From positions 1 to 45,061 of the forward strand of contig JAJDTN010000104.1 in NCBI GenBank assembly GCA_022827165.1: a DNA stretch of 45,061 nucleotides, read 5' to 3'. This document shows, piece after piece, positions 1 to 45,061 of the stretch (position 1 is its first letter; every line of letters starts with the position of its first letter). A model generated the notes under the pieces. It worked only from the letters and a program-made list of their open reading frames with translations. It was not told the origin of the DNA and did no database searches. This stretch comes from Candidatus Latescibacterota bacterium (GTDB taxonomy: Bacteria; Latescibacterota; UBA2968; UBA8231). The position numbers were made by a program, and so were the translations under genes.

Positions 1-2943
1 GATGATCCCGAAGGGCATGCGGAAGACCATGAGCCCGAGGAGGACGCCGGCGGTGGACATGATCACCGACGTGAGGATGATCACCGGCTTGATCACCGAG
101 TTGAACTGGGTCACGAGGATGAAGGCGATCAGGCCCAGGGCCGCCAGGAAGGCGGTGGCCAGGAACTCCATGGCCTCGCCTTGTTCCTCCTGCTGGCCGG
201 TGTAGCGCACCGTGTAGCCCGGGGGCAGCTCGTCTTCGACGAAGGACGCGAGGTGTTCCTGCACCTCGAAGAAGACGGCGTTCTTGTTGAGGCCGGCGCG
301 CACGTCCGAGCTGATCGTGGCCATGCGGTCCATGTCCTTGCGGCGGATCGAGCCGAGCCCCTCTCCCACCGTCCAGCTGGCCACCGAGACCAGGGGGATC
401 GGCTCGCCCGGACCGTTCTCCACGACCAGGTCGCGCAGCGACTCCAGGTCCTGCCGCCAGGGCTCGGCGAGGCGCACGACCACGTCGTACTCGTCGTTGC
501 CGGTGCGGTAGCGGCTCGCCTCCGTGCCCTGCACGGCGGTGCGCACGACGCCGGCCACCTTCGCCGTGGACAGCCCGTACATGGCGGCCCTCTCGCGGTC
601 GACGTGCACCGCCAGCTCGGGGCGGGCCTCGTCGAGGTCGCTCTCGAGGCCGCTGAGCTTCGGCGCCACGGGGGAGCTTCTCAGGACCTGCAGCACGCGG
701 TCGGAAAGGTCCTTGAGCACCCGGGGGTCCTTGCCGACGATCTCGATGTTCACCGGCGCCCCCTGGGGCGGCCCGTCCACGGGCTTGTCCACCGAGATCT
801 CGGCGCCGGCGATCTCGCGCCCAACCCTCTCCTGCATGCGCGCCAGGGTCTCGAAGCTGTCGAAGCGCCGCTCGTGGTACTCGGTGAAGTTCACCATGAC
901 GCGGGCGTCGTTGGCTCCCTGGGTGCCGCCTATCAGCGGGCTGCCTCCGGCGCCGACGGTGGTCACCGCCGACTCGGCGTCCTCGAAGCCCTGGACGCCG
1001 CGCACCTGCAGCTCCAGCTCGCGGGCGATGCCGTCGAGGTACTCGACGCGGGTGCCCACCGGCGCCTGGGCATCGACCCAGACCTGCCTGGGCGGGATGT
1101 CCTCCGGGAAGAACACGATGCCGCTGTTGAAGCGGCCGAAGGCGGCGACCATGACCACGAGCACCGCCAGGGACCCGGCGACGACGACGAGGCGGTGGCC
1201 GAGGGCCCAGCCCAGGACCCCCTCGTAACGGTCGATCAGCCACGGCAGGTCCGCTCCCTGGAAGCGCCGCGCCAGGGGACCGAGGATCAGGCGATGGGCC
1301 AGGATGGCGGCGACGGCGGTGGCGGCCAGCAGGGCCACGGTCAGGGCGTTGGCCGCGGCCAGACCCGCGGCGGCCAGAACGGCGAGGGCGATCAGCGCCA
1401 GGCGCCCAGAAAGCGGCATCCCGGCTCCGCGCTCTCCCTCCAGCCGCAGCCACCGGCTGCACAGCACCGGAACGATGACGAGGGCCACGAAGAGGGAGCT
1501 GGAGAGGGTGACGATCAGGGTCATGGGCAGGTACTTCATGAACTCGCCCACGGTGCCCGTCCAGAACAGGAGCGGACTGAAGGCGGCCAGGGTCGTCAAC
1601 GTCGAGGCGATGACGGGCAGAGCCACCTCTCCCGTGGCCTTGCGCGCGGCCTCTGCCCGGTCCCAGCCCTCCTCGACGTAGCGGTAGGTGTTCTCGACGA
1701 TGACGATGGCGTTGTCCACGAGCATGCCGAGGGCCAGGATCAGGGAGAACAGGACCACCATGTTCATGGTCACGCCGAGGAGCCCGAGGACGAGGAAGGA
1801 GAGCAGCATCGACGTGGGGATGGCGACGCCCACGAAGACCGAGGTGCGCACGCCGAGGAAGAACAGCAGCACCCCCACGATCAGCAGCAGGCCGGAGAGG
1901 ATGTTGTTCTCCAGGCTGCTGACCATCATGCGGATGTCGCGGGACATGTCGGAAGTCGTCTTGACCACCGTCGTGGGCGGGAGTTCCGCCTCCATCCCGG
2001 CGATGACGTCGCGCACGGCGTCGGCCGTCTCGATGATGTTCTCCCCCGTCCGCTTGATCACGTCGAGGGTGACCACCGGCCGGCCGTCGAGGCGGGCGTA
2101 GCTCCGGCGCTCGGCGAAGCCGAAGTCGACATCGGCCAGGTCGCGCACATAGACCGGCCGTCCTTCGGGAGCGGCGACCACGAGGTCGCCGATCGACCGG
2201 GGGTCGTCGATCTCGCCGTCGACGCGGACCAGGAACTTCAGCTCCCCCACGTCGATGGAGCCGCCGGGGATGTTGATGTTCTCGTCGCGCACCGTCTCGA
2301 CCACGTCCTTCAGGGTCAGACCGTAGTAGAGCAGGCGCGGCAGGGAGACGTCGACCTGCACCTCGCGCTCGCGGCCCCCGCGCAGGTCGACGCGCAGCAC
2401 CGAGGGGATCTGCTCCAGGCGGTCCTGCAGCTCCTCGCCCAGCTGCTTGAGGCGGACCAGGCCGTACTCCCCGGACAGGTTCACCTGCAGGATCGGCACG
2501 TCCTCGAAGTCGAACTCGTAGATGCGGGGCTCCTCGGCGTCGGCGGGGAGGTCGCCCTTGGCCAGATCGACCTTCTCGCGCACCAGCCGCATGGCCTCGG
2601 GGAGATCGACTTCGGTGCTGAACTCGGCCACCACGCTGGAGTAGCCCTCGACCGAGGTCGAGGTCAGCTCCTTCAGGTCCGGAATCGTCTTCAGCTCCAG
2701 CTCCAGCTCCCGCGTCACCAGGGACTCCATGTCCTTGGGCGACACCCCGGGGTAGATGGTGTTCACCGCGATGACGGGGATCTCGATCTGGGGGAAGGCC
2801 TCCTTGGGGACGCTGCGGTAGGCCACGACGCCGGCCAGGGCGATGATGGCGAAGAGCATGAGCACGCTGGTACCGTGGCGCACCGCCCAGGAGGTGACGG
2901 GCAGTTCGTCGAAGGCGTCGGGGCCGCCGGGGCGATCGGTCAT
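1..2943 (-). CDS. RND efflux transporter permease subunit (partial, C-terminus beyond window)
   Basis: This is the inner-membrane proton-driven pump of a tripartite RND efflux system; 981 N-terminal residues are visible and the frame is still open at base 1. The protein opens with a short cytoplasmic segment, a first membrane helix (about residues 25-42, SVLMLFAIIALAGVVAY) and the RND-typical FPQIEIPVI stretch leading into the periplasmic porter domain. The TM4 signature GMLVDNAIVIVEN is intact and carries the family's conserved proton-relay Asp. A second periplasmic half and the TM7-10 region follow, ending in QFNSVIKPVIILTSV. The ATG overlaps the adaptor stop as ATGA, so the two are translationally coupled. 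The co-encoded TolC-type protein and adaptor support a complete efflux operon. Substrate (drug versus other compound) cannot be told from the sequence. Confidence 0.95.
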   Translation of the reverse strand, partial: MTDRPGGPDAFDELPVTSWAVRHGTSVLMLFAIIALAGVVAYRSVPKEAFPQIEIPVIAVNTIYPGVSPKDMESLVTRELELELKTIPDLKELTSTSVEGYSSVVAEFSTEVDLPEAMRLVREKVDLAKGDLPADAEEPRIYEFDFEDVPILQVNLSGEYGLVRLKQLGEELQDRLEQIPSVLRVDLRGGREREVQVDVSLPRLLYYGLTLKDVVETVRDENINIPGGSIDVGELKFLVRVDGEIDDPRSIGDLVVAAPEGRPVYVRDLADVDFGFAERRSYARLDGRPVVTLDVIKRTGENIIETADAVRDVIAGMEAELPPTTVVKTTSDMSRDIRMMVSSLENNILSGLLLIVGVLLFFLGVRTSVFVGVAIPTSMLLSFLVLGLLGVTMNMVVLFSLILALGMLVDNAIVIVENTYRYVEEGWDRAEAARKATGEVALPVIASTLTTLAAFSPLLFWTGTVGEFMKYLPMTLIVTLSSSLFVALVIVPVLCSRWLRLEGERGAGMPLSGRLALIALAVLAAAGLAAANALTVALLAATAVAAILAHRLILGPLARRFQGADLPWLIDRYEGVLGWALGHRLVVVAGSLAVLVVMVAAFGRFNSGIVFFPEDIPPRQVWVDAQAPVGTRVEYLDGIARELELQVRGVQGFEDAESAVTTVGAGGSPLIGGTQGANDARVMVNFTEYHERRFDSFETLARMQERVGREIAGAEISVDKPVDGPPQGAPVNIEIVGKDPRVLKDLSDRVLQVLRSSPVAPKLSGLESDLDEARPELAVHVDRERAAMYGLSTAKVAGVVRTAVQGTEASRYRTGNDEYDVVVRLAEPWRQDLESLRDLVVENGPGEPIPLVSVASWTVGEGLGSIRRKDMDRMATISSDVRAGLNKNAVFFEVQEHLASFVEDELPPGYTVRYTGQQEEQGEAMEFLATAFLAALGLIAFILVTQFNSVIKPVIILTSVIMSTAGVLLGLMVFRMPFGII

Positions 2944-4025
2944 CGGGATACGATGCGCAGGCGGTCGCCGTCGGCCACCTGCTGCTGGCCGACGACGATC
3001 AGGCGGTCCGCCGGGGACAGGCCCGAGGTGGCCACCACCTCGTCGCCGCCCGAGGCGCCGAGGGTGACGGGGCGGGCCCGGGCGACGGGGCCTTCACCGG
3101 CGTCGCCGGCGACGAAGGCGGTGAAGCCTTCCTCGGTGCGGACCAGGGCCTGGTTCGGCACCACGATGGCCCCGGGATGGACCTCCAGCACGAGCATCAC
3201 CTCGGCGACCATGGCCGGCTTGGCCCCGGACACGGCGCGCTCGAGGGCGAGCTCGACGGGGAAGGTGCGGTGGCGGCCGTCGACGGCGGCTCCCACGTAG
3301 GTCACCGTGGCCGCGCAGGTGTCTCCGAGGTCGGCGAAGGCGACCGTCGCCCGGTCGCCGGTGCTCACGTCCGCGGCGTAGCGCTCCGGGACGCCGGCAG
3401 TCACCTTCAGGGGCTCCAGGTCGAGGATGTGGGCCACCGCCTGGCCCGGGGCGACGACCGAGCCGACCTCCACGAGGCGGCGGTCGAGAAGGCCATCGAA
3501 GGGCGCCCGCACCACGGTGCGCCGGAGCCGCGCCTCGATCAGCTCCAGCCGGGCTTGGCTCTGCTCGGCGGCGAGACGGGCCTCGACGTACTCCCCCTCG
3601 GTGCCGACGCGTTCCTCCTCGTAGAGCCGCTTCCGGCGCACCCAGCGGTCGGCTGCCAGGGCCGACTGGGCCTGCGCCTCGCCGCGCTGGGCGCGCAGCA
3701 GCTCGTCGTCGAGCCGGACCAGCGCCTGGCCGCGGCGCACCTTCTCGCCCTTGTCGGCCAGGATCGCGGCCACCGTGCCGCCCTCCTCGGCGGCCACCGT
3801 CACCTGGCGGTCGGCGCCGACCGTGCCGGTGAGGCGGATCATGTCGGTGAAGGGCCGCGCCTCCAGGATCTCGACTTCGACGTTGATGATGCGCCGGGTG
3901 TCGGGAGCGGTGGACTCGTCATCGGCGGGCGCGTCCCCGCAGCCTCCGAGGGCGAGCAGGGCCGCGGCGGCGGCCGGCGGAAGGGCGCCTCGGACGCGGC
4001 GCCACCAGGGCAGGGGATTCCTCAC
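2940..4025 (-). CDS. RND periplasmic adaptor (membrane fusion) lipoprotein
   Basis: A 361-residue HlyD/AcrA-type adaptor that would bridge the RND pump and the TolC-type channel in the periplasm. It has an N-terminal lipoprotein signal with the lipobox LGGC, so it is probably anchored in the inner membrane through the lipidated Cys. The barrel-sandwich (lipoyl-like) halves are recognisable (VTVAAEEGGTVAAI and VRAPFDGLLDRRLVEVGS), flanking an Ala/Glu/Arg-rich helical hairpin of about 80 residues. Beta-barrel and membrane-proximal domains follow. The start is GTG at 4025, overlapping the TolC-type stop as GTGA, with a GGAGGA ribosome site just upstream inside the previous gene. Its own stop overlaps the permease ATG. 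Gene order outer-membrane protein, adaptor, pump agrees with the assignment. Confidence 0.95.
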   Translation of the reverse strand: MRNPLPWWRRVRGALPPAAAAALLALGGCGDAPADDESTAPDTRRIINVEVEILEARPFTDMIRLTGTVGADRQVTVAAEEGGTVAAILADKGEKVRRGQALVRLDDELLRAQRGEAQAQSALAADRWVRRKRLYEEERVGTEGEYVEARLAAEQSQARLELIEARLRRTVVRAPFDGLLDRRLVEVGSVVAPGQAVAHILDLEPLKVTAGVPERYAADVSTGDRATVAFADLGDTCAATVTYVGAAVDGRHRTFPVELALERAVSGAKPAMVAEVMLVLEVHPGAIVVPNQALVRTEEGFTAFVAGDAGEGPVARARPVTLGASGGDEVVATSGLSPADRLIVVGQQQVADGDRLRIVSR

Positions 4026-6094
4026 TCCATCTCCTCCGGGTCGAGTGCGGGCTCGCCGTCGACGGGGGACACCCGTCCGATGGCGAGGCCCAGCTGGGCC
4101 CGTCTGGCGAGCCGGTCGTGGGCCGCCTGGGCCATGTTGAACTCGCTGCGCCGCAGGGCGACCTCGGCATCGGTCACCTCGAGCTGGCTGCCGAGGCCCT
4201 CGCGGAAGCGGGCGCTGGCGATCTCGAACCCCCGCCGGGCCTGGGCCACGGCGAGGCGCTGGCCTTCCTGGCGCCGGCCGGCCTCGGCCAGCGCCGCCTC
4301 CAGGTCACGGACCTGGACCGCCGCCTGATCGCGGGCCATCTGTGTCCGGACCTGCGCCTGGCGCAGGGCGGCCTGCCTCTGGTCGATGCGCGCGTCTCTC
4401 TGCAGGCCGCTGAACAGGGGCAGCTCCACGGAGAGGCCGGCCATCTTGCTGGTGGCGCGGTTGCGGGCGCTGCCGAAGAAGTCGGGTCTTCCGTCCTGCT
4501 GCGCCTGCACGTCCCAGGTGGCGAAGAGGGAGAGCTTGGGCAGGTACTCCGCCTGCTCGATCCGCACCTGCCTCCGGCTCAGCTCGGCGGTCTGCTCGAG
4601 CTGGCGCACGTCGGAGCGGTGCGCCAGCGCCGTCTGCACCAGGTCCCCGTCCGGCAACTCCCGGCCGGAGTCGGCCGTGGTGAGGGATGCGCTCCCGGAC
4701 AACCGCAGCCGGCCGGGGTCGTCGAGGGCCAGCTCCAGGCCCAGGCGCCGGCGCGCCGAGTCCCTGGCGTTGCGGGCCTTCAGCAGCTCCGGCTCGAGGT
4801 TGGCCAGCTCGACCTCCAGCCGCAGCACGTCGTAGTCGGAGGCCAGGCCCGCCCGGGCCCGGGCGCGGGTCTCGTCGAGGGCTTGCCGCAGGCGGTCCAG
4901 GGACCGCTCGGTGAGGCGCACCTCCTCTCCGCGCAGCAGCAGGTCGAAGCAGAGGAGGCGCACCCGCGTCGCCACCTGCTGCGACTGGCCGCGCACCATC
5001 TCCGTCCGCAGCCGCAGGTAGTCGCCGGCCGCGCCGAGGCCGACGAGGGCTCTCGGGTCGAACAGCGGCTGCCGCAGAGTGACGGCGCTCTGCCAGCTGT
5101 TGTCGGCGCCGAACTCCAGGGAGATGAACTCCCCCTCCGGGGCCGCGGGATTGAAGAACCTCGCCGGCACGAAGGAGACGGGCGGCGAGATGTTGCGCGC
5201 GTAACGGGCCGAGAAGTCGACGCGGGGCCAGACCTCTCCCCAGGCTTCGGAGGCCCGCTCCTCGGCCTCGGTCACGAGCAGCCGCGCCTCCGCCATCTCG
5301 CGGCCCCGGTCCAGGGCCAGCTCCACCACCTCGTCGATGCTCAGCAGCAACTCGCCGCCTGGGGGAGTGTCCTCCGCGACAACCGGCGCCCCCCAGCCCA
5401 TCAGGAGCCAGGTCAGCACGGACGAGGCCCGGGCGCGCAGCCGGCCCTTGCCGCCGGCAGCGGCTGCCGCCTCCGACTGCGAGAGATCCGCCATGGCGCG
5501 GTCCATCTCCACCTCGTAGGCGGGGGTGGCCATTCCGGTGATCGCCCGCCGGCTCGAGGCCCGGTAGTGGCGGCGGAACTCCCCGGCATCCATCTGCAGG
5601 CAGCCGCGCAGGTAGATGGAGATCAGGCCGTGGGCGTGGGCCCACAAGGTGCAGGAGACGTCGGCGGGGTCGAGGGGCTGGAAGAGGCCGGCGTCGATGC
5701 ACTCGCGCACACGGTCGTTGAAGAACCGGCCGACGCTGGCGACCTGCTCCGTCACCTGCTCGGGGAACTCGTCCACGCCGAGGGTGTGGGCGGGGGTGTA
5801 GAGCATCTCGTAGTACTTCGGCTGATCGAGGGCGAAGTCGAGGTAGGCCTGGCCCGCCAGGTAGAGGCGCTCGGCGGGGGTGCGCCCCGAAAGGGCGCCG
5901 TAGAGCCGCTCGCTCAGCCGCCGGTAGGCCTCGGCGACGACGTCGAGGAGCATCGCCTCGCGGCTGTCGTAGTGACGGTAGAGGGCCGGCGCCGTGACCC
6001 CCAGGTCGCGGGCCAGCCGGCGCATGGAGACGGCCTCGGCGCCGCCCTCCAGGTAGAGCTCGCAGGCTCTCGTGAGGATATCCGTGCGGTCCAT
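4022..6094 (-). CDS. TetR-type regulator fused in frame to TolC-family outer-membrane efflux protein
   Basis: One uninterrupted 690-codon frame contains two proteins that normally live in different compartments. Residues 1 to about 196 are a complete TetR/AcrR regulator: the N-terminal helix-turn-helix includes MRRLARDLGVTAPALYRHY, followed by an all-helical ligand domain of the usual length. Residues about 245-690 are a complete TolC/OEP protein with two repeats of long Ala/Arg/Gln-rich helices (for example LVQTALAHRSDVRQLEQTAE). Between them, residues 201-240 look like a signal peptide: basic KGRLRAR, hydrophobic SSVLTWLLMGWG, and a plausible cleavage site after PVVA. There is no stop between the halves. 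An in-frame ATG at 5506 (codon 197) has GAGG five bases upstream, so the TolC half could also be made separately. It heads the efflux operon. A sequencing indel alone would not explain it, because both halves share the frame exactly. Confidence 0.9.
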   Translation of the reverse strand: MDRTDILTRACELYLEGGAEAVSMRRLARDLGVTAPALYRHYDSREAMLLDVVAEAYRRLSERLYGALSGRTPAERLYLAGQAYLDFALDQPKYYEMLYTPAHTLGVDEFPEQVTEQVASVGRFFNDRVRECIDAGLFQPLDPADVSCTLWAHAHGLISIYLRGCLQMDAGEFRRHYRASSRRAITGMATPAYEVEMDRAMADLSQSEAAAAAGGKGRLRARASSVLTWLLMGWGAPVVAEDTPPGGELLLSIDEVVELALDRGREMAEARLLVTEAEERASEAWGEVWPRVDFSARYARNISPPVSFVPARFFNPAAPEGEFISLEFGADNSWQSAVTLRQPLFDPRALVGLGAAGDYLRLRTEMVRGQSQQVATRVRLLCFDLLLRGEEVRLTERSLDRLRQALDETRARARAGLASDYDVLRLEVELANLEPELLKARNARDSARRRLGLELALDDPGRLRLSGSASLTTADSGRELPDGDLVQTALAHRSDVRQLEQTAELSRRQVRIEQAEYLPKLSLFATWDVQAQQDGRPDFFGSARNRATSKMAGLSVELPLFSGLQRDARIDQRQAALRQAQVRTQMARDQAAVQVRDLEAALAEAGRRQEGQRLAVAQARRGFEIASARFREGLGSQLEVTDAEVALRRSEFNMAQAAHDRLARRAQLGLAIGRVSPVDGEPALDPEEME
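5504..5517 (-). promoter_or_regulatory. candidate internal ribosome site and start for the TolC half
   Basis: On the minus strand the bases CGAGGTGGAG directly precede an in-frame ATG (5506-5504). GAGG sits five bases from the ATG, good Shine-Dalgarno spacing. A second in-frame ATG lies at 5494-5492. Initiation here would give an exported TolC protein beginning with a credible signal peptide and no DNA-binding domain. Use of this start is inferred. Confidence 0.45.
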
Positions 6095-6103
6095 GAGTGA
6101 ACG

Positions 6104-6132
6104 ATGTTAACTGGAGGTCCCCACCTTGTCAA
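6104..6132 (-). promoter_or_regulatory. sigma70-like promoter of the efflux operon
   Basis: Reading the minus strand, a perfect -35 box TTGACA (6132-6127) is followed after exactly 17 bases by TAACAT (6109-6104). The predicted transcription start falls only a few bases before the ATG at 6094, so the mRNA would be almost leaderless. This fits the lack of a clear Shine-Dalgarno sequence ahead of the regulator start. Confidence 0.65.
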
Positions 6133-6133
6133 C
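6106..6133. promoter_or_regulatory. candidate TetR-type operator (nested inverted repeats)
   Basis: The -35 to -10 interval carries an imperfect dyad, GTTAAC at 6106-6111 and GTCAAC at 6128-6133 (5 of 6 positions pair). Nested inside is a perfect AGGT-N4-ACCT repeat (6115-6126). Its position over the promoter core and next to a TetR-type gene suggests autorepression. This rests on position and symmetry only. Confidence 0.5.
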
Positions 6134-6191
6134 AGGGTGAGGGGGACTTCTTGTTAAACGTGTTCAGCGGATGTCAGGAGAGGGGCGGGCT

Positions 6192-6638
6192 TCAGGACCC
6201 GAGCACGGCCATGCAGCACTTCTTGAACTTCCGGCCGCTGCCGCAGGGACAGGGGTCGTTGCGGCCGGTGACGGCGCCGCGGCGCCGCACGGTCTCGCCC
6301 CGGACGCTGCCGTCCCGGCGAAAGGCGGCGAGGTACACCGCCTCCATGGAATCCACCCGCTGCGCCCACTCCCCGCCCAGGGGGAACCGTCCCGTGACCG
6401 GCAGGTACTCGAGGAACTCCCTGAGCAGGCGCGGGAAGGCGCGCCGCTGCGCCAGGGGGGCGTCGAGCCGGGCGACGCTCCTCAGGGCGCGTTCCATGGC
6501 CTCCTCGGAGACCACGTCGCCCACCTGCTCGCACCAGTGCCCCAGTAGGGGCTCGGCGCCGTCCTTCAGGTGGTCGTCCAGCAGCAGGAAGTGCTGCGAA
6601 CCGGCGAAGGCGCCGACCTCGTCGGTGAGCCTGGACAT
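6192..6638 (-). CDS. small SEC-C zinc-motif protein
   Basis: A 148-residue protein ending in a SEC-C motif, [18 protein letters not shown]. This is the CxC...CC zinc-binding tail known from the C-terminus of SecA and from YchJ/YecA-type proteins. The first 120 residues are helical and charged and are not a family I recognise. It starts 18 bases after the gltD stop on the same strand, so it is probably the last gene of the gltB-gltD operon. Its role is unknown; SEC-C tails in other proteins bind zinc and can contact ribosomes or SecB, but nothing here shows a partner. The motif closely matches the SecA tail encoded at 30165-30231. Confidence 0.8.
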
Positions 6639-6656
6639 GTGATCGGGGGGCCGGCC

Positions 6657-8144
6657 TCAGGGCAGGCTGGTGGCGCCCATCAGGTAGCGGTCGCACTCGC
6701 GGGCGGCCTCGCGGCCCTCCTTGAAGGCCCAGACCACGAGGCTCATGCCGCGGCGCACGTCGCCGGCGGCGAAGACGCCGGGGACGCTGGTGGCGTACCG
6801 GCCCTCCTCGGCCTTGACGTTGGAGCGCGGGTCCCGCTCCAGGGAGAGGGCGTCGGGCAGGGTGTCCTGCGGGCCCAGCCAGCCCATGGAGAGCAGCACC
6901 AGCTCGGCCGGCCACTCCTTCTCGGTGCCGGGGACCTCGCGGAAGGGGCGGCCGTCATCCGGCACCCACTCGACGTCGCGGGTCACCAGCCCGCGGAGGT
7001 TGCCGCCGCCGTCGTCGAGGAGCTCCACCGTGCTCAACAGGTATTTCCGGGGGTCGTCGCCGAAGAGGGCGGCGGCCTCCTCCTGGCCGTAGTCGAGGTT
7101 GTAGACCTTGGGCCACTCCGGCCAGGGGTTGCCGGCGGTGCGCTCGTCCGGGGGCGCCGGGATGATGTCGAACTGGAAGAGGCTGCGGCAGCCGTGGCGC
7201 AGGGAGGTGCCGACGCAGTCGGTCCCCGTGTCCCCGCCCCCGAGGACGATCACGTTCTTGTCCTTCGCCGAGATGTACTCCCCGTCTTCCAGTCCCGAGT
7301 CGAGGAGGGACTTGGTGTTGACGTGCAGGAAGTCCAGGGCCTGGTGCACGCCCGCGAGCCCGCGCCCCGGCACGTCCAGGTCGCGCGGCTTCAGGGCCCC
7401 GGTGCACAGCACCACGGCGTCGAAGCCGTCCACCAGTTGCTGCGCCTCCACGTCGACGCCGACCTCGGTGTTGGTCACAAAGCTCACGCCTTCGGCAGCC
7501 ATCTGGTCGATGCGCCGCTGCACGAGGCGCTTGTCCAGCTTCATGTTGGGGATGCCGTACATCAGCAGCCCGCCGGCCCGGTCGGAGCGCTCGTACACGG
7601 TGACGCGGTGGCCGGCGCGGTTGAGCTGCATGGCGCAGGAGAGCCCCGCCGGTCCTGAGCCGACCACGGCCACCCGCTTGCCCGTGCGTCGCTCGGGCGG
7701 CTCCGGGACGACCCAGCCCTCGTCCCAGGCTTTGTCGATGATGGAGACCTCGATGTTCTTGATCGTCACCGCCGGCTCGTTGATCCCCAGCACGCACGAT
7801 CCCTCGCAGGGGGCCGGACAGACCCGCCCGGTGAACTCGGGGAAGTTGTTGGTCTTGTGCAGGCGCTCGAGCGCCTCCTGCCACATGCCGCGGTAGACGA
7901 GGTCGTTCCACTCCGGGATCAGGTTGTTGATCGGACAGCCCGAGGCGAAGGGCGAGTTCTCGGGCAGCGTGGTCCCGGTGTGGCAGAAGGGGATCCCGCA
8001 GTCCATGCAGCGGGCGCCCTGGTCGCGGAGCCGCTCGTCACCCAGGTGCAGGTGGAACTCGTCGAAGTCGCGCAGGCGCTCGACGGGGTCGCGGTCGGCG
8101 GGCAGCTCGCGCTCGAACTCCATGAATCCGGTGGGTTTGCCCAT
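6657..8144 (-). CDS. gltD: glutamate synthase (NADPH) small subunit
   Basis: A 495-residue beta subunit of bacterial glutamate synthase. It oxidises NADPH on FAD and passes electrons through iron-sulfur clusters to the large subunit. The N-terminal cysteine clusters are intact: [12 protein letters not shown] (about residues 46-57), GCPINNLIP (69-77) and CPAPCEGSC (109-117). The FAD Rossmann motif is GSGPAG (162-167), the NADPH-site motif GGGDTGTD appears in the middle, and the C-terminal FAD-closing segment is [18 protein letters not shown]. The ATG at 8144 lies 11 bases downstream of the gltB stop, consistent with one operon. Length is normal for the family, with a slightly long N-terminus. 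Confidence 0.97.
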
Positions 8145-8155
8145 CGTTCTCTCGC

Positions 8156-12757
<4,602 letters not shown>

Positions 12758-12969
12758 TGGAGGTCCTTTGGGGAGGCGCCCTTGCGTGGGAGGAGGGGCG
12801 CGTAGGGCTCGTTTCTCGAAGTGAAGGGCGTAACATAGTCTCGGCAGAGGATGATGTCAACGGCCCTCTTGCCAGGATTCGGGGTGGAATCGGTTGGTTA
12901 GGTCTACCAGAAAGGCGATGAATGGCCTAAATTGGTCGTTTTCACCTATTCAAAGGTACAAATGAGGCC
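12758..12969. promoter_or_regulatory. divergent control region between gltB and the Lrp-type gene
   Basis: This 212-base interval is clearly more AT-rich than its surroundings near 12890-12960. Apart from the gltB promoter it holds a short perfect dyad ACCT-N6-AGGT (12944-12957), close to the regulator start, and AT tracts such as TAAATT. No convincing -35/-10 pair for the plus-strand gene was found. It is the likely binding region for the adjacent regulator. Confidence 0.5.
12832..12860 (-). promoter_or_regulatory. gltB operon promoter
   Basis: On the minus strand TTGACA (12860-12855) is followed after 17 bases by TATGTT (12837-12832). It lies in the divergent interval between gltB and the Lrp-type gene. 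The -10 context TATGTTACGC recurs at the lipoprotein promoter at 32693-32722. Confidence 0.7.
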
Positions 12970-13545
12970 ATGCATGATCTCGACGAGCAGGAGCGGCTCA
13001 TCCTTCGCGCGCTGATCCGCAGTCCCCGGGCCCCCGAAAACCGCATCGCCAGGGAGACCGGGGTTCCGGTGCGCTCGGTGCGGCGCAAGCGCCAGCGGCT
13101 CGAGGAGCGGGGGGTCCTGAAGTACTACGCGGCCGTCGACCGCGAGGGTTCCCCGGACTCCGGGCGTACCACCCAGCACATGGTCATCATCAAGTTCCGG
13201 CTGGGTGTGACCCGGGCCCAGGTCGAGCAGGAGATCCGCGAGGAGCCCAACGTGGCCAACGTGTTCTCCGAGCTCATCCGCGACAGCTACCTCGCCGAGA
13301 CCGACGGCCACATCGCCCTGGTCATGGTCGTGGAGGGAGCCTCCGACTCGGACGTGACCGACAGCCTCCAGGCCCAGATCATCCCGTCGATCCGCAGCAA
13401 CCACGGCCAGGACTGCATCCAGGAAGTGCGGACCATGCGCGTTCTCGGGCTGATCCGGCGCGAGCACAACTACCTGCCCGCGGTCAACATGGAGGGAGCC
13501 CAGCTGGCCGCCGACTGGCCGGACGAGGCGATCTACGTGGGATGA
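12970..13545 (+). CDS. Lrp/AsnC-family transcriptional regulator
   Basis: A 191-residue regulator with an N-terminal winged helix-turn-helix (about residues 3-52, including NRIARETGVPVRSVRRKRQ). A ligand-sensing alpha/beta RAM-type domain follows (about 68-160, MVIIKFRLGVTRAQ onward). It has some 25 extra C-terminal residues compared with the usual 150-165-residue Lrp proteins. It is transcribed away from gltB across a 212-base control region. In Escherichia coli Lrp activates gltBDF, so a role in controlling this glutamate synthase operon in response to an amino acid is a reasonable inference, not shown here. The ATG has GAGG only two bases upstream and AAAGG 13 bases upstream, so initiation signals are mediocre. 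Confidence 0.88.
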   Translation: MHDLDEQERLILRALIRSPRAPENRIARETGVPVRSVRRKRQRLEERGVLKYYAAVDREGSPDSGRTTQHMVIIKFRLGVTRAQVEQEIREEPNVANVFSELIRDSYLAETDGHIALVMVVEGASDSDVTDSLQAQIIPSIRSNHGQDCIQEVRTMRVLGLIRREHNYLPAVNMEGAQLAADWPDEAIYVG

Positions 13546-13570
13546 GGGGAGGCGCGCCCCGCCCCCGCCG

Positions 13571-14914
13571 TCAGGTGAAGACGTAGCGGATGACGAAGAG
13601 GGCGCTGAGCACCCAGAGAGCCGGCCCCAGCCGGCCCGCCCGGCCGCGCACGACGGCCAGGAGCGTGTAGGACAGCAGCCCGGCGGCGATGCCCTCGGAG
13701 ATCGAGTAGGTCAGGGGCATGGCGGCGATCGTCAGGAAGGCGGGCACCGCTTCGGCGTAGTCGGTGAAGTCGATGCGGGTCACCGGCTCCATCATGAAGA
13801 CGCCGACGAGCACCAGCACCGGCGCCGTGGCCACCGCCGGCACATGGCTCACGAGGGGCGCGAAGAACAGGGCCACCAGGAACAGGGCCGCCGTGGTCAG
13901 CGCCGTCAGCCCGGTGCGGCCCCCGTCGGCAACGCCGGAGGCGCTCTCGACGTAGGTGGTGGTGGTGTTGGTCCCGAAGAGGGCTCCCGACATGGTGGCC
14001 AGCGAGTCGGCCATGAACGCCCTGCGGACGCGCGGCAGCCGTCCCTGCTCGTCGAGGTAGCCGACCTTCTGCGCCAGGCCCACGAGGGTGCCGGTGGTGT
14101 CGAAGAGATCGACGAAGGTGAAGGTGAGGATCACGGTCAGCAGGCCGGCGCCCGTGAGCGCCGCGAAGTCGAGGGCGAGGAAGGTCTCGCCCAGCCCCGA
14201 GGGCCAGCTGACGATGCCCCCCGAGCCGCTCCCGGTCACTCCCAGGGGCAGGCCGAGAAGCGTGGTGACGGCCATGCCCCACAGCAGCGCACCCCGGACG
14301 CGGCGCACGACGAGGGCCGCCGTGACCGCCAGCCCCGCCAGGGCCAGGCCGATGCTGGCCATGGATGTGCCCGGCGGCAGCAGGGCCCGCAGCTCGGCGT
14401 CGACGAAGTAGCGGCCGTCCACCAGGCCGAGGCTGCCGGTGCCTGGATGGAAAACGACGAGGCCGGCGTTCTTCAGTCCGATGAGGGCGATGAAGAACCC
14501 GATCCCGACGCTGATGGCGCACTTCAGGCCCAGGGGGATCGCGTTGACCACCGCCTCGCGCAGCCGCGTGAGCGTGAGGCCGAGGAAGATCGCCCCCGAG
14601 ACGAAGACCGCGGCCAGGGCCCCCTGCCAGGGCAGGCCCAGGGAGAGCACCACGGTGTAGGTGAAGAAGGCGTTCAGCCCCATGCCCGGGGCCAGGGCGA
14701 AGGGGTAGTTCGTCAACAGGCCCATGAGGGCGCTGCCCAACGCCGCCGCCAGGCACGTCGCCGCCAGGACCCCGTCGGCCGGCATACCCGCCTGCGACAG
14801 GATGAGGGGATTCACCACGACGATGTAGGACATCGTCAGGAACGTGGTCACCCCGGCGCGGACCTCGCGCCGAAGGGTGGTGCCGTGCTCTTCGAGTCGG
14901 AAGCGGGCGATCAT
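13571..14914 (-). CDS. NCS2-family purine permease (AzgA/PbuG type)
   Basis: A 447-residue polytopic inner-membrane transporter of the AzgA-like branch of nucleobase transporters, which import adenine, guanine or hypoxanthine with protons. Recognisable motifs are the N-terminal TTFLTMSYIVVVNPLILS, the substrate-site segment ALAPGMGLNAFFTYTVV, the TM8 motif FVDLFDTTGTLVG, and GALFGTNTTTTYVESASG. About twelve or more hydrophobic segments span the protein. It converges with the Lrp-type gene, with stops 25 bases apart, and lies 30 bases downstream of the hibernation-factor gene. Substrate within the purines is not resolvable. No purine riboswitch is apparent upstream. Confidence 0.92.
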   Translation of the reverse strand: MIARFRLEEHGTTLRREVRAGVTTFLTMSYIVVVNPLILSQAGMPADGVLAATCLAAALGSALMGLLTNYPFALAPGMGLNAFFTYTVVLSLGLPWQGALAAVFVSGAIFLGLTLTRLREAVVNAIPLGLKCAISVGIGFFIALIGLKNAGLVVFHPGTGSLGLVDGRYFVDAELRALLPPGTSMASIGLALAGLAVTAALVVRRVRGALLWGMAVTTLLGLPLGVTGSGSGGIVSWPSGLGETFLALDFAALTGAGLLTVILTFTFVDLFDTTGTLVGLAQKVGYLDEQGRLPRVRRAFMADSLATMSGALFGTNTTTTYVESASGVADGGRTGLTALTTAALFLVALFFAPLVSHVPAVATAPVLVLVGVFMMEPVTRIDFTDYAEAVPAFLTIAAMPLTYSISEGIAAGLLSYTLLAVVRGRAGRLGPALWVLSALFVIRYVFT

Positions 14915-14944
14915 TACGGGCCGGGCGCTAAAGCTGCCCCCGGA

Positions 14945-15250
14945 TCAGCGGCGGGCCACGAGCTTGTCGTGGTATTTCTTGAGTTGGGACTCGACGCGGT
15001 GGGCGGCGTCGTCGACGGCCTTGAAGAGGTTGTTGTCCGAGGTCTCCCCCTTGCCCACGATCCGCTGGTTGGGAACCTTGACGATGATCTCCACGGACGT
15101 GGCGTGCCGGTGTTTCTCCTGCGTGTCGAGGATGACCTCGGTGTCGACAATGCGGTCGAAGAACTGGTCGAACTTGCCGCAGACCCCCTCGATGTGCTCC
15201 TTCGTCGACTCGGACAGCTTCGTGCTCTTGGCATCGATTCGCACAGCCAT
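14945..15250 (-). CDS. hpf: ribosome hibernation promoting factor, short form
   Basis: A 101-residue member of the HPF/RaiA (S30AE) family that binds the decoding region of the 30S subunit and inactivates ribosomes in stationary phase. It shows the beta-alpha-beta-beta-beta-alpha pattern from VRIDAKSTKLSESTK to the C-terminal helix AVDDAAHRVESQLKKYHDK. The C-terminal dimerisation domain of long HPF is absent, so this is the short type. The start is fixed by a strong GAGGAGG seven bases before the ATG. The AKR gene ends 54 bases upstream on the same strand. Confidence 0.93.
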   Translation of the reverse strand: MAVRIDAKSTKLSESTKEHIEGVCGKFDQFFDRIVDTEVILDTQEKHRHATSVEIIVKVPNQRIVGKGETSDNNLFKAVDDAAHRVESQLKKYHDKLVARR

Positions 15251-15304
15251 GATGTCCTCCTCTTCGATGGTGTAGGTCCGGGACCGGCGGTCGGCCCCGG
15301 CGGG

Positions 15305-16282
15305 TCACACCTCGCTCACGGGAAAGTGCCGGACAAGGGGCTCCAGGTCCTGCCAGAAAGCCTCGGGGATCGAGGCGGATCCGGCCACCGCGTTGGCCTC
15401 GGCCTCGGCGGGGGTTCGCGCCCCGGGGATGGTGGATGCCACCAGGGGATGGCGGGTGCACCACTGCAGCGCCGCGGCGTTCATGGCCACCCCGTGATCG
15501 GCGCAGAGCCCCTGGATGCGGGTGACGTGATCCATGACCTCGGGCGTGAAGCGCCTGGCGAGGTAGTTGCGCCCCCCCACCTGGCCGGTGGCCAGCAGTC
15601 CGCGCTCCAGAGGCGTGGCCCCCACGAGTCCCACGCCGTGCTTCTCCGCCGCCGGCAGGATGCGCTCGGCGGCGCGCTGGTTGAGCAGGCTCCAGCACTC
15701 GGGGATCACGGCGGCGTCGAAGGCCCCCGTCTCGATGTACTCCACGTTGGTAGCTGGTACATTGGAGGCCGTGCCCACCCAGGTCACCACGCCCTCGTCC
15801 TGCAACTGGCGCAGGGCCCCGAGGGTGCCGTCGCCGCCCATGACCCGCTCCATGGGCACGTCCATGGCGTCGTGGATGTAGAGCAGGTCGAAGCGCTCGA
15901 GGCCGAGGCGCTCGAGGCTCCCCTCCACGTGCCGCAGCACGGCGTCCCTGGAGTGGTGGATATCATTGTAGAGTTGCCCCACTTTCGTGGTCACCGTCAC
16001 GCGGGACTTCAGGTCGGGCCGCTGGCGCAGGGCGTCGCCGATCATCCTCTCCGACCCTGTGGCGAGGTAGAGAGGCGCGGTGTCGACGAGGGTGCAGCCG
16101 CCTTCGATGGCGGCGATCACCGCCTGGGCGCCCATCTCCGGATCGAGATCCACGTCCCAGGGAGCGCCGGGCACGGAGTAGGCCCGGGCGGCCTCGTTGG
16201 CGCCGGGAATGCCGAGGAAGGCGGTGCCCAGACCGACGATGGAAACCTCCAGGCCGGTCCGTCCGAGCTTCTTGGTTTGCAT
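15305..16282 (-). CDS. aldo/keto reductase
   Basis: A 325-residue NAD(P)H-dependent oxidoreductase of the AKR superfamily (TIM barrel). The catalytic tetrad is present: Asp and Tyr in DTAPLY, Lys in VTVTTKVGQ, and His in FDLLYIHDAMD. The N-terminus MQTKKLGRTGLEVSIVGLGT is typical, and the C-terminal cofactor segment TIPGARTPAEAEAN is present. The sequence is closest in style to the sugar or aldehyde dehydrogenase-type AKRs (D-threo-aldose 1-dehydrogenase group), but the substrate is not determined. The ATG has CAGGAG six bases upstream. It begins 62 bases after the citrate synthase stop, so it may be cotranscribed with it. Confidence 0.93.
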   Translation of the reverse strand: MQTKKLGRTGLEVSIVGLGTAFLGIPGANEAARAYSVPGAPWDVDLDPEMGAQAVIAAIEGGCTLVDTAPLYLATGSERMIGDALRQRPDLKSRVTVTTKVGQLYNDIHHSRDAVLRHVEGSLERLGLERFDLLYIHDAMDVPMERVMGGDGTLGALRQLQDEGVVTWVGTASNVPATNVEYIETGAFDAAVIPECWSLLNQRAAERILPAAEKHGVGLVGATPLERGLLATGQVGGRNYLARRFTPEVMDHVTRIQGLCADHGVAMNAAALQWCTRHPLVASTIPGARTPAEAEANAVAGSASIPEAFWQDLEPLVRHFPVSEV

Positions 16283-16344
16283 CTCGGGCTCCTGGAGTGG
16301 AGTGGACGCCGGACAGCGTCCGCCCTCGAAGCCGTGGCCGCTCC

Positions 16345-17631
16345 TCAGCGCTGGCTCAGGGGCACGTAGCAGACCTCGGTCGGCCCGGTGTAGACCTGCC
16401 GCGGGCGGTGGATGCGGCCCTTGGTGACGAAGCGGTCCTCGTACCACTGGGCGATCCAGCCGGGCATGCGGCCCATGGCGAACATGACCGTGAACATGCT
16501 CGTGGGAATGCCCAGGGCGCGCAGGATCACGCCCGAGTAGAAGTCGACGTTCGGGTAGAGGCTGCGTTCCTTGAAGTAGTCGTCCGCCAGGGCGGCGCCT
16601 TCCAGCTCTTCGGCCAGTCCCAGCAGCGGATCGTCCCGCTGGATCTTTGCCAGCACCGCTTCGGCCTGCTTCTTGATGATCCTGGCCCTCGGGTCGAAGT
16701 TGCGGTACACACGGTGGCCGAAGCCCATGAGCCGGATGCCCGCCTTCTTGTCCTTCACCTCCTGAACGTAATCCTTCACCGAGATCCCCTGCTCGAGGAT
16801 CGACTCGAGCATGCTCACCACGGCCACGTTGGCGCCGCCGTGGAGGCGGCCCCAGAGAGCGGAGACCCCCGCCGCCACCGAGGCGAAGAGGTTGGCCCCG
16901 GAGCTGCCCACCATGCGCACAGTCGAGGTGGAGCAGTTCTGCTCGTGGTCGGCGTGCAGCAGCAGCAGCACGTCCAGGGCCCGCACCAGGGCCGGGTCGG
17001 GCTCGTAGTCCCGGTAGGGCTCGGAGAACATCATGTGCAGGAAGTTCTCGCAGAAGTCCTTTTCCGGGTGCGGGTACACGAGGTAGTGGCCCATGTCGTG
17101 CTTGTACGAGTAGGCGGCGATGGTGCGCACCTTCGAGATGAGCCGGGCCGCCGCCTCTTCGAAGAGCTCCTCGTCCTCGGTGTCGAGCAGTTCGGGATAG
17201 AAGCAGGCCAGGGAGTTGAGCACCGCCGACAGCACCGCCATGGGCGGCGAGCCCGGGGGGAAGACCTCGAAGTGCTGGCGGAGCTGCTCGCGCAGGAACT
17301 GGTGGTGGGTCAGGTGACTGGTGAAGCGGTCGAGCTGCTCCCGCGTTGGCAGCCGGCCCCAGATCAGCAGGTGAGCGGCCTCGATGAAGGAGCTCTGCTC
17401 GGCCAGGTCCTCGATGGGGATGCCGCGGTAGCGGAGGATGCCGCGGTCGCCGTCGATGAAGGTGATGGAACTCTGGCAGGAGCCGGTGTTGCCGTAGCCT
17501 TCGTCGAGGGTGATGTAACCGGTCTGGTCGCGCAGCTTGCTGATGTCGATGGCGTGCTCGTTCTCGCTGCCCACGACGACGGGGAGGTCGAACTTCTTCT
17601 CGCCAAGCTGCAGGTTGGCCGTTTCCGGCAT
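16345..17631 (-). CDS. gltA: citrate synthase (type I hexameric-like)
   Basis: A 428-residue citrate synthase, which condenses oxaloacetate and acetyl-CoA. Active-site elements are intact: LLLHADHEQNCSTST (His226/His229), RLHGGAN (His264) and NVDFYSG (Asp363). The CoA-binding loop GFGHRVYRNFDPRA is also present. The N-terminal beta-rich domain (residues 1-60) is that of the E. coli-type enzyme. The start ATG at 17631 has GAGG five bases upstream. A promoter-like TTGACA-18-TAGACT lies at 17671-17700. It supplies citrate toward the 2-oxoglutarate used by the nearby glutamate synthase, but the two loci are separated by other genes, so any functional link is loose. Confidence 0.97.
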   Translation of the reverse strand: MPETANLQLGEKKFDLPVVVGSENEHAIDISKLRDQTGYITLDEGYGNTGSCQSSITFIDGDRGILRYRGIPIEDLAEQSSFIEAAHLLIWGRLPTREQLDRFTSHLTHHQFLREQLRQHFEVFPPGSPPMAVLSAVLNSLACFYPELLDTEDEELFEEAAARLISKVRTIAAYSYKHDMGHYLVYPHPEKDFCENFLHMMFSEPYRDYEPDPALVRALDVLLLLHADHEQNCSTSTVRMVGSSGANLFASVAAGVSALWGRLHGGANVAVVSMLESILEQGISVKDYVQEVKDKKAGIRLMGFGHRVYRNFDPRARIIKKQAEAVLAKIQRDDPLLGLAEELEGAALADDYFKERSLYPNVDFYSGVILRALGIPTSMFTVMFAMGRMPGWIAQWYEDRFVTKGRIHRPRQVYTGPTEVCYVPLSQR

Positions 17632-17670
17632 TGGAGCCTCTTGCTGGTGTGTTGGGGGAGAGGGGATACC

Positions 17671-17700
17671 AGTCTAACGGTGGACGGCAAAAGGTGTCAA
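17671..17700 (-). promoter_or_regulatory. candidate gltA promoter
   Basis: The minus strand reads TTGACA (17700-17695), an 18-base spacer, then TAGACT (17676-17671). It sits in the 122-base gap between ftsY and gltA. Just upstream is a GC-rich hairpin (GTCCCCGCCGACGCGGGGGAC, 17701-17721) without a U-tract, which may help end the ftsY transcript. Confidence 0.5.
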
Positions 17701-17753
17701 CGTCCCCGCCGACGCGGGGGACCGCACCCAACCGGGCCCCGCGGCCGCCTCGT

Positions 17754-18662
17754 TCATCCCCGATCCAGGAGGGCGCGCACGAACTCCGGGCCGTCGAAGG
17801 GCTGCAGGTCGTCGAGGCCCTCGCCCAGGCCGAGCAGGCGGATCGGCACGTCCAGCTCCCGGCGCAGGGCGAAGGCGATGCCGCCGCGGGCGGTGCCGTC
17901 GAGCTTGGTGAGGGCCAGGCCCGTCAGCTCCAGGGCCGCGTGGAACTCCCGGGCCTGGGCCAGGGCGTTCTGGCCGGTAGTGGCGTCGAGGACGAGAAGC
18001 CTCTCCTGGGGGGCCCCGTCGAGGCACCGGGCCAGCGACCGGCGGATCTTCTTCAGCTCCTCCATGAGGTTGACGTGGGTGTGGAGCCTCCCCGCCGTGT
18101 CGACGAGGAGCACGTCCGCGTCCCGGGCCCGGGCGGCCTGGGCCGCGTCGAAGGCGACCGCCCCCGGGTCGGACCCCTGCCGGGAGCGCACGATCTCGGC
18201 GCCGGCGCGCTCGGCCCATACCTGCAACTGGGCCACGGCGCCGGCCCGGAAGGTGTCGCAGGCCGCCACCATCACCTTGCGGTTCTCGCCGGCGTAGCGC
18301 TGCGCGAGCTTGCCGATGGTGGTCGTCTTGCCGGCGCCGTTGACCCCGGCCACCAGTATCACCCAGGGCCGCGCCGGCAGGTGGGTGACGTCGAAGCCCT
18401 CTCCGGGCGGGAAGATCGCCTCCAGCTCCGCTGCCAACAGCTCGAAAGCGTCCCCCTCCGGGTCCCGCACCCGGGTGCGCAGGCCGCCGGCGATGGCTGC
18501 CGAAGTATCGACGCCCACGTCGGCCGAGATCAGGATCTCCTCGATCTCGTCGAGGAGATCGTCGTCGAGGCGGCGGTCGCTCACGGCGTCGGCGACGGCC
18601 TCGACCACGGCGGAGCGCGTGCGCGACAGGCCGGCGCGGATGCGGTCGAAGAAACCCTGCAC
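17754..18662 (-). CDS. ftsY: signal recognition particle receptor FtsY
   Basis: A 302-residue SRP GTPase that docks ribosome-SRP complexes at the membrane. The NG domain is complete: N-domain helices at about 10-95, then GVNGAGKTTTIGKLA (G1), DTFRAGAVAQL (G2), DTAGRLHTHVNLMEEL (G3), TKLDGTARGG (G4) and GLGEGLDDLQPF near the C-terminus. The acidic N-terminal A domain of E. coli FtsY is missing, leaving the short amphipathic start MQGFFDRIRAGL as membrane anchor, a common arrangement. The start is GTG (18662-18660) with GAGG seven bases upstream. It is divergent from the S55-type gene across a 333-base control region. Confidence 0.97.
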   Translation of the reverse strand: MQGFFDRIRAGLSRTRSAVVEAVADAVSDRRLDDDLLDEIEEILISADVGVDTSAAIAGGLRTRVRDPEGDAFELLAAELEAIFPPGEGFDVTHLPARPWVILVAGVNGAGKTTTIGKLAQRYAGENRKVMVAACDTFRAGAVAQLQVWAERAGAEIVRSRQGSDPGAVAFDAAQAARARDADVLLVDTAGRLHTHVNLMEELKKIRRSLARCLDGAPQERLLVLDATTGQNALAQAREFHAALELTGLALTKLDGTARGGIAFALRRELDVPIRLLGLGEGLDDLQPFDGPEFVRALLDRG

Positions 18663-18822
18663 GGGGGGCCCTCAGCCGCGGACCGGGGGCTGACCCCCTC
18701 CGGCGGGGGGGCGGTGGGTCGGGTGCATGCTCTTCTCCCGGGGGCTTCGGTCTGGATCGGTCCGCCGTCCATGGGCCGGTGACCCCGATGGCCGGCAGCA
18801 GTCAGGAAGGAAAGGTCGGTAC

Positions 18823-18852
18823 AGAATGCCGTCCGGTCCGCGGAAGTGTCAA
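18823..18852 (-). promoter_or_regulatory. candidate ftsY promoter
   Basis: On the minus strand a perfect TTGACA (18852-18847) is followed after 18 bases by CATTCT (18828-18823). The -35 box is strong and the -10 weak (3 of 6). Confidence 0.4.
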
Positions 18853-18906
18853 GAATCCGGGAGCGGGGAGCGGCTGCCGCACCGACGAAGCCCACCCTCC
18901 CCCCGA

Positions 18907-18935
18907 TTGACGGGAGGGGTGCGGACGGGTACATT
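18907..18935 (+). promoter_or_regulatory. candidate promoter of the S55-type gene
   Basis: TTGACG (18907-18912), a 17-base spacer and TACATT (18930-18935) precede the start at 18996 by about 55-60 bases. It lies back to back with the ftsY promoter. Confidence 0.5.
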
Positions 18936-18995
18936 GGCCGGCTCCCTATCCGGAGGCGCACCTCTTTGGGGTACAACCAGTTACGAGCACCCGGC

Positions 18996-20723
18996 ATGCC
19001 CTTTGGCGGGATTTTCCGCGGTCTGCTTGGCGCGGCTTCCTGCATCCTCCTCCTCCATGCCCCGGCTGCCGCGGTCGAGCTGGCGCCGGTGTCCGAGCTC
19101 GCCCGGGGGATGCGGGGATACGGCCTGACCGTCGTCGAGGGCACCCGCATCGACACCTTCGACGTTGAGATCCTGGGGGTGGAGCACAACTCGATGCTCC
19201 CAGGGCGCGACGTCATCCTCGTCCGGCTGTCCGGCCTGGGGCTGGAGGAGACGGGTCTCGTGGCCGGCATGAGCGGCAGTCCGGTCTACGTCGAAGGGCG
19301 CCTGGTGGGCGCCGTGGCCTGGGGCTGGTTCGCCGCCGACGAGCCGGTGGGACTGCTCACCCCGATCCACGAGATGCTCGCGGTCATGGAGCGGGACCTG
19401 TCGGCCCCGGCCCGCGGATCCACCGCGGCGCCGGTACCGGCGCGGCCCTCCGGCCTGGTGCGCCTGGCGGCGCCCGTGTGGGTGTCGGGCGTCGGCCGCG
19501 GGACCGCGCAACGCATGACCGAGTTCCTGTCGCCCCTCGGCCTCGAGCCCCTCCTGTCTCCGGCCGGTGAAGATCCCTCCCTGGAGACGCCGCCGCTGCG
19601 GGCGGGCAGCGCCGTGGGAGTGCAGCTGGTCGGCGGCGATCTGAGCATGGTCGGCATCGGCACGGTGACCCATGTGGACGGCGACCGCCTGGTCGCCTTC
19701 GGCCACGACTTCGTCGGCAGCGGCGCCATCGACCTGCCGATGACGGGGGCCCACATCTTCGGCGTCCTCGACCACCGGTTCCGCTCCTTCAAGCTGGGCG
19801 CGGCCACGGCCACCGTCGGAGCCGTGCGGCAGGACCGCTTCGGGGGGATCGCCGGCCTCACCGGGGCGAGGGCGGGCGTGCTCCCGGTGGAGATGGCCGT
19901 CGCCCCGGAGGGCGAGACCCGGGAGTTCCGGTTCGAGGTCGCCCGGCACCGGTTCTTCACCGCCGGCCTGATCCAGTCGGCGTTGATAGGGGCCTTGGAG
20001 TCCACCTCCAAGGTGATGGGCGAGGCCTCGATCGATCTGAACATCGACATCGAGCTGGACGACGGCCGCAAGGTGACGTGGGACCAGATCTACAGCGGGG
20101 TCGATGCGACCTTTGGCGCCGCCATCGATGCCGGCACGCCTCTGCGAGCCCTGGCCCGTTCCTCCTTCGAGGGGATCCGCCTGGCCGGGGTGCGGATGCG
20201 GGCCGATGTGAGGGAGGAGGTGCGCGTCGCGCGACTCTCGGGGGCGGGCCTGGACCGGCCGAGGGTTCGCGCCGGGGAGGAGGTCACCGTCTCGGTGCGG
20301 CTGTCACCCTACAGGAGCGCCGAGAGAGTCCTCCAGATCCCGGTGCGGGTTCCGGCCGGCGCGGCCGGAGAACTGGGGGTGAGGGTTGGGTCGGGTCGCT
20401 CCGCCAACGGCTGGGAGGAAGAGCGCCTGGGGGCTGGCCCTGCGGCAGACGCCGAGGAGTTGCTGAGGCGTCTGAACCGGCCCCGGCGGGAGGACGAGCT
20501 GGTCGTGCAGTTGACCGTCGCCGAGCCGGGGCTGACCGTGGACGGCCGCGAGCTGCCCTCGCCGCCCCCCTCGGTACACCGGCTGTTGTCGCAGTCGCCG
20601 GTGGCGGGCAGCACCCGCATGGTGGCCTGGCGGGTCCTTACGGAAGAACGCGTGCCCGCCGGCTTCGTCCTGCGCGGGGAGCAGAGCCTCGTCCTCGAGG
20701 TGGACCCGGAGGGCCGCCGATGA
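18996..20723 (+). CDS. secreted SpoIVB-type (S55) peptidase-like protein, catalytic halves in swapped order
   Basis: A 575-residue exported protein. The first 26 residues form a signal peptide (hydrophobic core ASCILLLHAPAAA), so the start is placed at ATG 18996, not further upstream. Residues 36-130 match the serine half of the SpoIVB S55 domain: FDVEILGVE, then GLVAGMSGSPVY with Ser93, then GRLVGAVAWGW. Residues 215-305 match the histidine half: VGIGTVTHVDGDRLVAFGHDF with His237, then SFKLGAATATVGAVRQDRFGGIAG. In Bacillus SpoIVB the His precedes the Ser; here the order is reversed. The Asp that precedes the SpoIVB serine by 15 residues has no obvious counterpart (LSGLGLEETG). The remaining 270 residues are beta-rich and of unknown fold. 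The stop overlaps the next ATG. Peptidase activity is unproven. Confidence 0.8.
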   Translation: MPFGGIFRGLLGAASCILLLHAPAAAVELAPVSELARGMRGYGLTVVEGTRIDTFDVEILGVEHNSMLPGRDVILVRLSGLGLEETGLVAGMSGSPVYVEGRLVGAVAWGWFAADEPVGLLTPIHEMLAVMERDLSAPARGSTAAPVPARPSGLVRLAAPVWVSGVGRGTAQRMTEFLSPLGLEPLLSPAGEDPSLETPPLRAGSAVGVQLVGGDLSMVGIGTVTHVDGDRLVAFGHDFVGSGAIDLPMTGAHIFGVLDHRFRSFKLGAATATVGAVRQDRFGGIAGLTGARAGVLPVEMAVAPEGETREFRFEVARHRFFTAGLIQSALIGALESTSKVMGEASIDLNIDIELDDGRKVTWDQIYSGVDATFGAAIDAGTPLRALARSSFEGIRLAGVRMRADVREEVRVARLSGAGLDRPRVRAGEEVTVSVRLSPYRSAERVLQIPVRVPAGAAGELGVRVGSGRSANGWEEERLGAGPAADAEELLRRLNRPRREDELVVQLTVAEPGLTVDGRELPSPPPSVHRLLSQSPVAGSTRMVAWRVLTEERVPAGFVLRGEQSLVLEVDPEGRR

Positions 20724-22765
20724 AGCCGCTGATCCGCCGAATCCAACTGCTCCTCTGCCTGGCCGCTCCCGGGTGGAGCGTCGATCCGGTCACCCTTCAC
20801 CAGGCCCGGTACTCCGACTTCGAGGCCGGCACCGGCGAGGGCGTCGCCCTGCTCTCCGAGGGCGAGCTCGCCCTGGGCCCGGTCCTGGCTCCCCTGGCCG
20901 AGGTCGATGGCCGCCGCATCTGGACCTTGGCGGCCGATGGTGCCGACTTGTGGGTCGGCACGGGAGATGACGGCCGCATTTTCCACATGACGGACAAGAG
21001 CACCTCTCCGCAGCTGCTCTTCGACTCGCCCGAAGTCGGGATACACGCCCTTCAGCCGTCGGATGGCGGGCTCTTCGCCGGCACTTCTCCCGACGGGGTC
21101 GTCTACCACCTCAGCCCGACGGGCGAGCTGGCCTCGGAGACCCGCTCGGGGAGCCGCTATGTCTGGGACCTGGCCCTCGACCGCCGGGGGCGGCTGCTCG
21201 TGGCCGCCGGCGCACCGGCGCGTGTGCTGCGCCTGGACGGCGGCGAGGTGGACACCCTGTTCCAGGGAGGCACCGCTGGCCATGTGCGCGCCCTGGCGGG
21301 CGCCGGCTCGCGGTGGTATGCCGGCACCGCCGTCTCCGGCCCCGGAGAGGACGCTTCGAGGCCACCGGGCCGGGCCCGCATCTACGAGCTCACCGGGTCG
21401 CGGGCCCGCCTGGTGGTTGAGACCGAGGCGGAGGAGGTGACCCATCTCCTCGCCGTGGGGGACACTCTCTTCGCCGCCGTCGTCGGCACGGGACCGGCCC
21501 CGAAGGGGGGAGGCCCGGAGTCGCTGGCGACTCTGCTGAGGATCGATCCGGACGGGGGCTACTACCCGTTGTGGCGCGGCCGTGGAGTGTGGGCCGGGAT
21601 CGCCGACCTCGGAGGCGGCTGGCTGGCCGCGGTCCTGCGCGATCCGGCACAGGCCCTGCGCGTGTGCACCGAGGGATTGTTGATCGAGCGCCTCGCCGCC
21701 GCCGATTCGCTGTCGCCGAACGCGCTTCTGCTCCATGGGGGCGACTGGATCCTCGGCGACGGGCTCACGGGGCGGCTGTCGCGCCTGACCCCCAGCGCCG
21801 CCGACAGCGGATTCTTCGACGCCCCGGTGGAGGACCTCGGGGGCCACGGACACTGGGGGGCGGTGACCTGGGAGGCCACGGTCCCCGAAGGCACCCGGCT
21901 CTTCCTGCGGACCCGCTCGGGCAACACGGCCACGCCGGACGAGACCTGGAGCGAGTGGTCTGAGAAGGTCCGGGAGTCCGGCACGGCGATCGCCAGCCCC
22001 CCGGCGCGCTACCTGCAGTACCGCCTGGTCCTGTCGTCGCGGGATCCTCGACAAACGCCCCTGGTCCGGCGCGTGTCGATGGCCGCGCGGCCGACGAACC
22101 TGCCTCCCCGCATCTCCGAGGTGAGCACCTTCGCCTATCGCGGCAATCCCCAGGGCCAGGGACCTCCTCCGCCGCCCCAGAACGGACCCCGCGACGGAAA
22201 CCGGGGGCTCCCCCGGAGCAAGAGCCTGCGTCTCGTGCGCTGGCAGGCACAGGACCCGAACGGCGACGAGCTCAGCTACCGCGTCTACCTGCGCGGCGAG
22301 AATCAGCGGCAGTGGAAGCTGGTGGAGGACCGGATCGCCCAGACCACCCTGTTCTGGGACACGGAGAGCATGCCCGAGGGCACGACGCAGCTGCGTGTGG
22401 TCGCTTCCGACGCCCCGGACAACCCACCGGAGCTGGCCCTCGAGGACGACTACGTGAGCGCTCCCTTCCCCATCGACAACACCCCGCCCCGGGTCCGTCT
22501 GACGGCGAGCCGGGAGCGTGGCGGGATCCGCCTCCACGCGGAGATCGAGGACGCCGTCACCGCGATCCACGGGGCCCGCTACAGCGTCGATTACGACGAC
22601 GAGGGCACGCGCCTGGCCGCCGCCGACGGGGTCTTCGACGGCGGGCGGGAGGAGGCGGACTTCCGGGTCGAGGACCTGGAGCCGGGAGAGCACGTCATCT
22701 CCGTGCAGGCGTGGGACGCCCTCGACAACGTCGGCGTGGCCCGCATTCTCGTGGAAGTCGAGTAG
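20720..22765 (+). CDS. exported beta-propeller protein with C-terminal Ig/FnIII-like domains
   Basis: A 681-residue protein starting with a basic N-terminus and a hydrophobic signal segment (IQLLLCLAAPGW). Residues about 60-370 show repeated propeller-like blades, for example WTLAADGADLWVGTGDDG, LQPSDGGLFAGTSPDGVVY and VWDLALDRRGRLLVAAGAP. The rest contains beta-sandwich-like modules: WSEWSEKVRESG typical of fibronectin/Ig repeats, a DPNGDELSYRVYLRG segment as in cadherin-like modules, and a last DNTPPRVRL module ending at ILVEVE. A proline-rich loop lies near residues 475-490. The ATG overlaps the S55-type stop as ATGA, so the two products are probably made together and act outside the cytoplasm. 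The propeller may be a binding partner of the S55-type protein; this is inference. Specific function unknown. Confidence 0.8.
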   Translation: MKPLIRRIQLLLCLAAPGWSVDPVTLHQARYSDFEAGTGEGVALLSEGELALGPVLAPLAEVDGRRIWTLAADGADLWVGTGDDGRIFHMTDKSTSPQLLFDSPEVGIHALQPSDGGLFAGTSPDGVVYHLSPTGELASETRSGSRYVWDLALDRRGRLLVAAGAPARVLRLDGGEVDTLFQGGTAGHVRALAGAGSRWYAGTAVSGPGEDASRPPGRARIYELTGSRARLVVETEAEEVTHLLAVGDTLFAAVVGTGPAPKGGGPESLATLLRIDPDGGYYPLWRGRGVWAGIADLGGGWLAAVLRDPAQALRVCTEGLLIERLAAADSLSPNALLLHGGDWILGDGLTGRLSRLTPSAADSGFFDAPVEDLGGHGHWGAVTWEATVPEGTRLFLRTRSGNTATPDETWSEWSEKVRESGTAIASPPARYLQYRLVLSSRDPRQTPLVRRVSMAARPTNLPPRISEVSTFAYRGNPQGQGPPPPPQNGPRDGNRGLPRSKSLRLVRWQAQDPNGDELSYRVYLRGENQRQWKLVEDRIAQTTLFWDTESMPEGTTQLRVVASDAPDNPPELALEDDYVSAPFPIDNTPPRVRLTASRERGGIRLHAEIEDAVTAIHGARYSVDYDDEGTRLAAADGVFDGGREEADFRVEDLEPGEHVISVQAWDALDNVGVARILVEVE

Positions 22766-22773
22766 CCCCCGGG

Positions 22774-23871
22774 TTGGACGACGCCAAGGCACTCGGCCGG
22801 GCCCTGGTCCTGGCCGCCCGGGGCCGAGGCAGAGTGAGCCCGAACCCGCTCGTCGGCGCCGTCGTCGCCGACCGGTGCGGAACCGTCGTCGGCGAAGGCT
22901 GGCACCGCAGGGTCGGCAGCCCCCATGCCGAGGTCGAAGCCCTGCGGGCGGCCGGCGAGAGCGCCCGCGGCGGCACCCTGTTCTGCAACCTTGAGCCCTG
23001 CTCATTTCACGGTCGAACCCCCCCGTGCGCCGAGGCGGTGGTCGCCGCCGGTGTGCGCCGGGTCGTCTGCGCCCTGCAGGATCCCGACCCGCGGGTCGAC
23101 GGCCGGGGCTTCCGGCGCCTCCGGGAGGCCGGTATCGAGGTCGAGGTGGGTGTCCGCGCGGCCGAGGCGGAGGAGCTGAATGCCGCCTACCTGCACCACC
23201 GGCGCACCGGACGGCCGCTGGTGGTGCTCAAGCTGGGCCAGTCCCTCGATGGGCGCATCGCCACGGCCTCGGGGGCCTCGCGGTGGATCACCGGCGAGGC
23301 GGCCCGGCGGCACGCCCACCGCTGGCGTTCCTGGGCCGACGCGGTGGCCGTGGGGGCCGGCACGGTGATCGCCGACAACCCGGCCCTGACGGTGCGCCAC
23401 GTGAAAGGCCGGGACCCGCGGCCTATTGTCGTCGACGGGCGCCTGCGCTGCCCGCCGTCGGCGAAGGTCTTCGGGGGCCGGGAGCCGATCCTGGCGACAT
23501 CGGCATCGGCCCCGGAGGCGGCGCGCCGGCGGTTCGCCGAGCGCGGCGTCGAGGTCTGGACGCTGGCCGACAAGGGCGGGACCTTCGAGTTGGGAGAGCT
23601 GTGGGCCCGGGCCGGCGAGGCGGGTTTCACCAGCGTCCTCGTAGAAGGCGGCCGCGGGCTGGCGGGCGCGGCCCTGCGGACCCGGTCGGTGGACCGCGTC
23701 ATGATCTACATCGCCCCCCGCCTGCTGGGCGGCGATGCCCTGGCCGGCGTCGGCGAACTGGGCCTGGAATCCCCGGCGGAGACCCCGATCATCGAGCAGG
23801 TGCGCACCCGACGCCTGGGAGAGGACCTGCTCTACACCGGGAAGGTGGTCTACCCGTGTTCACCGGACTGA
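22774..23871 (+). CDS. ribD: riboflavin biosynthesis deaminase/reductase RibD
   Basis: A 365-residue bifunctional enzyme carrying out steps two and three of riboflavin synthesis. The N-terminal CMP/dCMP-type zinc deaminase has HAEVEAL and PCSFHGRTPPCAEA as zinc ligands. The C-terminal HTP reductase begins at about residue 147 (VVLKLGQSLDGRIAT) and contains RWITGEAARRHAHRWR and LVEGGRGLAGAAL. The start is a TTG at 22774, eight bases after the propeller stop. No ATG or GTG in this frame fits the family N-terminus, and no good ribosome site is seen, so translation probably depends on coupling. The 3' end overlaps ribE. No FMN riboswitch precedes it. Confidence 0.93.
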   Translation: MDDAKALGRALVLAARGRGRVSPNPLVGAVVADRCGTVVGEGWHRRVGSPHAEVEALRAAGESARGGTLFCNLEPCSFHGRTPPCAEAVVAAGVRRVVCALQDPDPRVDGRGFRRLREAGIEVEVGVRAAEAEELNAAYLHHRRTGRPLVVLKLGQSLDGRIATASGASRWITGEAARRHAHRWRSWADAVAVGAGTVIADNPALTVRHVKGRDPRPIVVDGRLRCPPSAKVFGGREPILATSASAPEAARRRFAERGVEVWTLADKGGTFELGELWARAGEAGFTSVLVEGGRGLAGAALRTRSVDRVMIYIAPRLLGGDALAGVGELGLESPAETPIIEQVRTRRLGEDLLYTGKVVYPCSPD

Positions 23872-24509
23872 TCGAGGAGGTGGGCACCGTCCGCCGGGTC
23901 GAGGCCCGGGGGGAGGCTCTGCGGCGCCTGGAGATCGAGGCCCCGGGTATCTGCGAGGACCTGAAGGCCGGGGACAGCGTCAACATCAACGGCGCTTGCC
24001 AGACCGCCGTGGACCGGAGAGGCGGGAGGTTTCTCGTCGAGTCGGTGGCCGAGACCCTTCGGCGCACGACTCTGGGGGGGCTGCGGCCGGGATCGCCCGT
24101 CAACCTGGAGCGCTCCCTGCGCCCGACCGACCGGCTGGGCGGGCACCTGGTCCTCGGGCACGTGGACGGGGTCGGAACCGTGCGCCGTCTCGACGCCGCC
24201 GCCGGCGACACCGTCCTCGAAGTGGCCCCCCCGGCGGAGCTGGCCCGCTATCTGGCGGCCAAGGGATGCGTCGCCGTCGACGGCATCAGCCTGACCCTCG
24301 TCGAGGTCGCCGCCGACGGCACCTTTACCATCGCTATCATACCGCATACATTAGCACATACGACCCTTTCCCAGGTCCTCGCGGGCACCCGGGTGAACCT
24401 CGAGATCGACGTGGTTGCCCGCTACGTGGAGCGCCTCCTGGAGGCCGGCCGCTCCCCCATCCCGGGCGGCCTCACCCTCGACGCCCTCCGGGACCTGGGA
24501 TACACCTGA
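23856..24509 (+). CDS. ribE: riboflavin synthase alpha subunit
   Basis: A 217-residue enzyme that dismutates two 6,7-dimethyl-8-ribityllumazines into riboflavin and the pyrimidinedione. It shows the internal duplication typical of the family: MFTGLIEEVGTV with SVNINGACQT in the first barrel, LVLGHVDGVGTV with GCVAVDGISLTL in the second, and the conserved IPHTLAHTTL. The start is GTG (23856), overlapping the 3' end of ribD by 16 bases. The codons for the IPHTLAHTT stretch (24336-24365) are strikingly AT-rich (ATA, ACA, TTA, GCA), unlike the rest of the gene. The stop TGA (24507-24509) overlaps an out-of-frame ATG and is followed four bases later by a terminator hairpin. Confidence 0.95.
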   Translation: MFTGLIEEVGTVRRVEARGEALRRLEIEAPGICEDLKAGDSVNINGACQTAVDRRGGRFLVESVAETLRRTTLGGLRPGSPVNLERSLRPTDRLGGHLVLGHVDGVGTVRRLDAAAGDTVLEVAPPAELARYLAAKGCVAVDGISLTLVEVAADGTFTIAIIPHTLAHTTLSQVLAGTRVNLEIDVVARYVERLLEAGRSPIPGGLTLDALRDLGYT

Positions 24510-24513
24510 TGAC

Positions 24514-24538
24514 GCCCGGCTTCGGCCGGGCTTTTTTT
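24514..24538 (+). terminator. strong intrinsic terminator between ribE and ribBA
   Basis: A perfect 7-bp stem GCCCGGC/GCCGGGC closed by a TTCG tetraloop (24514-24531) is followed at once by seven T (24532-24538). It begins four bases after the ribE stop and ends at the 5' edge of ribBA, so a ribosome terminating on ribE would overlap the stem. It may work as a coupled attenuator, not a simple operon end. Confidence 0.85.
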
Positions 24539-24542
24539 GACC

Positions 24543-25778
24543 TTGTCCGACTTCAACACCATCGAGGAGAGCATCGAGGACCTGGCCGCCGGCCGCATGG
24601 TGGTCCTGGTGGACGAACGCGCCGTCGACGTGGACGGGTCCGATCTCGTTGGCGAGGGCGAGCTGGTCATGGTCGCCGAGCTCGCCGACGCCGCCTCCGT
24701 CAACTTCATCACCCGGCACGCGGGAGGCCCGGTCTACGTCTCCGCCGACCGCGAGCGGCTCGAGGCATCGGGCCTGGAGCTGGCCCGCCCCGGCGGCGGC
24801 GGCCCTCGGAGCGCGGCCTGCATGACCTCGGTAAACGCCCGCGAAGTGACGGGCACCGGGGTCTCGGCCCAGGAACGCGCCCTCACCATCCGCCGCCTGG
24901 CCGATCCCGACAGCCGCGGCGCCGACTTCGTGCAGCCCGGCCACGTGACGCCCATCGCCGCCCAACCCGGTGGGGTGTTGCGGAGGGCGGGCCACACCGA
25001 GGCCTCCGTCGACCTCGCACGGTTGGCCGGTTTCGAGCCGGTGGCGCTTCTGGCCTCGGTCCTAGACGCCGACGGAGAGCTGGCGTCCACCCCCTACCTC
25101 CTCGAGTTCGCCGCCCGCCACGGCCTCAAGATCGCCACCATCCGCGATCTGATCGCCCATCGGCGCCGGTCCGAGAAGCTGATCGAGCTGCAGGCCCGGA
25201 CCCCCATGCCCACCGAGCATGGCGAGTTCACCGTCTACGCCTACCGCTCCCTGGTCGATGGCAGTCCGTACATCGCCCTGGTCATGGGAGATGTCGCCGA
25301 CGGCGCGCCGACACTGGTGCGCATGCACTCCTCCTGCGTCACCGGCGACGCCCTGGGCTCGTATCTGTGCGACTGCGGCGAGCAGCTGGAGCGGGCCATG
25401 TCTCTGATCGCCTCCGAGGGCCGGGGGGTGATCGTTTACATCCAGAGTCACGAGGGCCGCGGCATCGGGCTGATTCACAAGCTCAAGGCCTACGAGCTGC
25501 AGCAGAGCCAGGGGCTCGACACGGTCGAGGCCAACCACGCCCTCGGCCTGCCCGCCGACGCCCGGGACTACGGTATCGGCGCCCAGGTCCTCTACGACCT
25601 CGGTCTGCGGCAGTTGCGCCTGCTGACCAACAACCCGCGCAAGCGCGTCGGCCTCGAGGGCTACGGGCTGACCGTGGTCGAGGAAGTGTCGCTGGCGGCG
25701 GAGCCCAACCGGCACAACATCCGCTACCTGCGGACCAAGCGAGACCGCATGGGGCACACCAACCTGCTCTCCGAATGA
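24543..25778 (+). CDS. ribBA: RibBA-type protein: degenerate DHBP synthase domain plus GTP cyclohydrolase II
   Basis: A 411-residue two-domain protein. Residues 1-200 are DHBP-synthase-like: the N-terminus SDFNTIEESIEDLAAGRMV and the PGHV...PGGVL..AGHTEA stretch are conserved. Signature positions are changed: the usual DRENEGD reads LVGEGE, the DRA of TGxSAxDRA reads QERA, and the CEI of CEIxNxDG reads ASV. Residues 205-411 are a normal GTP cyclohydrolase II, with zinc cysteines in SSCVTGDALGSYLCDCG, then HEGRGIGL, RDYGIGAQ and LTNNPRKRVGLEGYGL. The first activity may therefore be lost. The start is uncertain: TTG at 24543 fits the family, TTG at 24537 is possible, and neither has a ribosome site because the terminator lies immediately upstream. 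Confidence 0.88.
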   Translation: MSDFNTIEESIEDLAAGRMVVLVDERAVDVDGSDLVGEGELVMVAELADAASVNFITRHAGGPVYVSADRERLEASGLELARPGGGGPRSAACMTSVNAREVTGTGVSAQERALTIRRLADPDSRGADFVQPGHVTPIAAQPGGVLRRAGHTEASVDLARLAGFEPVALLASVLDADGELASTPYLLEFAARHGLKIATIRDLIAHRRRSEKLIELQARTPMPTEHGEFTVYAYRSLVDGSPYIALVMGDVADGAPTLVRMHSSCVTGDALGSYLCDCGEQLERAMSLIASEGRGVIVYIQSHEGRGIGLIHKLKAYELQQSQGLDTVEANHALGLPADARDYGIGAQVLYDLGLRQLRLLTNNPRKRVGLEGYGLTVVEEVSLAAEPNRHNIRYLRTKRDRMGHTNLLSE

Positions 25779-25787
25779 GGGGACCCG

Positions 25788-26255
25788 ATGCCGAAGGTGC
25801 ATGAGGGCAAGCTCGAGGCCGGCAGCCGGCGCTTCGCCATCGTCGTGGCCCGCTTCAACAGTCTGATCACGGGCAAGCTGCTCGAGGGCGCGCTGGACTG
25901 CCTGCGGCGCCACGGATGCCCGGAGGACAACGTCGAGGTCGCCTGGGTCCCCGGCTCCTTCGAGCTGCCCCTGGTGGCGCGCCGGCTGGCGGGCACCGGG
26001 CGCTTCGACGCGGTCATCTGCCTCGGCGCGGTGATCCGCTCCGAGACCCCCCACTTCGACTTCGTCGCCGCCGAGACGGCTCGCGGCATCGCCCGGGTCG
26101 GCCTCGACAGCGGCACCCCCGTGACCTTCGGCGTCATCACCACCGATGACACCGAGCAGGCGGTGAACCGGGCCGGCGTGCGTTCCGGAAACCGCGGGTG
26201 GGACGCGGCGATGAACGCCATCGAGATGGCCGACCTGATGGCCGGCCTGGACTGA
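25788..26255 (+). CDS. ribH: 6,7-dimethyl-8-ribityllumazine synthase
   Basis: A 155-residue lumazine synthase, which condenses the DHBP and pyrimidine branches and assembles into pentamers or 60-meric shells. Family motifs are FAIVVARFN near the N-terminus, [27 protein letters not shown] with the catalytic His, [17 protein letters not shown], and [17 protein letters not shown]. The ATG follows the ribBA stop by nine bases with an AGGGGA site. It needs DHBP, the product whose synthesis by the upstream RibBA half is in doubt. Confidence 0.97.
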
Positions 26256-26264
26256 CAAGAGGCC

Positions 26265-26723
26265 GTGACCGGCGCCGCCGACGAGTGGGGAGTGGAAGAG
26301 GAGGAGCTGCCGGACAGTCGTAGCGGCGCCCGGCGGCTGGCTCTCGAGGTTCTCTACTGGGAAGTGGCGTCACCGGGGCAGCTCGAGGAGGCCCTGCGGC
26401 AGCGGGCCACCGCCGCCGGCCTCCGGCGGGAGAACGTCGAGTTCGCCAGCCGCCTGGCGCGGGCGGCCGTGGAGCACGCCGAGGAGCTCCATGGCCTGAT
26501 CTCCTCCACCACCACCAACTGGAGCAGCGACCGCATCGCCCGCCTCGACGGGCTCGTGCTTCGGCTCGGGGCTGCCGAACTGCTCTATTTCGACGACGTT
26601 CCCGGCCGGGTGGCCATCGACGAGGCCGTGGAATTGGCCCGCACCTACGGCGGCGGCCAGTCCCATGCCTTCGTCAACGGGGTTCTGGACGGAATCGCGA
26701 GGGCCCGCGGCATCCGGTTGTGA
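26265..26723 (+). CDS. nusB: transcription antitermination factor NusB
   Basis: A 152-residue all-helical NusB that binds boxA RNA with S10 in rRNA antitermination. Recognisable segments are SRSGARRLALEVLYWE, then NWSSDRIARLDGLVLRLGAAELLY, and VAIDEAVELARTYGGGQSHAFVNGVLD (shown in parts). The start is a GTG at 26265, nine bases after the ribH stop, with AAGAGG very close to it. The first 18 residues are acidic and extra to the core. Coupling of ribH and nusB is a common bacterial arrangement. Confidence 0.93.
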   Translation: MTGAADEWGVEEEELPDSRSGARRLALEVLYWEVASPGQLEEALRQRATAAGLRRENVEFASRLARAAVEHAEELHGLISSTTTNWSSDRIARLDGLVLRLGAAELLYFDDVPGRVAIDEAVELARTYGGGQSHAFVNGVLDGIARARGIRL

Positions 26724-26925
26724 CCCGCCCCCGCAGGGCCGGTGCGCCGGTGGCCGTTTCCCGGAGCGTCGAGTATCTTTGCCGCACTGGTTCCCGCCCG
26801 TCCGGTACGCGGGACGCTTCCCCTGCCGTGAGGAACTCGGCCGCCGGGAGATGCTCCGGTCGCCCCCCGCGCCTGGCATCCGAAATCCCGATCCGTTTCC
26901 CATCACACCGAACCGCACACAGGCC

Positions 26926-29900
26926 ATGCTGGGTTCAATAAAGAAGCTCTTCGGCTCCCAGGCGGAGCGGGAGTTCAGGAAGGCCGCGCCGGCCCTGGCC
27001 GACATCAACGAGGAGCTGGCACGGCTGCGGACGCTCTCCGACGCCGAGCTCTTCGCCCGCACGACGGGGTTCCGGGAGCGGGTCCGCGATCACGTCGGCC
27101 CCCGCGCCGGGGAGCTGCAGGAGATCGAGGAGCAGTTGCGCAGCGACCTCGAGCCAGGGGAGCGCGAAGATCTCAACGATCGCCACGAGGCCCTGAACGA
27201 GGAGATCCACGCCGCCGAGGGGGAGGCCCTCGAGGAGATTCGGGAGGAGGCCTTCGCCCTGGTCAAGGAGGCCTGCCGCCGGCTGGTGGGGCGCACCTGG
27301 GAGGGTGTCGGGGGCCCCGAGGAGTGGTTCATGGTGCCCTACGACGTGCAGCTCTTCGGCGGCACCGTGCTGCACCAGGGCAAGATCGCCGAGATGGCCA
27401 CCGGCGAGGGCAAGACCCTGGTGGCCACCATGCCCCTGTACCTAAACGCTCTGCCGGGCCGCGGCGTGCACCTGATCACCCATAACAACTACCTGGCCAA
27501 GCGCGACGCCATGTGGATGGGCGGCGTCTTCAACTTCCTCGGTCTGTCCGTGGGCGTGATCCAGGACCAGCGTCAGACCGGCGGCGCCGAGGCCTACCTG
27601 CTGCCGGCGACGGAATCGCCCCCGGAGGAGTTCGTCTGGCGGCCGGCCACCCGCTACGAGGCCTACCGGGCCGACATCGTCTACGCCACCAAGGACCAGG
27701 TCGGGTTCGATTACCTCTACGACAACATGGCCACCCGGCGCGAGCACATGGTGCAGCGGGAGTTCAACTACGCCATCGTCGACGAGGCCGACTCCAACCT
27801 GATCGACGACGCCCGCACGCCGCTGATCATCTCGGGTCCCGTGCCCGAGTCGTCGAACCGCTACGCCGAGTTCAAGCCCATGGTGGAGAGGCTGCTGCGG
27901 GCGCAGACGAACCTCGTCAACAAGCTCGTGGCCGAGGCCGAGAGCAAGCGCCAGCAGGCGGACAGCGAGTACGAGGCCGGCATCGCCCTGCTGCGCGCGG
28001 TCCGCGGCGCCCCGAAGAACCGGCGCCTCATGAAGACGCTGCAGGAGGAGGGGACGAAGCGACTCATCGGCCGTGTGGAGGCCGACTTCATGCGCGACAA
28101 GCGCATGACCGAGATCGACGACGAACTGTTCTACGCGGTGGACGAGAAGGCCCACACCATCGACCTGATGGACAAGGGACGGGACCTGCTGTCGCCCGAC
28201 GAGCAGGCCCTGTTCGTCCTTCCCGACGTGAGCGAGGAGATCGGCCGCATCCGCAAGGACGAGTCGCTGGGCGAAGAGGAGCGGCGCACGGCCGAGGACG
28301 AGGCCTACCGCGACCATCAGCAGCGCACCGAGGCGGTGCACAACATCAACCAGCTCATGCGCGCCTGCACCCTCTTCGAGCGCGACGTGCAGTACATGGT
28401 GACCGAGGACCGGAAGGTCGTCATCGTCGACGAGTCCACCGGCCGGCCCCAGCCGGGACGGAGGTTTGCCGACGGTCTGCACCAGGCCCTGGAGGCGAAG
28501 GAGGGAGTCAAGGTCGAGCAGGAGACGCAGACGGTGGCCACCATCACCCTGCAGAACCTGTTCCGCATGTACCGCAAATTGGCGGGCATGACCGGCACGG
28601 CCGAGACCGAATCAGCGGAGCTGTGGGAGATCTACAAGCTCGACGTCGTCGTCATCCCCACGCACCGTCCGGTGCGCCGTCTCGATCACGAGGACCAGAT
28701 CTTCCGCACCAAGCGCGAGAAGTACAACGCCATCATCGAGGAGATCAGTTGGCTCCACGAGCGCGGCCTGCCCGTGCTGGTAGGCACGATCTCGGTGGAG
28801 ATCTCCGAGCTGCTGTCGCGCATGCTCAAGCGCAAGGGGATCCAGCACCAGCTGCTGAACGCCCGCTTCCACGAGAAGGAGGCGCAGGTCGTGGCCGACG
28901 CCGGCCAGCCGGGCACGGTGACCATCGCCACCAACATGGCCGGGCGGGGCACCGACATAAAGCTGAACCCGGGCGTCGTCCACATAGAGCGCGAGCTGAT
29001 CGAGTCGGAGACGACTCTGGAGGACACCGTCAACGGCCGTCCCCTGGCCGAGGAGCTCACCGAGAACCCGAGCGGCCTGCAGGTGATCGGCACCGAGCGG
29101 CACGAATCGCGCCGCATCGACCGGCAGTTGCGGGGCCGCGCCGGCCGGCAGGGCGATCCCGGAGGCTCGCGCTTCTACCTGTCCCTAGAGGACGACCTCA
29201 TGAGGCTCTTCGGCTCGGAGCGCATCGCCTCGGTGATGGACCGCCTCGGCGCCGAGGAGGGCGAGGTCATCGAGCATCGCATGGTGACGCGCTCCATCGA
29301 GCGGGCCCAGAAGAAGGTGGAGGCGCGAAACTTCGAGATCCGCAAGCACCTGCTGAAGTACGACGACGTGATGAACCAGCAGCGCCAGGTGATCTACAAC
29401 CGGCGCCGCGACATCCTCGAGCGGGACACCGCCCGCGACCAGGTGCTCGACATCATCACCGAGACCGTATCCGGCCTGGTCGCCGCCCACGCGCAGGCCG
29501 ACATGCACTCCTCCGAGTGGACCTGGGAAGACCTGGCCGCCGACTTCTCGACCCGGTTCTACACCCCCTTCCCCGTGGAGGTGGCCGAGCGCGACGGCGT
29601 CGAGTCCTCCGGCCTGGAAGCGCGCCTCCTCGAGGCCGCCCGGGCCGCGTACGAGCACCGCCGCCAGGCCGTCGACGAGAGCACCTTCAACGAGGTGGAG
29701 AAGGCGATCCTGCTGCACACCATCGACACGTGCTGGCAGGAGCACCTCTACGAGATGGACGAGCTGAAGGAAGGGGTCGGTTTCGCCGGGGTGGGCGGCA
29801 AGGACCCCCTGATGGTCTACCAGAAGGAGGCTTTCGAGATGTTCGAGAGCCTCATCGGGCGGATCGATACCGAGTCGCTGAGCAACCTCTTCCAGCTTCG

Positions 29901-30231
29901 CGTCGAGGCGGGACCTGTACCGGAGAGGCGGGCGCCCGCCGGACGGGGCCGGTTCAGCGACATCCATCGGGAGGCGACGAACCTCGGGTTCCGCGGCGCA
30001 CCGGCCGGTCCCGCCGAGGTCTCGCAGCCGGGTGCGCCCGCGGGCGACGGAATGCCCCTGGGGCGCCCGGCCGGCGCTCCCCGGGACGACCAGGAGCTCG
30101 TGGCGGCCGGCAGCGAGGGAGGCGCGCCGGCGAAGAGAGCGCCGGTGCGGGCCGGTCCCAAGGTGGGCCGGAACCAGCCCTGCCCCTGCGGCAGCGGCAA
30201 GAAGTTCAAGCACTGCCACGGTAAGGGCTGA
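26926..30231 (+). CDS. secA: preprotein translocase ATPase SecA
   Basis: A 1101-residue SecA motor. Landmarks are the N-terminus MLGSIKKLFGSQAEREFRK, Walker A MATGEGKT (157-164), Walker B VDEADS, the preprotein-binding region, TMAGRGTDIKL-like NMAGRGTDIKL, GRAGRQGDPGGSRF, and a C-terminal SEC-C zinc tail GRNQPCPCGSGKKFKHCH. A Glu-rich helical insertion at about residues 55-105, and a further expansion at about 210-235, make it longer than the E. coli protein (901). Such long forms are known from Bacteroidetes and relatives. The ATG at 26926 gives the canonical N-terminus; the upstream in-frame extension is not protein-like. The 202-base gap after nusB carries only a weak TATCTT -10-like site. 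A linker rich in Gly/Ala/Pro precedes the zinc tail. Confidence 0.97.
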   Translation: MLGSIKKLFGSQAEREFRKAAPALADINEELARLRTLSDAELFARTTGFRERVRDHVGPRAGELQEIEEQLRSDLEPGEREDLNDRHEALNEEIHAAEGEALEEIREEAFALVKEACRRLVGRTWEGVGGPEEWFMVPYDVQLFGGTVLHQGKIAEMATGEGKTLVATMPLYLNALPGRGVHLITHNNYLAKRDAMWMGGVFNFLGLSVGVIQDQRQTGGAEAYLLPATESPPEEFVWRPATRYEAYRADIVYATKDQVGFDYLYDNMATRREHMVQREFNYAIVDEADSNLIDDARTPLIISGPVPESSNRYAEFKPMVERLLRAQTNLVNKLVAEAESKRQQADSEYEAGIALLRAVRGAPKNRRLMKTLQEEGTKRLIGRVEADFMRDKRMTEIDDELFYAVDEKAHTIDLMDKGRDLLSPDEQALFVLPDVSEEIGRIRKDESLGEEERRTAEDEAYRDHQQRTEAVHNINQLMRACTLFERDVQYMVTEDRKVVIVDESTGRPQPGRRFADGLHQALEAKEGVKVEQETQTVATITLQNLFRMYRKLAGMTGTAETESAELWEIYKLDVVVIPTHRPVRRLDHEDQIFRTKREKYNAIIEEISWLHERGLPVLVGTISVEISELLSRMLKRKGIQHQLLNARFHEKEAQVVADAGQPGTVTIATNMAGRGTDIKLNPGVVHIERELIESETTLEDTVNGRPLAEELTENPSGLQVIGTERHESRRIDRQLRGRAGRQGDPGGSRFYLSLEDDLMRLFGSERIASVMDRLGAEEGEVIEHRMVTRSIERAQKKVEARNFEIRKHLLKYDDVMNQQRQVIYNRRRDILERDTARDQVLDIITETVSGLVAAHAQADMHSSEWTWEDLAADFSTRFYTPFPVEVAERDGVESSGLEARLLEAARAAYEHRRQAVDESTFNEVEKAILLHTIDTCWQEHLYEMDELKEGVGFAGVGGKDPLMVYQKEAFEMFESLIGRIDTESLSNLFQLRVEAGPVPERRAPAGRGRFSDIHREATNLGFRGAPAGPAEVSQPGAPAGDGMPLGRPAGAPRDDQELVAAGSEGGAPAKRAPVRAGPKVGRNQPCPCGSGKKFKHCHGKG

Positions 30232-30255
30232 CGGGGCGGGCCGGGAAGGTAGGCC

Positions 30256-31809
<1,554 letters not shown>

Positions 31810-32127
31810 TCCGCCGCGGCAACCCCCGGGGTGCAAGACCTCGTCCTCCTCCGCGAACCCCCGGTGTAACCACCACAAGTCGTAAAGGGGTCGGCGGCCC
31901 AGGGAGACTCATGGGCCCTCCAGCCTTGGGGTTCGGGCGGGTGAGGGGCACCGCTCGTGGCGCGGCGGCCTGCCCGGGCTGTCAAGGCGGCCCTTCCCCC
32001 AAGCGGAAATGCAGAGGCTGCGGCTGGACGCAGAGGGGCGGATAGGGGACCCTCGGCAGGGGGCCCGGCCGCGTCAGCCTACGTCAAGATGAGGGGCAGG
32101 TGCGCCCGGGGATGGGAAGCCGGTGCT
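31810..32127. other. 318-base intergenic region without a recognised gene
   Basis: This stretch lies between the converging GT2 and lipoprotein genes. Frames through it are short or compositionally poor. An inverted repeat GGCCCA-N10-TGGGCC occurs at 31896-31917, and C-rich and G-rich runs are frequent. No tRNA, RNase P, tmRNA or U-tract terminator was recognised. Confidence 0.5.
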
Positions 32128-32610
32128 TCAGAGTTCGGGCCAGGCCAGCTCGTACTCACCGCCCTCCAGCTGCTCCCGCGCCAGGAGAACGATCAGCGAC
32201 GGGTAGACGCGCTGCTCGATGTCGCGGCGCAGGTTGCGAAGGCCGATGGCCACGGAGTGCGCCTGCCGCCGGGTGTCGCCGGTCTCGTCGCGCGCCAGGC
32301 GGCGGGCGTCCTCGAAGGAGCGCTGGTAGAGGTCGTGGGTGTTGCGGATCGTGCGCTCGTCGAGCTCCGGGATGGCGTCCACGGCGGCGGCGTACTCGTC
32401 GAGCATGGCCCGGGCCGCCTCGATGTCGGCATCGGTCACCGGCACGCTTGGATCGTCGAAACGCAGGATCGTCCGCTCCACGCGCTCGTTGAAGGAATGG
32501 AACTCCTGGATCGACTTGACGTACTGCTTCAGTTCGGCGATCTCCGCCTCCCTGCCGCAGCCCGTCACCCCCACCGCCAGCGCGAGTGTGATCAGCAGCC
32601 CCCGTACCAT
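32128..32610 (-). CDS. small alpha-helical lipoprotein of unknown function
   Basis: A 160-residue exported lipoprotein. The signal peptide MVRGLLITLALAVGVTGC ends in the lipobox VTGC, giving an acylated Cys18. The mature part is almost wholly charged, helical sequence (REAEIAELKQYVKSIQEF onward) with no enzyme motif and no family I recognise. The start ATG at 32610 is fixed by GGAGG five bases upstream. The Asp that follows lipoproteins retained at the inner membrane in E. coli is absent at +2 (Gly), so outer-membrane sorting is possible. It is divergent from purC with its own promoter. Confidence 0.85.
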   Translation of the reverse strand: MVRGLLITLALAVGVTGCGREAEIAELKQYVKSIQEFHSFNERVERTILRFDDPSVPVTDADIEAARAMLDEYAAAVDAIPELDERTIRNTHDLYQRSFEDARRLARDETGDTRRQAHSVAIGLRNLRRDIEQRVYPSLIVLLAREQLEGGEYELAWPEL

Positions 32611-32692
32611 TTCGACCTCCAGGCGTAGGTGTTGCGGTTCCGGAGGGCCTGCCGGAGAGGGTTTCCGACGCCCGCCCGACGGGCCCGCGCGT

Positions 32693-32722
32693 AACATACA
32701 AAGGCCCGAAAGCCGAAGGCAA
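32693..32722 (-). promoter_or_regulatory. promoter of the helical lipoprotein gene
   Basis: The minus strand has TTGCCT (32722-32717), an 18-base spacer and TATGTT (32698-32693). The -10 context TATGTTACGC is the same nine to ten bases as at the gltB promoter. Confidence 0.55.
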
Positions 32723-32731
32723 GGCGCTTCG

Positions 32732-32760
32732 TTGACGGGTTGCGGGGGCCGGGATACCTT
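32732..32760 (+). promoter_or_regulatory. purC promoter
   Basis: TTGACG (32732-32737), a 17-base spacer and TACCTT (32755-32760) end 26 bases before the purC ATG. It is back to back with the lipoprotein promoter, the two -35 boxes lying nine bases apart. Confidence 0.6.
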
Positions 32761-32786
32761 CACCAAACCCCCTTCACCCGCACCCG

Positions 32787-33788
32787 ATGGAGGCACTGTT
32801 GGTCAGCCGCGAACAGCTCCGCAACCTGCTTGACGACTGCCTGCTCGAAGCCCGCTTCGATCGCTGGGCCGACTCCTACCACCAGGGGAAGGTCCGCGAC
32901 ATCTACCGCCTTGCGGACCGCCGTATCCTGATCACCACCGACCGGCAGAGCGCCTTCGATCACGTCCTGGGCACCATTCCCCTGAAAGGGCAGGTCCTCA
33001 ACCGGATCGCCCAGTACTGGTTCGAGCGCACCGCCGACATCGTGCCGAACCACGTCCTCCAGGTGCCGCACGCCAGCGTCACCGTGGCCGAGGAGCTGGA
33101 CATGTTCCCCGTGGAGGTCGTCGTGAGGGGCTACCTGACGGGCAGCACCGAGACCTCGGCCTGGACCCACTACGCGCGCGGGGTGCGGGAGTTCTGCGGC
33201 AACCGGCTCCCCGACGGCATGGTCAAGAACCAGCCCTTCGAGGCGCCCATCATCACCCCCACCACCAAGTCCGAGGAACACGACGAGTCGATCTCTCCGG
33301 AGCAGATCGTCGAGCGCGGACTCGTCGACGAAGGGACCTGGCGCCGGATCGAAGAGATCGCCCTGGAGTTGTTCGCCCGCGGGCAACAGCTGGCGGCGGA
33401 GCAGGGGCTGATCCTGGTGGACACCAAGTACGAGATGGGCCGCAACGCCGAGGGGCGGATCGCGGTGGCCGACGAGATCCACACGCCCGACTCCTCCCGC
33501 TACTGGATTCTGGACAGCTACGAGGAACGCCACGGGCGCGGCGACGAGCCGGAGAGCCTGGACAAGGAGTTCCTCCGTCTGTGGCTGAAGGAGAAGGGCA
33601 TCTCCGACGACAACATCCCGCATCTCGACGACGATATCCGCGTCGAGGTCGCCGGGCGCTACGTCGATCTCTTCGAGCGGGTGACGGGGCGGAGCTTCGA
33701 GCCCGACGTGGGGGAGGACGGTTCCGTGAGGGACCGCATCGAGAGAGCGATCGAGCCGTTCTTCGCCCCCGAGGGCAAACCGGTGTGA
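32787..33788 (+). CDS. purC: phosphoribosylaminoimidazole-succinocarboxamide synthase
   Basis: A 333-residue SAICAR synthetase, which joins CAIR and aspartate in de novo purine synthesis. Motifs include the nucleotide-binding GKVRDIYRLADRRILITTDR, SAFDHVLGTIPLKGQVLN, VVVRGYLTGSTETSAW, LVDTKYEMG and the DEIHTPDSSRYW loop. It is the longer type found in yeast and many bacteria (about 300 or more residues), not the 237-residue E. coli form. The ATG at 32787 has no evident ribosome site. Other purine synthesis genes are not adjacent. Its stop overlaps a possible small GTG gene. Confidence 0.96.
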   Translation: MEALLVSREQLRNLLDDCLLEARFDRWADSYHQGKVRDIYRLADRRILITTDRQSAFDHVLGTIPLKGQVLNRIAQYWFERTADIVPNHVLQVPHASVTVAEELDMFPVEVVVRGYLTGSTETSAWTHYARGVREFCGNRLPDGMVKNQPFEAPIITPTTKSEEHDESISPEQIVERGLVDEGTWRRIEEIALELFARGQQLAAEQGLILVDTKYEMGRNAEGRIAVADEIHTPDSSRYWILDSYEERHGRGDEPESLDKEFLRLWLKEKGISDDNIPHLDDDIRVEVAGRYVDLFERVTGRSFEPDVGEDGSVRDRIERAIEPFFAPEGKPV

Positions 33789-34060
33789 GCACCGGGGCCG
33801 CGGAGCTGCGGAGCGCGCCGGCGCGCCGGTCGGTCCTCGGCCGGTTCCTGGGCGCCGTCCTCGTGTTTCGACTGGAGCTTCGGCTGCCGGCGGTCGACGC
33901 GGGGCTCGTGCTCCTGTCCTGGCTGCGGCGGCCGGTGATCCAGATGCCCGTGGACCGGGCGCGGATCCCCGGGGGTTCGCTGCTCTCGATAGCGCCGTCT
34001 CCAGCCGCGGACGCCCGCAGCCGGACTCGCCGGCGTCTCGACGAGGTCTTTCCTTTCTGA
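33785..34060 (+). CDS. small basic protein of unknown function
   Basis: A possible 91-residue protein starting with GTG that overlaps the purC stop as GTGA. Codon third positions are strongly G/C, as in neighbouring genes. It has one moderately hydrophobic stretch (VLGRFLGAVLVFRLELRL) and an Arg-rich C-terminus. I recognise no family. Translational coupling to purC supports reality, but the composition is close to what random GC-rich sequence could give. Confidence 0.45.
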   Translation: MSTGAAELRSAPARRSVLGRFLGAVLVFRLELRLPAVDAGLVLLSWLRRPVIQMPVDRARIPGGSLLSIAPSPAADARSRTRRRLDEVFPF

Positions 34061-34071
34061 GCGAGCCTCCC

Positions 34072-34350
34072 GTGCTTCACCGTCAGTTGCGAACAGCCCT
34101 GGAGGAGATCTTCGGTGAGGACTACGTCGAGGAAGCCCTGCGACACTCCGAGCTGGCGGAGCTGGTGATCTGCGAGCGCACCGACCAGTTCAAGGACACC
34201 GTCCTCGGCTTCCAGCGCCTGAACTACCGCGACGAGCAGTCCACCTACGCCGCAGGGCTGGAACGCGAGTTCGGCGTCGCCCTCATCTGCTCCCTGCTGC
34301 ACAACCCCACACGCCAGCTGATCGCCGAGCTCGGCCTGAACTACCTGTAG
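34072..34350 (+). CDS. small acidic hypothetical protein
   Basis: A 92-residue protein with GTG start, 11 bases after the preceding stop. The sequence has normal protein character: an amphipathic helix LHRQLRTALEEIFGEDYVEEAL, then ELVICERTDQFKDTVLGF and a C-terminal helical part ending NPTRQLIAELGLNYL. No family is recognised and no membrane segment is seen. Alone among the small candidates here it has balanced amino-acid use, so it is probably real. Confidence 0.7.
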   Translation: MLHRQLRTALEEIFGEDYVEEALRHSELAELVICERTDQFKDTVLGFQRLNYRDEQSTYAAGLEREFGVALICSLLHNPTRQLIAELGLNYL

Positions 34351-34396
34351 TGTTCGGCGGCGCAGGCAGGGGGCCGACAGGCCGGCCCCTCCGCGC

Positions 34397-35890
34397 GTGA
34401 CCGGCAACCCGCTCCTCGCCTTCGACCTCGGCGCCGAGAGCGGCCGCGCCATTCTCGGCCGCTTCGAGGGCGAGCGTCTGGAACTGGAGGAGTTGCACCG
34501 CTTCCCCACGGGGGGCACGGCCGTCCTCGACCGGCTCTACTGGGACGTGCTGCGCCTGCACGACGGGATCAAGCAGGGGCTGCGGGCGGCGGCCGGGGCC
34601 CGGATCGCCTCCGTGGGCGTCGACACCTGGGGGGTGGACTTCGGCCTGCTGGCCGCCGACGGGTCCCTCCTCGACAACCCCCGCCACTACCGGGACCCGC
34701 GGACCGAGGGGGTGCTGGAACGGGCCCTGGAGCGCGTCTCCCGGGAGCGCGTGTTCGCCGCAACGGGGGTGCAGCTCCTGCCGATCAACACCCTCTTCCA
34801 GCTGCTGGCCATGCAGGAGCAGTCCGCTCCCCAACTGGGCGCCGCCCACCGGCTGCTGATGATGGCCGACCTGCTGCATTACTTCCTCACGGGGGAGCAG
34901 GTCTGCGAGTTCACCAACGCCACCACCACCCAGTTCTACGATCCGCGGCGGGGGCGCTGGTCGACGGAGCTCCTCGAGGCCTTCGGCCTGCCGCACCGCA
35001 TCCTGCCCGAGATCGTCCCGCCGGGCACGCGGATCGGCCCGCTGCTGGAGAGCGTGTCCCGCGACTGCGGCCTGGCCTCCGGGATCCCGGTGGTGGCGCC
35101 GGCCACCCACGACACCGGCGCGGCGGTGGCCGCGGTCCCGGCCGAGGGTCCGGACTTCGCCTACATCAGCTCCGGCACCTGGTCTCTCATGGGCGCCGAG
35201 TTGCAGGCCCCCGATCTCTCGCCGGGCGCCCTGCGCTGCAACTTCACCAACGAGGGCGGCGTGGGCGGCACCTTCCGCTTTCTGAAGAACATCATGGGGC
35301 TGTGGCTGGTGCAGGAGTGTCGGCGCGCCTGGTCGGCCGAGGGCCGCGACCTCTCCTACCACGAGCTCACCCGGGCCGCGGAAGAGGCTCCCGGCTTCGG
35401 GGCTCTCGTCGATCCCGACGACGGGCGCTTCCTGCCTCCGGGGGACATGCCCGGCCGGGTGGCCGCCTTCTGCCGCGAGACGGGGCAGGCCGAGCCCGCC
35501 GGCGAGGGCGCCGTGATCCGCTGTCTGCTGGAGAGCCTGGCCCTGAAGTACCGCTGGGTCCTCGAGCGCCTCGAGGAGGTCCTGGGCCGGCGCCTGGAGC
35601 CGGTCCACGTGGTCGGCGGGGGCATCCGCAACACCCTGCTCTGCCAGCTCACCGCCGACGCCACCGGGCGTCCGGTCGTCGCCGGGCCGGCGGAAGCCAC
35701 GGCTGTCGGCAACCTGCTGGTGCAGGCCCTCGGCCTCGGCCGCCTCGGCTCGGTGGAGGACATCCGCGCCGTGGTGCGCGCCTCCTTCGAGCCCCGGACC
35801 TTCACCCCGTGCGGGGACGACGGCCGCTGGGAGGAGGCGTACGGCCGCTTCTGCAGGCTGCTGCCCGACCCCCCGGCTGCGGGGGGCTGA
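34397..35890 (+). CDS. rhaB: rhamnulokinase
   Basis: A 497-residue sugar kinase of the FGGY family, best matching RhaB, which phosphorylates L-rhamnulose. Motifs: the N-terminal phosphate loop LAFDLGAESGRAILGRF, GVDTWGVDFGLL, then FTNATTTQFYD, PVVAPATHDTGAAVAAVP, YISSGTWSLMG, and the second ATP-site motif VHVVGGGIRNTLLCQ. The start is GTG at 34397 without a clear ribosome site. The isomerase, aldolase and regulator of rhamnose use are not in the window, so the gene stands alone or serves a related deoxy sugar. Confidence 0.92.
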   Translation: MTGNPLLAFDLGAESGRAILGRFEGERLELEELHRFPTGGTAVLDRLYWDVLRLHDGIKQGLRAAAGARIASVGVDTWGVDFGLLAADGSLLDNPRHYRDPRTEGVLERALERVSRERVFAATGVQLLPINTLFQLLAMQEQSAPQLGAAHRLLMMADLLHYFLTGEQVCEFTNATTTQFYDPRRGRWSTELLEAFGLPHRILPEIVPPGTRIGPLLESVSRDCGLASGIPVVAPATHDTGAAVAAVPAEGPDFAYISSGTWSLMGAELQAPDLSPGALRCNFTNEGGVGGTFRFLKNIMGLWLVQECRRAWSAEGRDLSYHELTRAAEEAPGFGALVDPDDGRFLPPGDMPGRVAAFCRETGQAEPAGEGAVIRCLLESLALKYRWVLERLEEVLGRRLEPVHVVGGGIRNTLLCQLTADATGRPVVAGPAEATAVGNLLVQALGLGRLGSVEDIRAVVRASFEPRTFTPCGDDGRWEEAYGRFCRLLPDPPAAGG

Positions 35891-35955
35891 AGTCCAGAAT
35901 CAGCTTCCCGGTTCGCGGGGAGCGTCTGCCGCAAGACACCACAGGAGGGCGCACA

Positions 35956-37800
35956 GTGACGGCTCCATACGATGGTTCCCCCATCGCCTACGACGTGACC
36001 TGCCGCAGGAACGTGATGGTCCCCATGCGCGACGGCGTGGGGCTCGCCTCCGACATCTACCTCCCCTCGGTGGGAGAGGAACCCGCGGCCGGCCGGTTTC
36101 CCGTCATCCTCGAGCGGACCCCCTACGACAAGGCCGCGCCGCGGCAGGTGACCAATGCGGGCTACTTCGCGCGGCGGGGCTACGCCACGGTGATTCAGGA
36201 CGTTCGCGGCCGCTTCGCCTCCGAGGGCGAGTGGTACGCCTTTGCCAGGGAAGCGCCGGACGGCTACGACACCGTCGAGTGGCTCGCGGGCCAGGAGTGG
36301 AGCAACGGCAAGGTCGGCACCATGGGAGGCTCGTACGCCGGCAGCGACCAGAGCGCCCTCGCGACCCTGGCGCCGCCGCACCTGGAGACCATGGTCGTGG
36401 CGGTGGGCGCCTCCAACTACTACCACGGCTCGATGCGCCAGAACGGCGCCCTGGAGCAGCGCTTCCACGTCTACGTCTTCCGCATGGCGATGACGAGCAA
36501 GGAGGCCATGGCCGACCCGGGCCTCCAGGCGGAGATCATGAAGGCCTTCACGCAGGACATGCCCGACATCGTGCGCCGGTTGCCGCTGAAGAAGGGAGCC
36601 ACGGTGCTGCGCCGGCTGCCCTCCTACGAGCAGTGGGCCATCGACATCCTGACCCACGGGGAGTTCGACGACTACTGGAGACAGCGGGGCTACGCCATCG
36701 ACGAGTACTACGACGAGCACGCCGACGTGCCGACCCTGTATCTCGGCGGCTGGTACGACTCATACGCCCGCAACACCCCCACGAGCTACCGCAAGCTCAG
36801 CGATATCAAGCGGTCGCCGCAGGTCCTGCTGATGGGGCCGTGGACGCACGGCTGCTACGAGGTGACCCACGCCGGGGACGTCGACTTCGGGACCGACTCG
36901 CACATCAACCAGAACGACCTGCGGCTGGCCTGGTTCGACCACCACCTCAAGGGCATGGCAACGGAGTTCGCCGACTGGTCGCCGGTGCGCATCTTCACCA
37001 TGGGCACCGGCAGCCAGCGGATGAACAAGCACGACTACGACCGCCGCCTCGACCACGGCGGCTACTGGCGCAGCGAGCCGGACTGGCCCCTGCCGGGCAC
37101 GGTGGAGACGCGCTACTACCTGCGCGCCGGCGGCGGGCTGTCGCGGGAGCAGCCCAAGGAGAAGGAGGCGCCGTCCACGGGCTACACCTTCGACCCCCGG
37201 GATCCCGTGCCCACCATGGGGGGCGGCATCTCGGCGGCCGACACGATCATCCCCCCCGGCGCCTTCGACCAGCGCGGCCGGCCCGACTTCTTCGGCTGTG
37301 TGGACGAGCTGCCCCTCAACACCCGAGGGGACATTCTCACCTTCCAGACCCCGGAGCTGGCGGAGGACACGGAGGTGACAGGCCACATCGTCATGCACCT
37401 GTGGGCGTCGTCGTCGGCCAGGGACACCGATTTCACCGCCAAGCTCATCGACCTCCATCCGCCCTCGGGCGACTACCCGGACGGTTTCGCCATGAACATC
37501 ACCGACTCGATCCTCCGCGCCCGCTACCGGAACGGCTGGACGCGGCCGGAGCTGATGGAGCCGGGGACCCCCTACGAGTTCGTCTTCCATCTCTACCCGA
37601 CGTCGAACGTCTTCCGCCGCGGCCACCGCATCCGCCTGGACATCAGCAGCAGCAACTGGCCGCGCTTCGACGTCAACCCCAACACCGGGGGGCCTCTCGG
37701 CCTCGAGAGCCGCTGGGAGATCGCCCACCAGACGATCCTCCACAGTCCGGGGCACCCGTCGCACATCGTGCTGCCGCTGCAGAAGGCCGCCGCGAGCTAG
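35956..37800 (+). CDS. CocE/NonD-family alpha/beta hydrolase
   Basis: A 614-residue X-Pro dipeptidyl-peptidase/cocaine-esterase-type hydrolase. The N-terminal alpha/beta fold carries the nucleophile motif GGSYAG (Ser126) and the oxyanion and helical segments PYDKAAPRQVTNAGYFARRGY and QDVRGRFASEG. The cap domain follows. The catalytic-His segment is LLMGPWTHG. The C-terminal jelly-roll domain typical of the family is present (TGHIVMHLWASSSARDTDF to the end). The GTG start has GGAGG seven bases upstream, which decides it. No signal peptide is seen, so it is probably cytoplasmic. Natural substrate unknown. Confidence 0.93.
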   Translation: MTAPYDGSPIAYDVTCRRNVMVPMRDGVGLASDIYLPSVGEEPAAGRFPVILERTPYDKAAPRQVTNAGYFARRGYATVIQDVRGRFASEGEWYAFAREAPDGYDTVEWLAGQEWSNGKVGTMGGSYAGSDQSALATLAPPHLETMVVAVGASNYYHGSMRQNGALEQRFHVYVFRMAMTSKEAMADPGLQAEIMKAFTQDMPDIVRRLPLKKGATVLRRLPSYEQWAIDILTHGEFDDYWRQRGYAIDEYYDEHADVPTLYLGGWYDSYARNTPTSYRKLSDIKRSPQVLLMGPWTHGCYEVTHAGDVDFGTDSHINQNDLRLAWFDHHLKGMATEFADWSPVRIFTMGTGSQRMNKHDYDRRLDHGGYWRSEPDWPLPGTVETRYYLRAGGGLSREQPKEKEAPSTGYTFDPRDPVPTMGGGISAADTIIPPGAFDQRGRPDFFGCVDELPLNTRGDILTFQTPELAEDTEVTGHIVMHLWASSSARDTDFTAKLIDLHPPSGDYPDGFAMNITDSILRARYRNGWTRPELMEPGTPYEFVFHLYPTSNVFRRGHRIRLDISSSNWPRFDVNPNTGGPLGLESRWEIAHQTILHSPGHPSHIVLPLQKAAAS

Positions 37801-37832
37801 CCGCGGTTCGGGGAACGGGAACCGAACCGCGG
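37801..37832 (+). terminator. perfect 11-bp hairpin right after the hydrolase stop
   Basis: CCGCGGTTCGG (37801-37811) and CCGAACCGCGG (37822-37832) pair perfectly around a 10-base loop. The stem starts at the first base after the stop codon. There is no T-tract, so it is either a non-canonical terminator or a 3'-end stabiliser. Confidence 0.5.
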
Positions 37833-37935
37833 CCGGGGTAGTCGGTGTCGGAGACGGCACTGCGCGCGGATGCAGGCAGGACGCTATCTTCCGTTTCCGT
37901 TGCGCTCGATTCTCCAGACTGAAGGAAGCCCCCCG

Positions 37936-38766
37936 GTGGCCCAGTACAATCTCGCCGACCTGCATTCCCATTCGACCTGCTCCGACGGGCAGCGCACACC
38001 CCGAGAGGTGGTGGAGGAAGCGGCCTCCGCCGGGGTCCGCGTCCTGAGCCTGACCGACCACGACACCGTGGAGGGGGTGGCGGAGGCGGCCGCCGCCGGC
38101 CGGGAGCTCGGTGTGGTGACGGTTCCGGGCACCGAGCTCAGCGCCCACGTCAACGACCGCGAGCTGCATCTGCTCGCCTACTTCATCGACTACCAGGACC
38201 GCCGCCTGGGCTCCTACGTCGAGCTTCTCCACCAGCGCCGCCGGGACCGCGGCGAGGCGATTGTGGATCGGCTCAATCAACTCGGCGTGTCGGTCACCCT
38301 CGATGATGTGCTGGTGAGGGCCGCCGGGGGGCCGCTGGGACGCCCCCACATCGCCGCGGCCATGGTCGCCAGCGGCGCGGTGCCGACGAAGGAGGAGGCC
38401 TTCCACCGCTTCATCGGCGACCGCCGGCCCGCCGACGTGCCGAAGCCGCGCAGCCCGGCGGCCGAGGTCATCGGTCTGGTCCACGAGCTCGGCGGCGTCA
38501 TCGTCCTCGCTCATCCCGGTCTGGCCGTCTCGGAGACGGTGATCGCCGAGCTGGTCGATGCCGGCCTCGACGGTGTCGAGGTTTACCACCCCTCCCACAA
38601 GCCCTCCCAGATCGAGCACTACCAGGACATCTCCAGGCGCTACGGCCTTCTCATGTCCGGCGGCTCCGACAGCCACGGCGAACCTGAGGGCCCGCGGATC
38701 GGCGACTGCGGCATCGGCTGCGAGGCCGTGGAGGCCCTCAACGAACGCGCCGCCACCTATGCCTGA
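37936..38766 (+). CDS. PHP-domain phosphoesterase (YciV/TrpH-like)
   Basis: A 276-residue metal-dependent phosphoesterase. PHP motifs are complete: DLHSHSTCSDG, LSLTDHDTVEG, PGTELSAH, the late VLAHPG and GGSDSHGE. This matches the group that includes the 3',5'-nucleotide bisphosphate phosphatase / 5'-3' exonuclease YciV (RNase AM). The start is a GTG at 37936 with AAGGAAG about eight bases upstream; an ATG at 37870 would add 22 residues without family match. Its stop overlaps the next start by eight bases. Confidence 0.92.
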   Translation: MAQYNLADLHSHSTCSDGQRTPREVVEEAASAGVRVLSLTDHDTVEGVAEAAAAGRELGVVTVPGTELSAHVNDRELHLLAYFIDYQDRRLGSYVELLHQRRRDRGEAIVDRLNQLGVSVTLDDVLVRAAGGPLGRPHIAAAMVASGAVPTKEEAFHRFIGDRRPADVPKPRSPAAEVIGLVHELGGVIVLAHPGLAVSETVIAELVDAGLDGVEVYHPSHKPSQIEHYQDISRRYGLLMSGGSDSHGEPEGPRIGDCGIGCEAVEALNERAATYA

Positions 38767-40447
38767 AGTCCGCCCGGGGGCGTCGTCCGTCCCCTTCCTT
38801 CGATACGGCGGGCTCCCGTGCTTGGTGGCGGTGCTTTTGGTCTCGACGCCCGGCCGCGGCGCCGTTCCAGCCGGTTATCTGCAGGATGCCGAGCCACCCC
38901 CGACGACGGGAATGCTCGGCTCCAGCATCACCGATGTCGTATGGAGCGGCCGCTACCTGTGGGTCTCCACGGAACGGGGCCTGGCCCGCCTGGATCCGTC
39001 CCGGGGGGACGGCCTCGAGGCCGGGCACTGGGTCACCTTCACCGAGGAGCACGGCCTGGGCCGGGGTGCGGTCAGCGCCCTGGCCGCCCACGGAGACACG
39101 GTCTGGGCGGCCACCCTCTTCGATTCCCTGACGGCGGGCAATCGCAGCCGGCAGGTCGGCAGCGGCATCTCCTGGTCCACCGACGCCGGCGCCAGGTGGC
39201 AGCGGATCTCCAACGAGGCCCTCTTCGACACCCTGCGCCCCGGATTCGAGGACGGCCCCTGGACACCGGTGGAGAACGCCTGCTTCGGGCTGGCCGTCGA
39301 GGGCGACACCGTGTGGGCCACGTTCTTCGCCGGCTCGGCGGTGCGCTCCATCGACTTCGGCCGCACTTGGGAGCGCGTGCTCCCGGGCGGGGCGGACCGC
39401 ATCGTCTACAACAACACCCGTTACCGGGTGCGCGTCGACAGCCTCGAGGACGCCGGTGCTGCCGAGGACGTCATCGCCCGGGCGCAGGCCGCAGCCGACA
39501 GTGTCGACGCCCTGAGTTATCTCCACCGCACCTTCTCCGTCGCCGCCTACGGCGACACCGTGTGGATCGGCACCGCCCTCGGCGTGGCCTCCAGCTTCGA
39601 CTTCGGCCGCACCTGGACCGTGCACCGGTCGCGGCGGGACGAGTCCGGCCAGGTTCTCCCGGGCCACCTCTCCGCCCACTGGGGGCTGGCGGTGGAGCGG
39701 CAGATCCGGCCCGACGGGAGATCCGTCGTCTGGGTCGGCACCGACGTCACCGACGAGCCGCCCGGGCAGGTCCGGGCCATCCACCGCACCGAGGACGACG
39801 GCGGCACCTGGACCTCCTCGGGTTCCACCTTCGCCTGGGATTTCGCCTTTGCCCCCGACTCTGTCTGGGCGGGCACCGAAGAGGGTCTGCTCCTGAGCCC
39901 GGACCACGGGGAGAGCTGGCTGGAGGTGCCGGTGCAGGACATCCTGAGCCAGGACCTCTTGAGGGCGCCCTTCATCGGGGTCGAGCGGTTCTCCCTGCCC
40001 GACGGGCGGATCGCCCTGTGGGCCGGGGCCGACAACGGCCTGGGCCGGTCCCTCGACGACGGCCGGACCTGGACGATCCTGAGCTTTCCGGTACGCGTGC
40101 GGGCCATCGACACCGGCCGGATGATCGACGGGGAAGGACTCGTCGACACCCGGGGGGCCAAGACCTATGCCGCCCCGAGCCCCTTCGCCCCGTCCCGCGG
40201 ACAGAGCTGCATGGTCGTGTACAGCCTGGCCGAGGCGGACGAGGTGAGCGTCGACATCTACGATTTCTCGAGCCGCAAGGTGCGCGCCCTCGTGGACGGC
40301 GAGAGCCGGCCCGGGGGGCGCCACCACCGCGAGCCCTGGGACGGCCTCGACGACGGCGGCGGCCAGGTGGCCAACGGCGTCTACTTCTTCCGCGTCGAGA
40401 CCGCCTCCGGCAGCCGGGCCTTCGGCAACGTGGTGGTCCTGGACTGA
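38759..40447 (+). CDS. exported Asp-box propeller with FlgD-like C-terminal domain
   Basis: A 562-residue secreted protein: signal segment at about residues 16-35, then a propeller with six Asp-box motifs of the form S-x-D-x-G-x-T-W, at about 140-147 (STDAGARW), 197-204 (SIDFGRTW), 279-286 (SFDFGRTW), 344-351 (TEDDGGTW), 380-387 (SPDHGESW) and 431-438 (SLDDGRTW). Repeated GDTVW strands lie between them. Residues about 480-562 are a FlgD-type Ig-like domain (VVYSLAEADEVSVDIYDF to NGVYFFRVETASG), like the C-terminal sorting-type modules of FCB bacteria. No sialidase arginine triad is evident, so it is more likely a binding protein. It overlaps the PHP gene by eight bases and the next start by TGATG. 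Confidence 0.85.
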   Translation: MPEVRPGASSVPFLRYGGLPCLVAVLLVSTPGRGAVPAGYLQDAEPPPTTGMLGSSITDVVWSGRYLWVSTERGLARLDPSRGDGLEAGHWVTFTEEHGLGRGAVSALAAHGDTVWAATLFDSLTAGNRSRQVGSGISWSTDAGARWQRISNEALFDTLRPGFEDGPWTPVENACFGLAVEGDTVWATFFAGSAVRSIDFGRTWERVLPGGADRIVYNNTRYRVRVDSLEDAGAAEDVIARAQAAADSVDALSYLHRTFSVAAYGDTVWIGTALGVASSFDFGRTWTVHRSRRDESGQVLPGHLSAHWGLAVERQIRPDGRSVVWVGTDVTDEPPGQVRAIHRTEDDGGTWTSSGSTFAWDFAFAPDSVWAGTEEGLLLSPDHGESWLEVPVQDILSQDLLRAPFIGVERFSLPDGRIALWAGADNGLGRSLDDGRTWTILSFPVRVRAIDTGRMIDGEGLVDTRGAKTYAAPSPFAPSRGQSCMVVYSLAEADEVSVDIYDFSSRKVRALVDGESRPGGRHHREPWDGLDDGGGQVANGVYFFRVETASGSRAFGNVVVLD

Positions 40448-41397
40448 TGCGGCGCGGCCTCGCCCTCGCGGCCCTGATCGTGTGGCAGGCGGCGTCTCCG
40501 GCCGCTGCCGGCCTCGGCGGCGCCTGGCTCGACACCGGCCTCGGCGCCCGGGCCCTCGGTCTGGGCGGCGCCCAGGCGGCCGCCGCCGAGGGGCCCGCCG
40601 CCGTGCTCTACAACCCCGCGGGACTGGCCACCTCGACCGGGAAGGGAATGCTGGCCTCGTACCAGCCCATGTCCCTCGACCGCACGCGGTCCGGACTGGC
40701 GGCGGCCATGAACCCGAGGGGAGACCTGGCCTTCGGCCTGGCCTGGCTGCACGCCGGGGTGGGCGGCCTGCGGGGGCGCAGCGGCTCGGGGGAGGCCACC
40801 GGCGACCTGGGGAGCGCCGCGGATGCCGTGATCTTCGGCCTCGGACTGCGTCCGTCGGCGACGCTGCAGATCGGCGCCAGCCTGAAGATCCTCCGGCACC
40901 GCATCGAGGTGCCGGTGAGCGGCGCCTCGACGGCCACCGGCCGCGGCGCCGACCTGGGGGTTCGCTGGAGCCTGTCCTCCCGCACCGCCCTCGGCGTGAC
41001 CGCCCGCAACCTGCTCGACAAGCTGTCGTGGACGGTGCAGCGGCCCTCCGACCAGACCAGCGTCACCGAGGAGGCCCTGCGATCGGCCCTCGCCGTGGGG
41101 GTCTCGCACGTCCTCCGCCAAGGGGCCATGGCCGCCGTGGAGGCGGAGGTCCTCGACCCGGCGGGGGACCGCGAGCTGCGCGGGCATCTCGGTCTCGAGT
41201 GGAGGCTGAGCGACCTGTTGACCCTGCGCGGCGGACTGCACCGCGCCGGCGCGGGAGAGGGCGCGGGACGGCCCGCCTTCGGCGTCACGGTGCGGCCCAT
41301 GCGCGTCGAAGCCTTCGAGGTCCACTACGCGTACGTGGCGGACGAGATCGGCGCCGGCGCCCGCACCGTCTTCACCCTTGCGGGTCAACTGCCATGA
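40447..41397 (+). CDS. PorV/PorQ-family outer-membrane protein, copy 1
   Basis: A 316-residue predicted outer-membrane barrel. A signal peptide (LALAALIVWQAASPAAA) is followed by the family N-terminus GLGARALGLGGAQAA and AVLYNPAGLA, as in PorV/PorQ and UPF0164 proteins. Alternating amphipathic strands then run to the C-terminus (for example ADLGVRWSLSSRTALGVTARN). PorV acts in the type IX secretion system as a shuttle for proteins with a C-terminal sorting domain. The ATG overlaps the stop of the propeller gene as TGATG, and the next gene overlaps this one by ATGA. Exact function here is inferred from family and context. Confidence 0.82.
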   Translation: MRRGLALAALIVWQAASPAAAGLGGAWLDTGLGARALGLGGAQAAAAEGPAAVLYNPAGLATSTGKGMLASYQPMSLDRTRSGLAAAMNPRGDLAFGLAWLHAGVGGLRGRSGSGEATGDLGSAADAVIFGLGLRPSATLQIGASLKILRHRIEVPVSGASTATGRGADLGVRWSLSSRTALGVTARNLLDKLSWTVQRPSDQTSVTEEALRSALAVGVSHVLRQGAMAAVEAEVLDPAGDRELRGHLGLEWRLSDLLTLRGGLHRAGAGEGAGRPAFGVTVRPMRVEAFEVHYAYVADEIGAGARTVFTLAGQLP

Positions 41398-42314
41398 AGG
41401 TCCGCGCGCCGGGGGGCGTGCGCAGGCCGGCGGCCTTCCGGCCGCGGCGGGTTCTGCCGGCGGTCCTGATCGCGGTCTGGGCCTGCTGGAGGCCCGGCGG
41501 CATCGACGCCGGCACCGGTCTCGGGTTCCTGCGTCAGGACGCCGGGGCCCGGTCCGCGGCCCTGGGGGGCGCGGCGACGGCCCTCGCCGATCCGTCGGCG
41601 GCCAGCCTCAACCCGGCGGCCCTGGCCCCGGGCGCGGCGGCCGTCCTCAGCCATACGGAGTGGATCGGCGGCATGCGCCACGAGCAGGCGGCGGCCTTGT
41701 GGACGCGAGCGGCGGGCGATGTGCTGGCTCTCGACGTGCGTCTGGCCCATGCGGCAGGGCTGGAGCGCCGTCTGGGCCCGACCCGGGACCCCCTGGGGGA
41801 GTTCGGCCTCTACGAGTGGACGGCGGGCGCCGCCTGGTCCCGCCCCTGGGGGGAACGCCTGCGGACGGGGATCGGCGCCAAGGTGGTGCGCCAGTCGATC
41901 GACGTGGAGGCTTCGGCGGGACTGGCCGCCGACCTGGGGCTGCTCTACGGGAGCGGCCCCTGGCGGCTCGGGGCGGCGGTGCGCAACCTGGGGCGGATGA
42001 ACGCCCTCGACCGGGAGGCCACCGAGCTGCCCTTGCAGGCCCGCCTCGGCGCGGCCCTGGCCCGGGGGGCCCTGACCGCCGCCGCCGACGTGGGCGCGAG
42101 CCGGGGCACCGGCGCGAGCCTGCACCTGGGGGCGGAGTGGCGTCTGTCGCCGCGCCTGGTGGTGCGCACCGGGTACGGCACTCCCGCCTCCGGGAGCCTG
42201 GCCTTCGGGCTGGGACTGACGGCCCGCCCCTGGCAGCTGGACTACGCCTTCCTGCCCATGGGGGACGGACTCGGTGCCGGCCACCGGGTGAGTCTGGTCA
42301 TGCGGGGGGCCTGA
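41394..42314 (+). CDS. PorV/PorQ-family outer-membrane protein, copy 2
   Basis: A 306-residue paralogue of the preceding barrel. The signal region is longer and basic (RRPAAFRPRRVLPAVLIAVWA). The mature start FLRQDAGARSAALGGAATA and SAASLNPAALAPGAAAVLSH matches the family motif, and the strands end at GHRVSLVMRG. The two copies share the N-terminal plug-like motif and layout but are clearly diverged in the barrel, so the duplication is old. The ATGA overlap with copy 1 and the 1-base gap to the metalloprotease gene show tight coupling. Confidence 0.82.
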   Translation: MKVRAPGGVRRPAAFRPRRVLPAVLIAVWACWRPGGIDAGTGLGFLRQDAGARSAALGGAATALADPSAASLNPAALAPGAAAVLSHTEWIGGMRHEQAAALWTRAAGDVLALDVRLAHAAGLERRLGPTRDPLGEFGLYEWTAGAAWSRPWGERLRTGIGAKVVRQSIDVEASAGLAADLGLLYGSGPWRLGAAVRNLGRMNALDREATELPLQARLGAALARGALTAAADVGASRGTGASLHLGAEWRLSPRLVVRTGYGTPASGSLAFGLGLTARPWQLDYAFLPMGDGLGAGHRVSLVMRGA

Positions 42315-42315
42315 G

Positions 42316-43359
42316 ATGAAGTGGTGGCGGAGGCAACGGCTGCCGCTCCGCCCGACGGAGCCCCTCGAGGACTGGGACGGCCCGTCTCCGTACTCACCCG
42401 GGTATGGCGTCGAGGGGGCCTGGTCCGAGGCCCGCCGCCCGCCGCCGTCCACGGCGCCGCGGCCCTCCACTCACCTGCTGCTGTTCCTGATGACCCTGTT
42501 CTCCATGATGGTGGCCGGCGCCATGCAGCAGGGCGTCGACCCCCTGATGGAGTTCGGCCAGCTCGTTCACCTCGTGGAGGGCTGGCCCTTCGCGGCCACC
42601 CTCCTCGGCATCCTGACGGTGCACGAGTTCGGCCACTACTTCGCCGCCCGCAGGTGGGGGGTGAAGGCCTCCCTGCCCTACTTCATCCCCCTTCCCTACC
42701 TGTCCCCGCTGGGCACCCTCGGCGCCGTGATCCGCATCCGCTCGCCGATCCCGCACAAGCGCGCCCTTCTCGACATCGGCGCCTCGGGCCCGCTGGCGGG
42801 TCTGGTCGTGGCCGTAGCCGCCTGCCTGGTGGGGCTGCCCATGTCCAAGGTGGTGGAGCCCGGCTACTTCCTGGAGCTGCCGGAGAGCATGCGGCCCGGG
42901 GTCCTGCAACTGGGCTCGCCGCTGTTGTTCGAGGGGCTCTCGGCGTGGCTGCTTCCGGCCGCCGAAGACAGCATCGTCCTCCTGAGCCCGGTCGCCTTCG
43001 CCGGGTGGGTGGGCCTGGTGATCACCGCCTTCAACCTGCTGCCCGTGGGCCAGCTCGACGGCGGACATATCGCCTACGCCCTCCTCGGCGACCGCCACCA
43101 CGCCGTCGGCCGGCTGTGCTTCGCCACCCTGCTGGCCATGGGCGTGTACGGGGTGATGTCGGTCTTCTGGGACCTGCCGCGGGGGTGGCCCGGGTGGCTG
43201 CTGATCGCCCTGCTGCTGGCCCTCGTCGGCCGCCGCCACCCGCCTCCGTACCATGCCGCGATCCCCCTCGACGGCCGCCGCCGGGCGATCGCGGTCCTGT
43301 GCTTCGTCCTCCTGGCCCTGTGCTTCACGCTGGTGCCGCTCTCCGAGATGGCGGGATGA
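42316..43359 (+). CDS. site-2-type membrane metalloprotease (M50 family)
   Basis: A 347-residue intramembrane zinc protease. After a 50-residue basic, Pro-rich cytoplasmic leader come hydrophobic segments, the zinc motif HEFGH (103-107), FIPLPYLSPLGTLGAVI, and the third ligand motif QLDGGH (Asp248) in NLLPVGQLDGGH. At least six hydrophobic helices are present; no PDZ domain is seen. It resembles the EGY1/sll0862-type M50 group. Because it lies inside an envelope operon, cleavage of a membrane-bound regulator or of an exported protein is plausible, but no partner is shown. Confidence 0.92.
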   Translation: MKWWRRQRLPLRPTEPLEDWDGPSPYSPGYGVEGAWSEARRPPPSTAPRPSTHLLLFLMTLFSMMVAGAMQQGVDPLMEFGQLVHLVEGWPFAATLLGILTVHEFGHYFAARRWGVKASLPYFIPLPYLSPLGTLGAVIRIRSPIPHKRALLDIGASGPLAGLVVAVAACLVGLPMSKVVEPGYFLELPESMRPGVLQLGSPLLFEGLSAWLLPAAEDSIVLLSPVAFAGWVGLVITAFNLLPVGQLDGGHIAYALLGDRHHAVGRLCFATLLAMGVYGVMSVFWDLPRGWPGWLLIALLLALVGRRHPPPYHAAIPLDGRRRAIAVLCFVLLALCFTLVPLSEMAG

Positions 43360-44114
43360 GATCGAGGCGCCGCCATCTGTTGCCCGCGGCCTTGTGGCTC
43401 CTGGCCGCCTGCGGACTCGAGGAGGGCGCGGAGGTCGAGTGCCGCTGCGCGGAGGACACCGACCTCACCGCCTTCCCGCGGTGCAGGGACGCCGCCATCG
43501 AGGCCGAAGCCGGTGCGTCGAGCCCGTTGTCGACGCGCCTGCCGGAGTGTCCGAGCGGCGATCTCCTCTTTCTTCGCGACCCGACCCTGTCGGAGGCGGT
43601 CGTCTTCAACCTCGAAGACTCCATCGAGGGCTTCAGCCCCACCCAGTACATGGACCAGCTCTCGGAGGACTTCCTCTTCGCGCCCGAGCTCGCCGGGGTG
43701 GAGCCCTTCGGGGAGGTCTTCGACCTGCCCCCCGGGTACCACCCCGACCCTCCCGACACCGACACCCTGTGGACCCGCGAGGACGAGCGCCGCTTCGCCT
43801 TCAACCTTCTCGACCGCAGCAACTTCCAGCGCATCAACATCAGCCGCTGGTTCGACGCCAACGAGGACGAGCAGAGGCTGTACCCGGACGATCCCCGGCT
43901 GGAGACGTATATTTTCCCCTACATCATCGACTTCACCACCCGGCCCGGCGAGGAGCAGGAGGCGCGCATCTTCGAGGTGCGCGGGCGCATGCAGATCGAC
44001 CTGGTGACGACGAGCGACGAGAACCCCGTCTGGTCCATCCGTCGCTGGCAGGACTTTCGCGAGCCGTCCTCCGAACGCACCCTCACCGAGTTGCGGGGCG
44101 AGTTCGCGCAGTAG
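43356..44114 (+). CDS. lipoprotein of unknown function, copy 1
   Basis: A 252-residue lipoprotein with signal MRSRRRHLLPAALWLLAAC and a lipobox LAAC. The mature part starts with a Cys-rich segment (ECRCAEDTDLTAFPRC), unusual for this window. The core VVFNLEDSIEGFSPTQYMDQ to WSIRRWQDFRE resembles the following lipoprotein and suggests a SnoaL/NTF2-like cone fold; this is judged by pattern only. The ATG overlaps the protease stop as ATGA. Confidence 0.85.
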   Translation: MRSRRRHLLPAALWLLAACGLEEGAEVECRCAEDTDLTAFPRCRDAAIEAEAGASSPLSTRLPECPSGDLLFLRDPTLSEAVVFNLEDSIEGFSPTQYMDQLSEDFLFAPELAGVEPFGEVFDLPPGYHPDPPDTDTLWTREDERRFAFNLLDRSNFQRINISRWFDANEDEQRLYPDDPRLETYIFPYIIDFTTRPGEEQEARIFEVRGRMQIDLVTTSDENPVWSIRRWQDFREPSSERTLTELRGEFAQ

Positions 44115-44129
44115 CAGGAGGGAAGACCC

Positions 44130-44783
44130 ATGCCACGCACAATCCCCATCGCCCTGGCCGGGCTGCTCCTGGCGGGCTGCAGCAACCCCTTCGCTCCCGA
44201 TGTGGAGAAGGTGACTCGCCGGGAACTGCCGCCCGCTCCCGAGGCGACCACGGCGCAGGTGGTGATGGACAACCTGGAGAGGGCCTTCAACGAGCGCGAC
44301 AAGGACCTCTACGAGTCTCTCCTCGACGACAACTTCTATTTCATGGAGGAGGACTGCAGGGGAGATCTCGTCTTCTTCTATGGCAAGGAGGAGGAGTTGC
44401 GGATCATGGGCCCCCGCGACGGCTCGTCCCAGGGGATCTTCGACAAATACCGAACCATCGAGTGGAAGTACCAACCCTCCCGCCGATATACGGAGCTGGG
44501 CATCGACTACCCTCTGAGCTTTGAGGGCGATCCCGACGGGCACCCCGACGAGGACTGGGAGGTCTTCCGCGGCCGGGTGGAGATCCTGCTCCTGGAGCGG
44601 CCGGACGAGGGCTACTTCGTCGACCAGGTGATGAGCTTCAAGATGCGCGAGGGCGACGACGGCCTCTGGCGCATCGTCCGCTGGAAGGACGATCCCCTCT
44701 CCACCGACTGCGGCGAGGGCGAGAGCACCAAGCCGGTGGGTGCCGCGTCCTGGTCCGCCGTAAAGGCAAAGCACGGGGGCTGA
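44130..44783 (+). CDS. lipoprotein of unknown function, copy 2
   Basis: A 217-residue lipoprotein with signal MPRTIPIALAGLLLAGC and lipobox LAGC. The core VVMDNLERAFNERDKDLYES, followed by LLDDNFYF and ending LWRIVRWKDD, parallels the preceding lipoprotein and the NTF2-like pattern of a first helix, strand and final Trp-rich strand. It starts 15 bases after the previous stop with GGAGG eight bases upstream. Confidence 0.88.
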   Translation: MPRTIPIALAGLLLAGCSNPFAPDVEKVTRRELPPAPEATTAQVVMDNLERAFNERDKDLYESLLDDNFYFMEEDCRGDLVFFYGKEEELRIMGPRDGSSQGIFDKYRTIEWKYQPSRRYTELGIDYPLSFEGDPDGHPDEDWEVFRGRVEILLLERPDEGYFVDQVMSFKMREGDDGLWRIVRWKDDPLSTDCGEGESTKPVGAASWSAVKAKHGG

Positions 44784-44813
44784 GCCGCCGGACTCCCGCC
44801 TCCCGGGGGACAC

Positions 44814-45061
44814 TTGATCCGCTGGTCTTCCCACATGGTGCGGCGCCGGCACCGGCCGCGGTGGCACCTCCTGTTCAGCATGGCCTGCCTGACCCTGTGC
44901 ACGGCCGCGGCGCTCTACCTCGGGCGCCCGGAGCCGCCGCCCCCGCCGCCCCCGCCTCCGCCGCCCCCGCCTACCGTGGACCCCGCCGCGTTCCCCGGGC
45001 GCATGCTCGCCGACGCCGATTCGGTGCTCGCCGACCTCGGCATCCCGGCGGGGCGGGTGCA
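44814..45061 (+). CDS. membrane-anchored protein with proline-rich linker (partial)
   Basis: The first 82 residues of a gene cut by the window end. A basic N-terminus (RRRHRPRW) and one hydrophobic helix (LLFSMACLTLCTAAALYLG) would place the N-terminus in the cytoplasm and the rest in the periplasm. A run of about twelve prolines then leads to PGRMLADADSVLADLGIPAG. The start may be TTG at 44814, with GGGGGA three bases upstream, or ATG at 44835. No family can be named from this fragment. Confidence 0.65.
   Translation, partial: MIRWSSHMVRRRHRPRWHLLFSMACLTLCTAAALYLGRPEPPPPPPPPPPPPPTVDPAAFPGRMLADADSVLADLGIPAGRV

Follow-up and report, generated by a model that had tools for sequence, protein, structure and literature searches.

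We found that, in one clade of uncultured bacteria, the tetR and outer-membrane-channel genes of an efflux operon seem to have become one conserved gene, even though their products would be expected to act in separate cell compartments, and that repressor and channel are probably made as one precursor. The gene lies in a stretch of 45,061 nucleotides, analysed whole and called the window below, which carries on its minus strand one frame of 690 codons from an ATG at 6094-6092 to a TGA at 4024-4022 (ORF scan). The initial annotation had read a 690-codon frame, TetR followed by TolC, from the letters of this DNA; that frame stands exactly, at 4022-6094, and we add the strand, minus, which the annotation did not give. 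The junction between the two parts, placed there at 5480-5560, was slightly off, as the linker and the signal-like segment together cover about 5375-5524.

According to Pfam and to fold matches, the frame encodes in order a complete TetR domain, a signal-peptide-like segment and a complete TolC-type channel. Pfam placed TetR_N at residues 6-51 (43.8 bits, cutoff 24) and TetR_C_33 at residues 80-170 (49.5 bits, cutoff 26.8), which assigns the first part to the TetR family; TetR_N was the only DNA-binding domain that it reported in the fused ORF, and no OmpR-type winged helix-turn-helix was found. Two OEP stretches (174 bits), the better one at residues 484-673, assign the second part to the TolC-type outer-membrane factors. 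An AlphaFold2 model built from an alignment of 101 sequences reached a mean pLDDT of 89.9, with values above 90 in each 10-residue block of residues 1-200 and below 50 only at residues 215-225, 227-229 and 233-242; an earlier model from 25 sequences was poor (67.0) and left TetR unresolved. In fold comparisons the TetR part of the model matched solved TetR structures over the full chain, with a TM-score of 0.82-0.83 by target length for 3on2, and the TolC part likewise matched full TolC/OprM/CusC-type chains (TM-score 0.68-0.83, rows 1-38 of the list of matches).

The openness of the fused frame was considered as evidence and rejected. The window has a GC content of 0.706, and an antisense ORF of 660 codons (4118-6100, plus strand) lies over the fused ORF, so openness is weak evidence here. 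Judged from the sequences, what is above chance is that two complete domains share one frame and that 15 other clusters have conserved it.

Downstream of the fused ORF lie the genes of a periplasmic adaptor and a transporter (Table 1). The GTG start of the adaptor overlaps the stop of the fused ORF as GTGA, and the start of the transporter overlaps the stop of the adaptor as ATGA. With both genes downstream on the same strand, the fusion therefore joins the regulator and the channel of a tripartite efflux operon.

Table 1. Coordinates of the fused gene, its parts and its neighbours in the window.
Feature	Position	Strand	Basis
TetR-TolC fused ORF, 690 codons plus stop	4022..6094	minus	
TetR domain, residues 1-190; helix-turn-helix at about residues 23-46	5525..6094	minus	Pfam, model
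Linker, residues 191-220; length varies by whole codons	5435..5524	minus	alignment
Met197 ATG, candidate internal start, GAGGTGGAG just upstream	5504..5506	minus	anti-SD energy
Lys216 codon (AAG), likely equivalent of the vanished tolC start	5447..5449	minus	P0017 alignment
Signal-peptide-like segment, residues 216-240	5375..5449	minus	sequence
TolC-type outer-membrane factor domain, residues 241-690	4025..5374	minus	Pfam OEP, fold match
HlyD-type periplasmic adaptor	2940..4025	minus	TIGR01730, 188.3 bits, cutoff 94.9
AcrB-type RND transporter, truncated at the edge of the window	1..2943	minus	PF00873, 571 bits
Operator-like inverted repeat GTTAAC-ATC-GTTCAC	6097..6111	minus	pattern comparison across loci
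TTGACA, -35-like element	6127..6132	minus	present in 7/7 loci, at -37 or -38

The fused architecture recurs in other sequences. A search of about 5.8 billion proteins returned 593 matches, the best 120 of which were listed. Fifteen other clusters (P0002-P0016; 689-691 aa, 80-100% identity) have the TetR-OEP architecture, some of them on contigs of 1.3-5.6 Mb, and beyond these P0018 (640 aa) was the only two-domain protein among the best 120 of the 593. A search for long proteins seeded with residues 1-205 gave 21 matches, 16 of which combine TetR with OEP (the same 15 and P0018, all from this clade), and the remaining five have no OEP. At the DNA level, a fused copy that is 88% identical was found in the Gemmatimonadaceae MAG COS4_bin_9 (locus L036). 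The viral contigs searched held no match. The initial annotation had left two readings, a true fusion and a stop-less overlap, and had proposed a search for TetR-TolC architecture in related genomes; the 15 other clusters and the DNA of one MAG provide that architecture and support the annotation on this point.

We also built a tree from the TolC part only (45 rows; P0018 excluded; rows labelled 'sep' being ORFs without TetR, judged by the ORF alone). The 16 fused rows, the window included, formed one clade together with P0017 and P0019, with a support of 100/100, and P0020 and P0021 were sister to it. The label test counted three changes for 'fused' because P0017 and P0019, although inside the clade, were labelled unknown; both P0017 (500 aa, from a contig of 2,027 bases) and P0019 (435 aa) have their first residue in the junction region or beyond.

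Orthologues that always keep the two genes apart would have spoken against the annotation, and we found them separate outside the clade (5/5) and fused inside it. The family of COS4_bin_9 comprised 25 genomes, one with the fused gene and five with both parts adjoining (L037-L041); none of the other 19 had an orthologous pair at E <= 1e-60, all their matches being distant. Widening the search to 64 genomes of the phylum, these 25 among them, with at most 18 candidates scored per genome, yielded no further case. In each of the five genomes that have the orthologous pair, tetR and tolC remain two genes; tolC lies in the +2 frame, and its ATG overlaps the tetR stop by 4 nt (ATGA). The tolC frame is open upstream of its start, for 459 nt in L040 and for 24-87 nt in the other four relatives, and a single frame change can therefore suffice to join two genes arranged in this way. 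The anti-SD energies before tolC are strong in three of these relatives (-7.2, -10.0 and -10.2) and amount to -5.0 and 0.7 in the others. The sister protein P0020 starts inside the TetR tail, in frame with TolC (score 125, against 50 for the best of 2,000 shuffles). This suggests that the joined frames predate the split from the P0020 lineage and that the repressor was lost there later; as P0020 retains only the TetR tail, the repressor can be lost.

Two fused sequences, the window and L036, were compared as DNA. Neither has a TetR-frame stop at the junction or an ATG in any frame within codons 202-230, and the ATGA overlap has therefore dissolved. The 21 kDa product of TetR alone that the initial annotation had considered has no stop codon to end it in the window and would require proteolysis or frameshifting. 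Lys216 is likely the counterpart of the old tolC start, a placement that rests on P0017, which carries Met at this position in the alignment. In a MAFFT alignment the ATGA sites of the five relatives occupy nearby but differing columns, none of them exactly at the Lys216 codon, so that the old start is not placed to the base. The signal-like segment starts at Lys216 with a basic stretch that extends to R222, continues with a hydrophobic stretch and ends in V-V-A ahead of Glu241; by eye, the basic stretch, the hydrophobic stretch and the small-residue motif are kept in 16 of the 16 fused proteins. In TolC-type factors the cleavable signal peptide is N-terminal, whereas the signal-like segment here lies at residues 216-240 of the ORF. 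It would be close to an N-terminus only with translation from Met197. The distance from Met197 to the first TolC motif is 50-52 residues in P0001-P0016.

The TetR part carries the marks of a maintained protein. Between the window and L036, Ka/Ks was 0.173 for residues 1-190, 0.492 for residues 191-240 and 0.291 for TolC; a value of 1.3 for residues 221-240 alone covers 20 codons and was set aside. Across the 16 fused proteins, 43 of the 50 N-terminal residues are invariant, as are 23 of the 24 residues at 23-46. From these substitution patterns, we conclude that the TetR part is under purifying selection.

TetR-family proteins bind palindromic operators, usually as dimers. An inverted repeat, GTTAAC-NNN-(G/A)T(T/A)(A/C)AC, begins 15-17 nt before the start codon in all seven loci compared, fused and unfused. 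The pattern matched once in the window and not at all in 100 shuffles, and it was drawn up from the very loci tested. In whole genomes it gave one site each, always at this locus (6/6 genomes), the two rows listed for G023 being both strands of one site. A reversed control pattern also matched, four times in three of the six genomes, so that the pattern alone is not rare and the evidence lies in its position before every start codon. Downstream of the -35-like TTGACA, a TAACAT at 6104-6109 follows after a 17-nt spacer, which places the -10 inside the inverted repeat. TTGACA and TAACAT may thus form a promoter, with a site for the repressor lying over its own promoter. The tetR start is nearly devoid of a ribosome-binding site, the window scoring 0.9, L036 -2.4 and the relatives -2.2 to -3.1, which would fit a very short leader.

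We propose, with a probability of roughly 0.55, that the gene of a local TetR autorepressor and the adjoining channel gene of an RND efflux operon merged in one lineage, and that the merged gene yields a single precursor which is exported and cleaved, giving a 1:1 output. In the ancestor, tetR and tolC would have overlapped by ATGA in different frames, and a frame change at the junction, accompanied by loss of the tetR stop and of tolC's own start, would have brought the two into one frame. The ribosome would now make a single precursor of about 75 kDa. Its TetR part would remain in the cytoplasm, dimerise and bind the promoter at the inverted repeat that covers it. Meanwhile the signal segment inside the precursor would enter the Sec translocon in an N-in/C-out orientation, and signal peptidase I would cut at about Ala240. 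TolC would then proceed to the outer membrane, and the TetR part would keep a hydrophobic tail and be either membrane-tethered or trimmed. Repressor and channel would come in equal numbers from one message, with extra TolC possibly supplied via Met197. Because tetR has no stop, the conserved repressor can only be produced joined to TolC, at least initially. A folded repressor ahead of a signal sequence is an unusual precursor, and this counts against the proposed explanation, as do the loss of all but the TetR tail in P0020 and the break inside TolC in P0018. A more speculative idea, which we rate as rather doubtful, is an export-coupled feedback: Sec engagement and signal-peptidase cleavage would set whether, where and for how long the channel-tied TetR reaches its single operator, and the cell would sense the success of channel export.

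Initiation at Met197 is the main rival, or a supplement, to the one-precursor reading. The gene would then be a stop-less overlap, with TolC made mainly from this internal start as a 494-residue precursor with a long signal peptide, and with the full-length product acting as repressor, its TolC part exported or not; we consider this possible, at odds clearly short of even. The GAGGTGGAG preceding Met197 is identical in the window and L036, and the anti-SD energy of -7.2 puts Met197 third among the 41 in-frame starts of the window and third among the 33 of L036. As this is the best ribosome-binding site of the in-frame ATGs in both, a long and a short product may be made side by side. Met197 is moreover present in all 16 fused proteins and in P0017 and P0018, and the strong sites before tolC in three of the five unfused relatives point the same way. 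However, two GTG codons in the window score higher than Met197, and the full-length product would still be required, since tetR lacks a stop. An ATG also occupies the Met197 column in the unfused L037 and L038, there outside tolC's frame, and because it does not serve tolC in these loci, Met197 may be kept for the sake of TetR.

The junction might also vary in frame, if the GC-rich linker often gained or lost bases and populations mixed fused and unfused alleles. A search for TetR-sized proteins returned 448 matches, and among the best 120 of these only P0127 (99%) and P0128 (96%) exceed 72% TetR identity; none of the 120 is a TetR-only protein of the fused clade with a clean end. In P0127 the fused frame is lost near codon 213, and the protein stops after 14 more residues, which match exactly the window's +1 frame read to its stop. 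P0128 departs at about codon 212, within the linker, and its tail fits shift-2 of the window best (130 against 34), while in L036 shift-1 stands above shift-2 (103 against 73). The two may represent genuine unfused alleles or, the stretch being rich in GC, errors of sequencing, and their frame changes count against a strict fusion; the whole-codon length changes in the same stretch among the fused proteins likewise fit a variable junction. A further protein, P0018, loses the frame farther on, in the later portion of TolC. Against such variation, all 15 other full-length clusters are in frame, and inspection by eye showed neither a homopolymer nor a simple repeat such as phase-variable genes usually have. 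The unfused frame of P0127, also judged by eye, offers tolC no good start, so that P0127 may be defective or the product of a sequencing error, and we regard a frame-variable junction as unlikely. That the TetR part is a dead leftover which merely lengthens the TolC N-terminus would agree with P0020, which keeps just the tail of TetR in frame, but is made highly improbable by the Ka/Ks of 0.173 for residues 1-190, the near-invariance of residues 23-46 and the conserved operator-like site. The existence of frame-shifted copies could finally be taken to mean that the window owes its open frame to faulty assembly or sequencing, by which a stop was lost or the frame shifted. An error private to the window contig was rejected: 15 other clusters, 80-100% identical, and the DNA of an independent MAG carry this fused frame as well, which makes such an error so very unlikely as to be hardly credible.

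The merged gene that we favour can be set beside several known systems. Local TetR regulators of efflux operons act with palindromic sites according to PMC8277102, where the regulator is a separate, divergently oriented gene. AcrR-type repressors of RND operons resemble the present case in their TetR fold, helix-turn-helix, palindrome-like site by the promoter and adjoining adaptor, transporter and channel genes, whereas here regulator and channel point the same way and share one frame. With TolC, OprM and CusC the fused protein shares the complete OEP domain and fold and the downstream adaptor and RND genes, but it has about 216 extra residues, a whole repressor, before the signal-like segment. 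ToxR and TcpP are described as transmembrane transcriptional regulators, and CadC is another of the ToxR kind; ToxR has an OmpR-type winged helix-turn-helix. These proteins share with ours the predicted order of cytoplasmic DNA-binding domain, hydrophobic segment and exported domain. Our protein would differ from the ToxR type in that its DNA-binding domain is TetR and not an OmpR-type winged helix-turn-helix, its exported part is an outer-membrane channel, and its hydrophobic segment resembles a cleavable signal peptide. The GeneTack survey (PMC3711429) treats coupled overlapping pairs and frame transitions, and adjacent genes that may have fused homologues elsewhere. The ATGA overlap of the relatives is such a pair; unlike these pairs, the fused frame has itself become fixed within a clade, and the proteins that it unites belong to different compartments.

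A limited search of the open-access literature found no description of TetR and TolC joined in one conserved frame. Both halves belong to ordinary families, and going by sequence comparison their joining in one conserved frame appears to be the new part. Should a single polypeptide be made, bacteria would be able to carry, as a normal gene product, an outer-membrane protein whose signal sequence is preceded by a folded cytoplasmic domain, and a repressor could be fixed 1:1 with its target. The ATGA pairs of the relatives represent the before-state, and the sister lineage, from which TetR has mostly gone, may represent an after-state; with both at hand, the birth and decay of such a fusion may therefore be traceable.

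P0020 begins inside a remnant of the TetR tail joined to TolC, and P0021, the other protein cluster sister to the fused clade in the tree of the TolC part, has its N-terminus directly at the signal-like segment between the TetR linker and the TolC domain. Among the best 120 of 448 TetR-sized matches we found no TetR protein at 73-95% identity that might be a partner of P0020 or P0021. Together, these starts and the lack of a listed partner suggest that this lineage lost the repressor.

A protein of 461 aa, P0122, is predicted to carry an amidohydrolase-type domain (PF07969) followed by a TetR relative (48% identical). It comes from a 2,854-base contig and may be either a further case of adjacent genes joined together or an assembly error.

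Immediately upstream of the fused gene lies a small-protein gene. The long ORF antisense to the fusion is taken as a high-GC by-product.

Coordinates of the features discussed
Feature	Position	Strand
Antisense ORF opposite the fusion, 660 codons	window 4118-6100	+
Small protein, SEC-C motif at C-terminus	window 6192-6638	-
TetR-TolC pair L042	G018:C86:9455-11413	-

L042 is a distant pair, other than that of the fusion (26% identical), whose TetR and TolC parts share one frame and are separated by a single TGA. Same-frame neighbours one stop short of a fusion thus exist elsewhere in the family of the Gemmatimonadaceae MAG COS4_bin_9.
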